DNA of 64,000 bases from Bacillota bacterium (GTDB lineage: Bacteria > Bacillota > Sulfobacillia > Sulfobacillales > JAIMBI01). Every line of letters starts with the position of its first letter. The first letter of the stretch is position 1. The notes below the pieces were generated by a model. The model was not told the DNA's origin, did no database searches, and saw only the letters and a list, made by a program, of their open reading frames with translations. The DNA lies in contig JAJZWV010000010.1 of NCBI GenBank assembly GCA_021846505.1, positions 1-64,000 on the forward strand, in the 5' to 3' direction. The translations under genes were made by a program, and so were the position numbers. Shown piece after piece: positions 1-64,000 of the stretch.

Positions 1-190
1 CCGGCGTCTCCCCGGTGGTGCCGTGCACCCGCCGGTGGTAGTGTTCCTCGAGCCAGGCGGCGAACCAGGTGTTGAGCTGCCCCAGGGAGTCCGCCGGCTG
101 GACGTGGAGCTCGGGGAGAAACGACGCTTGCAGCGAGCCCCAAAATCGCTCCTGTTTGCCCTTCTTATGCGCAGCTGCGCATAAGAAGGG
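1..190 (-). pseudogene. DDE transposase C-terminal fragment (cut by window edge)
   Basis: The minus strand reads KKGKQERFWGSL, then a leucine/proline-rich stretch, then AWLEEHYHRRVHGTTGETP. This is the typical end of an rve/DDE transposase core: the glutamate-containing QERFWG segment followed by the WL-E-HYHR-H-TGETP tail. Only the C-terminal part is present. It begins abruptly at the palindrome at 159-190 and runs off the left edge, so whether it is open beyond the window is unknown. In several Bacillota, transposases with this tail are paired with ExeA/TnsC-like ATPases, and a broken ATPase of that kind lies at 46900-47420. Linking the two is inference. Confidence 0.6.
159..190. repeat. 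Perfect 32-bp palindrome (2 x 16, no loop)
   Basis: The half CCCTTCTTATGCGCAG is followed directly by its exact reverse complement. It sits at the junction between the minus-strand transposase fragment and the plus-strand group II intron remnant. This looks like a fold-back inverted-duplication breakpoint more than a regulatory site. Confidence 0.85.
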
Positions 191-605
191 AAGTGGCGCC
201 GCCGGGGGATTCCGACCGCGGCCGACCGCACCGTCCCAGCCGCCGTCAAGTTGGTACTGGAGCCGATTGTCGAAGCCGACTTCCTACCGAGCCGCGCCGG
301 GTGCCGCCCGCCGCGGCGGGCGCAGGAGGCCATCGCCGCGATTCGCCACCTCGGGACCCCGACGCGGGACTACGGGTGGATCTTTGAAGCCGCTATCGCG
401 GCGGGCTGCGATGAAATCGACCAGGGGCCCTCATGGACCGCGTGCGCCGTCGCGGGGGCGACCATCGAGGGCTGGCGCTGTTGCACGCGTTTCTCCGCGC
501 CGGCATGCTGGCGGCGGATGGGACGCATCGGCGGACCCTCACCCCCCCAAGGCGGCATCCTCTCGCCGTTGCCAGCGACGCACGTCCCGAGGGGGCCCGG
601 GCGTT
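188..605 (+). pseudogene. Group II intron reverse transcriptase/maturase remnant
   Basis: The first frame reads GIPTAADRTVPAAVKLVLEP and then IVEADFLPSRAGCRP, matching the finger/palm start of group II intron reverse transcriptases (RPLGIPTV-DR-VQ-A-KLVLEPI-E-DF). It runs to about 428 (GCDEIDQG). The reading continues in another frame with MDRVRRR and LALLHAFLRAGML. It then returns to the first frame with PQGGILSPL, the conserved RT motif just after the catalytic region. At least two frameshifts and missing N- and C-terminal parts show it is dead. No intron RNA structure could be assigned around it. Confidence 0.75.
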
Positions 606-619
606 GAGCACAGGCCCGG

Positions 620-1215
620 GGCTACGTCTCCGGCATTCACCAGTCCTTCGCATGACGCCCCCGCTCGCATGGGGAACCCTGCTGCCGCAAATTCCTCTGG
701 GCGTCCACGGAGATCACGGGCACGCCGGCCCGCTGCCACGTCGTCGTCTGGGTGGCGACGTGCTGGAACTGCGCGTCCCGTTCGGGATGCTGGGTGCCTT
801 CGAGCCGCTTCCGATTCGGCTGGAGCCTATGGGCCCGGGCCTTGAGGAGCGCAGCCACCGTGGCGGGGCTGACGGGATGGTCCGCGGCGTCCAGCGCGAC
901 GGCACTCTTGGCGGTCCACAACAAGGGGGATTCGGGGTTCCCGCCTGTGACGGGGTGCACCAAGCGGTCCAGGCCGGCAGCCTGGGGTCTTGATCCCTGC
1001 ACCGACGGCGGTCGCCGGGCCGCCACACCACCCCCGGTAGACCGTGGCCCGGCTTGGCCCCGTGAGCTCGTGCACCACCGCCGCCGCCCCCCTCCCCCCG
1101 AGCCCAATGGCGCGCGCCTACGCCGCGGCCGCTCGTTGAGTTGGGGCTGCATCGCCGTCCACCGTTCGGCCACGCCCGCCACCCCCTCCCACATCCGATA
1201 GTGCACGGTCGGAGT
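620..1215 (-). pseudogene. ISAzo13-like (Rhodopirellula-type) transposase remnant
   Basis: The minus strand carries LDRLVHPVTGGNPESPLLWT, SPATVAALLK, LQPNRKRLEGTQHPERDAQF and VPVISVD. These match the linker and DDE start of ISAzo13-family transposases (LVDPVTRGDPESPLRWT, L-N-K-LEG-HPDRD-QF, PVISVDTKK). The N-terminal helix-turn-helix is in other frames (LNERPRRRR, then VHELTGPSRATVYRG), so the gene carries frameshifts. It stops just after the first catalytic aspartate; the rest of the DDE domain is missing. The remnant faces the group II intron fragment. Confidence 0.75.
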
Positions 1216-1457
1216 CTCCCTCGCCCTCTCGCATGACAGCTCCTTCGCGACCCGCGGGCTCAACTCGTGTGCTCAGATATCAATTAATTCGGGAACGGCC
1301 CCTGTCGGGCTCAGTTATTTATCGGTGGGTCCTCAAGTAGTGGGGCGGTGCGTTGCGGGCGCCTGACAAACACATGGGGGTCCCCGTCAGAAGCGCCCCG
1401 CTGGGCTGGCAGACCTTCAGGCGAGCGTCCCTCATCTGTCCGGGGCGGAGATGAGCA

Positions 1458-1499
1458 ACACCCGCCTGGAACCCTCACGGAGGGACGCCAGGCGGGTGT
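1458..1499 (-). terminator. Hairpin after the peptide-binding lipoprotein gene
   Basis: A 12-bp perfect inverted repeat (ACACCCGCCTGG and its complement) has an 18-nt loop and lies 13 bp after the stop codon at 1513. There is no clear T-tract, so it may be a weak or factor-dependent terminator, or an mRNA-stabilising 3' end. The rest of 1264-1512 holds nothing recognisable. Confidence 0.55.
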
Positions 1500-1512
1500 G
1501 TCGTCGGCTCGC

Positions 1513-3285
1513 CTACTTCCAGTACAGGCGATTGATCGGGGGATCACTGATAATCATGTTGTACCAGTGATTCCAGCCACCCACATCGGTGGCCACGACA
1601 TTCAGCAGGTCCGGGGTAGGCATGTACAGGACCGGGAGCTGCTGCCATGCGTAGAACTGGTATGCATCCATCCGCGACTGAATGGTGCTGGCGCTGCCTC
1701 CCAGGTACGTGGCCCGGATGAGGGTGTTCATCTGCTGGCTGGCGTACTGCCCCAGATTGAATCCTGCTCCGGTGGCAAACAGACCGCCGCCCGTGGGGTA
1801 GTAGTCTGGCACATAAATCCACTCCGACCCCCCGGCCAGCGCCCACTTGTTGCTGCTGGCGGTGCTCCCGACCGTCGCGGCGAAGGCGTTGCTCTGCAGG
1901 GACTGCAGCGTGACGTCGATGCCTTCCGCTGCCCAGCTTTGCTTCAGGAGCTGCATGACGTTGGCCAGGGTGGGCGACCCGGCCGGGTACATGATGGGGA
2001 ACGCGAGCCGCTGCCCGTTGCGCTGCATCACCCCACCCACCTCGCGCCAGCCGTGTGCGGTCAAGAGGCGCTTGCCGCGCGCGGGACTGTAGGAGTACAG
2101 CGCGGGCAGCTTCTGGTCGTAGAAGGCGTCGTTGGCCCGCGGCGCAGGCCCCCGGGTGTTGGTGGCCAGCCCGTGGTACAGGCGCTGGATGATGGCCGGC
2201 TCGTTGATGCCGTCTTGGAGGGCTTGGCGGATGTACAGCTGGCGAAACAGCGGCCCGACGTCCAGCGCATTCGAGGCCATGTTGACCGTGATGTCGAAGA
2301 ACCCGAACTGCGGCTGCGCCGAAATGCGGTACCGGCGGGTCAGCTGCCCCCGCACGCCATACAGGCCAAACGGCATGTAGCCGATTTGGTTGGTGCCTCG
2401 CTTTAAGGCGGCAAACTCGGCCGCCGATGACGTTTCGTAGTTGTAGATGACGTGGGAGATGCCAGCCTTGTGGCCGGAGTACCGTGGGTTGGCGACAAAC
2501 TCGTAGTACTGGTTCGGGACCGCCTTTTCAATGCGGTAGGCGCCGTCCACGACCTGGTACACCGGGTTCATCGGCTTATTCGCAATGGACTTGATCCAGG
2601 ACAGCTCCTTCGTCAGGTTGTGGTGCTTGGCCCACACCGACTTGGGAATCGGGATGAACTGCGCCAGCCCATTGTGGATAAACCACACCGGGTTGACCGA
2701 CTTGGTGGTGGTGACCACGACTGTGTGGGCATTGGGGGCTACCACCGACTGCCACAGGGCCGGAAGGCCTCCCTCGCCGGCGAAGCAGTAGGTGAAGGGG
2801 GCGTTGGGCTGGCTGGCCGCATTCATCAGCTGCCAGTCGTACACGACGTCCTGCGCGGTGACCGGGTGGCCGTTGGACCAGTGCCAGCTGGACTTGAGTC
2901 GGATGGTGTAGACCGTGTCGTTCTGGCTGGGCGTGACCGAGCTGGCGATGGACCGCCCATAGTTGATGGTGTCGGTGCGACTCACCCACAGGAGTGGCAT
3001 GTACTGGTTCATCCCCCCACCCATGCCGCCCGTGAGTGTGGCGCACGCGGTGGTGGGGACAATCGGGGCAAACCAATTCGGGTTGCTCCCGACCGGCATG
3101 GCAATGTTAAGCGCCGACGGATGCGGCGCACCCGCGGCACCCGGCGGCGTGGCACCGCAAGCCGCCAGGAGAAGCGCGCTGGCTCCCGCTGTGGCGCTGG
3201 CTATGACTTGGCGCAGGGACCAACGATGCCGCCCGCGCATCTGACGCGGCGGCCCATCGCAACCCGCGAAGTGGAACCGCATCAT
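1513..3285 (-). CDS. Peptide-binding lipoprotein of an ABC importer (SBP family 5, OppA/DppA-like)
   Basis: Extracellular solute-binding lipoprotein of 590 residues. A basic N-terminus leads to a hydrophobic stretch and the lipobox LLLAACG near residues 38-44, so it should be lipid-anchored outside the membrane. The family-5 core is clear: WSNGHPVTAQDVVYDW near residue 130 and a C-terminal segment with a YPTGGGLFATGAGF stretch. Length is normal for the family. The start follows TAAGGAGGTTTGA; ATG at 3285 or the next ATG both fit. A small hairpin (3306-3320) lies in the leader. It is clearly paralogous to the protein at 12544-14259. No permease or ATPase genes are beside it, so it must share a transporter encoded elsewhere. 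Substrate unknown; oligopeptide is the family default. Confidence 0.88.
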   Translation of the reverse strand: MMRFHFAGCDGPPRQMRGRHRWSLRQVIASATAGASALLLAACGATPPGAAGAPHPSALNIAMPVGSNPNWFAPIVPTTACATLTGGMGGGMNQYMPLLWVSRTDTINYGRSIASSVTPSQNDTVYTIRLKSSWHWSNGHPVTAQDVVYDWQLMNAASQPNAPFTYCFAGEGGLPALWQSVVAPNAHTVVVTTTKSVNPVWFIHNGLAQFIPIPKSVWAKHHNLTKELSWIKSIANKPMNPVYQVVDGAYRIEKAVPNQYYEFVANPRYSGHKAGISHVIYNYETSSAAEFAALKRGTNQIGYMPFGLYGVRGQLTRRYRISAQPQFGFFDITVNMASNALDVGPLFRQLYIRQALQDGINEPAIIQRLYHGLATNTRGPAPRANDAFYDQKLPALYSYSPARGKRLLTAHGWREVGGVMQRNGQRLAFPIMYPAGSPTLANVMQLLKQSWAAEGIDVTLQSLQSNAFAATVGSTASSNKWALAGGSEWIYVPDYYPTGGGLFATGAGFNLGQYASQQMNTLIRATYLGGSASTIQSRMDAYQFYAWQQLPVLYMPTPDLLNVVATDVGGWNHWYNMIISDPPINRLYWK

Positions 3286-3599
3286 TCAAACCTCCTTATA
3301 AAGGCCCCTGGTGGCCAGGGTCGCCGATTGCCGACCTTGGTCATCCCGGGATCAACTGCAGACCTCATTGAGCCCGCGGGGGTTCGACACGATTCGCGAA
3401 TGTCCTGCTTCCCGGACCACAACTTGCATCGCGGTGGAGAGGCCTGGCGAACGCGGGGGCATCATTGAGTTCCGACGCAGGAAGCTGACGTCGGATGCAC
3501 CGAAATGGACCGCCGTTCGACAGGTTGCGCGGCCCCTAACCCCACGGGATTCCTGGGGCGCGGGCGGCGCGCATGGACCAACTGGCCGCGACGGCCGTG

Positions 3600-4002
3600 C
3601 TTCTCGGCGTCGCCACCACCACCGCCAATCGCGTCCGGCACGGCGCGGATCCGCTGCCCATCCCAGGCGGCGCTGGCAGCGGCATCGGTCACCTTCGCGG
3701 TGGCGGCCACCACCTGGGACCTGCTGGTCGGCGTGCGTCCGCTCGCGGTCCCTGCGGCGTTCGACCTCTTTGTCCTTCTCGGGAACCCCGCCTCGGGAGG
3801 CGCCATCCCCCGCTTGCTCCTTCCGGCGGCCTATGCCCGCTTGAGCGGCTGGCTCCCCAATGGCGCCGCCGTGCGGGATCTGACATGCGTTCCGACGGCA
3901 CCCATCACCTGGCCCCTGCTTGTTCTGGCCGCGTGGACCGCGGCGGGGTTGGGTTGCGCCCTCCTTTTCGCTCGGCGTCAGCCCTCGCCCGAGCTGGACT
4001 AG
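3600..4002 (+). pseudogene. C-terminal fragment of a membrane protein (YhgE/Pip or ABC-2-like)
   Basis: The plus frame ending at 4002 has two hydrophobic segments around a LLGNPASGGAIPRLLLPAAY stretch, followed by LSGWLPNGAAVRDL and a last helix (PLLVLAAWTAAGLGCALL). The GNP-SGG-P-LLP and WLP-GA-V-L pattern is typical of the C-terminal part of YhgE/Pip-like and related ABC-2 membrane proteins. No N-terminal two thirds, start codon or ribosome site is found in frame. Upstream reading is low-complexity, so this is most likely a decayed remnant. The family name is tentative. Confidence 0.5.
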
Positions 4003-4416
4003 GTGGATGGCCCGACGGCCCGCTCGTGGTCCGCCATTCGGAGCTGACCTCATACCCGGCGTGAGTTCTGCCGGCGAGATCCGCCAAGCGCACAGTCACC
4101 AGTGCCGCGCATGTCCACGGCCGGGTTCCCAGGGCTACCCCGAGACGCCGACTCACGGCTGCACTCGACACGTCAAGGTGCCTGGCTCCCCCGGGGTGGG
4201 GCTCGAGGGTGTGGGCCACCCCCGGCGTTTGCTCCTTGCTCGCAAAATGGCATGCAGCCGGTGCAGGCGGCGATCGCCCACCGATCAGGCCGTCCCCCTT
4301 GGGGCCACGCCCGTGGAGTGGCGTGGCTGGATCGGGGACTGGGCTCTGCGGCGCAACTGCGGGCGACCCGATTGGGCCAGCCGGCCGCAGCCTCAGGTGG
4401 AGCTTCGGCCCTTGTG
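4003..4416. other. Gene-free stretch, no recognisable feature
   Basis: Both strands are open only in short, compositionally biased frames without ribosome sites or family motifs. It may be the decayed flank of the membrane-protein remnant. No terminator with a T-tract is visible for the gene ending at 4417. Confidence 0.5.
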
Positions 4417-5733
4417 TCAGTCGAGCCGATTTTGCTCAGCGGCCAGCTGGCGCAGGCTGTCGTCCAGCAGGGACAGCAAGTGCGCCACTTCGGCTTCGCT
4501 GATGATGAGCGGAGGTCCAATCAATGCGTGGTCGCCAAATCGCGATGCGCCCCCGCCACTGCCGGGATAGATGAGCAGGCCGTGCTCCATCGCCAGCTGG
4601 GCCAGACGCTTGGCGCGGCCGCCAGGGGAGCGGCGGTCGGTGGTCAGCACCAGCCCCTGCATCAGTCCGCGCCCTCGGACTTCGCGAACGGCCGCGTGCT
4701 CCCGGGCGAGAGCCTGCAGGCCCTCCGCCAGGGGCACGCCCATGCGGGCGCTCCGCTCGACGAGCCGCTCTTGCTCCAAAATGTCCAACGCTTTGGCACC
4801 AGCGGCGCACGCGACCGGGTGGCCCCCGAAGGTGAATCCGTGAACGAAATGGCCCGACCCGCTGGCGACCGCCTCATAGACATGGTCGGTCGTTACGACC
4901 GCCCCCAGCGGCGCATATCCGCCTGAGATACCCTTCGCCAGCGTTACGATATCTGGCCGAACCTCATGATGCTCGATGCCGAGCATGCGCCCAGTCCGGC
5001 CCATGCCGGCCATGACTTCGTCGGAAATCAGCAGAATGCCGGCTTGGTCGCACAGCGCGCGCAGCTGTGCCATGAACCCCCGGTGGGGAACAAACCCCGA
5101 GGCGGCCGACCCACTGATGGGCTCCCAGAGCAAGGCGGCGACGGTGGAGGGGCCAACTTGCTCGATGGCCGCCTGCACGCGCTCGGCACACGGGCAGCAT
5201 CCGCTGCTGGCGCGCGGCCCCCCGCAGTGGGCCGCTGGCTGGGGCACATGCACGAATGCGGCGCTGAGCAGCGGGTCGTAGGGATGCCGCCGCGTCAAGT
5301 GGCCCGATGCGGCCAGCGCGCCCAGCGTGTTGCCATGGTACGAGGGCCACTGGGTGATGACCCGGTACCGCTCGGGCTCTCCCCGCTCAAGAAAGTAGTA
5401 GCGCGCCAGCTTGATCGCGGTCTCGACCGCCTCAGAGCCGCCCGAGACGGGGTAGGTGTGCTGGAGGCCGTACGGCAGAAGATCTGCCAGCCGGCTCGCC
5501 AACTCTTCTTGGGCTGCCGACGTAAAGCGCTGGGTGTGGGCAAAGCCGACAGCTTGTGCTTGCTGCGCCATGCTGTCCGCAATCTCACGGCGCCCATGCC
5601 CCAGGTTGGCCACCAGCGCTCCGGAGGCGCCGTCAAGGTACCGGCGGCCGTCAGTGTCCCAGAGGTAAATCCCCTCGCCCCGGGCAATGACGGGGTAGTG
5701 AGACGAGGGCGCCCGGTAGAAGACGCGGCTCAT
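4417..5733 (-). CDS. Class III (omega/aspartate-family) PLP aminotransferase
   Basis: Fold-type I, class III aminotransferase, 438 residues. The PLP lysine is K267 in LAKGISGGYAPLGAV. D238 in the ISDEVMAGMGRTG motif would contact the pyridine nitrogen, and VSGGSEAVETAIKLAR near 96-111 binds the phosphate. GFTFGGHPVACAA is the other conserved stretch. Such enzymes move amino groups from omega- or beta-amino acids, or act on glutamate-1-semialdehyde-like substrates; the exact donor cannot be read from sequence. It is the last gene of a minus-strand run, 4 bp after the CoA-transferase B gene, pointing to a shared pathway. A four-cysteine patch (CGGP, CCPC near 170-182) is unusual for the family and might bind metal; this is speculation. 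Confidence 0.85.
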   Translation of the reverse strand: MSRVFYRAPSSHYPVIARGEGIYLWDTDGRRYLDGASGALVANLGHGRREIADSMAQQAQAVGFAHTQRFTSAAQEELASRLADLLPYGLQHTYPVSGGSEAVETAIKLARYYFLERGEPERYRVITQWPSYHGNTLGALAASGHLTRRHPYDPLLSAAFVHVPQPAAHCGGPRASSGCCPCAERVQAAIEQVGPSTVAALLWEPISGSAASGFVPHRGFMAQLRALCDQAGILLISDEVMAGMGRTGRMLGIEHHEVRPDIVTLAKGISGGYAPLGAVVTTDHVYEAVASGSGHFVHGFTFGGHPVACAAGAKALDILEQERLVERSARMGVPLAEGLQALAREHAAVREVRGRGLMQGLVLTTDRRSPGGRAKRLAQLAMEHGLLIYPGSGGGASRFGDHALIGPPLIISEAEVAHLLSLLDDSLRQLAAEQNRLD

Positions 5734-5737
5734 GGAG

Positions 5738-6490
5738 TCATCTCCTCGGCCCGCCGCGGGCCTGCTGGAGCGCTCGCAGCGCGCGATATTCTTCAGGAGT
5801 CACGGGCGGCACCCGGGTCGGATGGGGGTGGATGGCAAGCGGCCAGCCGGTGGCCGCCTGGACCGCCTCCACGGTCTCGTCGCGGTACAGGGCTCGCAGT
5901 CGCATCTCTCCCGTGCTGTCAAAGTCGTACAGCCCCATGTCGGTGACCACCCAAGCGGGCCCACGCCCATCGGGGCGGCGCCCGGTGGCCGGGTGGCCGG
6001 GAGACGTCACAAAGTCCACGCGTGCGGGAAAGTGACGCCGGTCCTGCGGCAGCATCAGGATGAGGCGCTGGGCGCAGGCCGCGATGTCCGCAGCGCCGCC
6101 GGAGCCGGCCAGTCGCACGGCCGGGTGATCGTAGGGGCCGATGACCGTCGAGTTGAGGTTGCCGCGCCGGTCCACCTGGGCCCCGCCCAGAAACCCGACG
6201 TCGACCCACCCCGTCTGCAGGTAGTTGGAGAACAAGTCCAGCATGGAAATCGTGGCCAGTGCATCCCGGACCAAGACCGGGTCGCCGATGGACAGGGGCA
6301 GGGTCTCAGGATTGGCATCGAGGATGCCCGATTCGTAGATGAGCACCAGATCGGGGGCGTGCAGGCGCTTCGCCAAATTGGCGGCAAGATTGGGCATCCC
6401 CACGCCCACGAGCACTCGCTCCTTGGGTCGGAGCAGGCGGGCCGCCACCACCGCCATCTCTTCCCGGCGCGTCAGCGGTGGTGTCGTCAT
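5738..6490 (-). CDS. CoA-transferase subunit B (glutaconate CoA-transferase / IpdB family)
   Basis: Beta subunit of a family I CoA-transferase, 250 residues. E53 in the YESGILDA stretch matches the ESG motif that holds the catalytic glutamate in the beta subunit of glutaconate CoA-transferase. The following LPLSIGDPVLV and VDVGFLGGAQVDRRGNLNSTVIG stretches are also diagnostic. GSGGAADIA lines the CoA site. Its start overlaps the stop of the A subunit by 4 bp (ATGA), so the pair is translationally coupled as expected for a heteromeric enzyme. The acid it activates is unknown. The neighbours (aminotransferases, semialdehyde-type dehydrogenase) suggest a short dicarboxylate or oxoacid from amino-acid breakdown. 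Confidence 0.82.
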   Translation of the reverse strand: MTTPPLTRREEMAVVAARLLRPKERVLVGVGMPNLAANLAKRLHAPDLVLIYESGILDANPETLPLSIGDPVLVRDALATISMLDLFSNYLQTGWVDVGFLGGAQVDRRGNLNSTVIGPYDHPAVRLAGSGGAADIAACAQRLILMLPQDRRHFPARVDFVTSPGHPATGRRPDGRGPAWVVTDMGLYDFDSTGEMRLRALYRDETVEAVQAATGWPLAIHPHPTRVPPVTPEEYRALRALQQARGGPRR

Positions 6491-7353
6491 TGACCTGCCG
6501 CCTCTCTCAAGGCAGACAATCGCCCGGGGGGCTGCCGCTGGAGGTAGTCCGCCCGGCTGGCCAGGCCATACACAAACTCATCCAGCCAGGATTCCACGGC
6601 CGACTCATCCCGTCCACGCTCATCCCAGTCGCGGTAGAAGGCCGTGTCGCGATCGTATTGGCCAAACACGTAAGAGGGGTGCGCCCCCCAGGGCTCCACC
6701 GAAACACTGGCCACACGAAACGCGGGCAGGAGCAGGGTGAGGCGGGTGGCGCGGATTTGGGCGGCCGGCAGGCGCTGCTCCACGGAGGCAACAACCTGCC
6801 GGCCCGCCAGCACCGCTTCGCGGATGTCGCCCAAGAGGCCATCAACATAGAGGTTGCCCGCGTCGTCGGCCGCATGAGTGTGGACGAGCGTCACATCTGG
6901 CACCAACGGGGGAACCACCGCCACCTGGTCGTCTGTGAAGGGGCTCTGCACGCGTGGCCGCGGGCGGCGCTCCGTCAGCTCGTTGTCGAGCGTGTTGAGT
7001 GGCCAGAAGGGAAGGCCGGCCGCCCCGGCGGCCAGGCGCGCCACCATTTCAAAGTGCGTCCACTCCTGAATGCCGATCGTGCCCTGCTCGACGGCGCGGC
7101 GAAACACGGGCAGGAGGCCAACTCCTGGGTTGCCCGCATAGCTGAACACCACCTGGTCCGCCACCTGCCCCGCGATCATGTGCTCATACAGCAAGTCCGG
7201 CGTGGCGCGGCACAAGGTGAGATGCCGCCGGCGCTGGCGAATAATCTCGTGGCCCAAGGCAAAGGGAATCAGATGGGTGAAGCCCGCGAGATAGAGCGTT
7301 TGGCCATCCTTGACATATTCCGATACGGCTTCGGCCGCACTCAGCCACTGCAT
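6487..7353 (-). CDS. CoA-transferase subunit A (glutaconate CoA-transferase / IpdA family)
   Basis: Alpha subunit partner of the preceding gene. LSAAEAVSEYVKDGQTLYLAGF at the N-terminus, then LTLCRATPDLLYEHMIAGQVADQVVFSYAGNPGVG and GLPFWPL, follow the IpdA/GctA pattern (split here only for length: LSAAEAVSEYVKDG; TLYLAGF). The start chosen is ATG at 7353 because GGGAGG lies 8 nt upstream; a longer frame to 7404 has no ribosome site. The gene overlaps the end of the dehydrogenase gene by 13 bp and the start of subunit B by 4 bp, giving tight coupling. Length 288 residues is normal for the family. Confidence 0.82.
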   Translation of the reverse strand: MQWLSAAEAVSEYVKDGQTLYLAGFTHLIPFALGHEIIRQRRRHLTLCRATPDLLYEHMIAGQVADQVVFSYAGNPGVGLLPVFRRAVEQGTIGIQEWTHFEMVARLAAGAAGLPFWPLNTLDNELTERRPRPRVQSPFTDDQVAVVPPLVPDVTLVHTHAADDAGNLYVDGLLGDIREAVLAGRQVVASVEQRLPAAQIRATRLTLLLPAFRVASVSVEPWGAHPSYVFGQYDRDTAFYRDWDERGRDESAVESWLDEFVYGLASRADYLQRQPPGRLSALREAAGQ

Positions 7354-8957
7354 GGGCTGCCCTCCCGACTGACGTCCGCCGTCGGTTGCTGCGATGCGGG
7401 CCACCGCACGGCCTCGGTAATTACCTGCGCCTCCAGGAAAAACCCCAGGTAGTCGGGGCCCCCGACCTTGGGGCCGGTGCCCGACAGCTTGTAGCCGCCA
7501 AAGGGGTGGACGCCGGCCATCGCACCGGTCGAGCTGCGGTTCAGGTACAGATTTCCGACGTAGAAGTGCTCTCGAATGTAGTCGAGTTCGGCCGGATCCC
7601 GCGCAAAGGCGGCACCCGTGAGCGCATACGGCACCTGGTTGGCGATCTCCACGGCGCTCTGCAGCCCGTCGGCGTCTATCACGGCGACGACCGGGCCGAA
7701 AATCTCGTCCTGAGCGAGCGGCGCATCGACCGCCACATGGTCGACCAACGTGGGGGTGACGCAGTAGCCCAGCTCCTCATCGCGTTGGCCGCGCAGCACC
7801 ACCGACCCTTGATCGCCGGCGGCCGCCACGTACTGCTCCACCTTGGTGCGGGCCTGTGGGGTGATGACGGCGCCAAAGGGCCGGTTGTCGACGGCGCGGC
7901 CCCGCTGGCGGGCCGTGTCGCGCATGCGCTCGGCCACGGCTTCCACGAAGCGATCGCGCAGCTCGGGCAAGCAGATGATGCGCGACGTGGCGGAGCACTT
8001 CTGGCCCTGATAGCCCAGTGCGGACCGCACCACTTCGGCCACGGCCCACTCGAAATCGGCCGACCCGGTCACGATGGTGGCGTTTTTTCCGCCCATCTCG
8101 GTCATGAGGCGCTTCAGGTGCGTTTGCCCGGGCGGAACCTTAGACACTTGAGAGGCCAAGTGAACCCCAACGGCGCGGGAGCCCACAAAAGCCACAAATC
8201 GGACGCGGGGGTCGGCCGCCAGCGCTTCCCCGACGACGGGCCCGCCTCCGGTCACGAGGTTGACCACGCCGGGCGGGAAGCCTGCATCGATGAGGACTTG
8301 CACTAAGTGGCAGGCAATCACCGAGGCCTGCTCCGATGGCTTCAAGACGACCGTGTTGCCGGCAGCCACCGCCGCCACCACCATGCCGAGCGGCAGCGTG
8401 GCGGGAAAGTTCCAGGGAGAAATCACGACGCCGACACCAAGCGGCCGATAGCGATACTCGTTCATTTCGGTGTCGATGGGGTGGATGGGCTTCCCTTCGG
8501 ACCACCGGTATAGCTGCCGGGCATTCCACTCAAAGTGGTCGATCGCCTCGGCCAACTCGCCGTCGGCTTGGTCAAAGTTTTTCCCCACCTCGAGGGCCAT
8601 CCAGATCAGCAGCTCGCGCCGCCGCAGCCGGAGAATATGGCCCGCGCGCAGCAGCAGCGCCGCGCGCTCCGCCACGCTGACGCGGGACCAGGCCTCAAAC
8701 GCCCCGAGGGCAGCTCCCACCGCCTGCTGCGCGTGCTCGGCGCTCGCGAGAGCGGTGGACCCGATGAGCTCGCTGGGGGCATCCGGGCATGTGGCAGCCA
8801 AATGGTCCTGGGTTTCAACCGCCTGGCCGCCGATAATCAGGGGATACTGGGCACCCAGCATTGGCGCAATAGCTCTGCGCGCCTGCGCCATGCGTGCTTG
8901 CTCTTCCGGGGCGGCGAAATTGAGCAAGGGCTCGTTGGAGAAGGGGGGCAGTCCCAT
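7341..8957 (-). CDS. rocA: 1-pyrroline-5-carboxylate dehydrogenase-like aldehyde dehydrogenase
   Basis: NAD(P)-dependent aldehyde dehydrogenase of 538 residues, closest in pattern to the long RocA/PruA P5C dehydrogenases that oxidise glutamate semialdehyde to glutamate. It has the P5CDH-type N-terminal extension (residues 1-60), ISPWNFPATLPLGM near 179-192, the catalytic C321 in YQGQKCSATSR, general base E287 in MTEMGGKN, and the C-terminal GVHPFGGYKLSGTG motif. Within this island it could instead handle another semialdehyde produced by the aminotransferases. It starts the operon segment that continues into the CoA-transferase genes. The IclR gene lies 28 bp upstream on the same strand. Confidence 0.85.
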   Translation of the reverse strand: MGLPPFSNEPLLNFAAPEEQARMAQARRAIAPMLGAQYPLIIGGQAVETQDHLAATCPDAPSELIGSTALASAEHAQQAVGAALGAFEAWSRVSVAERAALLLRAGHILRLRRRELLIWMALEVGKNFDQADGELAEAIDHFEWNARQLYRWSEGKPIHPIDTEMNEYRYRPLGVGVVISPWNFPATLPLGMVVAAVAAGNTVVLKPSEQASVIACHLVQVLIDAGFPPGVVNLVTGGGPVVGEALAADPRVRFVAFVGSRAVGVHLASQVSKVPPGQTHLKRLMTEMGGKNATIVTGSADFEWAVAEVVRSALGYQGQKCSATSRIICLPELRDRFVEAVAERMRDTARQRGRAVDNRPFGAVITPQARTKVEQYVAAAGDQGSVVLRGQRDEELGYCVTPTLVDHVAVDAPLAQDEIFGPVVAVIDADGLQSAVEIANQVPYALTGAAFARDPAELDYIREHFYVGNLYLNRSSTGAMAGVHPFGGYKLSGTGPKVGGPDYLGFFLEAQVITEAVRWPASQQPTADVSREGSPCSG

Positions 8958-8985
8958 AGCGACACCTCCAGTTGCTTTAGGGCGG

Positions 8986-9792
8986 TCACGCGATGGCCCC
9001 GGAATAGCCGAGGATCCGAGACAAGTCGCGCGCGGTTTGAGTGAGAGCCACCGCGAAGGGGCCTGTCAGCTGCTCCATCGAAACTTGGGCGGCATGCGTA
9101 GACACGTTGACAGCGGCGGCCACCTGCCCGTCGGCGTTGAAGACGGGGGCCGCGATCGAGCGCAGGCCCAATTCCAATTCGCCGTCGCACACCGCATACC
9201 CGTGGCTGTCCACGTGGTCCAGGCTGGGTCGCAGGGCGACCGGGCTTCGGGCGGTATGAGGGGTATAGGCGGGCCAGGGCGGCGGGCCCAGCACATCAGC
9301 CAATTCGCGGTCCGTCTTGCCCGCCAGCAGCGCCTTGCCCAGGGAAGTGGCATAGGCCGGCAGTCGCGACCCCACGTGCAAGTTAATGCTGAGGATGCGG
9401 GGAGCGGCTTGGACGCGCACCACATACACGACGTCCCGGCCATCCCGCACGGCGAGGTTGGTGCTCTCGCCCGTCGCCTCCGACAGCCGCTCTAAGTGGG
9501 GGCGAGCCACCTGGGCCAGATCTAAGGTGGCTAGGTAGCGCTGGCCCAGCGCCAGCGCGCGGGTGCCCAGCCGGTATCGCTTGGCGGGCAGCGCTTCCAA
9601 GTACCCCAGCTCCACGAGCGTCTGCACAAAGCGGCGCGCCGTGGGCTTGTTGGTGTTCAGGGCGGTGGCCAGCTCCGTGAGAGACAGGTCGGGATGCTGC
9701 TCGTCGAACACTTCCAGCATCGACAGCCCTCGTGCCAGCGCTTGGATGAAAAAGCGCGGCGTCGGCTTGGAGCCATCGTCAGTCCCGGACAT
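8986..9792 (-). CDS. IclR-family transcriptional regulator
   Basis: 268 residues with an N-terminal winged helix (LSMLEVFDEQHPDLSLTEL; ALNTNKPTARRFVQTLVELG) and a C-terminal GAF-like effector domain (GESTNLAVRDGRDVVYVVRV, TSLGKALLAG, GLRSIAAPVFNADGQVAAAVNVS). The order and sequence are closest to the PcaR/PcaU/CatR-type subgroup that controls CoA-transferase and beta-ketoadipate genes. The start at 9792 has AGGAG 8 nt upstream. It sits between gabT-like and rocA-like genes in the same direction, so it is likely the local regulator of amino-acid catabolism. The effector is unknown. Confidence 0.88.
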   Translation of the reverse strand: MSGTDDGSKPTPRFFIQALARGLSMLEVFDEQHPDLSLTELATALNTNKPTARRFVQTLVELGYLEALPAKRYRLGTRALALGQRYLATLDLAQVARPHLERLSEATGESTNLAVRDGRDVVYVVRVQAAPRILSINLHVGSRLPAYATSLGKALLAGKTDRELADVLGPPPWPAYTPHTARSPVALRPSLDHVDSHGYAVCDGELELGLRSIAAPVFNADGQVAAAVNVSTHAAQVSMEQLTGPFAVALTQTARDLSRILGYSGAIA

Positions 9793-9803
9793 CACGTCAA
9801 CTC

Positions 9804-11081
9804 CTATTCGTGGGCGGTATCCGCGATAACCTGCTTCAGGGTGTCGATGGCCCCCAGCAGGACGTCTTCGTCCAGGTTGAGGGCGGGAATGAGCCGAATG
9901 ACATCCTGGCGCACCCCGGCCGGGTGGATGTACAGACCGCGCGACAAGCTTTCCGCAATCACCCGCTGCACATGGGCGGGCGCGTCGGGCCCCAAAAACT
10001 CCACCGCCAGCATGAGGCCACGGCCGCGCACTTCCTTGATGTCGGGCCGGTCCGCCAGCGGCTCGAGCGCGGCCAAGGCGCTTGCGCCGACGGCCGCCGC
10101 TCGGGCGATCAGCCCTTGCTCGCGAATCACTTGGAGGGTCGCCAAGCCTGCGGCGGCGGCGACCGGGTTCCCCCCAAATGTGCTGCCGTGCAAGCCCGCG
10201 GTCCACCGCTCCATGGCGTCGCGGTGCCCCATGAGTGCAGACAGCGGCAGCCCGCCTCCCAGCGCTTTGCCCAGGGTGATGAGATCCGGATCAATCCCTG
10301 CCTGCTGGTAGGCCCACATCGTTCCGGTGCGCCCCATCCCCGCCTGGACCTCGTCCATGACCAGCATGATGCCGTGCTGATGGGTCACCTCCCGCAGCCA
10401 TGGCAGGAAATCAGCCGGCGGAATGATGTAGCCGCCCTCCCCCTGCACGGCTTCGACCACGATGGCCGCCACGCGGCTGGGCTCCACTTCACAGAGGAAC
10501 AGCTGGCTCAGCTGCTGGGCCACGTGCTCCATGGCGGCGCCGGCGGACAGGCCTAGGCGCGTGGGCGCGGGATAGTCTAGGTGATACACCGACGGCAGCA
10601 GAGGTTCGTACAGTGAGCGATACCGAGACGCGGACGCGGTCAGGCTCAGCGCTCCCATGGTGCGGCCATGAAACCCGCCCCGAAACGCGACCACAGCGGG
10701 GCGGCCGGTATGGAGCCGCGCCAGCTTGATGGCGGCTTCCACCGCCTCGGCCCCCGAGTTGCCGAAGAAGACGCGATAATCTGGCCCGGTTTCCTCGCGC
10801 AGGGCTTCGGCGTAAGCCACCACGACCTCCTGATACCCGCTGCCGCTGTACACATGCATGTGTCGAGCCGCCTGGGCACTGACCGCGCGCAGGACGTCCG
10901 GATGTGCGTATCCGATGGCGTTGACCGCAATGCCCATCACCAGGTCGAGATAGCGCCGCCCCGCCCTGTCTATCAGATAGGATCCCTCGCCGCGCTCAAT
11001 CTCCCACGGCGTTTCCATGGGCACGACCGTCGCTAGGCTTTCGGAGTAGCGATCCGCCAAGGTTTTGTGCTGCGTGGCCAT
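9804..11081 (-). CDS. Class III aminotransferase, 4-aminobutyrate aminotransferase-like
   Basis: 425-residue PLP enzyme. K272 (ITLGKALGGGLPLSA) is the Schiff-base lysine and D243 (LVMDEVQAGMGRTG) the ring-nitrogen partner. FFGNSGAEAVEAAIKLAR near 105-122 and LHGSTFGGNPVAAAAGL complete the site. The pattern fits GabT/ArgD-type enzymes that transfer the distal amino group of GABA, beta-alanine, ornithine or 5-aminovalerate to 2-oxoglutarate. It begins the minus-strand run 11081-4417 and has a promoter-like sequence 45-75 bp upstream. The P1 aminopeptidase gene is divergent across a 256-bp gap. Which omega-amino acid is used cannot be decided here. Confidence 0.85.
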   Translation of the reverse strand: MATQHKTLADRYSESLATVVPMETPWEIERGEGSYLIDRAGRRYLDLVMGIAVNAIGYAHPDVLRAVSAQAARHMHVYSGSGYQEVVVAYAEALREETGPDYRVFFGNSGAEAVEAAIKLARLHTGRPAVVAFRGGFHGRTMGALSLTASASRYRSLYEPLLPSVYHLDYPAPTRLGLSAGAAMEHVAQQLSQLFLCEVEPSRVAAIVVEAVQGEGGYIIPPADFLPWLREVTHQHGIMLVMDEVQAGMGRTGTMWAYQQAGIDPDLITLGKALGGGLPLSALMGHRDAMERWTAGLHGSTFGGNPVAAAAGLATLQVIREQGLIARAAAVGASALAALEPLADRPDIKEVRGRGLMLAVEFLGPDAPAHVQRVIAESLSRGLYIHPAGVRQDVIRLIPALNLDEDVLLGAIDTLKQVIADTAHE

Positions 11082-11125
11082 CTCTCTTCACCGACCCTTT
11101 CGTAACGCTGAAGAATACATGAGTT

Positions 11126-11155
11126 ATTGTGAACGACACCAAGTCCGGCCGTCAA
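11126..11155 (-). promoter_or_regulatory. Probable sigma-A promoter of the aminotransferase/IclR/CoA-transferase run
   Basis: On the minus strand a -35 TTGACG (11150-11155) is followed after 18 bp by CACAAT (11126-11131), 45 bp before the start codon. A near-palindrome, TTCCGAAAAA and TTTTTCCGGAA (about 11218-11243), lies further upstream in the divergent region and could be an operator. The -10 match is only fair. Confidence 0.4.
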
Positions 11156-11337
11156 CCATCCGAGGCCCCTTGAACTCCCGTTTCCGAGGATGTCCGCAAG
11201 CGTTCGCGGCCGGAGAAATTTCCGAAAAAACTTTTTCCGGAAGGCAGGAACGGGCCAATCTCCGTCGAAACCAGCATCAGAAGATTTGGAATAGGTGTAT
11301 CGCTGTGCGTTACATCTTCAAGCCAGGAGGCGATACA

Positions 11338-12411
11338 GTGGGGGATCGGGCTCGAACCCTGGGGTGGGTGTCTCGCGACAGCCGCACTGGCAGGCACAAT
11401 GCCATCACGGACGTGCCGGGAGTGCGGGTGGGCCAGGCTGCCCTAGCGGCTGGGGACAGGCCGATGGATGGAGAGGCATTGGCTCGGACGGGCGTCACGG
11501 TCATCGACTTGCCCGCCACGCATCGGTGGCGGCAGCGCTACTTTGCCGGTTCGGACGTGGCCAACGGATTCGGCCAGCTGACGGCGCGCGACGTCATCGA
11601 CACCCAGGGGATGCTGGCGGGGCCGATTGTGCTGACCGGCACCCGCAGCGTGGGCGCCGTGTATGACGCCGTCCTTGCGCGAGCCCTGGATGAAGACCCC
11701 GACTTTACGCGAGAGGATCTCCCCATCCCCGCGGTTGGGGAGTGCGATGACGGGTACTTGAACAGCCCGAGCGCTGTCTGCGGGCGGTGGACCGTGGGAG
11801 AGGCGTTTGAGGCCCTCAGCGGCGGCCCTGTCGAAGAAGGCGGGGCAGGTGCTGGAGCGGGCATGCATCTCTTCGGCTATAAGGGGGGAATTGGGACGTC
11901 CTCCCGCCAGATCGCGGTGGGAGAGAGTACCTGGACCGTCGGCGTTTTGCTGTTGACCAACTTTGGCCGCCCGGAGGATTTGCGCCTGCCGGCCCATGTG
12001 CAGCCAGCCGCCCGCCCCATCGGCAATCCGCACCCGGGGTCTTGCATCGGGATTGCCGTGACGGACGCGCCCTTGCATCCACAGCAACTCAGCCGGCTCG
12101 CAGCTCGCATCGGATTCGGGCTGGCGCGCACGGGTTCGGTCGGCCGATCGGGCAGCGGCGAAATTGCCCTGGCGGTGTCCACCCACACCCCCATCGACAG
12201 CGACGCGGCGTTCATTCAAGCGCGGTTTGTCGCGGACCGGCCTGCGGCCGGCCCCAACGCCATGGACCAACTGTACGGAGCTGCCGCCGACGCCACCGAG
12301 GAAGCCGTGTGGAACGCCCTGCTTGCCGGGCAGACGACGAGCGGGCGGGCGGGCCGCCGCTTGGTCGGGTTTCAGGATGCCGTGCGGGCGGGCGGCGGCC
12401 TTTCGGTCTAG
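11338..12411 (+). CDS. P1-family aminopeptidase (DmpA/BapA-like, Ntn-hydrolase fold)
   Basis: 357 residues starting at GTG 11338, chosen because AGGAGG lies 7 nt upstream. Family P1 proteins are made as a single chain that cleaves itself before a nucleophilic serine. Here the Gly234-Ser235 pair in PHPGSCIGIAVTDAPL matches that site. The N-terminal GRHNAITDVPGVRVG, then TGVTVIDLP, and VGECDDGYLNS are also typical. Known members release N-terminal D- or beta-amino acids (for example beta-alanine) from peptides. It is divergent from the omega-aminotransferase operon and 132 bp ahead of a peptide-binding lipoprotein, which supports a role in taking up and hydrolysing unusual peptides. Substrate is inference. 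Confidence 0.85.
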   Translation: MGDRARTLGWVSRDSRTGRHNAITDVPGVRVGQAALAAGDRPMDGEALARTGVTVIDLPATHRWRQRYFAGSDVANGFGQLTARDVIDTQGMLAGPIVLTGTRSVGAVYDAVLARALDEDPDFTREDLPIPAVGECDDGYLNSPSAVCGRWTVGEAFEALSGGPVEEGGAGAGAGMHLFGYKGGIGTSSRQIAVGESTWTVGVLLLTNFGRPEDLRLPAHVQPAARPIGNPHPGSCIGIAVTDAPLHPQQLSRLAARIGFGLARTGSVGRSGSGEIALAVSTHTPIDSDAAFIQARFVADRPAAGPNAMDQLYGAAADATEEAVWNALLAGQTTSGRAGRRLVGFQDAVRAGGGLSV

Positions 12412-12474
12412 CGAGCTTCGTGGGGTCGGTGCCTCAAGGGACGAAGGTTGAGGGACCAAGGGCGAACGATAGGC

Positions 12475-12524
12475 GATGAAGAGTGATGAAGAGTGATGAA
12501 GAGTGATGAAGAGTGATGAAGAGG
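12475..12524. repeat. 10-bp tandem repeat (GATGAAGAGT), about five copies
   Basis: Four exact units plus a partial fifth lie just before the GGAGG ribosome site (12531-12535) of the following gene. The unit is not a multiple of three and the tract is non-coding in that gene's frame. Copy-number change would alter the leader length or upstream A/G-rich context. Confidence 0.9.
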
Positions 12525-12543
12525 CATGAAGGAGGAACGATTG

Positions 12544-14259
12544 ATGGCGACACGATTTGCTGCGGGAGTTTGGGCGATGGCCGCCGCCTTGCTCACCGCG
12601 ACGCTGGCGGCGTGTGGGTCAGGACCGGCGCCGTCGGCGTCGGCGGCTGCCAAGGTAGTGGTGGCCCTGCAGCCTCAAACCGCACCGGACTGGTGGTTCC
12701 CTATTGAGTCGTCCTCGGCGTACACGAACCTCAATGGGCAAATCAGCGACTTGATGTACTTGCCGCTGATTAACGTCACCCCGAAGGATGTCGTGACGGC
12801 TCAAGGCGCGGTGGCGCAGCGGGTGACCTGGAATGCGGCGGGGACGGTGTACCACATCTACCTCCGCCGCCACCTCAACTGGTCCAACGGGCGTCCCGTG
12901 ACGGCCCGCGATGTCGTCTTCGCCTGGGACATCATCAAGGGGTCCACCGCCAAGTCGGCTCCGTGGGAGTATGGCGGGACGGGCAGCGGCGGCATCCCGG
13001 CCGACTGGAAAAGCGTTGTGGCCACGAATTCCAAAGAAGTCACGGTGACCTTGGCTCAGCGGGCCAATCCGCTGTGGTTCGTCCACAACGCGCTGAGTCA
13101 GATTTGGCCCGTGCCCGAGTCGGTGTGGAACCGCTACCCGAGCAACATGAACCGCGAGCTGTCGTTTATCCAAAGCATTGCCAACAAGCCCACCGCCGCC
13201 CCGTACAAGGTGGTTGATGGACCGTGGGCACTGACCGCAGCGCGCGCCTCCCAATATTGGACATTCAAGCCAAACGCACGCTACAGTGGGCATCATGCGA
13301 CTATAGGGTCTCTGACGTACCAATATGAGGGGTCTGGGGCCGCCATTTTCGCGGGGCTCAAGCGGGGCACCATCAGCGTGGCGTATCTGCCCTTCAGCCT
13401 GTACGGATCACGGGCGCAGCTGAAGCCAGACGTCGTGTCGCATGTTTGGGTGCTGGGCTTTACCGGCATTGCGCTAAATGAGACGTCTGCCGCCCCGCAG
13501 GTGGGGGGGCTGTTCAAGAAGCTTTACATCCGCCAGGCCCTAGAGATGGGAATCGACCAGCGGGCCATCGTGCAGAAACTTTACGATGGCTTTGCGGTGC
13601 CCGACTATGGGCCCGTGCCGTCGAAGCCGGGCACCGTGTTCTACTATCCGAACCTGCCCCACCCGTATGCGTTCAACCCCGGAGCGGGGAAAGCGCTCCT
13701 GGAGCGTCACGGCTGGGCGATGCATCACGGCGTGATGACACGAAACGGGGCGGCGCTTCACTTTCAGCTGATTTACCCCTCCGGGTCGATCACCGACGCT
13801 CGCATTGTGCAGCTGATTCAGTCATACTGGGCTCAGGAGGGCGTGCAGGTGACCTTGCGCCCGATGCAAAAGAACTCGATTTACGCGCTGAGTCCAGGCC
13901 AGTCCACGTGGGCAGCGTCGTGGGCCGGCAACGGGTGGACCTATGAGCCGGACTACTATCCCACCGGGGGCGAGTTGTTTGCCTGCAACGCCGCCAGCAA
14001 CGGCACCGGGTACTGCGCCGGCACCATGGATCGGCTCATCCGGAACACCTACCTGCCCGGCACCGCTGCCCAGGTGTCGGCCAACATGCAGGCCTACCAG
14101 CGCTACGCAATCCAGCAGCTGCCGGAGCTGTGGATGCCGCACTACGCCCTGCTGACGGTTCATGCGCCCAACGTGCACGGATTCAACCGGTGGTTCAACT
14201 CGGTGACCTACTACAACCAGCCGAATCACTGGACGGTGGGAGCGTCGACCTCCAAGTAG
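12544..14259 (+). CDS. Second peptide-binding lipoprotein (SBP family 5), paralogue of 1513-3285
   Basis: 571-residue extracellular binding lipoprotein. The start at 12544 is set by GGAGG 8 nt upstream; an earlier ATG at 12526 precedes the ribosome site. The signal peptide ends in the lipobox LAACGSG near residue 27. WSNGRPVTARDVVFAWD near 115-130 and YEPDYYPTGGELFACN near the C-terminus are shared with the first lipoprotein. So are SIANKP, VVDG and PNARYSGH, so the two arose by duplication. No permease genes flank it. It is probably co-transcribed with the P1 aminopeptidase (132-bp gap containing the tandem repeat), suggesting binding of the peptides that enzyme hydrolyses. Confidence 0.88.
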   Translation: MATRFAAGVWAMAAALLTATLAACGSGPAPSASAAAKVVVALQPQTAPDWWFPIESSSAYTNLNGQISDLMYLPLINVTPKDVVTAQGAVAQRVTWNAAGTVYHIYLRRHLNWSNGRPVTARDVVFAWDIIKGSTAKSAPWEYGGTGSGGIPADWKSVVATNSKEVTVTLAQRANPLWFVHNALSQIWPVPESVWNRYPSNMNRELSFIQSIANKPTAAPYKVVDGPWALTAARASQYWTFKPNARYSGHHATIGSLTYQYEGSGAAIFAGLKRGTISVAYLPFSLYGSRAQLKPDVVSHVWVLGFTGIALNETSAAPQVGGLFKKLYIRQALEMGIDQRAIVQKLYDGFAVPDYGPVPSKPGTVFYYPNLPHPYAFNPGAGKALLERHGWAMHHGVMTRNGAALHFQLIYPSGSITDARIVQLIQSYWAQEGVQVTLRPMQKNSIYALSPGQSTWAASWAGNGWTYEPDYYPTGGELFACNAASNGTGYCAGTMDRLIRNTYLPGTAAQVSANMQAYQRYAIQQLPELWMPHYALLTVHAPNVHGFNRWFNSVTYYNQPNHWTVGASTSK

Positions 14260-14268
14260 GGAGCGGCT

Positions 14269-14364
14269 GCGCGCCCTGGCCAGCTGGGGCGCGCTCGCTG
14301 ACGGTTCGGATCCGCAGCCGCGGCAGCTCGGCGGGGAAGGGGGCGAGTGTCGCCCCCCGCCGAG
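14269..14364 (+). terminator. Two strong GC hairpins between lipoprotein and permease genes
   Basis: Hairpin one spans 14269-14294 (GCGCGCCC and its complement). Hairpin two spans 14327-14364 with a long interrupted stem: CTCGGCG...GGGGGCGA, a GTG loop, then the complement. Neither is followed by a T-run. They could attenuate transcription between the two genes or stabilise the upstream mRNA end. Confidence 0.4.
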
Positions 14365-14439
14365 GATCCCGCAGGCGCATAAGGGGTCCCCGCCGCGCAG
14401 CGCCACCGCGCCGCCGCTTTCCAGAAGGGTGGGAAGCCC

Positions 14440-15930
14440 ATGACCGATCCCGCTGCCCGGGACGTGTTTCGCCTCGCCAAGGCAGTCGGCGTGCTGGCCA
14501 TCATCGCGTCGGCGGTCTCGCAGGAGTACGCGTCCGGCATCAATTTCGTAGCGACCCAGAGCCTTAGCGTCTACCCGCGGGTCGAGTACCTGGTCCCGCT
14601 GGCGATGTTTGTCACCGGGTTCGTCCTGCTGCCCAAGGTCGCCCTGTACATGCGCTTCTCACGGTACATGCCGCGAGCCGGATCCGCCTATGTGTGGATT
14701 GGGCGCACCCTGACCGTCCCGGTGAGCTTTGTGGTCAATTTTTTGTGGTGGATCGGCCTCACGGCGGCCATTGGCGTCATCGCCTTCGCATTTGGGACGT
14801 TTCTCGGCGATGCGATGCTGAGTGCGGGCCTCGCGGCGGGCGCGGCGCTTTTGACACCCATGGGACACATTGCCATTGGCCTGGCGGCCATCTGGACCAT
14901 CTACTGGGTCCACACCGCCGGGGTGAAGATATACGGTCTCCTGGTTCAAATTCTGTTCGCGCTGGTCGTCGTGTCCGCCCTGGTGATTATCGGGTATGGC
15001 TTCTTGACGCCAGCCTCCCACTTTGTCGCTGCGGCTTCGCCGGCGGCGCACACGCCGCTCAAGGCTCCTGCCGCCAGCCCGGCGCCCAGCTGGGGAGAGT
15101 TCCTCTCCGTCTGCACGCTCTTTGTCTTTGCCTACGGCGGCTTGAACGCCGCACCGACGTTGGGCGGTGAAGCTGTTGACGCGGAGAGAACCATGCCGAA
15201 GGGGATTTTCTGGGCGTGGGCCACGGCGGTCGTCCTGTTCACGACAGTGGCTTTGGCCGTCTTCACGGTCGCGCCGTGGTGGGCACTCACAAAGCTGGTT
15301 GGGGCGGGTGCGGCCGGGGACGCCACGGCTCCGGGGATTATCGGGCTGGTGGCTCCGCATGCGGTGGCGGTCATCTTGAATCTGCTGGTGGCCGTCATCG
15401 TTGGCAAAGCTCTCCTGCCGCAGCTGCTGGCGACATCACGGACAGCTTTTGCCTGGGCAGAGGATGGAGTGTTCGGTGCGCGCTTTCTGCACACGTCCGC
15501 GGCGAAAACCCCCAACGCGGCCCTTGCCCTCGTATCGGGGATCGGGTCGGCGTATCTCATTGAATCCGCGACGGTGGGCTGGTCCTTGGGGGTAATCATC
15601 CGCTCGTTCAGCATTTTGGTGGTGTTGGGCGTTTTGGCCATTGGGCTGTTGACCGCCAAATTCAGCGCCCGCTTCCGAAACGTCGAGTGGGCACAGCAGG
15701 TCACGGCGGGCTGGGGGATTGTCGCCGCCGCCATCGCCAGCCTAATCGTCGCGGCCGTGTTGGTCGACAGCGTTCTGGTGGTGCCGAAAACCCCCCTGGT
15801 CTTTCAGCCGGCTTTTCAGACCGCCATCGCGGCACTGGTGGGGATGGGCCTCTACTGGAACGCCCGGCGGCTGGGGGAGCGGGCCGGGCGCCCGGTCCTC
15901 ACCATCACCAGCACGCCGCCCAGCGAATAG
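14440..15930 (+). CDS. Amino-acid permease of the APC superfamily
   Basis: 496-residue integral membrane protein with about 12 hydrophobic helices. The first helix region IIASAVSQEYASGINFVATQ and the MPRAGSAYVWIGR stretch near residue 78 resemble the consensus around TM1-TM3 of APC amino-acid transporters (P-AGG-Y-Y-R). GGLNAAPTLGGEAVDAERTMPKGI near 230-255 matches the loop after TM6 in this superfamily. It should import an amino acid by proton or sodium symport. Substrate cannot be inferred. The ribosome site is weak (GGTGGG 7-8 nt upstream). Threonine synthase follows after 62 bp in the same direction, so the two may be co-transcribed. Confidence 0.82.
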   Translation: MTDPAARDVFRLAKAVGVLAIIASAVSQEYASGINFVATQSLSVYPRVEYLVPLAMFVTGFVLLPKVALYMRFSRYMPRAGSAYVWIGRTLTVPVSFVVNFLWWIGLTAAIGVIAFAFGTFLGDAMLSAGLAAGAALLTPMGHIAIGLAAIWTIYWVHTAGVKIYGLLVQILFALVVVSALVIIGYGFLTPASHFVAAASPAAHTPLKAPAASPAPSWGEFLSVCTLFVFAYGGLNAAPTLGGEAVDAERTMPKGIFWAWATAVVLFTTVALAVFTVAPWWALTKLVGAGAAGDATAPGIIGLVAPHAVAVILNLLVAVIVGKALLPQLLATSRTAFAWAEDGVFGARFLHTSAAKTPNAALALVSGIGSAYLIESATVGWSLGVIIRSFSILVVLGVLAIGLLTAKFSARFRNVEWAQQVTAGWGIVAAAIASLIVAAVLVDSVLVVPKTPLVFQPAFQTAIAALVGMGLYWNARRLGERAGRPVLTITSTPPSE

Positions 15931-15992
15931 CGCCGAGCGACCGAGCCCTGGGTTCCGGCTCCGCCCAACACTCATATAAGGAGGGTTTGCCG

Positions 15993-17219
15993 ATGCCCCG
16001 CAGCTTTCTGTCCCACTTGGAGTGCCCGCAGTGCGGCACCACCTATGATGCCGACATCATTCATCACTTGTGCGCCTGTGGATCGCCCCTGCTGGCCCGA
16101 TACGACCTGGCGGCGGCCGCGCGTGAGGTGTCCCCGGCCGACGTCAGCCGCCGTGCGCCGAGCCTCTGGCGATACCGCGAACTGCTGCCGGTGCGAACCG
16201 ATGCCTGCGAGGTGACGCTGGGTGAGGGGATGACCCCGATCGTGCCACTGGTCCGCGCAGGCACCCTCCACCGTCTGGCCCACCTCTATCTCAAAGATGA
16301 AGGGCTGCTGCCCTCAGGAACGTTCAAGGCGCGCGGGGCGGCCGTGGGCGTGTCCCGCGCCAAGGAGCTAGGCGCCAAGGTCCTCGTCATGCCGACCAAC
16401 GGCAATGCGGGGGGCGCGTGGGCAGCGTACGCGGCCCGCGCCGGCCTGCGGGCCGTAGTGGTCATGCCGGAGCTGGCGCCGCTCATCACGCGCCATGAGT
16501 GCGCGGTCATGGGATCGCACCTCTTTCTCGTGGACGGCCTGATTACCGACGCCGGCCGCTTGGCCGGGCGGGCGGCGGCCCAGGCTGGGTGGTACGACGT
16601 GTCAACGCTCAAAGAGCCCTATCGCATTGAAGGCAAGAAGACGATGGGCTATGAGATGGCGGAGCAATGGGGCTGGAGCGTCCCCGATGTGGTCGTCTAC
16701 CCCACCGGCGGCGGCGTGGGGCTGATTGGCATATACAAAGCGCTGCAGGAGATGCAGGCGATGGGATGGATTGGGCCGAAGCTGCCCCGGTTCGTCGCGG
16801 TGCAGGCGGCCGGATGCGCTCCCATTGTCCGAGCGTGGGAGCGCCGGGCGGCAGTCAGCGAGCTTTGGGCCGATGCGGCCACCGTGGCGTTTGGCATCAA
16901 CGTGCCCAAAGCCTTGGGCGATTTCTTGGTGCTGAAAGCTCTTTACGAGACCGATGGGCGCGCCATCGCTGTGCCGGATGCCGAGATTCTGGCGGCCCAG
17001 CAGGAGCTTGCCCGCCAGGAAGGCTTGTTCGTGTGCCCCGAGGGAGCCGCTGCCCTCGCCGCGGCCATTCACCTGCGGGAGGAGGGATGGATCGCCGATG
17101 GCGACCAGGTGCTGCTGCTCAACACCGGGACGGGGTTAAAATACCCCGAAACCGTCGCCGCCCAGCCGGCGGTCATCCCGGCTGACGGGGAGCTTCCCGT
17201 CGATGACATACGGGGGTAA
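15993..17219 (+). CDS. thrC: Threonine synthase (PLP fold-type II)
   Basis: 408 residues, starting at ATG 15993 with AAGGAGGG 7 nt upstream. It converts O-phosphohomoserine to threonine. An N-terminal zinc-ribbon (C11-x2-C14 and C27-x-C29) is common in this threonine synthase class. The PLP lysine is K112 in LPSGTFKARGA. MPTNGNAGGAWAAYAARAG and YPTGGGVGLIGIYKA bind cofactor phosphate and substrate. Placement beside amino-acid catabolic genes, and not homoserine genes, leaves open a related beta-eliminating or 2,3-diaminopropionate-type activity. The stop region overlaps the start of a racemase remnant. Confidence 0.8.
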   Translation: MPRSFLSHLECPQCGTTYDADIIHHLCACGSPLLARYDLAAAAREVSPADVSRRAPSLWRYRELLPVRTDACEVTLGEGMTPIVPLVRAGTLHRLAHLYLKDEGLLPSGTFKARGAAVGVSRAKELGAKVLVMPTNGNAGGAWAAYAARAGLRAVVVMPELAPLITRHECAVMGSHLFLVDGLITDAGRLAGRAAAQAGWYDVSTLKEPYRIEGKKTMGYEMAEQWGWSVPDVVVYPTGGGVGLIGIYKALQEMQAMGWIGPKLPRFVAVQAAGCAPIVRAWERRAAVSELWADAATVAFGINVPKALGDFLVLKALYETDGRAIAVPDAEILAAQQELARQEGLFVCPEGAAALAAAIHLREEGWIADGDQVLLLNTGTGLKYPETVAAQPAVIPADGELPVDDIRG

Positions 17220-17310
17220 GCCGCGGCGCGCCGCCATTTTGGGAGGCTTGGGGCCGCTGGCCGGCGCGCCATTCTATCGCCGCCTGGTGTGCCGACGCCG
17301 GCGGGCATGA
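17203..17310 (+). pseudogene. N-terminal remnant of an aspartate/glutamate racemase gene
   Basis: Starting at ATG 17203, overlapping the last codons of threonine synthase, the frame reads AAILGGLGPLAGAPFYRRLV. This is the start signature of Asp/Glu racemases (ILGGMGPLAG-FYRRLV). It stops at 17308-17310. A shifted frame then has TPAG, which would be the next family motif (ATPAGRD), and after that similarity disappears. The gene is therefore broken early by a frameshift and decayed. A racemase fits the D-/beta-amino-acid theme of the island. Confidence 0.65.
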
Positions 17311-17648
17311 TGGGCACGCCGACGGGGGTAGGCCCGCGGCGGATTGCCCGGCCGCCGCCGGCACCGAGTGCGGGCCGACATAGAAGTCACCGGAGAACGG
17401 AGCGTCTGCTCCACCACCACGCCGGTGGCGCTGCGCTCGCACTGCGCGCGGTGGGGCCTGGCCGGCTGGCCCTCCGACCTCGGTGCGAATGCCCGTAGCG
17501 GCGTCCGTGCCGCCGGCGTGGCTGTGTGGGTCGCCGCCGCCGTGCTCCGGGCATGCTGCGCTCCTTTCGTTCTTTTCGTTCTTCTCAACACCAATTCCTT
17601 CGGTGGCTTTGGGTCGGCGGCGGTCCGTCCGTGCCCGAACGGGCACGG
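17311..17648. other. Decayed stretch with purine-rich repeat and 3' hairpin
   Basis: No gene could be supported. On the minus strand a 9-bp direct repeat (AAGAACGAA twice, 17566-17583) precedes a GGAG ribosome-site-like sequence and an ATG. The open frame behind it is only about 55 arginine-rich codons with no family match. A perfect hairpin at 17629-17648 (CCGTGCCCG, AA loop, complement) lies just after the stop codon of the minus-strand ABC permease and may end its transcript. Confidence 0.45.
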
Positions 17649-18815
17649 TCATCCGTCGTAGTGCAGCGCCTGGATGGGGTCCAAGCGTGACGCCGCAATC
17701 GACGGATACAGGCCAAAGACCAGCCCCTCCAGCGTCGCGACGCCAAAGGCCAGGAATACGGCGGCGGCGCCGACGACGACCGGGACCTTGAGCAGGCGGG
17801 CCAGGAGTCCCGCCCCCGCCACACCCAGAGCCATGCCCACGAGCCCCCCAAGCACGCTGGTGGCGATGGCCTCTAGGAGAAACTGCAGCACCACATCGTC
17901 GGCGTGGGCACCGACGGCGGTCCGCACGCCTATCTCGCGGGTGCGCTCGCGGACAGAGACCAACATGATGTTCATGATTCCGATGCCCCCCACCAAGAGC
18001 GCGATGAGAGCCGTGCCAGACAGCATGTCGGTGAATGTTTGCTGTGTGTGGCTGACCGCGGCCAGCAGCTGGTCCTCGGAGCCGACCTGGACGGCCGAGG
18101 ACGTCCCATACCTCTTGGCATAGAGCCTCGTCAGCAGATTGGTGGCTAGGCTCGCCTCGGTGGGACTGGCCGTTCCGACAATCACCTGGGAAATTTGGTT
18201 GGTGCTGAGCAGGCTCTGAGCGACGGACAGCGGCAGAAAAACGTCGCTGTCTTGGCTGCTGCCCAGCCCCTGGCCCACGGGCGCCAGCACCCCTGCCACG
18301 GCGAAGCGCTGGCCTAGCAGCGTGACATGGTGCCCCACTAAACCGCCGTGGGGCGCCAGCTCCTGGGCCACCGCGGCGCCCAGCACGACCTGCGGCAGCG
18401 TCAGGCGGTTGGCGCCGGCGGCCCAGGCGCTCCCGCTGGACCACCGCACGTGGTGCAGGGCAAACCAGGAGCCCATCGTGCCCACCGCGGACGCGGTCAC
18501 CGATGTGGCTTGAAAGACGACCTGGCTGTGGGTGGTCAGCACCGGGACAACTTGGCGCGCCATCGGCGTGGCGCGCTGGACGTAGGCGGCCTGCTCCAGC
18601 GAGAAGGGCGTCCCGCCCGCGGGACTGACGAAAATGAGGTTGGATCCAAGTGTCTCGATACTGCGGGTGACCTGGAGCTCGGTGCCATTGCCAATGGCCG
18701 ACAGCAAGATGACAGCCGCGACCCCCATGATGAGGCCCAGCATCGTCAGGACCGTGCGGAACTTGTGCCGCGCCAAGCTGGTCGCCGCCATCCTGAGGGC
18801 GTCTGACCACCGCAT
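17649..18815 (-). CDS. MacB-like ABC permease (FtsX/MacB fold)
   Basis: 388 residues with one N-terminal membrane helix (FRTVLTMLGLIMGVAAVILL), a large extracytoplasmic domain (about 45-255) and three C-terminal helices. The GGIGIMNIMLVSVRERTREIGVR motif (given in parts: GGIGIMNIML; VSVRERTREIGVR) near 270-295 is diagnostic of MacB-type mechanotransmission permeases. The ATG at 18815 overlaps the stop of the ATPase gene by one base (TGATG), with AGGAGG 7 nt upstream. It should form a dimer with the ATPase and work with the adaptor to export a peptide, antibiotic or lipoprotein-like substrate. Confidence 0.88.
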   Translation of the reverse strand: MRWSDALRMAATSLARHKFRTVLTMLGLIMGVAAVILLSAIGNGTELQVTRSIETLGSNLIFVSPAGGTPFSLEQAAYVQRATPMARQVVPVLTTHSQVVFQATSVTASAVGTMGSWFALHHVRWSSGSAWAAGANRLTLPQVVLGAAVAQELAPHGGLVGHHVTLLGQRFAVAGVLAPVGQGLGSSQDSDVFLPLSVAQSLLSTNQISQVIVGTASPTEASLATNLLTRLYAKRYGTSSAVQVGSEDQLLAAVSHTQQTFTDMLSGTALIALLVGGIGIMNIMLVSVRERTREIGVRTAVGAHADDVVLQFLLEAIATSVLGGLVGMALGVAGAGLLARLLKVPVVVGAAAVFLAFGVATLEGLVFGLYPSIAASRLDPIQALHYDG

Positions 18816-19489
18816 CACAGCACCTCCTGGGCGATATGGCCGTCTGCAATTTCCACGGTCCTCTGGCAGGCACGGGCGACCGCCCGGTCATGCGTGACCA
18901 ACACCATGGTGTGCCCTCCGCTCTGGTGGATGGCTTGAAACAGATCCAGCACTTCGGCACTGGTGCCGGAGTCAAGGTTCCCTGTCGGCTCGTCGGCGAG
19001 CAACACCCGCGGGTTCCCCACCAGTGCCCGGCAAATCGCCACCCGCTGCTGCTGGCCCCCGGACAGCTGGAATGGCTTCAGCCGCTGGTGCGCCCCTAAC
19101 CCGATCCGCTCCAGCACCTCGGTGCTGCGGCGCCGGCGCTCCGCCGGCGCCACCCCGCGGTACACGAGGGGCAGCTCCACGTTTTCGAGGGCGGTCAGGG
19201 TCGGCACCAAGTTGAATGATTGGAACACGAACCCGATGTACACATTGCGGACCCGCGCCAGCGCCCGGGTGTCCAAGCGTCCGATCTCTTGGTGGTCCAG
19301 AAAGTATTGGCCGCTGGTGGGCCGGTCCAGCCCGCCCAGGATGTTCATCAGCGTCGTTTTGCCTGAGCCCGAGGACCCCACCAGCGCCACCATTTCGCCT
19401 GGTCCAATCTCGAGCTGGATCTCGTGGAGCACTGGCACCAGCCGCCCACCAGTTGGGAAGGACTTCGACACGCCGGCCAGGCGGATCAT
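18815..19489 (-). CDS. ABC ATPase of MacB/LolD type
   Basis: 224 residues, a single nucleotide-binding domain. Walker A is GSSGSGKTT (about 38-46), the signature LSGGQQQRVAICRAL (about 142-156), Walker B RVLLADEPTGNLDS, and the H-loop LVTHD. The VFQSFNLVPTLTALENVELPL stretch (split: VFQSFNLVPTLT; ALENVELPL) is typical of LolD/MacB ATPases. It overlaps the adaptor gene by 4 bp (ATGA) and the permease gene by one base, so the three are coupled. Confidence 0.92.
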   Translation of the reverse strand: MIRLAGVSKSFPTGGRLVPVLHEIQLEIGPGEMVALVGSSGSGKTTLMNILGGLDRPTSGQYFLDHQEIGRLDTRALARVRNVYIGFVFQSFNLVPTLTALENVELPLVYRGVAPAERRRRSTEVLERIGLGAHQRLKPFQLSGGQQQRVAICRALVGNPRVLLADEPTGNLDSGTSAEVLDLFQAIHQSGGHTMVLVTHDRAVARACQRTVEIADGHIAQEVL

Positions 19490-20940
19490 GGCTTGCCGTG
19501 ATGGCCATGCCCGGGCTGAGCCGGGTGGCCTTGGAGGTGCAGCTTCGCGGTGCTGCCGGTGCGGGTGGTCGCAATGATGACCGGCAGACCCGCTTTGAGT
19601 CGCGGCGATGCGACCGAGGCGTCCAGTGTGCTGGTAAGCAGGACCGTGACCGGGACGCTGACGTGGTGGGCCGCATTGCCGACCCACAGCACGGTGTGCC
19701 GACCCTTCTGATGGAGCGCTTCCAGCGGCACGACGTACCCGCGGGACACTCTTTTCAGCGTGATGCTGGCCTGCGCGGCCATGCCCGGGCGCAGGCCCGT
19801 GGTGGGCGGCAGAGTCACCACCACGGGAAAGGTCGAGGTCCCGCCCGAGTAGGACCCGGCATACCCAATGCTCTGAATGCGGCCCTGGGCCGCCACCGCC
19901 CGACCCGTAACGCTCACGGGCTGGCCCGGAGCCAGCAGGCTCATCTGCGCTTGGCTCACGGACAAATCGAGCGCCATCCGCTGCGCGTCCAACACGAGGA
20001 GACTGCCGCCCGCCGACACCGCAGCCCCGGGGGCTGCGGACACCGAGGCTACCACGCCGGCAAAGGGGGCGCGCACGACCAACTGGGCCTGGTTGGCTTC
20101 CAGCTGCTTCAGCGCGCCGGCGGCCTGGGTGGCGGCGGCGCGAGCCTGGGACAGCTCTGACGCGAGCGCCGTGGGCGCGTACTGCTGGGCCGCCTGCTGG
20201 GCCGCCAGCTCCGCGTCAACGACGGCCAACTTCGCTTGGTCCGTGGCGGATTGGAGCACCGCACTGGTGATGGTGACCAGATCCGCGCCCCGGTCAACTG
20301 CCGCGCCGCTCGCTTGATCGATCTGCGCCACGGTGCCGGCGACGGGCGTGGCCACGGCTTGCCCGGCCACCGTGCCGACAGTCTGATTCGCCGCCACGAC
20401 CTGCCCCACGATGACTTGGGGCTGCCAGATGCCGGCGCCGCGGCTGGCGACCAGGCCTTGGGCCTGGGCTGAGGCCAGCTGCTGGCGCGCGACGCCCACC
20501 GCGTCCTGAGCGGTCGCCACTTTCAGCGCGGCCTGCTGGGCCGCCAGCGGAGAGGCCAGTAGGGCGACCTTGGCGTGGGCCGACTGCAGGGACTGCTGTG
20601 CGCTGGCGATCGACTGGCTGAGCGAGGGGCTCGAGAGGGTCATGAGCACCTGGTTGGCGCTGACGGCTTGGCCTGGGTGGACGGTGGACGACTGGACGGA
20701 CGCGCCCGCGACGGCTCGAATGGTTAAAACCGTCTGGGGCACCAGCTGTCCGGTAGCCGAATAGGTTTGCCGGACGGTGCCCCGTGCCAGCTTGATAATG
20801 ACCACGGCCGCCGCCCGCACCGGCTGAGCTTGGCGGGCGGACACCCAGAGGCTAACCGCGACGAGGGCCAATACAAGGGCGCCCACCACGGTGTAGCGCG
20901 GCGTGCGAAGCCGCCGCACCGTCTCCATCACTCCTGGCAT
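19486..20940 (-). CDS. Periplasmic-adaptor-like protein (MacA/HlyD family)
   Basis: 484 residues: an N-terminal membrane anchor (VVGALVLALVAVSLWVSA, about 16-33), then a lipoyl/barrel-sandwich half, a long alanine/glutamine-rich coiled coil (about 95-290), the second lipoyl half (FAGVVASVSAAPGAAV), a beta-barrel and a membrane-proximal domain ending in a His/Gly-rich tail (GHGHHGK). An unusual inserted repeat of the barrel-sandwich motif (VIVGQVVAANQTVGTVAG) splits the coiled coil. The start at 20940 has GGAGGAGG about 10 nt upstream. In monoderm bacteria such adaptors link the MacB-type pump to the cell wall, not to an outer-membrane channel. The His-rich tail may bind metal. Confidence 0.85.
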   Translation of the reverse strand: MPGVMETVRRLRTPRYTVVGALVLALVAVSLWVSARQAQPVRAAAVVIIKLARGTVRQTYSATGQLVPQTVLTIRAVAGASVQSSTVHPGQAVSANQVLMTLSSPSLSQSIASAQQSLQSAHAKVALLASPLAAQQAALKVATAQDAVGVARQQLASAQAQGLVASRGAGIWQPQVIVGQVVAANQTVGTVAGQAVATPVAGTVAQIDQASGAAVDRGADLVTITSAVLQSATDQAKLAVVDAELAAQQAAQQYAPTALASELSQARAAATQAAGALKQLEANQAQLVVRAPFAGVVASVSAAPGAAVSAGGSLLVLDAQRMALDLSVSQAQMSLLAPGQPVSVTGRAVAAQGRIQSIGYAGSYSGGTSTFPVVVTLPPTTGLRPGMAAQASITLKRVSRGYVVPLEALHQKGRHTVLWVGNAAHHVSVPVTVLLTSTLDASVASPRLKAGLPVIIATTRTGSTAKLHLQGHPAQPGHGHHGKP

Positions 20941-21196
20941 CGACGAGTGGCCTCCTCCCTCTGCGCTGCGACCCCGCGCCACGTGGGCGGAGCCAAGGCG
21001 ATCCCTGTCCTCTCCCCGCGAGGGTAAGGCCCATCTGTAAGGGAAGTGTTCCCGCGCCGAGTCGCCCCGGGAGGAGGGCCTCAGGCTCCGAAGGCTCAGG
21101 GGAGGGCTCGGCTGCCAGGATCCTCCGCCCGCTGTCGGCCCGACCCAGCGCCGGCTCGGCATGGGTCGCCGCGTGCGGGCCGAGGCAGGGATCCCC

Positions 21197-22336
21197 TTAC
21201 AGGGCGTCGCCCGAGGGCCTGCGGGGGGCGATGCCCGGCGGCGCGCCAGGCAGGGACAGCACCAAGGCGGCTCCGCCGAAGGGGGAGCGGTCCACCGCGG
21301 CGTGGCCGCCGTGAGCGGCCACAATGGCGTGCACGACCGACAGCCCAATCCCATGGCCGGCGTTCGACCGCCCTACCTGGACGCGTCGGTGCCAAATGGC
21401 GTCCCACTCCGCCTCCGGGATTCCAGGCCCCGAGTCTTGCAGCACGATCACCACTTCGCCGGACGGCCCGCGCTGGGCCGAGATGCGGATGGTGCCGCCG
21501 TCAGGCGTGTGGCGCCACGCGTTGTGAAATAGGTTGTGCGCGGCTTCGCGCAGGGCGTCGACATCAGCCCACAAGACCGCGTCGGGGGACCAGTCCTCCT
21601 GCAGATCAACGTTCCTTTTCGCACAGAGCGGCCGATAGAGGTGGATGACAGGCGACAGCAGAGCTTGCGCTGTTATGGCCTGGCGGTCATAGAGAAACTG
21701 GGCAACCGGGGTCAGGTGGGGCAGGCGCTCGGCCAAGCGGGCCAGTCGGTCCGCCTCGCCGGCCACCCACACCCCCACCCGGTCGGTGGGATATACCCCG
21801 TCGCGCTCCGCCTGCAGGTAGGCCTGCAGTGCCTGCAGTGGGGTCCGGAGATCATGAGCCAACTCCTCCAGCACCTCCCGCTGCTCTGCCTCTGCCTGGC
21901 GGAGGGATGCCACCAGCTCATTGAAGACGCCCGCCAGCACCTGGAGCTCCTGAGGCCCTTCGGCGGCCACCTCCACGTCGGTGGCGCCACGGGCAATGGC
22001 GTGGCCCGCGGTGGCTAAGGTGGCCAGCGGCTCGGACAGGCGCCGCGCCACGATCCGAAACGCCAGCAGCCCCAGCACCAGCGCCGCCAGCCCAATAAGG
22101 GCCAGGTAGCCGGTCACGGCGTGAAGAAAGGTGGCCACGGCGGCCACGCCCGCCTTCGCCTGCCCGCGCGGAAACAGCGGGCGCCCCCGCTTGCCGTGCC
22201 GCGCCAACTGCTGGAGATGCGTGACGTAGTGTGCCAGATAGAGGTGACTCATCACCAGGAGCCCCACACCCACGGTGGCCAGGACGCCGATCATGACCGC
22301 GAGGTAGGTTACCCACAGGTAGCGGCGGACGGTCAT
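21197..22336 (-). CDS. Membrane sensor histidine kinase (OmpR-partner type)
   Basis: 379 residues. Two membrane helices (about 8-32 and 72-93) enclose a short basic extracytoplasmic loop (about 33-70), followed by a HAMP linker, the HisKA domain with phospho-acceptor H161 in LEELAHDLRTPLQAL, and an ATPase domain with N-box LFHNAWRHTPDGG, G1 DSGPGIP and G2 NAGHGIGLSVV. The start at 22336 overlaps the regulator stop by 4 bp. It most likely senses a stress handled by the adjacent MacAB-like pump, 256 bp downstream on the same strand. Confidence 0.9.
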   Translation of the reverse strand: MTVRRYLWVTYLAVMIGVLATVGVGLLVMSHLYLAHYVTHLQQLARHGKRGRPLFPRGQAKAGVAAVATFLHAVTGYLALIGLAALVLGLLAFRIVARRLSEPLATLATAGHAIARGATDVEVAAEGPQELQVLAGVFNELVASLRQAEAEQREVLEELAHDLRTPLQALQAYLQAERDGVYPTDRVGVWVAGEADRLARLAERLPHLTPVAQFLYDRQAITAQALLSPVIHLYRPLCAKRNVDLQEDWSPDAVLWADVDALREAAHNLFHNAWRHTPDGGTIRISAQRGPSGEVVIVLQDSGPGIPEAEWDAIWHRRVQVGRSNAGHGIGLSVVHAIVAAHGGHAAVDRSPFGGAALVLSLPGAPPGIAPRRPSGDAL

Positions 22337-23049
22337 GGCGCCCCATCGCCAGAGTCGTGAGGCTCGAACCGGTAGCCGGTGCCCCACACGGTCGCGATCC
22401 AGTGGGGGCGGTGCGCGTCATCACCCAACTTCGCGCGGAGGGCCGCGATGTGAACGTCCACCATGCGGGTGGACGCATCCAAGGGATCCCGCCCGGCGAG
22501 GTGCCCAAGGCGGTGGAGCCGCGCGAGCAGCTGCGCGCGGCTGAGCGTGCGGCCGGCGTTTTCCACCAGGGCCTCCAGGATGGAGAATTCTGAGGCCGTG
22601 AGCTCAATGGGGGCGCCCGCGCGCCGCAGCGCGCGGGCCTCGCGGTCCAGCACGAAGGGCCCGAAGTGAATGGGGCCCGCTGCAGTCATCGCCCGGGTGC
22701 GGCGCAAGATTGTGGCCACGCGGGCCATCAGCTCGGCAGGCTCAAAGGGCTTCACCAGGTAGTCGTCCGCGCCCAGGCCCAGCAGCTGAAGGCGGCGGTC
22801 GAGGGAGGTCAAGGCGGAGATTACGATGATGGGCAGCGCGGAGAGCCGCCGCATCTCCTGCACCACGTCCCAGCCGGACCATCCTGGGAGCATCAAGTCG
22901 ACCAGGGCCACATCGACGGCTCCCTGCCCCACTGCGTCCAGCGCCTCGTCGCCGTCCGCCGTGGCCATCAGGCGATATCCTTGCCGCATGGCATAGACTT
23001 CGACCGTCCGCACCACCGCCGGATCGTCCTCCAGGAGCAAAATCGTCAC
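22333..23049 (-). CDS. OmpR/PhoB-family response regulator
   Basis: 238 residues. The receiver domain has acidic residues E7/D8/D9, phosphorylation site D51 (VDLMLPG) and the switch lysine in YLVKPFEP. The C-terminal winged helix (ELTASEFSILEALVENAG, then VDVHIAALRAKLGDD and WGTGYRF) binds DNA. It is coupled to the kinase by an ATGA overlap and preceded by a small exported protein gene. The presumed targets are the pump operon and possibly its own operon. Confidence 0.93.
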   Translation of the reverse strand: MTILLLEDDPAVVRTVEVYAMRQGYRLMATADGDEALDAVGQGAVDVALVDLMLPGWSGWDVVQEMRRLSALPIIVISALTSLDRRLQLLGLGADDYLVKPFEPAELMARVATILRRTRAMTAAGPIHFGPFVLDREARALRRAGAPIELTASEFSILEALVENAGRTLSRAQLLARLHRLGHLAGRDPLDASTRMVDVHIAALRAKLGDDAHRPHWIATVWGTGYRFEPHDSGDGAP

Positions 23050-23128
23050 GGGCCGCCTCCTTGCTCATCGCCCTGCGCATGTGCGGGCGAGGGAGCCGGC
23101 GCTTGCCCGCTCCCTCGCTCATCGGCTC

Positions 23129-23542
23129 TCAGCCGCCGTGCTTCCCGTGTGCGCCAGCCCATGGGGGCTTGCCCCGCCCTCGCAGGCGATGTCCATTGAG
23201 AGACACGGCCTGCAGGGACTGGCCATGGACGTGGCCGGATAGCGCAGCCGTGGTGCCCAGCGCTGCGCCCAGCGCGCTGTGGGCGGTGTACCACGGCGGC
23301 CCAAACCGCACGAGATACACCCTGCCCTGGACGCTGAACTCGACGCCGGTGCGCCCGCCCGCCAACAGGTTGCCTGTCAGGGTGGTGAGCGGAGCCGGCG
23401 CGTCCTGGCCCGCCCCCGTGCTGTGGGCGGGGTGGGGGCCATGGTGGCCCGAGCCGAGTCCATGGGCGGACGCCATAACCGGCCACGCGACCACGGCGGC
23501 TCCCGCCAGCGCGCCGGCCCACCACTTGGTGTTCATCGTCAT
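23129..23542 (-). CDS. Small exported protein of unknown function upstream of the two-component system
   Basis: 137 residues, with AAAGGAG 7 nt before ATG 23542. A cleavable signal peptide (TKWWAGALAGAAVVAWPVMASA) is followed by a His/Gly-rich segment (HGLGSGHHGPHPAHS). A compact beta-rich domain of about 75 residues with GRVYLVRFGPPWY follows, and the end is again basic and His-rich. The His-rich ends suggest metal binding. The conserved domain has the look of small OB-fold exported proteins that sit beside two-component systems (for example DUF5666-like), but no family can be claimed. It is 79 bp upstream of the regulator gene and likely co-transcribed. Confidence 0.7.
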   Translation of the reverse strand: MTMNTKWWAGALAGAAVVAWPVMASAHGLGSGHHGPHPAHSTGAGQDAPAPLTTLTGNLLAGGRTGVEFSVQGRVYLVRFGPPWYTAHSALGAALGTTAALSGHVHGQSLQAVSLNGHRLRGRGKPPWAGAHGKHGG

Positions 23543-23698
23543 TGCTCGTCTCCTTTCCCGCATCGCGGGCGGCCTGTCCGCCGCAAGCAGACGACTCGCC
23601 CGGCCAGCGCGGCGGCACGTGGCTCGGTGCCCGCCGCGCTGGACCCACCGTACGGCCCAGGTGTAAGCAAAGTGTGTGCTCGTGGCCGCCGGCCTGGC

Positions 23699-24691
23699 CT
23701 ATAGGCGCAGCACGTCGCGGACGTGGAGGGCGTCGGCCACCTCGCGGGCCATGTCGTACACGTCCGCGCTCAAAAAGGCATCCACCACTTCGGGGTCAAA
23801 CTGGGTGCCGCGGCAGCGCTTGAGCTCCTCGCACGCGGCGCCGACGGAGATGCCGCGGTGGTACGGGCGGTCCGTCGTCATGGCATCGAACGCGTCGGTC
23901 ACGGCCACAATGCGAGCCAGTCGAGGGATGTCCAATCCGGCCAAATGATTTGGGTAGCCCGCGCCGTCCCAGCGCTCGTGGTGGCAGAGCACAATGCGAC
24001 TCACCGAACCCAACCCCCGGGTGGTGTCGCAAATGTGAGCGCCAATGGCGGGGTGGGTCTGAATGACTTGGTACTCTTCAAGGCTCAGCGGGCCCGGCTT
24101 GCGCAGGATGGCGTCGGGAATGCCCACCTTGCCGATGTCATGGAGCAAGCCTCCCAGGTAAAGCTCCTGCCGGTCGCGGCGGGATATGCCCATCGCCTCC
24201 GCCGTGCGGGAGGCGTAGTTGGCCACCCGGTTGGCATGCTGATGGGTGTAAGCGTCTCGCGCCTCCAGCGCGCTGGACAGGCTGGCCGCCAGGGCATACA
24301 CGGTGTAGGTCTGGTCAATCAGATGGTGCGTGCGGAGCGCCGAGCGGACCCGCGGCAGCAGCTCCCCGGAGTCTACCGGCTTGGTCAAAAAGTCGTCCGC
24401 GCCCGCCTGGATGCCGCGCACGCGCGCTTCACGGTCGCCGTGCGCGGTCACCATGATGACGGGCAGGAGGCTGGTCGCCGGGTCCTCTTTCAGGGTGCGG
24501 CACACTTCATAGCCATCCATGCCGGGCATCATGATGTCCAGGAGCACCACCCCAATGTCATCCTCGCGGCACTGGGCCAGGCACGAAGGCCCGTCGTGGG
24601 CCACGGCGGTGGGCTCGCCGATTTCTTCCAATAAGGCCGCCAGCAACTCGCGGTTCACGCGATCGTCATCGACAATGAGCACTTTAGACAT
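23699..24691 (-). CDS. Response regulator with HD-GYP output (RpfG-like c-di-GMP phosphodiesterase)
   Basis: 330 residues. The N-terminal receiver has D9/D10, D52 (LLDIMMPGMDGYEV) and switch lysine in FLTKPV. The C-terminal HD-GYP domain keeps H184-D185 (GLLHDIGKVGIPD), a second histidine cluster (THPAIGAHI), HHERWDGAGYP (GYP at 245-247) and VTDAFDAMTTDRPY, so it should be an active phosphodiesterase. It lies downstream of the CheY-like receiver and hybrid kinase with a 13-bp gap, and is their likely output. Confidence 0.92.
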   Translation of the reverse strand: MSKVLIVDDDRVNRELLAALLEEIGEPTAVAHDGPSCLAQCREDDIGVVLLDIMMPGMDGYEVCRTLKEDPATSLLPVIMVTAHGDREARVRGIQAGADDFLTKPVDSGELLPRVRSALRTHHLIDQTYTVYALAASLSSALEARDAYTHQHANRVANYASRTAEAMGISRRDRQELYLGGLLHDIGKVGIPDAILRKPGPLSLEEYQVIQTHPAIGAHICDTTRGLGSVSRIVLCHHERWDGAGYPNHLAGLDIPRLARIVAVTDAFDAMTTDRPYHRGISVGAACEELKRCRGTQFDPEVVDAFLSADVYDMAREVADALHVRDVLRL

Positions 24692-24712
24692 AAGAGCGCT
24701 TCCTCCCGCCGG

Positions 24713-25099
24713 TTAAAGTTTGGGGTCCGGGTCGCCGGAGCTCAACAGGAGGAGTACCGCGTCCCTCAGCGCGCTGGCGCGGTAGGGCTTGGTCATAACC
24801 CCGTCGGCTCCGGCGTCCAGCGCGGCTTGGCGCAGCTCGGGGCGGGCGTCCGCCGTGAGCACCAGGACCTGGGGGCGCGGAGAAGCCTCAGGGAGCAACT
24901 TCAGCACCTCCAGGCCGGTGACGCCGTTTAGGTGCCAGTCCAGCAAGATGATCTGAATGGGAGTGCTCGCCAGCTGCCTGGCCACTTCGGCCACGGTTCG
25001 AGCCTCGCACACCCGAAAGCCCGCATCCTCCAGCACGTCGTGCGCCAGTTCGCGGCTCATGGCGTTGTCGTCCACCACCAGCACTTGCGCGTCAGGCAC
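24713..25099 (-). CDS. Single-domain response regulator (CheY-like)
   Basis: About 128 residues, a lone receiver: acidic pair D10/D11, phosphorylation site D54 (ILLDWHLNGVTGLEV), VLTADAR and switch lysine in MTKPYRAS. A GTG start at 25099 is preferred, because GGAGG lies 9 nt upstream and GTG then overlaps the kinase stop by 8 bp. A longer form from 25126 lacks a ribosome site. It has no output domain, so it should act as a phosphate shuttle or protein-interaction switch between the hybrid kinase and the HD-GYP regulator. Confidence 0.85.
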   Translation of the reverse strand: MPDAQVLVVDDNAMSRELAHDVLEDAGFRVCEARTVAEVARQLASTPIQIILLDWHLNGVTGLEVLKLLPEASPRPQVLVLTADARPELRQAALDAGADGVMTKPYRASALRDAVLLLLSSGDPDPKL

Positions 25100-27392
25100 C
25101 CGACACCGCCTCCTTTCCCACGACACCGACGGCCGCGGCGACGGCGGCGCGCAGGGTGTCCGGCCGCACCGGCTTTACCAGCCATCCCTGCACATCGTCC
25201 GCCAGTGGATGGCTGTCCGGGTCCACGATGCTGAGGATGAGCACTGCCGGCTTTGGGCTTAGCGCCCGGATGGCGGCCAGGAGCTCTTCGCCGTGCTCGC
25301 CGTCCAGCAGCAGGTCCAACACCACTACCTGGGGCGGGCGCTCTGCGATGGCCTGCTGGGCCGCCGCCACGGTTCCCACGGCCGCTACGTCATAGCCGGC
25401 ATCTGCCAACACTTGGACAGAAAACTCGCGCACCATGGGGTCGTCATCCACTACCAGCACCACCTTGCGCCCCGTGTCCCCCGCCTGCGCTGGCGGTACC
25501 TCCTCAGGCGGATGAGCCGCCGCCATGGGGATCCACACCGTAAACACGCTCCCCGCACCCGGGGTGCTGTCCACCCGGACGCCCCCACCCATGGCGGTAA
25601 TGAGTCGGCGGACCAGCGGCAGGCCCAAGCCGGTGCCCTCATACGCCCGGTCAGTGCCGTGGGACACTTGGACAAATTCATCAAACACCGCGCTCAGGTG
25701 CTGCGCGTCGATGCCGATGCCCGTGTCGGACACCGCGACCTCCAGCATGTCCCCCCGCTGCTCCGAGTGGATCGCCACCCGCCCCCCGGCGGGGGTGAAC
25801 TTCACGGCGTTGGACAGGAGGTTCAGCAGCACCTGCCGCAAGCGCAGCTCGTCCGCCAACACCACCACATTGCCGTCCGCGGCATCTTCCAGCGTGAGCC
25901 CCGCCGCCTCCGCCTGCGGGCGCACCAGCGACAGCGCGGCCGCGATCACCCGGCCGAGCGTCACTCGGCCCAAACGCATCTCGAGGCGCGCCGCGTCTGC
26001 CTTGGCGATGTCTAGCACATCGTTCACGATTTCCAACAGGTGCTGGCCGCTGTCCAAAATGTTTTGCACATAGCGGCGCTGGCGGTCGGTCAAGTTTTCG
26101 CCGTGCGCCTGCAGCATGAGGTCCGAAAACCCGATGATGGCGTTTAAAGGCGTTCGCAGTTCGTGGCTCATGCCCGACAGAAAGTCACTTTTGGCGGCGC
26201 TGGCGGCTTCGAGGGCGCGGTTCGCATCCCGGAGCGTGGCCGACACCTGCCGCTCGCGCTGAAAGGCCCGAGCGTTCAGCATGCGCGATCCGGCATGTGA
26301 CGCCAGCGCCTCCAGCATCAGGAGATCATCATGGAGGAACAGGCCGTGCACTGGAGTGTACAGGCGCAGGAGCGCCAGCGTCTCACCGCGTGCGCGCACC
26401 GGCACCACCACCACGCGCCGGACCACCGCCGGAGCGAAGGCGCTGGCGGCGCGCCCGACCCGTGCGACTTCGGCGGGGCCGCCATCCCAAACGCGGGCCA
26501 GCAGAAGATTCTCGCTCTCCGTGCTCTCCGCGCCCCCCTCGTCCCCCTCGCCCCCCGCCACCACCGGCGGACTCTCCAGAATGGCGTCGGCGCCGCGCCG
26601 CTCAAGGGGGCCAAATACCGGCGGATCTCCATCCCGCTGCAGCGACTCGCCCGCCAGAGCGCCCACTACTTGCATGGCCAAATCCAGCAGCTGGGCCAAA
26701 ATGGTGAGCTCGCTGCGATCCCGGAGCTGCAGCTCCGCTTCATAGTAGCGGTACAGGACAGGCATCTGCCAAGCGTGCCGAAGCCAGGCCGGTGTGGCTC
26801 CCGCCAGCGCGTACAGCAGAGACATGAGTGCCAGGCTGACGCTGGTGATGGTGGGGGGGAGCGCGGCATGGGCCATGGCCAGGGTGACCGTGGCCACCGC
26901 CAGCGCGGTTACCAGCAGCGACGCGAGCGCGAGCATATACGCCCGCTGCCGGGCTGCGCCAAAAGCCTTGCCGCCTCCCAGCCACAGCCGCACGGCGCCG
27001 TATCCTTCGGCGGTTGTCAGGGCCACCACCGCCACGGTGTCGGCCAAGTCTGCCAGGGCCACCGGCAGCCGCGGCGCGAGAAGCACGAGCAGGATTGCGG
27101 CCCCGGCACCCACCGCCATGCACCGCAGCAGGCGGGGTGCCACCGGCTGCAAGACGCTCACCAGCCTCAGGAGAAAGTACGGCTGGACAAACAAGCCGAT
27201 AATGGCCAAGCCCCGCAGCACGGAGCGCCAGGGTTCAGGCACATGGGCGGCGATGTCGCTCAGGGTGGTGACGGCCAGCGTGCCCACGACCGGCGTCAGG
27301 TAGGAGCGCAGGGCGCGGGCATCGGGCCGCGGCCACAGCGTAAAGACGAATGCCACCACCAGCGTGGCATCGGCAAGCGTTCCCAGTTGCAT
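25092..27392 (-). CDS. Hybrid sensor histidine kinase (7TM-like sensor, GAF-like, HisKA, HATPase, receiver)
   Basis: 766 residues. Residues 1-205 form about seven hydrophobic helices, an integral-membrane sensor. A variable cytoplasmic region (about 230-370) resembles a GAF domain with an acidic insertion near 280-295. The HisKA domain has H410 in GMSHELRTPLNAIIGFSDL, the ATPase domain has N-box LLNLLSNAVKFTP, DTGIGID and GTGLGLPLV, and the C-terminal receiver (about 640-760) has DDDP and VVLDLLLDGEHG with its phosphorylation aspartate. The membrane sensor suggests a lipid-soluble or membrane cue. Coupled to the two following regulators. Confidence 0.9.
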   Translation of the reverse strand: MQLGTLADATLVVAFVFTLWPRPDARALRSYLTPVVGTLAVTTLSDIAAHVPEPWRSVLRGLAIIGLFVQPYFLLRLVSVLQPVAPRLLRCMAVGAGAAILLVLLAPRLPVALADLADTVAVVALTTAEGYGAVRLWLGGGKAFGAARQRAYMLALASLLVTALAVATVTLAMAHAALPPTITSVSLALMSLLYALAGATPAWLRHAWQMPVLYRYYEAELQLRDRSELTILAQLLDLAMQVVGALAGESLQRDGDPPVFGPLERRGADAILESPPVVAGGEGDEGGAESTESENLLLARVWDGGPAEVARVGRAASAFAPAVVRRVVVVPVRARGETLALLRLYTPVHGLFLHDDLLMLEALASHAGSRMLNARAFQRERQVSATLRDANRALEAASAAKSDFLSGMSHELRTPLNAIIGFSDLMLQAHGENLTDRQRRYVQNILDSGQHLLEIVNDVLDIAKADAARLEMRLGRVTLGRVIAAALSLVRPQAEAAGLTLEDAADGNVVVLADELRLRQVLLNLLSNAVKFTPAGGRVAIHSEQRGDMLEVAVSDTGIGIDAQHLSAVFDEFVQVSHGTDRAYEGTGLGLPLVRRLITAMGGGVRVDSTPGAGSVFTVWIPMAAAHPPEEVPPAQAGDTGRKVVLVVDDDPMVREFSVQVLADAGYDVAAVGTVAAAQQAIAERPPQVVVLDLLLDGEHGEELLAAIRALSPKPAVLILSIVDPDSHPLADDVQGWLVKPVRPDTLRAAVAAAVGVVGKEAVSGA

Positions 27393-27643
27393 GCACCAGC
27401 TCCTTCCGCCGCCAACCTTGCAGACGACGTGCAGTCGGTCGGAGCGCGGTCTATCGCCGGTCAGTCTATAGCGTGACAGGCATTTTCACGGCAGGCTTCG
27501 ACACGACACGCCGAGGTCCTTCTTTTTAGAGATGTCTGGTGTGAATTGTCACGCGGTGGACGGTGCCCGCACGAGGATGCGAGGCGGTGCGGCGAACCCG
27601 CTTGTGGGAAGGATGTGGCCTTCACGCTCCGGGGGTGCCCGCC

Positions 27644-29059
27644 TCAGCAGCCGGCCCGGGAAGCAAAGGCGCGATGCACCATTGGCCGGTCGCTGAACGT
27701 GGCCAAAAACGCCATCGCCGTGGCGACGTCTGCGAAGTTGCTGACGGCCCCCAAGGACATCCGCACGACGCCGAGGGTGGGGATATCCAGCCACTCGACT
27801 AAGTCATCGATGGAATGCCAAGCCCCCGCGTGCTGGAAAGCTTGTCCGAGGCGGTCCGCCGGGAGGCCCAGGGCCGCTTCGCCTGCCCCTGGGTTGCAAA
27901 AGCACCCGGACCGCAAAACAATGCCTGCCGCGTTGGCTTCCTCGATGACCAGCCGCTCATCTTGGGGAGCCCCGTCGGGATCCAGCACGCGAAAAGCCAC
28001 CGTTGGCCCGTGGTCCTGCGCGCTGAGCGGCCCCAGCACCTGAATCACCGGCTGGCCGTTGGTGTGGCGGACCGCCTGCATGTGGTCCAGGACCCAAGAC
28101 AAGAGCGCCGTCGTTCGGTCGTGAATCCGATCCAGCCCCAGCCGCTGGAGGTGGCGGAGTCCGATGCTGACGGCCGGGATCGTTAGGAAATCGGGGGTGC
28201 CGTCCTCAAAGCCGGCCGGCGCCGGCAGCAGGGCGGCAGCGTCGGCGGCCAGCGATGACGCCAGCACCGTGCCTCCCGAAAACCACGGCCGCGAAAGCTG
28301 GTCCATCGCCTCGCGGCGAGCCAGCAGGCATCCCACCCCTGTGGGGTAGCCAAACATCTTGTAAAAGGACAGCGGCACAAAGTCGGGGTGCACGGTGGAC
28401 AGATCCAGCGCCATCGTGGGCACTAGGGCGGCAGCGTCCAGCAGCACGCGCCAGCCATGGCGGTGGGCGGTATCAATCCACGCCAAGTCGTGGCGCACGC
28501 CCGAGAAATTGGATTGGGCCGGGTAGGCAAATAGGCGGGTACCGCCGGGAGCCGGGGTGCTCAAAAGGCGCGTCCAGGTGTCCACATCGGCACGCAAGTC
28601 GCCGCGGGTCACGGGCAGGTAGCCCACCGGGGTGTGCCCGTGGCGCGCGAACTCTCTCAGGCCCAGCACCGAGTTGTGATTGTCCGCCGTCATGAGCAGC
28701 TGGGCGTTGCTGGCGAATGGGAAGGACTCGCCCAACAGGTGCAGCGCGCCCGTCGCGTTTTGCGTGAACACCACCACGTACTCTTCGGGGTCCGCGTGAA
28801 AAAATCTCAGCACATCGGCCCGCGCCTCAGCGAGGGCCGCCGTGGATTTGAGCGAGGGCAGGTTGGGGGAGTGGGGGTTGCCATGCACGGCTGCTGTCAG
28901 CCACCCAAAATGCTCCTGAAGCTGGCGCCTGCTGGCCAGACCCGCCCCCGTGAAGTCAAGATAGGTCAGGCATTCCGCTGCCAGCTGCGGGTACTCCTCC
29001 CGTCGGATGACATCCAGCAACGACGCCGCCGCATAGGCGGGATTCGCCTTCAAAAACAC
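27644..29059 (-). CDS. Class V PLP enzyme, molybdenum-cofactor-sulfurase-like (cysteine-desulfurase fold)
   Basis: 471 residues. YLDFTGAGLASRRQLQEHF, HGNPHSPNLPS, VVFTQNATGALHLLGE and DNHNSVLGLREFARHG follow the N-terminal NifS-like domain of eukaryotic Moco sulfurases. The PLP lysine is in PLSFYKMFGYPTGVG. RSGCFCNPGAGE holds the likely persulfide-forming cysteine. The family takes sulfur from cysteine, or degrades related amino acids. No MOSC domain is present, unlike full Moco sulfurases. The start is unsure: GTG 29059 lies directly on the GAGG, and the frame extends upstream as STSTAEE with GGGAGG 9 nt before a CTG, so a CTG or TTG start is possible. Nothing nearby links it to a molybdoenzyme. 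Confidence 0.75.
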   Translation of the reverse strand: MFLKANPAYAAASLLDVIRREEYPQLAAECLTYLDFTGAGLASRRQLQEHFGWLTAAVHGNPHSPNLPSLKSTAALAEARADVLRFFHADPEEYVVVFTQNATGALHLLGESFPFASNAQLLMTADNHNSVLGLREFARHGHTPVGYLPVTRGDLRADVDTWTRLLSTPAPGGTRLFAYPAQSNFSGVRHDLAWIDTAHRHGWRVLLDAAALVPTMALDLSTVHPDFVPLSFYKMFGYPTGVGCLLARREAMDQLSRPWFSGGTVLASSLAADAAALLPAPAGFEDGTPDFLTIPAVSIGLRHLQRLGLDRIHDRTTALLSWVLDHMQAVRHTNGQPVIQVLGPLSAQDHGPTVAFRVLDPDGAPQDERLVIEEANAAGIVLRSGCFCNPGAGEAALGLPADRLGQAFQHAGAWHSIDDLVEWLDIPTLGVVRMSLGAVSNFADVATAMAFLATFSDRPMVHRAFASRAGC

Positions 29060-29357
29060 CTCTTCTGCCGTACTGGTACTCAGCGTCGCTGCCTCCCTTC
29101 GCCATCATATCACTCGACTCCCGAGGCGGCCGTCTCACCTGGGGCAGCCGAGTCTCTCTCGCCACGGTGCCACCTCTCACGGATACATGCTACGGCTGCT
29201 TGGCCCGGCTCTGGCAGGCCGAACGGTGCCGGGCCATGGGCCGATCGCGCCGCCTCGCACCCCTCCCCATTGTGCCCACCGAGCAAGCCGGCCGTACGAT
29301 GCCGCAAGCCCCAGGCCGGGGGCTACCGAACAGAGCCCTGGGGTGCACGCCAGGCCG

Positions 29358-29969
29358 CTAGCGGGCGGGGGGGCCCTCCCACAGGTCCGGCATGCCCACC
29401 ATCAGGACCAGGTGGCCCCCACTCTCGGGCGGCGCGGTGCCGCCCTCGGCTTCTTCGGCCTCCGCCTGCACGATGGCACGCATGCGCGCGAGGCGCTGGG
29501 CATAGCTTATGTCGCTCATGCGGCCGAATGAGACCATGGAGCGCGCGTCCAGCCGCTGCTGCAGGATGGCGTCATCGCCGAGGGCGTCCACGCGGGCAGA
29601 GGCGCGGCGCAGCAGGTGGGACAACAGCAGCAGCTCGGCCGCCATCAGGCGGCGGAGCACCGCCGGCGGCTGGCTGTCCAGCACGTGGTCGAGCCAAAAG
29701 GGGTCGTGAACCGCTTGGGCTAAGTCGGGATGCAGGCGGTAGTACTTTTCAACGTAGGTGGGTCCCGGCACGGCCCGGGGTGCTGGCACCACCTCCAAGC
29801 GCCGCAGCACGCGCATGTGGTGGTATACATTGTTGGCGGTCAAATCGAGTCGGTGCGCCAGCTGGGTGGCCGTGCGTTCGCCGGCATCCCCCAACTCCAC
29901 CAAAATGGCGCCCCGGGTCGAGTCCGTCATCGCCTCCACCAAATTAGACAGCCGCTGCTCCAGCTCCAT
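29358..29969 (-). CDS. ArsR-like winged-helix regulator
   Basis: 203 residues. The N-terminal half is a winged helix-turn-helix (MTDSTRGAILVELGDAGE, then RTATQLAHRLDLTANNVYHHMRVLRRLEVV, shown in parts here: TATQLAHRL; TANNVYHHMRVL), the form seen in ArsR/DUF5937-like regulators that respond without a metal site. No cysteine cluster for metal binding is visible. The C-terminal half is helical and acidic. It is divergent from an MFS exporter with a shared 114-bp region holding a dyad and a TATAAT, so it probably represses that exporter and itself. Confidence 0.78.
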   Translation of the reverse strand: MELEQRLSNLVEAMTDSTRGAILVELGDAGERTATQLAHRLDLTANNVYHHMRVLRRLEVVPAPRAVPGPTYVEKYYRLHPDLAQAVHDPFWLDHVLDSQPPAVLRRLMAAELLLLSHLLRRASARVDALGDDAILQQRLDARSMVSFGRMSDISYAQRLARMRAIVQAEAEEAEGGTAPPESGGHLVLMVGMPDLWEGPPAR

Positions 29970-30005
29970 GGGCCACCTCCACGCCTCACGCCGCTTCGCA
30001 CTGCC

Positions 30006-30051
30006 ATTATATCACCGCGACGAAACCATGGCAGAGATAACATGGTATAGT
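30006..30051. promoter_or_regulatory. Divergent promoter/operator between ArsR-like regulator and MFS exporter
   Basis: A perfect TATAAT box on the minus strand (30006-30011) fits the -10 of the regulator gene. On the plus strand TATAGT (30046-30051) fits the exporter -10. A dyad ACCATG-N10-CATGGT (30025-30046) lies between the two and overlaps the exporter promoter, a good operator candidate for the winged-helix protein. Confidence 0.5.
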
Positions 30052-30083
30052 ACAATTATTATAGAGCTATGTAGGGTGGTATA

Positions 30084-31391
30084 GTGATGAGTGGGGTTAA
30101 GAGGGGTTCGAGTCGGCCGTTTGCGGCGCTGCTGACGGGGGCGGTCGCGTCGCGCTTAGGGACGGAGCTGTCCGGCATTGCCCTCGCGTGGCTGGTCATG
30201 CAGCTCACGGGGTCCACGCTGGCGATGGGCAGCGTGGCCGCCGCCGCGGACATTCCCGCCGTTGCTCTCCTGATGCTGGGCGGAGTGATGGCGGATCGCG
30301 TGTCGCGCACGGGGCTGCTCATGCGCGTCGGCACCGCCCAGGCGCTGGTGGGGGCGGTGCTGGCCGCACTGGTGGCGGCGCACGCGGTAAACTTCGCCGG
30401 CCTGTTGGTGCTGAGCGCCACGGCGGGCGGCCTCAGCGCGCTGTACGGGCCCACGCTGGGCGCGCTGAAGCTGTTCGTGCTGCCGCCTCAGCCCGCGGGG
30501 CAGTACCAGAAGGCGCTGGCCCTGTGGGAAGGCGTGAGCCAGACGGCTTCGCTGCTGGGGCCGCTAGTGGGTGGGGTAGTCGTGGCGGTGGCCGGCGTGG
30601 CCACCGCGTTTTGGGTGGATGCCCTAAGTTTCTTGGGCCCGGCCGGGGCGGGGTGGGTGCTGGCCCGCGCCCGTGCGGCGGCGCCACCGCCCGCGGCCGA
30701 GCCGGGGCGCGTCTCCTGGCGCGCTAGCATGGCCCAGGGGATTGGGTTTCTCCGCGGCGAGCCCGGTATGCTGGAGATGATTGGCCTATTTGGCCTCACC
30801 AACGGGCTGAACGACGTGTTAGTCGTGCTCGCCCCCTTTCGGATCCGGAGTGGCCTGCATCAGTCTGCCGCCGTGTATGGGCTCATCTTGGCGGCTTTTG
30901 GACTGGGGGCGGTGGGTGCGGCGGCGGCGTGGACGCGCTGGGGATCCCAGGTGAGCCAGCGCATGCTGTGGATCTGCGGCGGCGTAGCGTCCCTGGGGGC
31001 CGCCATTTTCGCGCTGGCGCTCGTCTCATCACCCGTCGAGCTCGCGCTGGCCATGGCGGTCGGTGGCGCCGGCTTTATCACCGCGGAGATACTGAGCCAG
31101 GCGCTGTGGGCCCACGTGGTGCCAGATGCGGTGCGCGGCCGGGTCCTGTCCGTGGCCAGCACCATTGCTAAGTCGGCTAATCCCTTGGGGTATATGCTGG
31201 CCGGCGTGCTGGGGGCACTGCTGGGGCCGGCCCACGGCCTCATGATTGGCGGCGCCGCCATCGTCGTGGCATGCGCGGGGGGATACGCACTGGCATCCCT
31301 GCGGGCGCTGGACACTCGGATCCCGGCATCCGGGGGGGCGCCCTCCGGCGTCTCCGTCACGCCGGCTGGCCCGCCCCCCGGCGCAAATTGA
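30084..31391 (+). CDS. MFS drug/macrolide-type exporter
   Basis: 435 residues with about 12 membrane helices. SRLGTELSGIALAWLVMQLTGS in TM1 and LLMLGGVMADRVSRTGLL (the MFS motif A loop, G-x-DR-R) after TM2 are typical of the MefA/EntS-like drug:H+ antiporters. The second half has PDAVRGRVLSVAS in the equivalent loop. Starts at GTG 30084 or ATG 30087; the ribosome site (AGGGTGG) is moderate. Divergent from the ArsR-like regulator, which probably controls it. Substrate unknown. Confidence 0.85.
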   Translation: MMSGVKRGSSRPFAALLTGAVASRLGTELSGIALAWLVMQLTGSTLAMGSVAAAADIPAVALLMLGGVMADRVSRTGLLMRVGTAQALVGAVLAALVAAHAVNFAGLLVLSATAGGLSALYGPTLGALKLFVLPPQPAGQYQKALALWEGVSQTASLLGPLVGGVVVAVAGVATAFWVDALSFLGPAGAGWVLARARAAAPPPAAEPGRVSWRASMAQGIGFLRGEPGMLEMIGLFGLTNGLNDVLVVLAPFRIRSGLHQSAAVYGLILAAFGLGAVGAAAAWTRWGSQVSQRMLWICGGVASLGAAIFALALVSSPVELALAMAVGGAGFITAEILSQALWAHVVPDAVRGRVLSVASTIAKSANPLGYMLAGVLGALLGPAHGLMIGGAAIVVACAGGYALASLRALDTRIPASGGAPSGVSVTPAGPPPGAN

Positions 31392-31599
31392 AGTCGCGGC
31401 ACTGTCTTCGTGAAGTCCCAGGCGGTCCCGGGCGCGGCCAGGCGTATGGTACAATCTCGCACATCACCCCTCACGGTCGGAGACTGCATGATGGAGGCCG
31501 TTGCCGACTTTCGACGGCGCACGTGCCTCGGGTGGAGGCTTGTCGCTCGGAGCGACCTCCGGCGGCCGGTCCGAGTACTAGGAATTGCGGAGGTGCGCC

Positions 31600-33738
31600 A
31601 TGGCACTCACTCCGGCCGACCTCTTGCGCTTTCTGGCCGAATTTCTGCTGCTGCTGGGGCTCGCGCGTGCCTTGGGAGAGGTTTTTCGCCGCCTGAGCCA
31701 GCCTCCGGTCATCGGGGAGCTGCTGGCCGGGGTTGTGCTGGGGCCGTCGCTCATCGGAGCGGTTCTGCCAGGCGCCTTTGCCGCGGTGTTTCCCGCCGCA
31801 GGTGTCCAGCCCGTGCTGCTGCAGGTCGTGGCGCAGCTGGGGGTGATTCTCCTGCTGCTGCTGAGCGGCATTGAGGTGGACCTGGACTTAGTGAAGCGGA
31901 AGGCGAAGCCGGCACTGACCGTAGCGCTGGGCGGCGTGGTGATCCCGTTTCTGTGCGGGTACGGGCTCGCGGCGCTGCTGCCCGTCACCTTGCTGGCGCA
32001 CCCGGCGGCCCGGCCAGTGTTCTTGCTGTTTATCGCCACGGCCATGTCCATCTCGGCCATCCCCGTGATTGTGAAAATCCTGCTGGACATGGATTTGATG
32101 CGGCGCGACGTAGGCCAGCTGACGCTGGCCGCTGGCGTCATCAACGATGCCACGGGGTGGTTCCTGCTGGCCGTGATCGCCGGCATCGCCACCGCCCACG
32201 CCATACCGCTCGGCGGCCTGGGGGTTTCTATCTTTGGCACGCTGCTGTTTGCGGCGTTCTGCTTTACTCTGGGCTACCGCCTCATCCGCGGGGTGGTGCA
32301 CTGGGTGGACGACCATGTGGGGGGCGACAGTGCCACCCTCAGTGCCGTGGTGGTGTTGGGCTTGGCCGGTGCCGCGGTCACCCAAGCGCTGCACGTGGAG
32401 GCTTTTCTCGGCGCCTTCTTGATTGGGGTGCAGCTGTCTCGCATTCCGCGCGTGACCCGCGCGGCGCAGGGGCAGCTGCAGGCCCTGACCATGGGGGTGT
32501 TTGCGCCTATCTTCTTCGCGGCGGCCGGTCTGAAGGTGAACGTGGTCGCCCTGCTGACGCCCGAGCTGCTAGGGATCTTAGCCGCCGTGGTCCTCGTGGC
32601 CTGCATTGGCAAATTCGCGGGCACCTACGCGGGGGCGCGGATTGCGGGCGTCTCGCCTTGGATGTCGGCGGCGCTGGGCTCCGGCATGAATGCGCGCGGT
32701 GCGGTGGAAATCATCGTGGCGACTGTGGGCCTGCAGCTCGGCGTGCTGACCGTTCCCATGTACTCGATTATCGTAGCCATGGCGGTCGCCACCTCGGTAT
32801 TGGCGCCGCCGCTCCTGCGGTGGACCCTCCGCCACGCCCCCGTGGATCACGAGGAGCAGCAGCGCCTGCGGCGGGAGGCCCGCGAGGCCCACAGCTTCCT
32901 GCAAGGGGTCCGGCGCATGCTGGTTCCCGTGCGCGACGGGCGCTATGCGCTGGTCGCGGGGGAGGTAGTGGCCCACCTCGCCGGGTCGCGCGCGGTGGAG
33001 GCGGTGGCGCTGCATGTGCAGATGGCCGGGGACAGTGGCATGCCAGCCGACCTGCTGCGAGCCGCGGGCGACTATGGGCGCGTGGAGTGGAAGCAGCGCA
33101 CGGCGCGCAGTGCCGACGGCGTGGCCGGCGCGATTCTGGCGGAAGCGGGGCGGAGCTACGACCTGCTGGTATTGGGCGACACCGCTGAGCGACCGGACAC
33201 CGGCCTCTTTGGGGCAGTGGTGGACGCGGTGGTCCGCGACGCCCCGTGCGCTGTCCTGGTGCTGCATGGACCCCAGTGGCGGCAGCAGGGCGTTCGGCTC
33301 CAGCGCATCTTGCTGCCGACGACAGGAACGCGAGCCGACATGGAGACGGCGGAGTTTGCGGCCGCCTTGGCCCGGGGTGCCGGCGCCGACCTGGCGGCCC
33401 TCCATGTGGTGGATGCTCTGCGGCTGGCAGAGCCCGTCGGCAGTCGCGCCGTGGATCTGCTGCGATCCGCAGACGAGTACGGCCGCCATGCGACGATGGC
33501 CGTCCACCGCTTGGCGAGCGAGCTGGGGGTGAGCGTCCAGCGTGAGGTGCGGACACGTCCGGACGGGGCCATCAGCGAGGAGATTATCAACTATGCCGCC
33601 GTGGGCGGCTGCGATCTGATTCTGATGCATGCCGAGCGGCGCGCCTCGCATGGAGAGCTGTACTGCGGGCGCACCGTCGAGCAAGTCCTGCGCCATGCCC
33701 TCTGCCCCGTGGCCGTGCTCTTAGACCCGGCGGACTGA
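31600..33738 (+). CDS. Kef-type cation/proton antiporter fused to two universal-stress domains
   Basis: 712 residues. Residues 1-400 are a CPA2 (Na+/H+ exchanger) domain with about 12-13 helices: PPVIGELLAGVVLGPSLIG, a long IATAMSISAIPVIVKILLD helix (conserved in KefB/C), VINDATGWFLL with the transport aspartate, and GMNARGAVEIIVATVGL. The cytoplasmic part (about 425-712) reads as two USP-type alpha/beta domains (RRMLVPVRDGRYALVAGE, then RILLPTTGTRADMETAEFAAAL), which bind ATP or nucleotides in other antiporters. Start at 31600 with GGAGG 6-7 nt upstream. It should move K+ or Na+ against H+ under USP control. A 208-bp gap before it holds no clear feature. Confidence 0.88.
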   Translation: MALTPADLLRFLAEFLLLLGLARALGEVFRRLSQPPVIGELLAGVVLGPSLIGAVLPGAFAAVFPAAGVQPVLLQVVAQLGVILLLLLSGIEVDLDLVKRKAKPALTVALGGVVIPFLCGYGLAALLPVTLLAHPAARPVFLLFIATAMSISAIPVIVKILLDMDLMRRDVGQLTLAAGVINDATGWFLLAVIAGIATAHAIPLGGLGVSIFGTLLFAAFCFTLGYRLIRGVVHWVDDHVGGDSATLSAVVVLGLAGAAVTQALHVEAFLGAFLIGVQLSRIPRVTRAAQGQLQALTMGVFAPIFFAAAGLKVNVVALLTPELLGILAAVVLVACIGKFAGTYAGARIAGVSPWMSAALGSGMNARGAVEIIVATVGLQLGVLTVPMYSIIVAMAVATSVLAPPLLRWTLRHAPVDHEEQQRLRREAREAHSFLQGVRRMLVPVRDGRYALVAGEVVAHLAGSRAVEAVALHVQMAGDSGMPADLLRAAGDYGRVEWKQRTARSADGVAGAILAEAGRSYDLLVLGDTAERPDTGLFGAVVDAVVRDAPCAVLVLHGPQWRQQGVRLQRILLPTTGTRADMETAEFAAALARGAGADLAALHVVDALRLAEPVGSRAVDLLRSADEYGRHATMAVHRLASELGVSVQREVRTRPDGAISEEIINYAAVGGCDLILMHAERRASHGELYCGRTVEQVLRHALCPVAVLLDPAD

Positions 33739-33748
33739 CGCTGGCCGC

Positions 33749-34768
33749 TTAAGTCCCGAGCCCGTCCGGCAGCTCCGCCACCCGCACCTGCCATGCCACG
33801 AGGCCGGGATCGGTGGGCGCAAAGCCCAGCTGGTCGTTGATGGCCAGCATGCCCGCGTTGGAGTGGGCGTTTAGGGTCACCATCCAACGCCCCTCCGGGC
33901 GCTCGCGGCGCACGCGCAAGATCATCGCGGCCTTGAGCCACTTCCCCAGCCCTCGGCCTCGATGGCTGGGCGCCACCGCGGTGTTTTGAATAGCCAGGGT
34001 CTCTCGCGACCAGAGCAGGACATCATGCATCCCCACGAGATGGCCAGTATGGTCATCGCGGATATAGCACGCCCAGCGCTCGAGCCCCATTTGGGCAAAG
34101 TATTCTTCGTTGGCCTTGACCAAGGCTTCGGACCAAGGAACGTCCGCCGACTCCAGCTCGCCGGTGGGGGCGGTGTTCATCACTCTCATGACGTTGGTGA
34201 CCTCTGAGAGCCACTGCTCCGGCGTCTGGTTGTCCAGCCACAGCAGTGAGCAGGATTGCTGCTGCGCCGCGTCCACCCAGCCCTGAAGCTCAGCCGCGTC
34301 TATGGCCTGGAGGTCCAGGCGGCTGTTGCGGATCGCGAGCCCCGCCTTTGCGCCCAGGTGGTCGCAGAAAGCCTGGGCGGGCTGGAAGTTGTCCAGGGTC
34401 GAGCCTTGCAGCAGCTGGCGCCCCTCGGCCCGCGCGATGCGCGCGGCCTCCGCGACCAGCCGGCGGCCCACGCCTTGGCGCCGATGGGGCGCCAGGACAC
34501 GCACGGCACACTGCAGCACATCCATCCCCTCGAGCAGGCTGCAGTCGGCGAGGCCCATTAAAGTTCCAGCCTCGTTGCGTACCAGAATGGTGAGCCAGCG
34601 ATAATGCTCGTCCTGAATGCGCCGCATGGCCATTTCCTGCGGTAGCGGCAGCAGGTCCATGGGGTCGGGGGACTCCGCGTGCGTCGCTTGCTGAATGGCA
34701 TAAATTTCGGCAATCAAGGCGTCATCCTGATCAGGCCCCGCGACAACGCGGACCTCTCCTGTGGCCAT
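33749..34768 (-). CDS. Tandem GNAT acetyltransferase
   Basis: 339 residues with two GNAT domains. Domain 1 (about 5-165) has VRVLAPHRRQGVGRRLVAEAAR, the acetyl-CoA pyrophosphate loop (R-Q-G-V-G-R). Domain 2 (about 175-330) has NTAVAPSHRGRGLGKWLKAAM (H-R-G-R-G-L-G). Both loops look intact. Two-domain GNATs of this kind acetylate small molecules such as antibiotics or mycothiol precursors; no specific substrate can be named. It is convergent with the antiporter gene (10-bp gap) and 135 bp beyond the helicase gene. Confidence 0.8.
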   Translation of the reverse strand: MATGEVRVVAGPDQDDALIAEIYAIQQATHAESPDPMDLLPLPQEMAMRRIQDEHYRWLTILVRNEAGTLMGLADCSLLEGMDVLQCAVRVLAPHRRQGVGRRLVAEAARIARAEGRQLLQGSTLDNFQPAQAFCDHLGAKAGLAIRNSRLDLQAIDAAELQGWVDAAQQQSCSLLWLDNQTPEQWLSEVTNVMRVMNTAPTGELESADVPWSEALVKANEEYFAQMGLERWACYIRDDHTGHLVGMHDVLLWSRETLAIQNTAVAPSHRGRGLGKWLKAAMILRVRRERPEGRWMVTLNAHSNAGMLAINDQLGFAPTDPGLVAWQVRVAELPDGLGT

Positions 34769-34903
34769 AAAGGCGGCTACCTCCCAATAGTTGCGGACGG
34801 AAAATCTCTGGCGGGCTATGAACCGGCATCGCGGCCGGCAACGTGACGGCCGTCAGTCTAGCATATCGGCCCCGGAATCCGCCGCACCGTCGGTCCGCCG
34901 CGT

Positions 34904-37900
34904 CTAGGACAGTTCTCGGCGTAGTGTGGCCAAAGACTCGAAGACCGGGCCCCGGCTGAGCTCGTGATGAATAAACTGGTTGTCGTAAGTCCTAAGGCAG
35001 CCATAGCAGCTGGAATTATCGTCGCATCCACAATGGCCGGACAGGCGCTGGGTGGCGGCGGTCAACACGTCCAGCAGGACGGATGGGGACACCAGTTGGG
35101 AGACCAGACCCGCACCGCCGGGGACATTGTCTACCAACAGCACGCTCAACGGATCGGTCGAGAACACGAGGGCTGCCAGATCGGTGACCGGCACCTCCAG
35201 CACCTCGACCGCGCCCAACTGCAGGGCGTATGCCAGGCCATACGCTAGTGCCGCGGAGGGCAAGGCATCTTGACGAAGGTCCAAGCGCAACACGTGGGTG
35301 CGAAATTGGTGAGCCAGGGAGGTCGAGGGGAGGGGGTGACCGACGCACGGGCTCCCGAAGGGCGTCTTATGAGGGGACCGGATAGGCTTGGCATCGGCGA
35401 CCCCGCAGTCGGCACAGATGGAAAAGCCTTGGCCCCGCCGTCCCTCCGACACCATCATGATCGTGCCCGGACGAACATCGTAGGCCGTGAGGCGCGGGTC
35501 CTCGGGCGGGAGGTGGAGGGTCCGGGTCCATCCGCCGGGATTGGCCGCTTCCGCGAAATACGGTCGGCTGGAAAACAAGCGTTCGGGGCGTCGGTGGACA
35601 TCAGACGGTCGGGCCCGGTCGGTGCTAAACCCCCATTCGGGAATCAGATAGCGGCGCTCCCGGGCCGAGGCACAGCAGCGGTCTCGCGAAAATGCCCCCA
35701 GATGGTCGACCCGATCCAGCGTACCGTGGACGGGACAGGTCCGATAGCGTCCCTGGGGCCACACCCCTTGGGGACCCCGCTTGACCGCGGCTGAGGTCCA
35801 TAGCTTCTTGTTGGCGACGACCTGTGCGGAGGGCGCAAACTCCGAGATCGCCTGTGACAGGTCTCGTTGCAACACCACTTCCGCCGCCTCCGGCACGTCT
35901 GGCAACAGCTCTAACTCAACCAAGTCGACCGGGAAGCCGTATTTTGGAATCACCACATTGCGGGACAGCAACTCGATGAGGTTCTGCTTCTCCATGTGTT
36001 TGGCGCGCCGCTGTGCCCACCCAGCGTTTCCGTAATTGCCTTCGTCGCGACTTTTCATCTCATAACGGCGGGCTTGCCCCCATTCGTCCACGACCTGCGC
36101 GATGGTGTGGTGGAGCGGCCCATCCGGAGACAAGAAATCCGCCATCCATTTCGTGAGCGTTTCGTCGGACGGGCGAAGACTGGCCGGCACGACACGCACA
36201 AAGGCCTCCTGCCAGCGCCCGGCATCTCGCAGGGTAAACTCACCCAGCGAGTCCATCACCGTGGGCCGGTCCATCTCGCCCAGAAAGTTGATCACGGAGC
36301 CGAAGCGGTCGGCATGTCCGTGGCGGAAATACTCCGAGAGAACCAAGGCCGCCCAATGGCGGCGCACGATGACGTCGTTGTCGATATGAATCACCGGGGG
36401 ACGCGTGTGCCCGCTGATCATCCCCTCGGGGTGTTCAAAGTAATACAGGTCATGAGGCTGGCGGTTGCAATAGGTAATCGCCAGCCCGGGAAAACCGCGC
36501 CGCCGTCCGGCACGTCCCACGCGCTGGGCATAGTTATACTTCTCGGGCGGCACATTGCGCAGCAAAATAACGTCCAGTTCTCCGAGGTCCACGCCAACCT
36601 CAAAGGTGGTGGAACTGCTGAGGACGTTAATCGTCCCGTGCTTAAACGCGTTTTGAAACTCCAAGGCCTTTTCCCGGTTTAATTGCGCGGTGTGCGCTTC
36701 CACCCGGAGACTGGGGGGGAGGACTTGGAGGTGCAGCGCCCGGTAGTGATTCTGCTCGAGGATGGTGCCGTCCAGCGGACGAAGCATGCCCTGGCAGGTC
36801 CAGGTGGGGCACACGTCCGCCAGCGCCCAGCTGCTGATCCGATGGCAGGAGGGACATTGGCGGATGGCCGACGCGTACGGATCGTCCACCGCGGTCCAGC
36901 GCCACCAGGCCAAGTTCACTACATGACCGGGCGACTTTTCCCGTATCAGGCGATCTTCGGGGTTCCCTTGCCGCCGTTGTAGTTCGAGCGTGTGTTCCAA
37001 CAGGCGCCGGGTAAAGTCCGCGGCGGTCTCCACGTAATCGTGCCAGGCAGCCGGGGTCCCTGCGCTGGCGGCCAGCATTCGGGCCAGGACGCGCACCCGG
37101 TTGGACCGAGGGCCGTCGATCGCCACCGTCTTGCCGGCCTTCTCTCGATCGCCCACCACGAACGACTTGGACTCTGAGCCATGGCTGATATCCGCCCAGT
37201 CTACCCCCTCGGGGGCGTCTGAGGGTAAAGCGACCGCCTTCTGCGCGACTAGGGAGTGGAGGATCCACTGCATGGCCTCGCGCACCAAGGCAGCGCTTAG
37301 ATGGTACTCCGCGCCGATCTCGGTTGGGACGGTCCACCAGCTGGGCAGTTGGATGCGACCAACGATGAGGCCGGTCGCTTCCAGGCTACGGCCGTCCGAC
37401 GTGGCCAGCGCTTCTTTCAGGGCCGCCGTCCAGCCCAGCCGCTTCACGGTCGTCCGTGAACTCGACTCCGGCACCACGCCTTCTGTGCGTAGCAAGCCCG
37501 CCACCCCCAGGGCCGTGTCTTCCAGGGACGCCGGCTCCCCTTCCCGATTGAGTCTCGTCACGATGCGCCAAATCCGATTGCGCTCCACGATGGTGTCGTA
37601 CCAGTCGGACATGTACCACGCAAAGAAGGCGGCCCGCTGCCGGCTGTCGGCAAATGCCAGGATCCGGCGTCGGGATGCCGGCAGTTGCGCATGCAGGGCC
37701 GTCACGATCACCGCGTGGGGGGCATCGGCACCATGGAACAACTCTTGGATGACGTCCTCGCCACTTTGTTGGCATACCAGGCAGGTAAATTTACCCGCCT
37801 TGTCCGCCTCGACGAGGAGCAGTGGCATCCGGGCTTGATGTTCGCACCTATGCCGATCCCCCACCTCGCCGCACTGGGCGCACACCCATTGTCGGTAGGC

Positions 37901-39436
37901 GGGCGCGTCTTCAAACTCGTCCAGGTCCGTCTCGGACGTCGGCAAAAAAAACGTTTGGTGATAATCATCATGGGTGCGGTCGGTGATGGGTGGGAGAAAA
38001 TGGTCGCTGTCGACGCGGCCGGCCAGGTAATGCTGGCCGCAGTAGCGGCACAGCGCGAGCTCAAAGGGATATCCACTGGCCGGCGCAGCACTCCCGGTGA
38101 GATGGATCCGTGGAACCGATTCGAGTGTGACCCGCACGCCTTGAAGTGCCCGCAACAGGAAATGATAGCGCACGGATAGCAGGGGGGGTGCGTCCGGTGA
38201 TGGGGCCGCCGCCACGGCGCAATCCACCAGGTGTGCCAGCGCTTCTTCCTGGTCGCGGGCGTTAGCGACCGTGGGAAACACCAACGCTGCCAGCTTCGCG
38301 AAGGACAGCGGGCCCGCGGCTAAGGATTCCGCGAGATGCGTAAAGTTGGCGTCGTCGTCAAGACGCGTGGCCAGCTCCGTGGGGGTGCACGCGCCGCTTG
38401 CCAGGTGTCGAAGGGCGTCACCGTAGGTGTGCCAGTCGACGGCGGTGGTTCCCGTTACCACAGTCGGCTGCGAGTCGCCAAAGGTAACCTGGTCGTTGGA
38501 AAATGGCTCGTCAAACAACGAGGACGCAAAAGCCGCCACGGTGGTTCTCGATTCGGGCGAGGGCTCCCCCAGGGTGGCACTCGTGGCGATGCAGGTAAAC
38601 GGCGCCTGGCGGCCCCCCGTTCGCAGCCGGTCCTTGAGCCGTCGCATCAGGAGGGCCATTTCAATGCCCTTGGCACCCCGATATTGGTGGGCTTCGTCCA
38701 GAACCAAAAATTGCCAGAACTCTGAGCGGCCGTGGTCAAACAGCTCACTGTCCTCCGGCCGGATCAGCAGATACTCCAGCATCGAGTAGTTGGTGATGAG
38801 AATGTCGGGGGGGCTCTTCTGCATATCAGCGCGCGTCAAAAGCTCGCCCGGGTATCCGCCGTCTGGGGGAGGCGTGTCGTCTTTCGTGGCGCCGATGTAC
38901 TGGCCAAAGGTGAACTGAAATCCCGTGGGGTTTTGCTGCAGAATTTGCGCGACCTCACCCAACCGGTCGCGTTGGTCGGCCACCAACGCATTCATCGGAT
39001 ACAGCAGGAGAGCCCGGATGCCCGGTTGATGCCGAGCCGACTGCTTCCACTGCCGATACAGATGGATCAAAATGGGCAGCACAAATGCCTCGGTTTTTCC
39101 ACTGCCGGTGCCAGTGGCCACCACCACGCCGTCCCCGCGGGCCGTCGACCGGATGGCGTGTTCTTGGTGAGAATATAACGGCTGATCACCCCGAAGGGCC
39201 TTGAGAAACTGGTCGTCCCACGATTCGTGGGGATAAAGCTCTGCCAACAGCGTCCTCAGCGAAGCACCCTTGCTAAACTGCGGCGTGGACTCCAGGTACG
39301 GGCCGCGCGCCAACTTTTCTTCGGCGAGGGCCTCGGCGAAGGACTCGCGCAGTGCCTGGTTCCGGATGTAAAACGTGCTGCTCAGGTAGTTGTTGTACCG
39401 AGACTCCACTTCCCTCAACATATCAAGTATGTTCAT
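34904..39436 (-). CDS. DEAH helicase with DUF1998-type C-terminus (DruE/MrfA-like)
   Basis: 1510 residues; ATG 39436 is chosen because GCGAGG lies 7-8 nt upstream. An SF2 helicase: Walker A ATGTGSGKTEAF (K114), LYPMNALVADQRDRL (Ia), LDEAHQYRG (DEAH 247-250), TSATLG (286-290), then about 500 residues with several Cys clusters (CRYCG, CAQCG, CLVC) that look like zinc sites. The second RecA lobe has SSTTFEVGVDLGELD and QRVGRAGRRRGFPG near 970. The end has VDNVPGGAGLVSQL and CGCDDNSSCYGCLRTYDNQ, the DUF1998/MrfA zinc-binding signature. It is twice the length of MrfA repair helicases, as are DruE helicases of Druantia defence systems. Follows the zinc-finger protein gene after 23 bp, so both form one operon. 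Confidence 0.85.
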   Translation of the reverse strand: MNILDMLREVESRYNNYLSSTFYIRNQALRESFAEALAEEKLARGPYLESTPQFSKGASLRTLLAELYPHESWDDQFLKALRGDQPLYSHQEHAIRSTARGDGVVVATGTGSGKTEAFVLPILIHLYRQWKQSARHQPGIRALLLYPMNALVADQRDRLGEVAQILQQNPTGFQFTFGQYIGATKDDTPPPDGGYPGELLTRADMQKSPPDILITNYSMLEYLLIRPEDSELFDHGRSEFWQFLVLDEAHQYRGAKGIEMALLMRRLKDRLRTGGRQAPFTCIATSATLGEPSPESRTTVAAFASSLFDEPFSNDQVTFGDSQPTVVTGTTAVDWHTYGDALRHLASGACTPTELATRLDDDANFTHLAESLAAGPLSFAKLAALVFPTVANARDQEEALAHLVDCAVAAAPSPDAPPLLSVRYHFLLRALQGVRVTLESVPRIHLTGSAAPASGYPFELALCRYCGQHYLAGRVDSDHFLPPITDRTHDDYHQTFFLPTSETDLDEFEDAPAYRQWVCAQCGEVGDRHRCEHQARMPLLLVEADKAGKFTCLVCQQSGEDVIQELFHGADAPHAVIVTALHAQLPASRRRILAFADSRQRAAFFAWYMSDWYDTIVERNRIWRIVTRLNREGEPASLEDTALGVAGLLRTEGVVPESSSRTTVKRLGWTAALKEALATSDGRSLEATGLIVGRIQLPSWWTVPTEIGAEYHLSAALVREAMQWILHSLVAQKAVALPSDAPEGVDWADISHGSESKSFVVGDREKAGKTVAIDGPRSNRVRVLARMLAASAGTPAAWHDYVETAADFTRRLLEHTLELQRRQGNPEDRLIREKSPGHVVNLAWWRWTAVDDPYASAIRQCPSCHRISSWALADVCPTWTCQGMLRPLDGTILEQNHYRALHLQVLPPSLRVEAHTAQLNREKALEFQNAFKHGTINVLSSSTTFEVGVDLGELDVILLRNVPPEKYNYAQRVGRAGRRRGFPGLAITYCNRQPHDLYYFEHPEGMISGHTRPPVIHIDNDVIVRRHWAALVLSEYFRHGHADRFGSVINFLGEMDRPTVMDSLGEFTLRDAGRWQEAFVRVVPASLRPSDETLTKWMADFLSPDGPLHHTIAQVVDEWGQARRYEMKSRDEGNYGNAGWAQRRAKHMEKQNLIELLSRNVVIPKYGFPVDLVELELLPDVPEAAEVVLQRDLSQAISEFAPSAQVVANKKLWTSAAVKRGPQGVWPQGRYRTCPVHGTLDRVDHLGAFSRDRCCASARERRYLIPEWGFSTDRARPSDVHRRPERLFSSRPYFAEAANPGGWTRTLHLPPEDPRLTAYDVRPGTIMMVSEGRRGQGFSICADCGVADAKPIRSPHKTPFGSPCVGHPLPSTSLAHQFRTHVLRLDLRQDALPSAALAYGLAYALQLGAVEVLEVPVTDLAALVFSTDPLSVLLVDNVPGGAGLVSQLVSPSVLLDVLTAATQRLSGHCGCDDNSSCYGCLRTYDNQFIHHELSRGPVFESLATLRRELS

Positions 39437-39459
39437 GGAAAAACCTCGCTTTCGGTGAT

Positions 39460-42400
39460 TTAATCGAACACTATCCAGGACCCATGATGTTGTTGCTCGT
39501 GCTTGGACCATTGACCATCTGAAACAGCCATGACGATGTGGCATTCAAGGCACTGAATTAGAGGTGGTAAAATCAGATTAGCTATGGCGGCGATGTCGGC
39601 GACAGTGGCTAATATATTAAATGTCGGGGTGACGCCGGGACGCTCCACCTGATGGCCGTTCCAATGGGCCGACATGACCGAGGTGGGATTGATATAGGCG
39701 CTTCGCTCCGCGCGCACCACCATCGAACAAAGTCCACATACGTAAACCTTCTGGGGAAGATTGGGGACCATCTTCGCCTGCAGCGCCAACTGAAGATAGT
39801 CGTCGTATTTTATTGGCTGGTAGTATCGGACGGGATGCTCTTCCGCCACGTGACGCTCCAGCCCCGTCCGGTCGTTGGGGAACTTCGTCCCGCACTTGCC
39901 ACACCGATATTGCGGCACCAGACGTGCCACCGGCAGGACCTCGGGCGTGGCATGCGCGTCCGCGCGCACTGTCAGGGTGATCGAGAGCGCTTGACGCACA
40001 GTCCGGGTGTCCAGCGGGACCGCGGTGGCCAGGTTGCGGAGGGGAAACAATCCCCGGCCGTTTTTTAGGGGAACCGTTTTCGTGCTGGTCTCGCAAGCGA
40101 GCGCGACTTGGGTGGGCAAGGAGTCACGGCGCGACACCGATAGATACAGTACCTGGCGCGAGGTGGGTCGCGTGGCGGCCATCGTTATGTCCATCGCCGT
40201 CGTGGTCCACGCCAAATCGTCTTCCGGGGCGGTTTCGTCGGCCAGCGCCCAGACGGTTCTCGCGAGACGGACACCGAGATTCCGAACATGGTCGCGCCGG
40301 CCCGGGCCGCTAAAGGACCAGTGGGTCACGTCAAACTGGGGATGGAGCGGAATCTCCGCGACCAGCACGTTCTCGGCGACGGTCGCCAAAGACAGCGTGG
40401 GGTCGCTCGACGACACCGCCAACGCACCCGCGGTCACGAAACCGAGCTCACTCGTCCCCGACGGTTTCGTGATGGCGTCGATGCGGACCAAGTCGCGAAT
40501 CCAGAAAAACTCGTGGCTCTCCAACTCCACTTGCCGCTGGTCGTACACCCGGAGAAAGTACCAGCCCATGGCGGCCGGGGGCGTGGGCAGGTCGACTCGA
40601 CCGCCAGAAAACCATAAGTCCTCGCGCCAACGCCGGAGACCCCGGCCCTCCTGCCCCAGTACCAACTGCAACGGTTCATTAGTATCGCCCTCGACTGCGG
40701 GAAAGGCGCCAAGAAAAAGTGGCGCGCGGCCCTCGACCCCGCGGGCCCGCGTTCCCGATAGCGTGAGGTCGTACCGCGGGGGCACCGGACGATGTGCAAC
40801 CTGGTGGCCGGCTGCGTCGGTGATCGTAGCGGCTTTCCCTTCCGGCACCCAAAACGCCTGCCACCCGTCCAAGCCGAACAGGGGCTCTGGTTGCCCGCCC
40901 GATACCATCCCGCCATCGGCTACCACCACCACGTGATCGTGGCGATGACTTAAGGTTTTCACCATGGTGGCCGGTGACTGGTCCTGCTGCTTGGCCAGCC
41001 GAAAAATCATGGTTGCCTTCAGCGGGAGACCCCGCGGCACATGGTCCACTTCAACGGGATGGGCCGATTTCAAGATCCAATCGCCGCCCATGCGCATGAG
41101 GTCACGGTCCTGCTGGCGAACCCGGCGGGCACTGGTCGCCCGCAACAGCAGACGCCATCCGGTGCTGTACCGCTGGCACACAATAGCCGCGGGATCCTGT
41201 GGCGATCGAGGCCTGCCTGGAGAGGCCACGTGATACCGACCTCCCGGGCGCTTCTCCGGGGCCCGGGGTGCCCGCGGGTGAGGGGCCGTGCGTACGGCTG
41301 GAAATCGGCCCGTGTCGCCCAAACTCGCTTGAAGGCCCTCGGTCTCGACCAGCGTTGCTTTCCACCGTCTCCACTCGCGAATGGCGGCCAGCACATCTTG
41401 GCCGGTGGCTGTCGGGTCTGCCAGCAAGGCTGCGTCCACAGCCGCCGTCCGCAAGCGCTCGACTTTAGTCAAGCCGACCCGGTGGGCCGTCGCCAGGGAC
41501 ACGCCTTCCACCAAGGCGGCCACATCGGCCTGCAGAACGTCGGTCGGGGTCGGATAGTTCTCTAAAATCCAGAGGGCCGACTTGGTTCGCCAATCGCGAC
41601 AGACGGCCGTAAATCCCGGGAAGGATCGCGCCAGTAAGGATTTGATGTGTTGCTCCTGGTCGCGAACCCGTGCGGCGTCGCGGAGCCAGCGCTGGCTTAG
41701 GCGCACCGCTCGCTCAATCCGTTTGGCGGGCACTCCTCCCTCGTCACCCGGTGGGTGGTTCCGCAGCAGGGCCGCAAATGCGCCCGGCAACAGCGCGTTC
41801 AGGGAAGACGGTGGGGCGTGAGCGATGCTCGCGGCTTCGGTGTTCCATGGAAGATGAAGATACTGGAGAGCCGGCGGCTGGCCCTCTGTAGCCTGCGGGT
41901 CCCAAGACAGGCGGGCGGCATCGGTCCACATGAGGGCCAGCGAGGTTGCCGGTGCGACCCGCTGGAATCGCCGGAGACCTGCGAGGCTATTGCGAAAACG
42001 TACGGGCGTGCCTACGGGCTTCCCCGCACGGGAGTGCCATTGCACGAAAACGTGTCGCCGCGTCACCAGCGCGACCGCGGCGTGCCCCTGAACCGATGGC
42101 ACCTGCACGTCGGCCCGGTGACGCGTCGGGGGGGCAGACATCGGCAAGTGCAACAGTTGGCGAACCTTATCCGGCGGACGAAAGTCTCGGATTTGCCACT
42201 GGAAGAATACCGGGCACTCACGGTCGGGGTCATGACTGACGTAATCCAGCTGGCCCATATACAGATACGGGTCCGGACCGCGTACCCGGAGAAATAGGTA
42301 GATGTGGTGGCGGCTCGAGTCGTGACGGATCCAACGTTGAACCGCACTATCCGAAAGCCGCTGCCGCGGCTGCGACTGCCACGAGAGCACCCCCGCGTTC

Positions 42401-42597
42401 GTGATGGCTTCTTCGAACGCAAAGGAGCGGGGACCGCCGGCAAACGTGACGAAAAACACCCAATCGGATTCCGTGCGGGGCACGCGGACGACGCCATGAA
42501 GCCCCCAAGTCCCCGTCTGCGCTAGGAAGGGGCTTTCAGGGTCGAAGTGATCGTGGATTTGTTTACGCGAATACTCGGTGAATCTCACTAGATCCAT
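39460..42597 (-). CDS. Large zinc-finger protein paired with DUF1998 helicase (DruH-like candidate)
   Basis: 1045 residues; ATG 42597 has GAGGG 7 nt upstream. Regions seen: (1) about 1-145, a domain with SWQSQPRQR, SRHHIYLFLRVRG, PYLYMGQLDYVSHD and FFQWQIRDF, the spacing of DUF3427 domains; (2) about 311-400, FPGFTAVCRDWRTKSALWIL and NYPTPTDVL, which look like the mid-region of IS110-family transposases; (3) a long beta-rich middle; (4) three zinc-finger-like units near 897 (YRCGKCGTKF...H), 950 (VYVCGLC...H) and 1015 (CLECH...H). No enzyme motif is evident. Coupled with the helicase gene under one promoter. The two-gene layout and sizes match type III Druantia (druH-druE); this rests on memory of the architecture, not on an alignment. 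Confidence 0.7.
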   Translation of the reverse strand: MDLVRFTEYSRKQIHDHFDPESPFLAQTGTWGLHGVVRVPRTESDWVFFVTFAGGPRSFAFEEAITNAGVLSWQSQPRQRLSDSAVQRWIRHDSSRHHIYLFLRVRGPDPYLYMGQLDYVSHDPDRECPVFFQWQIRDFRPPDKVRQLLHLPMSAPPTRHRADVQVPSVQGHAAVALVTRRHVFVQWHSRAGKPVGTPVRFRNSLAGLRRFQRVAPATSLALMWTDAARLSWDPQATEGQPPALQYLHLPWNTEAASIAHAPPSSLNALLPGAFAALLRNHPPGDEGGVPAKRIERAVRLSQRWLRDAARVRDQEQHIKSLLARSFPGFTAVCRDWRTKSALWILENYPTPTDVLQADVAALVEGVSLATAHRVGLTKVERLRTAAVDAALLADPTATGQDVLAAIREWRRWKATLVETEGLQASLGDTGRFPAVRTAPHPRAPRAPEKRPGGRYHVASPGRPRSPQDPAAIVCQRYSTGWRLLLRATSARRVRQQDRDLMRMGGDWILKSAHPVEVDHVPRGLPLKATMIFRLAKQQDQSPATMVKTLSHRHDHVVVVADGGMVSGGQPEPLFGLDGWQAFWVPEGKAATITDAAGHQVAHRPVPPRYDLTLSGTRARGVEGRAPLFLGAFPAVEGDTNEPLQLVLGQEGRGLRRWREDLWFSGGRVDLPTPPAAMGWYFLRVYDQRQVELESHEFFWIRDLVRIDAITKPSGTSELGFVTAGALAVSSSDPTLSLATVAENVLVAEIPLHPQFDVTHWSFSGPGRRDHVRNLGVRLARTVWALADETAPEDDLAWTTTAMDITMAATRPTSRQVLYLSVSRRDSLPTQVALACETSTKTVPLKNGRGLFPLRNLATAVPLDTRTVRQALSITLTVRADAHATPEVLPVARLVPQYRCGKCGTKFPNDRTGLERHVAEEHPVRYYQPIKYDDYLQLALQAKMVPNLPQKVYVCGLCSMVVRAERSAYINPTSVMSAHWNGHQVERPGVTPTFNILATVADIAAIANLILPPLIQCLECHIVMAVSDGQWSKHEQQHHGSWIVFD

Positions 42598-42638
42598 GGT
42601 GAACCCTCGTTTGTGGTTCGGCATTAGACCCATCTTCA

Positions 42639-42667
42639 AATGTACGATGGGCGATATTGGCTGTCAA
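42639..42667 (-). promoter_or_regulatory. Sigma-A promoter of the two-gene helicase operon
   Basis: On the minus strand TTGACA (42662-42667) and TACATT (42639-42644) are exactly 17 bp apart and lie 41 bp before the start codon. The -35 is a perfect consensus, so the operon appears to be expressed constitutively. The rest of 42598-42924 has no gene. Confidence 0.7.
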
Positions 42668-42924
42668 ACCTATGCTGGCCATTCGTGGTGGCTTCCGAGA
42701 ACACGCTGCCGGGTGGCGGGTGCGGTGGATCTCCCTGGGCCCAAGCCAAGCAGAAGGTGCCCTCGCGTGGAAAATGGCGCACGGGTACGGCGCGCCGCCG
42801 GTCCGCTTTGGTTTTGCACGTCTCTTTCTCGGTGCGCACCTTTGTCGGGGGAGAAGGGCAGCGACCGGAGTTTGGTAAAGTGATGGCACTGGGGCCGTTA
42901 GCCCCGCTCGATGGAGGCGATGGC

Positions 42925-44397
42925 ATGGACATCGGGGCCCACGGGGGGCGTCAGTTTCGCAGTCTGGTCCCCGCGAGGTTGGACCGGCTGCCTTGGACCC
43001 GATTTCACTGGCTGATTGTCATAGGGCTGGGTGTGTCCTGGATTCTGGACGGACTGGAAATTCAGATAGTCTCGAGCGTGAGCCCGGTCCTCCAGCAGCA
43101 TGCGGCGCTGGGGCTGTCAGCCACGGCGGTCGGCTTTGTGGGCACCGTATATCTGCTGGGCGAAGTGGCGGGAGCTCTGGTGTTTGGCCGCATCACCGAC
43201 CGGCTGGGCCGCCGCCGCGTGTTCATGTGGACGCTCGGGCTGTATTTGGTGGCCAGCGGTGTCGCTGGGCTGTCGCCCACGCTGTGGTTCCTGCTGGTGT
43301 TCCGGTTTCTGGCCGGGGCGGGCATCGGCGGCGAGTACAGCGCGATCAACTCGGCCATCGACGAGTTGATCCCGTCGTACTATCGGGGGCGCGTGGACAT
43401 CGCCATCAACGGCACCTACTGGTTTGGTGCCATGATTGGCTCCGCCCTGTCGGTGGTGGTGCTGAACCCCCACCTGATTCCGGTGGCCTGGGGCTGGCGC
43501 ATCGGGTTTTTCATCGGGCCGGTGATTGGGCTCGTCGTGCTGGCCATCCGCCGCCATATTCCCGAAAGCCCACGCTGGCTCATGCTGCACGGCCGCGAAG
43601 CCGAAGCGGAGCACATCGTAGATCAAATTGAGGGGCAGGTCGCGGCCCGAGGCGTGCGCCTAGACCCGGTGGACGACCGCCAGGCCATCGTCTTGCACTC
43701 CCCCCGCTCGGCGACGTACGGCCAGATTGCCCGCACGCTGTTTCGCGACTACCCGCAGCGCACGGTGCTGGGCTTCAGCATGATGGTCACCCAATCGTTT
43801 CTGTACAACGCGATTTTCTTTTCGTACGCGCTGGTGCTGGACCATTTCTATGGGGTGGCGCCGGACCAAATTGGGCTGTACTTCTTCCCGTTTGCCGTTG
43901 GCAATCTGGCTGGGCCGCTGCTGCTGGGCTCACTGTTTGATACGGTGGGGCGCCGCCGCATGATCACCTTTACGTATTGCGTGTCCGGCCTCTTGCTGGG
44001 GGTATCGGCGTGGTTCTTCCACCAAGGGCTCTTGACCGCCACCACCCAGACTGTCTTCTGGTGCGTGATTTTCTTCCTGGCATCCGCCGGGGCGTCCTCC
44101 GCCTATCTCACGGTCAGTGAGATTTTCCCCATCGAGCTGAGGGGTCAGGCCATTGCGTTCTTCTTTGCCATCTCGCAGCTGGTGGGCGGGGTCGCGGCGC
44201 CCGCCATCTTTGCCAGCTTGGTGGGCAGCGGCCGGAACCCCGGGCCGCTGACAGCCGGCTACGTGGTGGGGGCCGCAGTCATGTTTCTCGGCGGCGCGAT
44301 CGCTTGGCGGCTGGCCGTCAATGCTGAGCGCAAGCCCCTGGAGGACATCGCGCCGCCGCTCAGCGCGGCCGCCGAGCCGGGGGGGCGCGCCGTGTAG
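42925..44397 (+). CDS. MFS transporter of the sugar-porter/AAHS (metabolite:H+ symporter) type
   Basis: 490 residues, 12 helices. ATG 42925 has GGAGG 7 nt upstream. Family motifs: DGLEIQIVSSVSPVL in TM1, FGRITDRLGRRRVF after TM2, GAGIGGEYSAINSAIDELIP after TM4, PESPRWLMLHG before the central loop, and LFDTVGRRRMI plus SEIFPIELRGQAIAF in the second half. These mark carriers for sugars or aromatic/aliphatic acids with proton symport. Substrate is not readable. It diverges from the helicase operon and ends 19 bp before the convergent sigma/anti-sigma operon. Confidence 0.88.
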   Translation: MDIGAHGGRQFRSLVPARLDRLPWTRFHWLIVIGLGVSWILDGLEIQIVSSVSPVLQQHAALGLSATAVGFVGTVYLLGEVAGALVFGRITDRLGRRRVFMWTLGLYLVASGVAGLSPTLWFLLVFRFLAGAGIGGEYSAINSAIDELIPSYYRGRVDIAINGTYWFGAMIGSALSVVVLNPHLIPVAWGWRIGFFIGPVIGLVVLAIRRHIPESPRWLMLHGREAEAEHIVDQIEGQVAARGVRLDPVDDRQAIVLHSPRSATYGQIARTLFRDYPQRTVLGFSMMVTQSFLYNAIFFSYALVLDHFYGVAPDQIGLYFFPFAVGNLAGPLLLGSLFDTVGRRRMITFTYCVSGLLLGVSAWFFHQGLLTATTQTVFWCVIFFLASAGASSAYLTVSEIFPIELRGQAIAFFFAISQLVGGVAAPAIFASLVGSGRNPGPLTAGYVVGAAVMFLGGAIAWRLAVNAERKPLEDIAPPLSAAAEPGGRAV

Positions 44398-44416
44398 GAG
44401 GATCGGGCCCCAGCGC

Positions 44417-46111
44417 TTAGCCGTGCGGCGTCAGCGTGAGCGGAATGGCGATATGATGCGTCTTCCCTTGATAGATGTAGGTGAGCTGGGCGGTGAGGTG
44501 GCGGGGCACCGGAATCCACCCCTGTTGCAGCGCCGCCCACACAAAGGGGGACGCATTGATGGCGTAAATGCCCGGACCTGAGAGCGGCAGGCCCAGTCGG
44601 CCCCCTGACAGGGCATCGCTCCCCCCGAAAAGCGCGATGTGGACCCGCGTGGGCGCATACGCCCGCGCGTCGGTCAGGGGGCGCACCGTGGCGCCCGTGA
44701 GTAGCGTCTCAGCGGGAACCGGTGCGGGGACGGCAAGCCCGCCGTCCAGTCCCACGAACCCTCCTTGGCGCGGCAGTGGCGGCGGCGAGACCGCCGGTGG
44801 CGCCAGCGGCGACAGCTCCGCGGACACCGCCCAACCGTCGCGGTGGCCGGCCCAGGTGAGGCGCCCGGGGCCCGGCGGTGCCTGAAACGGCCCCAGCTGC
44901 ACCAGGCCGGTGCGGGTCGCGACGTAGGCAAATCGCGCCCCCACTTGGGCGGCGCCAACTCCCGCGAGGGCGAGCGCGGGCGCGGCCGTGCCGCTGGGTG
45001 ATAGGGTGGTCACAGCGCGGTGGCCTTGCAGCACCAGCGTGGCGCCGAGGCCCGCGAGCCCCAGCACCTGCTGGCGGGGGCCGTGCAGCGGCACCACCAG
45101 CCGGTCGCTGTTAATCGTATCCCAAGGGCGAATCACGATGCGGCCGCGGCGCATCCACACCAGCCCGCTGGGCGTGTTGGCGGCCCCGCTGTACCACCGC
45201 ATGGGATCGGGTGACGAGAGATACGGTGGAGACGCGACCCCGTTTGAGGGAAACGAGCTCAGCATGGCGACGCCGTGCGCGCCGCGCAGCACAAACCCAT
45301 CTAAGTTATCGGCATACTCCAGCCGCGCCGCGTTGCTGCCGTTGGCGGCCCGAAAGGCTGGCACCGCGACTTGGGTGACCGCTTGGCCGGTATCCTGATA
45401 GAAGTACAGCGTGGCGCGCGAGGGATCCCAAGTGACCACGAGCGGTGGCTGGCTGCCCAGCTGCGCCACGGCCAGCGCGCCGCTGCCGCCTTGGAGGCGC
45501 TTGTACGCCCCGCCCATGGAGTCGACGAGCCACGACGTGTTCGCATCGCTCACCAGCCACGACCCCTCGGGCAAGGGGCGCACCGTGAGCGCCGCCGCGC
45601 GGGGCAAGCGCCCCAAGGGAGTGTTGGCGGGAGTCGCGAGCGGCTGGCCTCCCGGGCCCAGCGCCTTGATCAGGACCTGGCCGGTCGTCCGACTGCGCAC
45701 GAGCAGCACGGTGCTGAGGGGCCCCCCCGCTTCGGCGGCGACAATCTGCCACCGGCGGGCCAGCTGGACCGTCCACAGCGGGCGGCCGAAGGGGCCCACT
45801 TGGTAGGCGGCAATGCGGTGGCCCTGGTAGACCAGCACCACGCCCGCGTGCAGGCTCACGTGCGCCTGGCCGGAAAAGCCCGGTGGCCAGGACACTTCCT
45901 CGGCCTGGGGCGACAGCACGCGCGCGGCGGGGGCGGAGCCCTGCAGCGCGTATGGCAGCGCCGCGAGGAGCAGCAGGGCCAAAAAGGCCGCGCCCACTGT
46001 GAACCGGCGGCGTCGCGCTGGGCGTGGGCGCTCTAACAGCAGCTGGGGATGGCGCCACTCGGGAAACCGCTCCCACAGCTCCTGCTGCAGACGCGCTTCA
46101 AACGGGTTCAT
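44417..46111 (-). CDS. Membrane-anchored extracytoplasmic protein, likely anti-sigma partner
   Basis: 564 residues. A short cytoplasmic N-terminus (about 1-35: MNPFEARLQQELWERFPEW) is followed by one membrane helix (VGAAFLALLLLAALPYAL) and about 500 residues outside, rich in beta strands with repeated W/Y and G-x-P turns (QAHVSLHAGVVLVYQGHRIAAYQ; LVWMRRGRIVIRPWD), suggesting a propeller-like fold. The gene is 28 bp downstream of an ECF sigma gene in the same direction, the usual place of an anti-sigma factor, but no zinc-binding ZAS motif (H-x3-C-x2-C) is present. If it restrains the sigma factor, its N-terminal 35 residues would have to do so. No closer homologue recognised. Confidence 0.65.
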   Translation of the reverse strand: MNPFEARLQQELWERFPEWRHPQLLLERPRPARRRRFTVGAAFLALLLLAALPYALQGSAPAARVLSPQAEEVSWPPGFSGQAHVSLHAGVVLVYQGHRIAAYQVGPFGRPLWTVQLARRWQIVAAEAGGPLSTVLLVRSRTTGQVLIKALGPGGQPLATPANTPLGRLPRAAALTVRPLPEGSWLVSDANTSWLVDSMGGAYKRLQGGSGALAVAQLGSQPPLVVTWDPSRATLYFYQDTGQAVTQVAVPAFRAANGSNAARLEYADNLDGFVLRGAHGVAMLSSFPSNGVASPPYLSSPDPMRWYSGAANTPSGLVWMRRGRIVIRPWDTINSDRLVVPLHGPRQQVLGLAGLGATLVLQGHRAVTTLSPSGTAAPALALAGVGAAQVGARFAYVATRTGLVQLGPFQAPPGPGRLTWAGHRDGWAVSAELSPLAPPAVSPPPLPRQGGFVGLDGGLAVPAPVPAETLLTGATVRPLTDARAYAPTRVHIALFGGSDALSGGRLGLPLSGPGIYAINASPFVWAALQQGWIPVPRHLTAQLTYIYQGKTHHIAIPLTLTPHG

Positions 46112-46139
46112 GACCAGCCTCCCTCGTGTGATGCGCGGC

Positions 46140-46613
46140 CTATTCCCCGGACCAGTCGGGCAATAGGGCTGCCAGCGCCGCCCGGCCCCGGCTGAGGCGG
46201 CTTTTCACCGTGCCGATCGGGACATGCAGCATGGCGGCCACTTCTTCGAGACTGAATCCGGCCCAGTGGTGGAGCATGAGAGCTTCGGACAGCTTAGGAC
46301 TCAAGCTTTGCACAGCCTGTAGCAGCTCGGCGGCGGCGAACCCCTCCTCGCGGCCCACCCCGGGCGGCATCTGGGCCATCGGCACCTCGCGCCGCCACGC
46401 GCGGCGCCGGGCTTGGCGCGTGCGCCAGATGGTGCGCTGCGCCAGCCAGGCCCAGGTCACCGGGCGCCCGCGCGCCAGCTGGCCGTGCGCGCTCCACAGC
46501 ACGTCCTGCACCACTTCTTCGGCGGTGGTGCGGTCGCGGAGCTGGGAGATGGCAACACCCAGGAGGCGGAAGCCATAGCGCTCCACCAGCAGCTCAAACC
46601 CTTCCCGACTCAT
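46140..46613 (-). CDS. ECF-type RNA polymerase sigma factor
   Basis: 157 residues. Region 2 (about 5-70) has VERYGFRLLGVAISQLRDRTTAEEVVQDVLWSAHGQL (in parts: FRLLGVAISQL; AEEVVQDVLWSAHGQL) and region 4 (about 100-150) has LSPKLSEALMLHHWAGFSLEEVAAML (in parts: LSEALMLHHWAG; SLEEVAAML) and IGTVKSRLSRGRAAL. It lacks an N-terminal regulatory domain, as ECF factors do. Co-transcribed with the membrane protein downstream, the presumed signal receiver. The target promoters are not identifiable from this window. Confidence 0.88.
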   Translation of the reverse strand: MSREGFELLVERYGFRLLGVAISQLRDRTTAEEVVQDVLWSAHGQLARGRPVTWAWLAQRTIWRTRQARRRAWRREVPMAQMPPGVGREEGFAAAELLQAVQSLSPKLSEALMLHHWAGFSLEEVAAMLHVPIGTVKSRLSRGRAALAALLPDWSGE

Positions 46614-46899
46614 CGGGGGCGCTGCCCCGTCTAAGCCGAGGGCTGCTGGGCGCCCCGGGGTGTCTTCGTGCTTGCTGACGGTCTCCCTCCGCTCTGTTGC
46701 GCCGACCCCGGCTCACTCCCACCTGCTTCTCGGATACCAACACCCGCCGGCCGCCAAAAGGTTCCGTGCCGCAAGCCATTTTCCAAAACTTTTTCGCCGT
46801 GCGGGAGGTGCTAAGGTGAAGGAGGCGATGGCGTGGGGGTGCCCCAAGCTGTGCGGGTGCCGGATCCCGCCCCCTCCATCCGCGGTGAATGGTGGGGGT

Positions 46900-47420
46900 C
46901 GGGACCGGATCGCCGGTGGTGGGCGCTGGGCGCGGCCCGCCGTCCGGTGGCCATTCTGCGCCCCGTACAGCAAGGCGTGCGTGGCCACTTTGTTAACGAC
47001 GCGCGCCGGTGGAGTACTGGTAATGGCATTTACCGCCGCGTCGGCGAAGACCGCCTGGGGGGTCTCCCCGTACGTGAGGTGAGCCTGCAGGTAGGCCCCC
47101 GTCTGCGCGCGGTCCAGATACGGCCCGGCACTGGAGGTCGATGCGCTGGCGGATGGCGGTTTAGGCTTGGGGACCCAGCCGGGCCCACCGCTCGGTCTGG
47201 CCCACCAGAATCAAGGCTAGGGGACTGGCCGCATCCATCGCCTAGTTGAGCAAGAACCTCACTTCCTCCAGCATTTCGCCGTCGAGGCGGGCGGCGGGCC
47301 GCTAGATGGCCGTGCTTCTGCCGGTCCCGCCATCCCCGGTCAACCTCGAACCGCTGGCGCGCCGCGGCATGCGCGAGCCGCAGGCCGACCCGCCAGGCGT
47401 GTGCGGCGCACCAGCCCTCT
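46900..47420 (-). pseudogene. Broken transposon-type AAA ATPase (ExeA/TnsC-like)
   Basis: The minus strand has a Walker A-like LTGDGGTGRST, then directly RLDGEMLEEVRFLLN, ASPLALILVGQTERW, TAIRQRIDLQCR, GYLDRAQTGAYLQAHLTY and VVNKVATHALLYGAQNG. These are the consecutive motifs of ExeA/TnsC-like ATPases that partner DDE transposases. At least three in-frame stops (TAG within the helix regions) and a deletion between Walker A and the LLDGEM motif inactivate it. No transposase is next to it now. Confidence 0.75.
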
Positions 47421-47550
47421 TTGTCCCGCTGGCCCGGAACGGGCGCGCTGCTCGACCAGCAGGCCGCGCACCCTTGAAGAGCCTGCAGAGCCGCCTCCAC
47501 ATGGCAAAGAAAGCTGCTGGAGCGTGATGTCAAAGGGCCCCCCGGTCGTG

Positions 47551-48102
47551 TCAGTCCGCGGTCTGGCCGGGGGAAAGAGCCTGTTGGGCCGTCCGAATGG
47601 GGATGAAGAGGCGAGGCGGCGTGGTGGCGTGGAAGCGCATAAAGCCGTACTTCTCATAGAAGGCCGTGACCTGCTCGGTCTTCGCGTCGACGACCACGGC
47701 GGCGACCCCCATTCCGGTCCCGCTAATCGCGCAGGAGCGGGCCAGCGCGTCCACTATCAACAGTGCCCCGCAGCCTTGGCCCTGGCAGTGGAGAGACGAC
47801 GCCAGGCGTCCGACCAGTGCTACGGGGACTGAAGGATACTTGGGCAGCTGCCTCGCCATCTCGAGTGGGAAATCATGGAGCGAGACACTCGACGCCGACA
47901 GCGTGTAGAATCCGGCGATGGTCCGAGGGGCTGCCGCGTCCACCAGTACATAGACCACCGTCACGCGGCGGCGCATGTCTTGACCCGCAGACTGTCGGAT
48001 ATAGCGATCCAGCGCGGCCTCCCCGCAGGAGAAGGCTGCGCGATCGTGACTCGTATTCAGGGGTTCAATGCGGTACTGGCTATCGCTCAACCGCTGACCC
48101 AT
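47551..48102 (-). CDS. GNAT-family toxin of a type II toxin-antitoxin pair
   Basis: 183 residues. N-terminal LNTSHDRAAFSCGEAALDRYI, ARQLPKYPSVPVALVGRLA, the acetyl-CoA loop HCQGQGCGALLIVDAL and FYEKYGFMRF match the TacT/AtaT/KacT-type tRNA-acetylating toxins. These transfer acetyl to the amino acid of charged tRNA and stop translation. The gene overlaps the antitoxin gene by 23 bp. Catalytic tyrosine and loop appear intact, so the toxin should be active. Confidence 0.9.
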   Translation of the reverse strand: MGQRLSDSQYRIEPLNTSHDRAAFSCGEAALDRYIRQSAGQDMRRRVTVVYVLVDAAAPRTIAGFYTLSASSVSLHDFPLEMARQLPKYPSVPVALVGRLASSLHCQGQGCGALLIVDALARSCAISGTGMGVAAVVVDAKTEQVTAFYEKYGFMRFHATTPPRLFIPIRTAQQALSPGQTAD

Positions 48103-48361
48103 ACCGAGCGACCGCGGCTTTGAGCTTGTCGTTAGGCCGCGGAGGATTCAGCAGCGCTTGCACAAATGCTTCTTGGTCTTGGCGGCTCAGCGCCACCTCG
48201 TCTCGCCGTCTCATGACTTCCTCAGCCTGAACCCTAGCGCTCGTGGTCACGAAATCGGCCAGGCTAAGTCCCAGATGGCCGGCCGCCTCTTCAAGGAGCG
48301 CCTTATCATCGGGTCGGATACGCGCTTCAATGCGCGCAGTCTTCAGCGCCTCTGAACGCAT
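48080..48361 (-). CDS. DUF1778 (TacA-like) antitoxin
   Basis: 93 residues. The N-terminal ribbon-helix-helix is ARIEARIRPDDKALLEEAAGHLGLSLADFVTTSA (in parts: IEARIRPDDKALLEEA; LGLSLADFV), followed by a helical toxin-binding tail. AAGGAG lies 8 nt before the ATG, and the gene precedes the toxin, the normal order for autoregulated pairs. It should bind its own promoter at 48396-48424 together with the toxin. Confidence 0.92.
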   Translation of the reverse strand: MRSEALKTARIEARIRPDDKALLEEAAGHLGLSLADFVTTSARVQAEEVMRRRDEVALSRQDQEAFVQALLNPPRPNDKLKAAVARYGSAVER

Positions 48362-48395
48362 GGCAGTCGCTCCTTCTCTCTCGCACCTTGGGATT

Positions 48396-48424
48396 ATTGT
48401 ACGTCGCTAAGCCACACGCGTCAA
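48396..48424 (-). promoter_or_regulatory. Promoter of the toxin-antitoxin operon
   Basis: On the minus strand TTGACG (48419-48424) and TACAAT (48396-48401) are exactly 17 bp apart, 35 bp before the antitoxin ATG. Likely the autoregulated site of the pair. Confidence 0.7.
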
Positions 48425-48648
48425 CGGACGTCGCCAGGTGCCGGCGCGAGCCGCCGCCGTTGCCCAACGGCGGCCTGCGCGCAAAATAATGCGCCGGCCT
48501 ACGCCGTGATTGACAGAATGCAGTATCATTTCAAAATCCTCAGCACCGGTGGGAACAACTTCCCCTGCTCGACTTGCGCCGAGACCCAGTACCCGAGGTG
48601 GCTTGATTCCGAGACCCACAGGAGTTGAAACGTAGAAGGGGTGCGCGA

Positions 48649-49875
48649 TTGCACATAGCGGTTCTGCGAGAAGACCAGGCGGGAGAGCGCCGGGTGGCCC
48701 TGACGCCCGAAGTGGTGCTGTCCTTGGTGCGCATGGGCCATCGGGTGGCGGTGGAAGCGGGAGCCGGCCTCGCGGCGCAGTTCCCTGATGGGGCCTACGG
48801 CGAGGCTGGGGCCGACATGGACGACGACCCCGCCCACTTGGTGCGGGGAGCCCACGTCGTGCTGGGCATCCGCCTGCCCGCGGCGAGGGTCTCTGGGGCC
48901 ATGCGCCCTGGCACGGTGCTGGTGGGGCTTTTGAGCCCGCGAAGCCAGCCCCAGGCCATGGCGGAGCTGGCCCAGCAGGGGGTGGCGGCCTTCAGCCTCG
49001 ATGCCATGCCGCGCATCAGCCGGGCCCAGAGCATGGACGTGCTGTCGGCGATGAGCACGGTGAGCGGCTATCGGGCGGTGGTCGCCGCCGCCCAGCTGGC
49101 CGAGCGATTTTTTCCCCTGCTGATGACGGCCGCCGGCACGATTCCGCCAGCGCGGGTGGTGGTGCTGGGGGCGGGTGTGGCGGGCTTGCAGGCGGTGGCC
49201 ACGGCCCACCGGCTGGGCGCGGTGGTGCAGGCATTTGACGCCCGCCCGGCAGTCAAGGAGCAGGTGGAAAGCTTGGGCGCCAGCTTCCTCGCTCTGCCGG
49301 ACATCCAGGCCGAAGGCGCGGGGGGCTATGCCCGGGCCGTAGCCGCCGACGAGGAAGCCCGCGAGCGCGAGTTTCTGGCCGGCCCGATCAAGGCCGCCGA
49401 CGTGGTTGTCACGACGGCCATGGTGCCGGGCTTGCCGGCGCCGCGGCTGATTAGCGACGAGATGGTGGCGTCCATGCACGCCGGCGCGGTCATCATGGAC
49501 TTGGCGGCTGAGGCCGGCGGCAACTGCGCCGCCACGGTGCCGGGCCAGCGCGTGCGTGCCCATGGCGTGATTGTGGACGGCGCGACCGATTTGCCGTCGC
49601 AGATGGCCAACCCGGCCAGCCGCATGTACGCCAAAAACCTGTCGAGCTTTCTTCGCCTGCTCTTCGAGCAAGGGCTGGCCGCTGCCGATGGCGCCAGCGC
49701 ACCCACGCTGCCGGACCTGGAGCCTGAGGGGGACGAGATTTTGCGCGCCACGGCCATCACACGCGGCGGCCACATCGTGCACGGGCCCACGCGTGAGGCC
49801 TGGGAGCAGCACATGGCGGCGAGGTCCGCGGGAGGCGGCGCTGCGGCCGAAGTCACAGGGGGAGGGGACGGGTAA
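48649..49875 (+). CDS. pntAA: NAD(P)+ transhydrogenase alpha-1 subunit (domain I)
   Basis: 408 residues. The TTG at 48649 is favoured because AAGGGG lies 8 nt upstream; an earlier TTG (48625) has no spacing. It is the NAD(H)-binding domain I of the proton-pumping transhydrogenase: LREDQAGERRVALTPEVV at the start, PRISRAQSMDVLSAMSTVSGYRA with the RQD-loop region, and the Rossmann motif LGAGVAGLQAVATAHRLGA. The separate alpha-1, alpha-2 and beta genes are the three-gene arrangement seen in many bacteria outside the enterics. A TTGACA (48510-48515) with only a weak -10 lies upstream. Confidence 0.93.
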   Translation: MHIAVLREDQAGERRVALTPEVVLSLVRMGHRVAVEAGAGLAAQFPDGAYGEAGADMDDDPAHLVRGAHVVLGIRLPAARVSGAMRPGTVLVGLLSPRSQPQAMAELAQQGVAAFSLDAMPRISRAQSMDVLSAMSTVSGYRAVVAAAQLAERFFPLLMTAAGTIPPARVVVLGAGVAGLQAVATAHRLGAVVQAFDARPAVKEQVESLGASFLALPDIQAEGAGGYARAVAADEEAREREFLAGPIKAADVVVTTAMVPGLPAPRLISDEMVASMHAGAVIMDLAAEAGGNCAATVPGQRVRAHGVIVDGATDLPSQMANPASRMYAKNLSSFLRLLFEQGLAAADGASAPTLPDLEPEGDEILRATAITRGGHIVHGPTREAWEQHMAARSAGGGAAAEVTGGGDG

Positions 49876-50186
49876 TGGCGAGCCACCTGCTGCCGGAGCT
49901 GTTCGTGTTTATCTTGGCGGTCTTTTTGGGGCTGGCGCTCATCACGAAGATTCCGTCGGTCCTCCACACGCCGCTCATGTCTGCCACCAACGCGATTCAC
50001 GGGGTCATCGTGGTGGGGGCACTGGTGGCGGCGGCGGCCGCGCACGGCACCGCCCAAGTTTATCTGGGCGGCGCGGCGGTGTTTTTGGGGACCCTGAACG
50101 TGGTCGGCGGCTACGTGGTGACGGACCGGATGCTGGAGATGTTTCGCAAGGGCTCCAGCCCCAAGGGGGCGCCGCCGCGTGGCTAA
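49875..50186 (+). CDS. pntAB: NAD(P)+ transhydrogenase alpha-2 subunit (membrane)
   Basis: 103 residues, about three membrane helices (LFVFILAVFLGLALI; NAIHGVIVVGALVAAAA; AAVFLGTLNVVGGYVV). VPSVLHTPLMSATNAIHG-type sequence (here IPSVLHTPLMSATNAIHG) and GYVVTDRMLEMF are the family signature. It forms the first part of the proton channel with PntB. Its ATG overlaps the pntAA stop by one base (TAATG). Confidence 0.93.
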   Translation: MASHLLPELFVFILAVFLGLALITKIPSVLHTPLMSATNAIHGVIVVGALVAAAAAHGTAQVYLGGAAVFLGTLNVVGGYVVTDRMLEMFRKGSSPKGAPPRG

Positions 50187-51561
50187 TCTGGCCGAAGGCG
50201 CCGACATGCTGGCGGCGGTGCTGTTTGTCCTCGGGATTATGCTGCTGCGCAAGCCGGCCACGGCCCGGGCCGGGAACGGCCTGGCGGCCCTGGGCATGGC
50301 CATCGCGCTGGCGTTTGGTGTCCTGGCCATCCCGCTGCATCACACCCTGATGATAGCCATCGTGTTTGCCGCCGCGGCCGCGGCGGGTGCGGTGGTGGCG
50401 CGCATCGTCAAAATGACGGCCATGCCCCAGCTGGTGGCGCTGTTCAATGGGATGGGCGGCGGCGCCGCGGCTCTGGTAGCCCTGGTGGTTATGCTCCACG
50501 CCACGGGAACTGGGGGGCGCCTGCCGGCCCTTATCGCCATCCCCGGGTTCTTCACCCTCCTTATCGGGTCTGTCAGCTTCGCGGGCAGTTTGGTGGCGTT
50601 TGCGAAGCTGCAGGAATGGCTGTCGGGCCGGCCCCTCCTCTTTCGGGGCCAGCACCTCCTGAACCTGGTGGTGCTGCTGGCCGCCCTGGCGGCGGGGCTG
50701 GCCGCCCTGGCGGGGCTCGCGCCCGCGCCGCCCCTCGCCGCTCTGGTGGCGGGGCTGGCGGTCCTGCTGGGCTTTCTATTCGTGCTGCCCGTCGGCGGTG
50801 CCGACATGCCGGTGATTATTTCGTTCTTGAATTCGCTCACGGGGCTGGCAGCGGCCGCCACCGGGTTTGTGCTGTCGAGCGACCTCCTGATTGTGGCCGG
50901 GGCGCTGGTGGGCGCCTCGGGCACCATCCTGACGCTCATCATGAGCCGGGCCATGCACCGGTCGCTGTTCAGCGCGCTGTTTGCCGGGTTTGGCCAGGTG
51001 CAGGCGGGCGCGGGGCGCCTCGATGGCGCGATGCACGCCACCAGCGCCGACGAAGTGGCGACACTGCTGGCCTACTCGCGCCGGGTGGTCATTGTCCCGG
51101 GCTACGGCATGGCGGTCGCCCGGGCCCAGCTGGAAGTGAAGGACTTGGCGGACCGGCTGATTGAGCGTGGAGTGGACGTGCGCTTCGGGATTCATCCTGT
51201 GGCGGGGCGGATGCCGGGCCACATGAACGTGCTGCTGGCCGAAGCCAACGTGCCCTATGACCGCCTGTACGAGATGGAGCGCATCAACCCGGAGTTTGCC
51301 CGCACCGATGTCGTGCTGGTGATTGGCGCGAACGACGTGACCAATCCCGCCGCCCGCACCAATCCCGGCAGCCCGATTTACGGCATGCCAGTGCTGGAGG
51401 TGGACCAAGCCGCCGCCATCGTGGTGCTGAAGCGCAGCATGGCCACCGGATTTGCGGGCGTCGACAATCCCCTGTTCCTGATGGACAAAACCTTGATGCT
51501 GTTTGGGGACGCCCGGGAGTCCGTGGCCGCGCTGGTCCAGGAGCTGCGGGAGGCGGTCTGA
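50179..51561 (+). CDS. pntB: NAD(P)+ transhydrogenase beta subunit (membrane and NADP-binding domains)
   Basis: 460 residues from GTG 50179, overlapping pntAB by 8 bp. Residues 1-270 hold about eight helices of the proton channel. The C-terminal NADP(H)-binding domain III (about 285-460) has VPGYGMAVARAQ, GIHPVAGRMPGHMNVLLAEA, VLVIGANDVTNPAA and MDKTLMLFGDA, all characteristic. The enzyme couples proton flow to NADPH formation from NADH, which supplies reductant for biosynthesis. A terminator-like hairpin follows. Confidence 0.95.
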   Translation: MANLAEGADMLAAVLFVLGIMLLRKPATARAGNGLAALGMAIALAFGVLAIPLHHTLMIAIVFAAAAAAGAVVARIVKMTAMPQLVALFNGMGGGAAALVALVVMLHATGTGGRLPALIAIPGFFTLLIGSVSFAGSLVAFAKLQEWLSGRPLLFRGQHLLNLVVLLAALAAGLAALAGLAPAPPLAALVAGLAVLLGFLFVLPVGGADMPVIISFLNSLTGLAAAATGFVLSSDLLIVAGALVGASGTILTLIMSRAMHRSLFSALFAGFGQVQAGAGRLDGAMHATSADEVATLLAYSRRVVIVPGYGMAVARAQLEVKDLADRLIERGVDVRFGIHPVAGRMPGHMNVLLAEANVPYDRLYEMERINPEFARTDVVLVIGANDVTNPAARTNPGSPIYGMPVLEVDQAAAIVVLKRSMATGFAGVDNPLFLMDKTLMLFGDARESVAALVQELREAV

Positions 51562-51562
51562 G

Positions 51563-51606
51563 GAGAGCGCTTGGAAGGCGCCGTTCGGCAGCCGGCGAGC
51601 GCTCTC
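51563..51606 (+). terminator. Hairpin after pntB
   Basis: GAGAGCGCT (51563-51571) pairs perfectly with AGCGCTCTC (51598-51606), with further GC pairing inside. It starts 2 bp after the stop codon. No T-tract follows. Confidence 0.55.
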
Positions 51607-51627
51607 GCCGCGCCCGTCCCGGCTACG

Positions 51628-51915
51628 TTAGGCGCACTATGAGGGTGGACTCACTCCAGATGCGGCTCGCCAGCCACTTGTCGCACAGCGCGCTGCCTTT
51701 AATTTCGGCCTCCACCTGCGGCGCCAGCGCTTCGGCCGCCTCCCGCGAGTCCAGCAGCAGCAGGGCGCAGTATCCTCCGTCCCCGTCGTTGCTAAACACT
51801 CCGCCGCGATAGGGGCCAGCTGATGCAGGTGCTGCTCAAATGCCCGCATGGCCGGATCGATTTCCTGCTCCTCGGAGTGGTGCGATCGAAAGGCGATTTC
51901 CAGGGCGACCATCAA
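51628..51915 (-). pseudogene. Small unknown gene broken by one frameshift
   Basis: The N-terminal half reads in one frame from 51915 (MVALEIAFRSHHSEEQEIDP; AMRAFEQHLHQ). The C-terminal half continues in the next frame as YRGGVFSNDGDGGYCALLLL, then DSREAAEALAPQVEAEIKG and SRIWSESTLIVRLT with stop at 51628. Both halves have coding-like composition, so a single indel near 51815 most likely split a protein of about 95 residues. Family not recognised. A direct repeat (51927-51961) lies before its start. Confidence 0.6.
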
Positions 51916-51926
51916 ATATTTGCGTC

Positions 51927-51961
51927 CTCGCGTTCACGTCGTTTCTCTCGTTCACGTCTTT
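51927..51961. repeat. Direct repeat in the leader of the small minus-strand gene
   Basis: On the minus strand GACGTGAACG occurs twice at 18-bp spacing (51949-51958 and 51931-51940) within an A/G-rich tract just before the start codon, like the leaders at 12475 and 53295. Confidence 0.7.
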
Positions 51962-52122
51962 GGTGAGCAAACAGCCTGCTAGCATGCGGTTGCAGTGTTT
52001 TAAGAGCATACTATAGTTAGGAGGCGCTGACTTCAACAGGGACTGGGTGCTTTGGGGCGCCCTGGATGATGCCCCACGGGAATCGGATGAGAAGAAGCGC
52101 CGCGAGTGAGGAGGCCGATAGG

Positions 52123-52791
52123 GTGGCACACAGCAAGAGTGGGCTGGCCCGCGCGCTGGAGGGGGCGCGCGGCCGCTGGGGCCGGGTCCCCCGCCGCTGG
52201 CGCCCGCCTTTCTTGGGCGCCCTGCTGGCGGGGCTCGGACTGGCGGCTTCCGGGCTGGGCTTCGTGGGCCTCCAGGTGGGAGCTGGCCCAATGTCCCTCG
52301 GTGCGGGCCACTCGTCCACCGTATCGATAACTGCTCCGGTGAGTCGTTGGGTGTATTTTGGCTACACGACGCTGGTGAACCCCACCAGCGCCCCCATCAC
52401 CCTGGTGGCGGCCGCACCGGCCGACTATCCTCAGCACGCGCGCGTGCGCCTGCTCATCGCGCCCAACACGGAGGCGATGCGGTTCAATGGGGTGCGCCCG
52501 CTTCCGCGCCGTGCTGCCTCGCTGCCGCTGGTGATTCCGCCCCATACAAAAATCTGGCGGTATCTGGTGGGCGTGGCGATCAAGACCACTCGCCCCGAGT
52601 ATGCGGCAGTATGGGGCGTGCAGTTGGCCTATTGGTGGCGCGGCGGGTTTTACCATGATTTCATCGCGATGGGCGATGTAGTGTGCCCCAAGCCGGGTCC
52701 CGCCTGCCAGTCGTTTGCGGCACAGCAGCCCACCTCATCTGGCTGGCCCCCGTCGGGTGCGCTCCTAAATCAGCGGCCCGTGCACTCATGA
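52123..52791 (+). CDS. Membrane-anchored protein of unknown function
   Basis: 222 residues. The GTG at 52123 is preferred because AGGAGG lies 8 nt upstream. A basic N-terminus (KSGLARALEGARGRWGR) precedes one membrane helix (FLGALLAGLGLAASGLGFVGL) and an extracytoplasmic domain of about 150 residues with beta-strand-like segments (VYFGYTTLVNPTSAPITLVAA; RYLVGVAIKTTRPEYAAVW; in shorter units WVYFGYTTLVNPTSAPI). Two cysteines near the end (VVCPKPGPACQSF) could form a disulfide. No family recognised. It is divergent from the broken small gene and isolated from other operons. Confidence 0.65.
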   Translation: MAHSKSGLARALEGARGRWGRVPRRWRPPFLGALLAGLGLAASGLGFVGLQVGAGPMSLGAGHSSTVSITAPVSRWVYFGYTTLVNPTSAPITLVAAAPADYPQHARVRLLIAPNTEAMRFNGVRPLPRRAASLPLVIPPHTKIWRYLVGVAIKTTRPEYAAVWGVQLAYWWRGGFYHDFIAMGDVVCPKPGPACQSFAAQQPTSSGWPPSGALLNQRPVHS

Positions 52792-53294
52792 GTGCCCCGC
52801 ACTGGGTGTCTCCGCCTGGGCGCAGGTAGCTCGCCACAGCCGACGGGCGGCTCGTCAGCCTGCAAAAAGTTGTTCAGACCGCATTGCTGCAGTCACCCAT
52901 CGATGGCCGACGCGCTGGCAGCCCGGCTGTCGTTGTGGCTCCCGGGGCAGAGAATCAAGCGGAAGGTTTTGTGAGCGGCCTTCAGCTAGCTGGCAAACAG
53001 CTGGACCGTGTGCCACAGCATGTGGTGGGTCGCCATGCCCTGCAGCCGCAGCACGGGCGCGTGAATCGCGGCCTGTGGGAGGAGCGTCGAAGCAGCGCGG
53101 CGCCCAGGGACTTGGGGAGCCGCACCGAAACCCCGCGGCGGACGTGCCGGTGATGAGCGCGCGGCGTGGGGTGAAGGAGGTCCCAATGCACGCCATTCGT
53201 CCGAGAAGACTACAAGCGGGCTGACGGCGCTTCGCCCGCACCCATGAGGCCAAGCCGCCGCGCGAGTAGACGGCGCGGGCAGGTGGTAAGGTGG
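52792..53294. other. Gene-free stretch before thiM
   Basis: Only short frames without family motifs are present. A minus-strand frame ending near 52986 (THHMLWHTVQLF) and a following GC-rich stretch could be decayed coding sequence, but nothing can be named. No TPP-riboswitch consensus was seen upstream of thiM. Confidence 0.4.
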
Positions 53295-53323
53295 CGAAAG
53301 ACACGAAACACGAAAGACACGAA
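53295..53323. repeat. 16-bp-period direct repeat in the thiM leader
   Basis: CGAAAGACACGAA occurs twice (53295-53307 and 53311-53323), directly before the AAGGAG ribosome site of thiM. Confidence 0.85.
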
Positions 53324-53336
53324 GGAGAGATGCGCG

Positions 53337-54170
53337 ATGACACCGAGCCGCTGGGTTTCCCAGGTAGCGGCGCAGCACCCGCTGGTGATGAACATCACCA
53401 ACCTGGTGGCGATGAACTTTTCGGCCAACGTGCTGCTGGCCGCAGGCGCCGCGCCGGTGATGAGCCACGCGCGGGAAGAAGTGGAGGACATGGCGGCTGT
53501 AGCCGACGCGCTGGTGCTGAACATCGGGACGCTGGAGCCAGTCTGGGTGGAGGCCATGCATGCGGCGGCCCGGGTAGCCGCGGCGCGCCACATTCCGGTG
53601 GTGCTGGACCCGGTGGGTGTGGGCGCCACGCCGTACCGCACGAAAGTTGCCGAGGAACTGCTGGCCACGGGCTGGATGAGCATCGTGCGCGGCAACGCCG
53701 GAGAGCTCCAGGCGCTGGGCGGCGCAAGAGGCGCCGTGCGCGGGGTGGATGCGGCCGCCGGCGCGCTGGGTGGCCAGGACCTTGCCCGCTGGGCGCGCCG
53801 CCACCACCTGATGGCGATAGCCACCGGCCCGGTGGATATCGCATCGGATGGGGCGTCGGTGGTGCGGGTGGCCAACGGGCATCCGCTCATGGCTCGCGTG
53901 ACGGCCACCGGCTGCAGCCTCAGCGCCCTTGTGGGGGCGCTCGCGGCGGTCGCCGCGCCAGAGCAGCGGCTCGAGGCGAGCGCGGCCGCGCTGGCGCTGT
54001 TCGGGGTCGCCGGGGAGCAGGCGGCGGAGTCCGCCGCCGGCCCCGGGACCTTTCAGCCGGCGCTGTTGGACGCCCTCGATTCTCTATCGAGTGGCCCCGA
54101 AGCGCTGGACGCGCGGGCGCGCATCACGTCAGAGGCTGCCCGCGCCGCCAGCTCCAGCGCGCTCGGCTAG
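53337..54170 (+). CDS. thiM: Hydroxyethylthiazole kinase
   Basis: 277 residues, ATG 53337 with AAGGAG upstream. It phosphorylates 4-methyl-5-(2-hydroxyethyl)thiazole for thiamine salvage. NITNLVAMNFSANVLLAAGA and PVMSHAREEVEDM at the N-terminus, VVLDPVGVGATPYRT near 95-110, and VTATGCSLSALVGAL near 198-212 (catalytic cysteine in GC) are the ThiM signatures. No thiD or thiE is adjacent. The stop codon shares the palindrome CTAG with the stop of the convergent oxidoreductase gene. Confidence 0.93.
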   Translation: MTPSRWVSQVAAQHPLVMNITNLVAMNFSANVLLAAGAAPVMSHAREEVEDMAAVADALVLNIGTLEPVWVEAMHAAARVAAARHIPVVLDPVGVGATPYRTKVAEELLATGWMSIVRGNAGELQALGGARGAVRGVDAAAGALGGQDLARWARRHHLMAIATGPVDIASDGASVVRVANGHPLMARVTATGCSLSALVGALAAVAAPEQRLEASAAALALFGVAGEQAAESAAGPGTFQPALLDALDSLSSGPEALDARARITSEAARAASSSALG

Positions 54171-55243
54171 CCGTGCGCCGCTAGCTCCGCCAGCGTGGGA
54201 TAGTCGGTGTAGCCGTGGGCGTCTCCCCCGTAAAACGTGCTGCGGTCGGGGGTGTTGAGGGGAGCACCCTGCCGGAGGCGCTCCACGAGGTCGGGGTTCG
54301 CCAGTGACCAGGCGGCGATCGAGGCGATGTCAGCCCGCCCCGCCTCGACGTCGGCGGCAATCTGCTCGCGGGGCCGCCCGGCGCGGTTCACCACCAGGGG
54401 CTCCGGCCACATCCGCCGAATTTCGTCCAGAAAGTCGTCGGGGCCGCGGTGCATCACATGCAGATACGCCAGGTTCAGGCGGCGCAGCGCGGGAATCAGG
54501 GCGCGGTACACGTCCAGGCCGCTCGGGCCCTCGCTGATGCCGGCGGCGGTATTGCCGGGGGAGATGCGAAACCCGGTGCGATCCGAGCCAATTTCCGCCG
54601 CCACCGCCTCGGCCACCTCGATGCCAAAGCGGGCGCGGCAAGCGGGTCCGCCGCCGTACTCATCCGTGCGAAGGTTTGCGTTTTCGGCCAGGAACTGGTG
54701 CACGATGTAGCCGTTGGCGCCATGGATCTCCACGCCGTCGGCCCCGGCCTGAATGGCCGCCGCCGCCGCGCGGCGAAAGTCGTCGACCGTGGCGCGGACC
54801 TCGGCGGTGGACAGCGCGCGGGGCACCGGGATGTCCTTCAAGCCCTGAAGGGTGAACATTTGGATGCCCGGCGCCAGTGCAGACGGCGCAACCGGCTGGC
54901 GGTGGTGCGGGGTGTTGTCGGGGTGCGACACGCGCCCCACATGCATGAGCTGGATCACCAGGCGGGCTCCGGCCGCGTGCACGCGGTCCGCCACCTGCTT
55001 CCACCCCGCAATGTGGGCGTCGGTGTAGATTCCTGGGGTGAAAAGGTACCCCTGCCCGTCCGCGGACGGCTGCGTGCCTTCCGTGATCAAGAGGCCCATG
55101 GAGGCGCGCTGGAAGTAGTACAGTGCGGCCAGCTTGCCGGGGGTGCCGTCGGCCTGGGCCCGGCTGCGGGTCATGGGAGCCATGGCAAGGCGGTGGGGCA
55201 GCTGCATGCGGCCCACGGTGATGGGGCTCCAAAGCTTGGTCAT
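54167..55243 (-). CDS. Old yellow enzyme (FMN alkene reductase, NemA-like)
   Basis: 358 residues, AGGAGG 9 nt before ATG 55243. FMN-dependent reductase of activated alkenes, quinones or nitro-compounds. LPHRLAMAPMTRSRA at the start, LVIQLMHVGRVSH, VEIHGANGYIVHQFL and NLRTDEYGGG (proton-donor tyrosine) follow the classical NemA/XenB type. An unusual point is the final helix region, where SLANPDLVERLRQGAPLN and STFYGGDAHGYTDYP are typical of the NemA branch. A dyad in its promoter suggests control by a TetR/NemR-like repressor, which is not encoded nearby. Confidence 0.9.
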   Translation of the reverse strand: MTKLWSPITVGRMQLPHRLAMAPMTRSRAQADGTPGKLAALYYFQRASMGLLITEGTQPSADGQGYLFTPGIYTDAHIAGWKQVADRVHAAGARLVIQLMHVGRVSHPDNTPHHRQPVAPSALAPGIQMFTLQGLKDIPVPRALSTAEVRATVDDFRRAAAAAIQAGADGVEIHGANGYIVHQFLAENANLRTDEYGGGPACRARFGIEVAEAVAAEIGSDRTGFRISPGNTAAGISEGPSGLDVYRALIPALRRLNLAYLHVMHRGPDDFLDEIRRMWPEPLVVNRAGRPREQIAADVEAGRADIASIAAWSLANPDLVERLRQGAPLNTPDRSTFYGGDAHGYTDYPTLAELAAHG

Positions 55244-55279
55244 GATTCACTTCCTCCTCGGAACGGCGTTCCGCAAGCT

Positions 55280-55312
55280 ATCATATCACAATACACAGTA
55301 CGTTGTATAGTG
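55280..55312 (-). promoter_or_regulatory. Promoter with operator-like dyad for the old yellow enzyme gene
   Basis: On the minus strand TATGAT (55280-55285) serves as a -10. An imperfect dyad, CACTATACAAC and GTGTATTGTG (55287-55312), fills the spacer, where a repressor would block RNA polymerase. A second perfect dyad CGGAAC-GGC-GTTCCG (55259-55273) lies in the leader. Confidence 0.5.
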
Positions 55313-55534
55313 CCATCTGCCAATGCTCCAGCCGCTGGCTGGGGATGGCCCCAGGGTCGCCGACGGTAAGTGGGCCCCGCCCCGTTGACCCACCGGCGGC
55401 GAGCCAGTAGCATTAATCCAATATCCGTGGCTGGACAGCCGGAGGTGCCGCTGTGAGGCTCCACACCACTACCTAACCAACGGGGTTGCTTCGGCGCGGC
55501 CGAGGCTGCCCCCATCATGAAGGGGGCATAGGTT

Positions 55535-57210
55535 GTGGTGCGCATGGGGCCTTTGGTGCTCCGCGTCAGCGGCGCCGCGGTCACGCTGGGCGACCGCCAA
55601 ATTGTGCAGGATGTGTCGTTTCATGTCGCCCCGCTGGACCGAATCGGGGTGGTGGGGCCCAACGGCAGCGGAAAGTCTACGCTGCTGCGCCTGGCGGCTG
55701 GCCATCTGGCCCCCGACCGCGGCTCCGTGTGGTGGGCGGGCGGGCGCGCTCAGGTGGGCTATTTGCCTCAGGGAGAGCCGCCGACCAAAAGCTTCGGGAT
55801 CGAGAAGCTCTGGCAGCCCGGCGTCCCGCCGGAGCGGGCGCGCCGGGCGCCGACAGCGTGGTCCGGCGGGCAGGTGATGCGCGCCCAGCTGGCACTGCTC
55901 CTCGCCGAGCCGGCGCCGGTGCTGCTGCTGGACGAGCCCACCAACCATCTGGATGTCGGCGGCCTCGAGTGGCTGGAGGCGGCGCTAGCGGCTTACCCGG
56001 GAGCCGTGCTGGTGGCGTCTCACGACCGCCGCTTCTTAGAGCGCGTGGCCACCCGGATTCTCGCGGTGGAGGCGGGCCGGGTGCGTGCGTATGCCGGCGG
56101 CTACGCCGCCTATCAGCAGGAGCGCGAGCGGGAGGCCGCCCGCCAGCGCTTCGCCCACGAGCAGTATCAGGCCAAGCGCCGCCAGCTGGAGCGCGCCATC
56201 GCGGCCGAGCGCCAGCGTGCGCAGCAGGGCCGCGCCTCGCGCGTCAAGACCGGGGGTGACGCGGAGAAAGGCGCCAAGGCGCTTTATGCGACGAAGGGCC
56301 AAGCCGCCGCCAAGGCGGCTCAGGCCATGGAGCGGCGGCTGGCGCGGCTCGAGGCCCCGGCGCCCATCGTGCCGACCCCGATGGCGTGGGAGCTCCGAGC
56401 CCCCGGCAAAGGCGCGCGCCAGGTGATGGCCGCCGAAGGGCTGGGATTTCGGTATGGAGACGGGCCTTGGCTGTTCCGCGGCGCCAGCTTCACGGTCGCG
56501 CGGGGGGATCGGGTGGGGCTGGTGGGCCCCAACGGCGCCGGCAAAAGCACGCTGTTGGCGGTGCTGCGCGGAATCCTGCCGCCGTCTGAGGGCGAGGTGC
56601 GCCTGTCGCCCCGCCGCGTCGCCCATTTGGACCAGACCGCGGCGGACCAGATGCGCGACGCCCAATCGCTGTGGGACACGGTGGTGCCGCCGGGGGCTGG
56701 CGCGAGGGAGCGCGCCCAGGCGCGTCAGTGGTTGGGGCCCTGAAGTTTTCCGGCGATCGGGTGCATCAGGCGGTGGGCACCTTGTCGGGCGGCGAGCGCG
56801 TGCGGGCGAAGCTGGCGGAGCTGCTGGCCGCCGCGCCGGAGGTGCTGGTGCTGGATGAGCCCACTAACCACCTGGACGCGGAAAGCCGCGAGGTGGTCGA
56901 GGACGCGCTGGCGGCATACGGCGGCACCCTGCTGCTGGTGTCGCACGACCGCGCACTCCTGGACCGGGTGGCCACACGGCTGTTGGTGTTCAGCGAGGGA
57001 CACCTGCTGCCCGTGTTTTCCTCATATGCCGCGTGGCAGCAGCAAAAGCCGCCGACCGCGGACGAGCGCCTGGTGATGGAGGTGCGCCTGGCCGTCCTGG
57101 CCGGCGAGATGGCCAAGGTGGCGGGGGTGGGCCCCGCGGCCGCTGTGGAGCGGGAGCGCCTCGGCCAAGAATTTATTGCGCTGCGCCAATCGCTGGACCG
57201 GGACCGATAA
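55535..57210 (+). pseudogene. ABC-F ATPase gene split by one frameshift
   Basis: Two nucleotide-binding domains of an ABC-F protein (ribosome-associated, antibiotic-resistance or translation type) are present. Domain 1 has GPNGSGKST, WSGGQVMRAQLALLL and LLLDEPTNHLDV. Domain 2 has GPNGAGKST and, after the break, LSGGERVRAKLAELL and VLDEPTNHLDAESREVV. The first frame stops at 56743 after RQWLGP. The next frame continues as ALKFSGDRVHQAVGTLSGG with no overlap, so restoring one G in the GGGGCCC run near 56735 would rejoin them. The linker (about 190-270) is rich in Arg/Lys. Either a real mutation or a sequencing error in the G-run. Confidence 0.85.
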
Positions 57211-57251
57211 CGGCGGCGGAGCTCGAGGGGATCCTCACTTCGAGAATCAAG

Positions 57252-57298
57252 CCGGCCGCTGCTTCGCTCCGGGGTCGGAGCGAAGCAGCGGCGGCCGG
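57252..57298. terminator. Strong bidirectional hairpin between convergent genes
   Basis: CCGGCCGCTGCTTCGCTCCG is followed, after a 4-nt loop, by its near-perfect complement. It lies between the ABC-F gene and the convergent exported-protein genes and could end both transcripts. Confidence 0.65.
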
Positions 57299-57311
57299 TC
57301 ACCCGGACTCT

Positions 57312-57545
57312 CTAGGGCAAAGCAGACAGCAGGACCGCCTCGGCGGTAGCCAGCGGCGTGGCGGGCGTGCCGGGCTGGCCGATGAAGGTGAGCTGGTAGG
57401 AGACCCCCCGGTATCGGGTTTGCACGGTCACGATGGACTGCCCGGTGCTTTGGGCGAGGGATTGCGACTGAATCGCGTGGCCCTGCACGGACGACGTCGT
57501 AGCGTTGGGGCCGAAGATTTGCATCGGCAGAGCGGTCTCCATCAT
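57312..57545 (-). CDS. Small protein, last of a three-gene exported-protein set
   Basis: 77 residues. It starts at an ATG overlapping the lipoprotein stop by 4 bp (ATGA). No signal peptide or membrane helix; composition is polar with QTRYRGVSYQLTFIG and an Ala/Leu-rich end. It may act with the lipoprotein upstream, whose C-terminus has the related pattern NTQITLTYQG. A split of one longer protein is possible. Function unknown. Confidence 0.5.
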   Translation of the reverse strand: MMETALPMQIFGPNATTSSVQGHAIQSQSLAQSTGQSIVTVQTRYRGVSYQLTFIGQPGTPATPLATAEAVLLSALP

Positions 57546-57840
57546 TGGAACGTGCCGTGGGCGCCTTGATACGTCAGCGTGATCTGCGTGTTTTTGGGCC
57601 GCAGGGCCGCCGTCGGCGGCAGGCTGACGTAGACGCTGGTCCGCCGATAGCCAGCGGTCACGGACGGGACGCCGACAGGAAACTTGACATACCGATCGGC
57701 GTTGGCCACCGAGGGGTCAAAGAAGGACTTGGTGTGAAGCTTCGGCGGGGCGGGATGCGGGGCGCTGGCGGCCGTGCCGCACCCCGCCAGCAGGATCAGC
57801 AAAAGTCCCGCAGCCAGCGCGGTGGGGACCGGTGAGACAT
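57542..57840 (-). CDS. Putative small lipoprotein with a start-region defect
   Basis: The frame ending at 57542 carries a signal peptide and lipobox (ALAAGLLLILLAGCGTAAS), then RYVKFPVGVPSVTAGYRRTSVYVSLPPT (in parts: VKFPVGVPSVTAGYRR; TSVYVSLPP). AAGGAGG lies 8 nt before ATG 57840, but that ATG is out of frame with the lipoprotein by one base. No in-frame ATG/GTG/TTG lies near the ribosome site. Adding one C in the ACCGG just after the ATG would give MSHPVPTALAAG, a normal lipoprotein start. Either an indel inactivates it or a sequence error is present. Role unknown. Confidence 0.5.
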
Positions 57841-57869
57841 GGGACGCACCTCCTTCTGACGATGGGAGA

Positions 57870-58409
57870 TCAGTTGTATTGGTACAGGTATCCCGCCTTG
57901 CCCACGCTGAAAGTGCTGGTGGGGCACATGGAAGATCCCGAGGAAATCCACATGTCACTGTATAGGGGCCTGCTGTTCGAGAGGCCCGTGGCTCCCAGAT
58001 CGATGGTGACTCCGACGGTGAAGGAGATAGGCTTGCAAAGAAAACCGGGATAGTACACCCCGGCTGTGTTGCCGCGAATCATGCAATACGGTCCGTAGTA
58101 AGCAGATCCCGCTCCGGGGCATGACCCTGCGTTCACTTTGGCCGTGTGGAGATACATGTGAGAAGAGCTGTACACGGTGACAGTTTGGGTCCAGTCGAAC
58201 TGGTAGTTGCCGATATCGGACCCTCCCCCGGTGGTGCCTCCGATGCAGGCGGTGTCCGTGTTGACCCCGTTAGAAACGCAAATGATGGCGAGGTCGGTGC
58301 CGCCGCCGCCTACGGTCTGCGGTGTGGCGGCAAGGGCCGGTGGGATTGCCATCCCGGCCGCTAGCATCAAGCCGGCTAGCAATCCGACGAACCCTGTGAG
58401 CTGTCGCAT
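57870..58409 (-). CDS. Secreted protein of unknown function
   Basis: 179 residues; GGGAGG lies 5 nt before ATG 58409. The signal peptide (VGLLAGLMLAAGMAIPPALAA) is followed by a Gly/Thr/Ser-rich mature protein with six cysteines (IICVSNG, TACIGG, GSCPGAG, GPYCMIRG, FLCKPI, SMCPTS). Spacing suggests three disulfides, and many Tyr/Ser residues suggest a beta-rich surface protein. No known family. It heads a tight set of three exported or small genes. Confidence 0.65.
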   Translation of the reverse strand: MRQLTGFVGLLAGLMLAAGMAIPPALAATPQTVGGGGTDLAIICVSNGVNTDTACIGGTTGGGSDIGNYQFDWTQTVTVYSSSHMYLHTAKVNAGSCPGAGSAYYGPYCMIRGNTAGVYYPGFLCKPISFTVGVTIDLGATGLSNSRPLYSDMWISSGSSMCPTSTFSVGKAGYLYQYN

Positions 58410-58549
58410 GACAACCTCCCTGTCCCTATCGTTGACGAGGGGCTGGGCCGACGGATAGACTCCATCCAAATACGACTTGTTATTTAGCATCCCATCCAGA
58501 TCTGCCGGTGTTTACTGTAAGTGACGGGGGTCATGAAAGGTGCTGCGGC

Positions 58550-59768
58550 GTGGTCGGCGCGAACCTGAGGCGGCTGCGGGCGCGCAGGGGGCTTACGCAA
58601 GAGCAACTGGCCGAGCCCGAATACTCGCGGTCTTACGTCAGCCAAGTTGAGCACGACTTGATTTGTCTCAGCGCTGAGGCTCTGACCCATTTCGCCCAAC
58701 GCCTCGGGGTGGACGCGGCCGAGTTGGCATCGGACGATGAGAGCGCCGAGCGCCAATTCTGGCGAGGGTACCGCCGTGCCCAGCGCTGTCGGCAGCGGGC
58801 GAGATGGCTGGAGTGGCACCGCAACTTGGCCGACGCCGCCCGGCTCGCCCGGCCACGCGGGGACCGGACCTGGGAAGCGCGGTGTTGGGTCGAGCGAGCC
58901 GAGGGATGGCGGACGCGCCATCAGCCGCGCCGAGCAGTCGGCGCGTATTACCAAGCGCTGGCTCTGTACGACGCGGCCGCCGCGCCGCTGGGGGCTCTCT
59001 GGATCGAGGTAGGTGGCTTGCACCTGGCGATGGGGAGCCGGCCCCGGCGGGCCGAGCGCATCGGCAGGCGCCCGAGGCCGCGGGCCCCAGTGTCGAATGG
59101 CGCTGGCGCGCTCGAATGGGTTCGGCCTGGGCCTCCCTTCTCATGGGCGCCCGTGTTCGCGCGCGGATCCTATTTGGTCAGGTCGGGGCTGCCGTCGCCG
59201 AATTGGGGTACGCCGAGTGGGAGTCGCTGTCTCTCAGCGGGGAGGCTTTCTGCGTCTATGGCTCAGCCCCGGCGGAGGCGCTGGCTCAATTCCTGCGTGC
59301 GCGGGCGCTAGCCAGCGCAGTCCGTTCGGGCGCCGCGCTGGCCTCCGCCCAGCTCGGGGTGGGCCTGTGCCGCCTAGCAGTGGCGGACGAAGGCGGGCTG
59401 GATGACGTGCGGGCGGCGGGGCAGCTGTTTGACCAAGCAGGCCACCGCTTGGGTCTGGTGCGCGCGCTGCTGTGCTGCGGCCAGGCCGGCGAGGCTGAGC
59501 GACTCCCGGCCATTACGAGCCGAAGATGCGGCCATCGAACGGAATCGCTCTGTCCACCTGGATTCGGGAGGGGGCGCGGCTGGCCCACGCGCTGGCCCAG
59601 CCCGCTGACCCGCTGCGCGTCGCGGCGCTGGACGAGTGCGTGGGCGTCTGCCGTGGGCTTCAGCTCACCGCCGACACCTCGGCCACCCAGGAACTGCTGG
59701 CTTGGCTGCGCCAATATGGCTCCCAAGGCTTGAGCTGGCGCCTTACTGGAGCTAAGGCGGCCCAATAG
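58550..59768 (+). pseudogene. Decayed XRE-type regulator with TPR-like repeats
   Basis: From GTG 58550 the frame has an XRE helix-turn-helix (LRRLRARRGLTQEQLAEPEYSRSYVSQVEHD, shown in parts: LRRLRARRGLTQEQLA; SRSYVSQVEHD) and an Arg/Trp-rich helical region (RAQRCRQRARWLEWHRNLAD). The reading then shifts frame near 59050 to VRARILFGQVGAAVAELGYA, EALAQFLRARALASAV and RAAGQLFDQAGHRLGLVRALL, which look like TPR helices. It shifts again near 59510 to IREGARLAHALAQPADPLRV and ends at 59768. Intact relatives are XRE-TPR regulators of secreted-peptide or SARP-like systems. At least two frameshifts make it non-functional. Confidence 0.7.
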
Positions 59769-59909
59769 CCGATCTGGCGGCATTCCTCTCCTTGGGGCCA
59801 GCCTGCTGGCGATGCCGTGTCCGCCTGCTTCACCAATGTGGCACAATTAGGCGCTGGATGGAGCAGTACGGGAGGCGGGGCCGGCGCCGGCGGTGCCAAG
59901 GAGGCAGCC

Positions 59910-61709
59910 ATGCACACTGAGGGATCGATGCCTGCCGAGATTTCCTATCACTTTCCGAAGCACGGGCGGCTCCACGTGCGGGTGGGGGAGTACACCCGGG
60001 CGCTGGCGGACCTGTTCGAGCGCGAGGGCGGCCTGGTGACGCGGCTCAAGCAAACCGACCAGCTGGGCAACCTGCGCTACTTCTACCCCGGGGCCCACCA
60101 CACGCGCTACGAGTATCTCGTTCTGCAGTGGTATCTGCTGGCCCGCCTGGCTGGGGTGAAAGACACCAGTGAAGCGACGCTGGGCCTGCACGGCGGGGTC
60201 CGGGACCTGCCGCGGCTGGCGAGCAGCCATGCGCCGCAGGGTGTCGATGTGCTGCAGAGCATGGTGCTGCTGGCCAACGTGGGGCATCTGCCCGAAACGC
60301 TGGCGGGCGAGCGGGCCGTGCTGGCCGTCCTGGCACAGGACTCGGGCCTTAAGGCGGCATTTCAAAACCTTTTGGGCGATGCCCGCCAAGCTTTTGGCAT
60401 CGCGCTGTCACAATTCGATCCCTATGGACTGCACCTGTACTTGGCCTGGATGTGGTTAGAGCAGCTCAGGAGCTTTGACGCGGATCCGAATGTGCGGGAC
60501 TATGGCCGCGAGGTGCTGTGGCACCAGCTGGCGCCCGACAGCGACGGCAAGTGGGGCCGGTTTCAGAAGCTGGCCCAGCAGGTGCGCCGCATTGCCTACC
60601 TCACACTGGACACGCTCTACACACCCGCGCCCTTTTCCATCGAATTTGGCACCCTGGAAGACGACCTGACCCGCCATCCGGAGGCTTATCTGCTGGACAC
60701 CTCGCCCTTCCAGACGGCGCTGCTGGAGCTGAACCAAGTCATGCGGCGGCTGGTGTATCAGTCGCCGGAGGCGCTCTTATCCATGGCCGCCATCACTCGG
60801 GAGCGGATGCGGCGCCTTATGCGGGCCCGCGACGCCCTGATGGCGCCGGGCGGCTGGCTCACGGCCATCTATCCCCCCAAGGGCGGCAAGCTCGCGGACG
60901 TGCTGCATGGCACGCTCCCGGCGGCCGCCGCCTCCGACGTGGACGCCAGCCGGGCGATGGCGCTCGAGATCGCCCTGCCGGTCCGCAAGGCCGTGTGGCG
61001 CAACACCGTGGCGCTGGAAGTCCAGATGGGGCTGGAGGCGGACCGCAGCGCTCGCGCCGCCTGCGACTGGGATGCGGCGTCCCAAACGCTGGGCATCGCG
61101 TTTGCTCCCGTGCCCCACCAGAGCCCGGAGCAGTGGGCGGCGGTGGCCGGGCGCTTTTGGCAGGGCGTGCTTGGCCGCGTGACCGACCCCGACGCGCCGG
61201 CCCTCGCCACCCCCGCCAGCGCGCGGGCGCTGTATCTCTATGCCCTCCGCGCCGCCCTAGGGGACCGGCTGGTGCCGGCGGTGCGGTCCGACTCTCTCGG
61301 CGGCCAGGCGGAGCCCGTGTGCTGGGCGCCGCGCGCCAAGGATTTGGCGCCGGTCCTGACCGCTTGGGTGGATGGTGCTGCCGACGCGGTAAAGGATTCC
61401 GTGCAGCATGAAGTGCGCGTGCTGGCCGCAGTGTGCGAGCACCTGGACCGGCGGGGCCCGGCGCTGGCGTATGGCGGGCAGACCGTGCTGTATGACGGAT
61501 CCGAGATCAAGGTGGAGTTGGATGGGGTGGTGTTGCTGGCCGGCGGCGACCACGGTGCGTCGGCCATCGTGTGGGTGGAGGCGAAGAAGGCAGGCTCAAA
61601 GCCCGCCCGTGCCCAGCTGAGGGCCCGAATCTCTGACGTCATCCGGCTGCCGGTGATTGACGTGGGCGATGTGGACGGCGGCGCCTGGGCCGAAACCTCG
61701 CCGGGCTAG
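59910..61709 (+). CDS. Putative HD-fold / PD-(D/E)xK nuclease fusion protein
   Basis: 599 residues; AAGGAGG lies 5 nt before ATG 59910. Residues 45-75 (RLKQTDQLGNLRYFYPGAHHTRYEY) are close to the IKQLG-x-FPG-HTRFEHS start of HD-type dNTPase/phosphohydrolases (split here: RLKQTDQLGN; RYFYPGAHHTRYEY). Where the metal HD doublet should be, LLANVGH (120-126) replaces LLHDIGH, so H-D is A-N and metal catalysis is probably lost. Residues 150-500 are helical with no recognised domain. The end has ELDGVVLL (D538) and IVWVEAKKAG (E557-A-K559), the spacing of a PD-(D/E)xK nuclease core. It could be a defence effector or a nucleotide-sensing nuclease. Not matched to a named system. Confidence 0.6.
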   Translation: MHTEGSMPAEISYHFPKHGRLHVRVGEYTRALADLFEREGGLVTRLKQTDQLGNLRYFYPGAHHTRYEYLVLQWYLLARLAGVKDTSEATLGLHGGVRDLPRLASSHAPQGVDVLQSMVLLANVGHLPETLAGERAVLAVLAQDSGLKAAFQNLLGDARQAFGIALSQFDPYGLHLYLAWMWLEQLRSFDADPNVRDYGREVLWHQLAPDSDGKWGRFQKLAQQVRRIAYLTLDTLYTPAPFSIEFGTLEDDLTRHPEAYLLDTSPFQTALLELNQVMRRLVYQSPEALLSMAAITRERMRRLMRARDALMAPGGWLTAIYPPKGGKLADVLHGTLPAAAASDVDASRAMALEIALPVRKAVWRNTVALEVQMGLEADRSARAACDWDAASQTLGIAFAPVPHQSPEQWAAVAGRFWQGVLGRVTDPDAPALATPASARALYLYALRAALGDRLVPAVRSDSLGGQAEPVCWAPRAKDLAPVLTAWVDGAADAVKDSVQHEVRVLAAVCEHLDRRGPALAYGGQTVLYDGSEIKVELDGVVLLAGGDHGASAIVWVEAKKAGSKPARAQLRARISDVIRLPVIDVGDVDGGAWAETSPG

Positions 61710-62146
61710 CGGCCCGCGCTCCTGCCCGCCAACCGCTTTTTCCCCTTCCCGCGCGTGCTTGACGACGCAGCATGCATCCGGGGGACAGCAGCAAAGACTT
61801 CGTGGGCGGTGACAGCGTCTCGGAGCGGGACCTGGGGGGCCCCGCTGGCCACCCACGCTGCGGTGCTGGAAAGCCGTGCGATTGGCCAAGTAGACGGGGT
61901 GTGGGGCGAAACGCCCCTCACGCTGATGGTGGCGCGGCACGGCAGGAGCGTGGGCGGAGACGGGCGGGCCGTGTGCGTGAACTGCGTGTGGCGGTGCAGA
62001 AGCGGACCCACGCGGTGACCTTGGTGGACAGCCCCCCGAAATCTGCCACCGGCAGAATGCCAAAGAAGCGGTGCGCCGCCAATTTGCATCGGGCTGGCAC
62101 ACGCAGCTGGCGGCCCCCGCGTTCTGGCCGGCATTTGGGCCCGCGC
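61710..62146. other. Gene-free stretch with no clear feature
   Basis: A plus-strand frame (61755-62018) and a minus-strand frame (61918-62100) show coding-like stretches such as RAIGQVDGVWGETPLTLMVA, but neither has a ribosome site or a recognised family. They may be transposase debris; not called. Confidence 0.35.
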
Positions 62147-63571
62147 TTACGTCGCGTCTTGGCCTGCCGCCGCCGCTGCGGAGGCGCTGGTCGGCTCGGG
62201 CCGCAGGAGCCGCACCAGGAGCAGCGCCGACAGCACGCCGGGCACTAACAGTGGCCACAGCGGCTGGTGCACGAGGGCGCCTGCCAAATGCCAGGTGGTG
62301 ATGAGGCCGAGCAGAAACAGCACGTGCGGCCACGTGGGCGCGGCATCGAGTGGTAGCACCAGAAAGCTGGCCACGGCGATGGCGGACACCGCGGCCCACG
62401 GCAGAGCGGTGGCGGACAGAAACCGGACCACCGCCCGGTCCGTCCAAAACTGGCGGAGAAACGGGTTGCCCATATCTCGCTCGAACAGCTGTGACATGGC
62501 GGGCCGCCGCACTCGATAGCGCAGCAGCAGCCAAAACAGCAGCGCCAAGGTGGCGCCCGGCTGGAACACCACGACCAGCGCGGCGCGAAAAATCAGCGCG
62601 GTGCCCCCCAGTCGGAGGAAGTCGTCCGGCAGGCGCACCTGGCTCCAGAAGAACCGCCCCACCTCCCACCAGGGCGGGCGCCGCTGAGGCAGGTGGCCGC
62701 GCGGGGTCAGGTGGCGCATGCGATCCTGCTGGCGAATGGCCTCGGCGGCCGGCCCGCTGCGCACCACTTGGAGCCCCAGGGCCCGGATGTCGGCGTAGGG
62801 CTGGCTGGCTTCCTGCACCGTCAGCATGTTCAGCCCCGGCGCGAGGGCGATGATGAGGGCCCACGCGCCGGCGGCCCCGACGCCCACCGCCAGCCAGGCC
62901 GCGGCCCACGAGCCGCCCCCGAGGGGCGCCGCCACGGCGCGCATCGGCCAGAGCGCCGCGGGCCAGGCGGACCCGAGCAGCGGGAGCACCGCCAGGGGAA
63001 GCGGCCAGAGCCACCGCACGGGCGGCCCCGGCCGAGTGGCCCGCCACAGCGACAGCACAAAGCCCCACGCGGCGGCCGTGGCTGCCGCGCCGCCCACGAG
63101 GGCGCCCCACGGAAGCGTGGGGCCAACATGCAGGGCGCTGGCCAGCAGGATTCCCCCAAAGCCCAGCACCACACCGACTCGAACGGCGCGAGGGATCATG
63201 TCGGCGAGGGCCAGCACTCGCCGCGAAATGGGGGAGGGAGCGAGCCACTCTAGGTCGCCGTGGCGGAGTCGGAGGGGCGGATGGGCCAGCGAGGCCGCCA
63301 GCCAGGCCACCAATCCCAGCCCCAGCGCATCTGGCAGCCCGACGGCCAGGTGCGCGGGCGGCACCGCCGATCCGAGGCTGTGCACCAGCGCGGCCGCGCC
63401 CGCCGCGCTGACCACCACCCAGAGCCCGCCCAGCATCAGGATGTAGACCAAGTACAGTCGGGTGAACACATCGGGGTGGGTGAAATCGACACCCACCACT
63501 GACAGCCAGTAGTGCGCGCTCACCTCCCACTCTCGATAGCGGAGCCGGGCGACAAGCCCGACAGCTCTCAT
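62147..63571 (-). CDS. ABC-2-type exporter membrane protein
   Basis: 474 residues with about ten hydrophobic helices in two sets (about 45-260 and 365-470). A cytoplasmic stretch between them (about 275-345) is charged: EAIRQQDRMRHLTPRGH and WWEVGRFFWSQVRLPDD. The start ATG 63571 overlaps the stop of the ATPase gene by 4 bp (ATGA). With the ATPase it should form an exporter; substrate unknown. No conserved permease motif lets me name a finer family. Confidence 0.75.
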   Translation of the reverse strand: MRAVGLVARLRYREWEVSAHYWLSVVGVDFTHPDVFTRLYLVYILMLGGLWVVVSAAGAAALVHSLGSAVPPAHLAVGLPDALGLGLVAWLAASLAHPPLRLRHGDLEWLAPSPISRRVLALADMIPRAVRVGVVLGFGGILLASALHVGPTLPWGALVGGAAATAAAWGFVLSLWRATRPGPPVRWLWPLPLAVLPLLGSAWPAALWPMRAVAAPLGGGSWAAAWLAVGVGAAGAWALIIALAPGLNMLTVQEASQPYADIRALGLQVVRSGPAAEAIRQQDRMRHLTPRGHLPQRRPPWWEVGRFFWSQVRLPDDFLRLGGTALIFRAALVVVFQPGATLALLFWLLLRYRVRRPAMSQLFERDMGNPFLRQFWTDRAVVRFLSATALPWAAVSAIAVASFLVLPLDAAPTWPHVLFLLGLITTWHLAGALVHQPLWPLLVPGVLSALLLVRLLRPEPTSASAAAAAGQDAT

Positions 63572-64000
63572 GCATCCACCGCCGAGCCGCTGACCAGCAG
63601 CTGGTGCGGCAGCGCTGCAAGTCCTTCGGCGCTGCCGCTCCACACTTCATCCAACAGCGCATCGCGCTGGAGGGTGCCGGCCATCAGCATGAGGATGCGG
63701 TCGGGCGGGTGAGTCGGGGGGAGCAGGTGGGTTGAGGCCAGAACCGTCGCGCCCGCTCGGGCCAGCAGGGTGAGGCGCTCAGCCAGATAAAGCTGGGAAG
63801 CCGGATCCAGTGCGCCATATGGCTCATCAAGGAGCAGCGCGGAGGGCGCTGCCAAGAGGGACATGGCCAGGGCCAGCTTGTATTGCATGCCGCGGGAGAG
63901 GCTGGCGGGGTAGGCGCCTTGGTGGGGGGCCATGCTGAAGGCCGACAGCAAGCGCTCGGCCTCGGACTGCCAGCGCTCCAGGCCGTGCGCCTGGGCCACC
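63568..64000 (-). CDS. ABC ATPase, C-terminal part (gene runs off the window)
   Basis: The visible 143 or so residues hold the signature region (ASLSRGMQYKLALAMSLL, a variant of LSGG), Walker B (PSALLLDEPYGALDP) and the H-loop (ATVLASTHL). Walker A lies beyond the window edge. The signature reads LSRGM rather than LSGGQ, as in ABC-2 bacteriocin-immunity or exporter-type ATPases. Confidence 0.8.
   Translation of the reverse strand, partial: VAQAHGLERWQSEAERLLSAFSMAPHQGAYPASLSRGMQYKLALAMSLLAAPSALLLDEPYGALDPASQLYLAERLTLLARAGATVLASTHLLPPTHPPDRILMLMAGTLQRDALLDEVWSGSAEGLAALPHQLLVSGSAVDA

What the first reader, a model, noticed from the sequence alone, without database searches (positions are those of the whole stretch)
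34904..42597. Two-gene helicase system resembling type III Druantia
Seen: one promoter (42639-42667) drives a 1045-residue protein with C-terminal zinc fingers, then after 23 bp a 1510-residue DEAH helicase ending in a DUF1998/MrfA-type cysteine signature. Known: Druantia defence systems share a large DUF1998 helicase (DruE), and their simplest form pairs it with one large unknown protein (DruH). Other defence systems (DISARM, Dpd) split these domains across more genes, which are absent here. Inference: this is a compact anti-phage system, possibly a divergent lineage.
Basis: partly seen in the sequence, partly recalled or inferred. Interest (0 to 1): 0.78.

Follow-up and report, generated by a model that had tools for sequence, protein, structure and literature searches.

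The report
Druantia-like pair with recycled transposase domain
Two neighbouring bacterial genes look like a compact virus-defence system: a DNA-unwinding motor of the Druantia family plus a partner protein assembled from a methylated-DNA-reading domain, a worn-out piece of a transposase, antibody-like folds and zinc fingers, a combination I found in only two genomes.

Summary
The helicase (P0001, 1510 aa) is a DruE-type YprA-family helicase with intact motifs, but it stops right after the DUF1998/MZB zinc cluster and so lacks the PLD nucleases of canonical Druantia III. It falls in a large clade of nuclease-less DruE-like helicases from many phyla, nearly all preceded by one large partner gene. 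That clade contains mycobacterial pairs whose motif numbering matches the M. smegmatis "type III Druantia", which was shown experimentally to block phage. The partner (P0002, 1045 aa) is not detectably DruH: canonical E. coli DruH hits ten PADLOC DruH models, while P0002 and its relatives hit none. P0002 is modular. It has an SRA-fold DUF3427 domain (SauUSI-like 5mC/5hmC reader, pocket residues conserved), a degenerate IS110 recombinase fragment (RuvC-like plus coiled coil, catalytic residues and Tnp domain lost), a tandem Ig-like core shared with 52 of 74 collected partners (P0002 included), and three zinc fingers. The SRA+IS110 front end occurs in only one other genome found (33% identical). 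Best reading: a modification-sensing, nuclease-less Druantia-like defence pair, i.e. a new variant of a known kind. Function is inferred, not shown.

The parts
42639..42667 (-). sigma70-like promoter of the operon (TTGACA-17-TACATT)
   Evidence: consensus scan 10/12, 0.3 expected by chance in the 900-bp region
39460..42597 (-). partner protein P0002, 1045 aa (modular sensor/adaptor)
   Evidence: homologue P0003 33-35% identical over full length in G035
42148..42582 (-). DUF3427 / SRA-fold target-recognition domain (aa ~6-150)
   Evidence: Pfam DUF3427 above cut-off; profile hits SauUSI 7clg residues 806-924 E 1.5e-4; Foldseek of the model: 7clg prob 1.00, SUVH5/6 SRA
41698..42093 (-). degenerate IS110 RuvC-like (DEDD) part (aa ~169-300), catalytic tetrad not kept
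   Evidence: IS110 HMM 73.7 bits on P0002 versus 4.1 bits for the best of 400 shuffles; hhalign 99.2%; Foldseek ISCro4/IS621
41302..41697 (-). IS110 coiled-coil part (aa ~301-432), best conserved of the transposase-derived segment; Tnp/Transposase_20 domain absent
39928..41208 (-). tandem Ig-like beta-sandwich core (aa ~464-890), conserved in 52 of 74 collected partner sequences, P0002 included
   Evidence: iterative HMM; AlphaFold pLDDT 81.5; Foldseek matches are tandem Ig-like proteins
39463..39927 (-). three CxxC...H..H zinc-finger motifs (aa ~891-1045)
   Evidence: motif scan, alignments A2/A7
34904..39436 (-). DruE-like YprA-family DEAH helicase P0001, 1510 aa, no C-terminal nuclease
39092..39112 (-). 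Walker A GTGSGKT (aa 109-115)
38687..38698 (-). DEAH box (aa 247-250)
36503..36526 (-). motif VI QRVGRAGR (aa 971-978)
34994..35236 (-). MZB / DUF1998 zinc-binding domain (aa 1401-1481), then only 29 residues to the end
   Evidence: Pfam MZB 35.5 bits, cut-off 24.2

Best explanation
A two-gene anti-phage (anti-invader) operon of the nuclease-less DruE branch. Proposed mechanism: P0002 is the sensor/adaptor. Its N-terminal SRA-fold DUF3427 domain reads modified cytosine (5mC/5hmC-type) in incoming DNA. The dead IS110-derived RuvC-like/coiled-coil segment acts as a dimerisation and DNA-holding scaffold. The tandem Ig-like core and zinc fingers dock to and control the helicase. P0001 then loads on 3' single-stranded regions and translocates or unwinds 3'-5', blocking circularisation or replication of the invading DNA without cutting it. 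Shown by sequence or structure comparison here: the operon layout, DruE homology with intact motifs, loss of the nuclease, the SRA and IS110 homologies, the Ig-like core, and homology of the core to partners of many DruE-like helicases. Inferred from published relatives: anti-phage function, the sensor-effector split, 3'-5' unwinding, and block of circularisation and replication (PMC13316683, PMC13192584). Inferred only: modified-cytosine specificity, the role of the IS110 segment, and helicase docking by the core.
For: PADLOC DruE1 541 and DruE3 462 bits on P0001. Tree: P0001 is sister to the helicase next to P0003 and lies in a clade of nuclease-less helicases (median tail after the MZB region 11 aa, versus 394 in E. 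coli DruE), apart from ARMADA and YprA outgroups. Partner-helicase gene pairs recur across phyla and 52 of 74 collected partner sequences (P0002 included) share the P0002 core. The M. angelicum helicase has Walker-A K119, SAT A292 and zinc-cluster C1516 at exactly the residue numbers whose mutation abolished defence in M. smegmatis DruE (PMC13316683). SRA: 7clg residues 806-924 by sequence and by fold. The SauUSI pocket residues F841, I842, W868 and the base-contacting D858 (PMC7913695) align to F49, V50, W73 and E63 of P0002, and these four are invariant in five homologues. The same domain is fused to an McrB-type AAA ATPase beside a PDDEXK_7 gene, and to NOV_C/DUF3883 nuclease-like domains. 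IS110: 73.7 and 65.5 bits for two 33%-identical proteins, shuffles at most 4.1 bits. Lower GC (60-66%) than flanks (mostly 66-71%) and absence from the three same-genus genomes fit a horizontally acquired module.
Against: No phage or transformation assay exists for this lineage. The flanking genes found (GNAT, Na+/H+ exchanger, MFS) are not a defence island. Two of the three nearest sampled relatives lack the SRA/IS110 front end: G012's partner starts with a short hydrophobic N-terminus and is interrupted by an IS, and G020's partner is fragmented. The SRA domain match to SauUSI is remote (14% identity by structure). The N-terminal model is low-confidence outside the SRA domain (mean pLDDT 51.7).
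Confidence: 0.6

Rival explanations
1. A Druantia III-B system of the mycobacterial kind in which the Ig-like core senses a phage structural protein (as proposed for DruH) and the SRA and IS110 pieces are lineage decorations with no role in recognition.
For: The mycobacterial system is activated by a minor tail protein and the E. coli DruH Ig-like domains are the proposed sensor (PMC13316683, PMC13192584). The core is shared by most partners while N-termini vary.
Against: The SRA domain is the best-conserved part between P0002 and P0003 (53% versus 27-32% for the core) and its pocket residues are invariant, which argues it is in use.
Confidence: 0.25
2. A DNA-repair or genome-maintenance helicase operon, not immunity.
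For: YprA/MrfA helicases repair DNA; the neighbourhood found is not a defence island.
Against: The genome has a separate YprA. P0001 lies in the DruE-like clade. The gene pair is patchy (5 of 154 class genomes with any match at E<=1e-15) and of lower GC than its flanks.
Confidence: 0.08
3. A decayed locus: the IS110 segment is the scar of a transposon insertion and the system is dead.
For: The IS110 catalytic residues and Tnp domain are gone; relatives carry disrupted copies (G012 partner split by an IS200/IS605-type insertion, G020 partner fragmented).
Against: Both ORFs are intact with all helicase motifs; the same fusion exists in G035 at 33% identity, with the coiled-coil part at 40% identity, better than the core, so it has been kept for a long time.
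Confidence: 0.05

Closest known systems
Mycobacterial 'type III Druantia' (MSMEG_1253/1254; PMC13316683)
   Same: Two overlapping or adjacent genes, partner first; DruE-like helicase with no reported PLD domain; Ig-like core of the partner homologous through an HMM chain (L072, E 2.6e-121 in the final profile).
   Different: No SRA, IS110 or C-terminal CxxC..H..H fingers in the mycobacterial partner; overall identity very low.
Canonical Druantia type III, DruH-DruE (E. coli; PMC13192584)
   Same: Two-gene logic; homologous helicase; the partner contains tandem Ig-like domains in both.
   Different: No PLD nucleases; partner not detectably homologous to DruH.
Druantia III-B branch of the YprA family (Bell et al., PMC12458937)
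   Same: DruE-like, usually without a nuclease; a separate branch from III-A.
   Different: The main text read here describes the helicase only; an SRA/IS110-bearing partner is not mentioned. The representative GIH50614.1 could not be fetched for a direct test.
SauUSI and McrBC-type modification-dependent (type IV) restriction
   Same: DUF3427/SRA target-recognition domain coupled to an NTP-driven motor.
   Different: The motor is a separate YprA-family helicase and no nuclease was found.
IS110 family recombinases (IS621, ISCro4)
   Same: RuvC-like plus coiled-coil segment by sequence and fold.
   Different: DEDD residues and the Tnp serine domain are lost; fused inside a larger protein; no IS context and no bridge-RNA candidate found.

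Membership tests
Druantia type III (canonical, DruH + DruE) | DruE-family YprA-like helicase | tested here: met
   PADLOC DruE1 541, DruE3 462 bits; tree
Druantia type III (canonical, DruH + DruE) | C-terminal PLD nuclease domains on DruE | tested here: not met
   29 residues after MZB; no PLD Pfam match; E. coli DruE has a tail of 394 aa
Druantia type III (canonical, DruH + DruE) | DruH partner | tested here: not met
   No PADLOC DruH match for P0002 or 9+ relatives; E. coli DruH matches 10 models; core HMM on DruH -2.9 bits, hhalign probability 0.2
Druantia type III (canonical, DruH + DruE) | structural similarity of partner core to solved DruH (9tud) | not testable with these tools
   9tud is in the sequence set but absent from the listed Foldseek matches, whose library ends April 2026
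Nuclease-less Druantia III-B-like clade | helicase groups with nuclease-less DruE-like helicases; one large partner gene directly upstream | tested here: met
   the published III-B representative itself not available
Nuclease-less Druantia III-B-like clade | anti-phage activity | not tested
   known only for the distant mycobacterial relative (PMC13316683)
MrfA/YprA housekeeping repair helicase | groups with YprA, ~750-800 aa, no partner | tested here: not met
   1510 aa with partner; YprA of the same genome is elsewhere and is the outgroup in the tree
Type IV modification-dependent restriction | SRA/EVE-type reader domain | tested here: met
Type IV modification-dependent restriction | nuclease in the system | tested here: not met
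   no nuclease family match in either protein
IS110 recombinase | DEDD tetrad and Transposase_20 domain with catalytic serine | tested here: not met
   first Asp and the KxDxKDA motif lost, alignment ends before the Tnp domain
DISARM / Dpd / ARMADA | additional methyltransferase, BrxHII-like helicase or dpd genes | tested here: not met
   flanking genes scanned are GNAT, Na+/H+ exchanger, MFS and two-component genes

The most novel reading that the evidence does not exclude
The IS110-derived segment still works as a nucleic-acid (RNA- or junction-) binding module, so that an exapted recombinase directs or licenses a Druantia-type helicase, i.e. an RNA- or structure-guided, modification-gated helicase immune system.
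Probability: 0.07. Interest if true: 0.88.

Novelty: new variant of a known kind. Interest (0 to 1): 0.62.

Why it matters
It indicates that nuclease-less DruE helicases use a fast-changing, modular partner: one conserved Ig-like core with swappable front ends (membrane anchor, sigma70-like, SRA reader plus dead IS110). It links Druantia-type immunity to modification-dependent (type IV) restriction, gives a concrete test for what this orphan branch senses, and would be an example of IS110 recombinase material exapted into a defence protein. Two literature searches found no such case.

Tried and rejected
DruH homology (no support). RNA-guided reading: Rfam finds nothing in the window, and the Tnp domain that reads bridge RNA in IS621 (PMC11208158) is missing, so it is kept only as the novel case. 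The search for related loci with P0002 alone in genomes and with its alignment or the IS110 alignment in viral contigs found nothing. tblastn of P0002 against phages found nothing; tblastn of P0001 against plasmids gave only partial matches under 60% identity. An empty-site test failed because the GNAT and MFS genes lie on separate short contigs in related genomes. A whole-length alignment of partners misaligned the N-terminus, so the two halves were folded apart. M. smegmatis MSMEG_1253 itself could not be fetched; orthology rests on motif numbering (weak for the partner, 4 of 11 sites).

Full report
Observation. Both ORFs, the 23-bp gap, the promoter, the DEAH helicase and the zinc-finger tail are as described. 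The helicase carries all SF2 motifs and the MrfA-type zinc cluster.

Helicase. PADLOC's seven DruE models score 315-541 bits. In PDB sequences the two best relatives are 9tu7 (2108 aa, the DruE structure set of the type III work, inferred from length and from its accession next to DruH 9tud) and 9wae, ahead of MrfA/YprA 6znp. A tree of 81 helicases with the genome's own YprA and E. coli ARMADA II as outgroups puts P0001 beside the helicase of G035. Next come two order relatives, inside a wide clade of mostly nuclease-less helicases distinct from E. coli DruE III. Bell et al. describe exactly such a branch, 'Druantia III-like / III-B', most frequently without a nuclease (PMC12458937).

Gene pair. 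The 80 best loci from named genomes (Bacteroidota, Actinomycetota, Chloroflexota, Bacillota, Pseudomonadota, archaea and others) show, with few exceptions, one large partner gene directly upstream of a ~1550-aa helicase. Starting from P0002 aa 561-1045, an iterated profile recovers 52 of 74 collected partner sequences, P0002 included. This includes Mycobacterium (L072, L084). In M. angelicum the helicase has K119, A292 and C1516 at the very numbers mutated in M. smegmatis DruE with loss of defence, whereas E. coli DruE has motif VI about 128 residues further on. Hence the experimentally tested mycobacterial system (blocks circularisation and replication, partner and helicase interact; PMC13316683) belongs to this clade. 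This is an inference from numbering; the M. smegmatis proteins were not available.

Partner is not DruH. I fetched the Druantia III locus of E. coli ATCC 8739. Its DruH scores up to 2553 bits on PADLOC DruH models; P0002 and all relatives tried show no DruH match. Profile and profile-profile comparison to DruH are negative. A core model with pLDDT 81.5 is a string of beta-sandwiches whose best PDB matches are tandem Ig-like proteins. DruH too is reported to contain three Ig-like domains (PMC13192584), so a remote or convergent relation stays open.

Front end. aa 1-150 match DUF3427. A profile of five homologues finds SauUSI residues 806-924, its SRA-fold 5mC/5hmC reader (PMC7913695). Foldseek of the predicted fold gives SauUSI at probability 1.00, then SUVH5/6, UHRF1 and ScoMcrA SRA domains. 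The four SauUSI recognition positions F841, I842, D858 and W868 map to F49, V50, E63 and W73, invariant in the family. The same domain, 51% identical, sits in an McrB-like AAA protein next to a PDDEXK_7 gene in a relative, and 39-46% identical in DUF3427-NOV_C/DUF3883 proteins, one on a Priestia plasmid beside HNH and DndD genes.

IS110 segment. The search of related genomes matched aa 167-430 to multi-copy ~430-aa ORFs, which are IS110 transposases by Pfam. A profile made only from those gives 73.7 bits on P0002 and 65.5 on P0003; the best of 400 shuffles gives 4.1 and no other partner matches. hhalign gives 99.2%. The predicted structure, though of low confidence there, independently returns ISCro4 and IS621. 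The first catalytic Asp and the KxDxKDA motif are gone in both proteins and the Tnp domain is absent. The coiled-coil part is 40% identical between P0002 and P0003, better than the Ig-like core, which suggests selection. No third example was found in 154 genomes of the class, 300 of the phylum or the 80 named loci.

Context. Flanking genes found are GNAT, Na+/H+ exchanger, MFS and two-component genes. GC is 60-66% against mostly 66-71% around it. The three same-genus genomes lack it. It looks like a solitary, horizontally acquired module.

Conclusion. The pair is best read as a nuclease-less DruE-type defence system whose partner has acquired a modified-cytosine reader and a dead IS110 module. 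Homology and architecture are shown; defence, specificity and the role of the IS110 part are inferred.

Noticed in passing
L117:5932-10002 and L122:5776-9999 (Thermoanaerobaculia and Vicinamibacteraceae MAGs): The partner gene upstream of the DruE-like helicase begins with sigma70 regions 2-4 (and a region 1.2 match after region 4), fused in frame to the Ig-like core.
   Followed up: partly
L025/L049, L043, L046, L073, L028 (N-termini of partners): Several partners in this clade start with a strong hydrophobic segment (KD > 2.6), suggesting membrane-anchored versions instead of an SRA/IS110 front end.
   Followed up: partly
L026:10376-14545 (G012): The partner gene of a close relative is split by an element carrying a TnpB/IS605-OrfB-like gene and a short TnpA-like gene.
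   Followed up: no
L024:7523-11291 (G013): An McrBC-like pair whose McrB homologue has an EVE-like N-terminus followed by the same DUF3427/SRA domain as P0002 (51% identical).
   Followed up: partly
L135:3992-4990, L136:1-1002, L137 (Priestia megaterium pBMG4): DUF3427-SRA fused to NOV_C/DUF3883 nuclease-like domains on viral contigs and a plasmid; in pBMG4 it lies between a nuclease-domain gene, an HNH gene and DndD.
   Followed up: partly
L047:4706-8296: The 1197-aa partner from a Desulforudis MAG has a weak PADLOC LmuB match (E 4e-4) in its N-terminal part.
   Followed up: no
window 44417-46111, minus strand: A 564-aa ORF with no Pfam match lies directly downstream of a sigma70 region-4 gene (46140-46613).
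   Followed up: no
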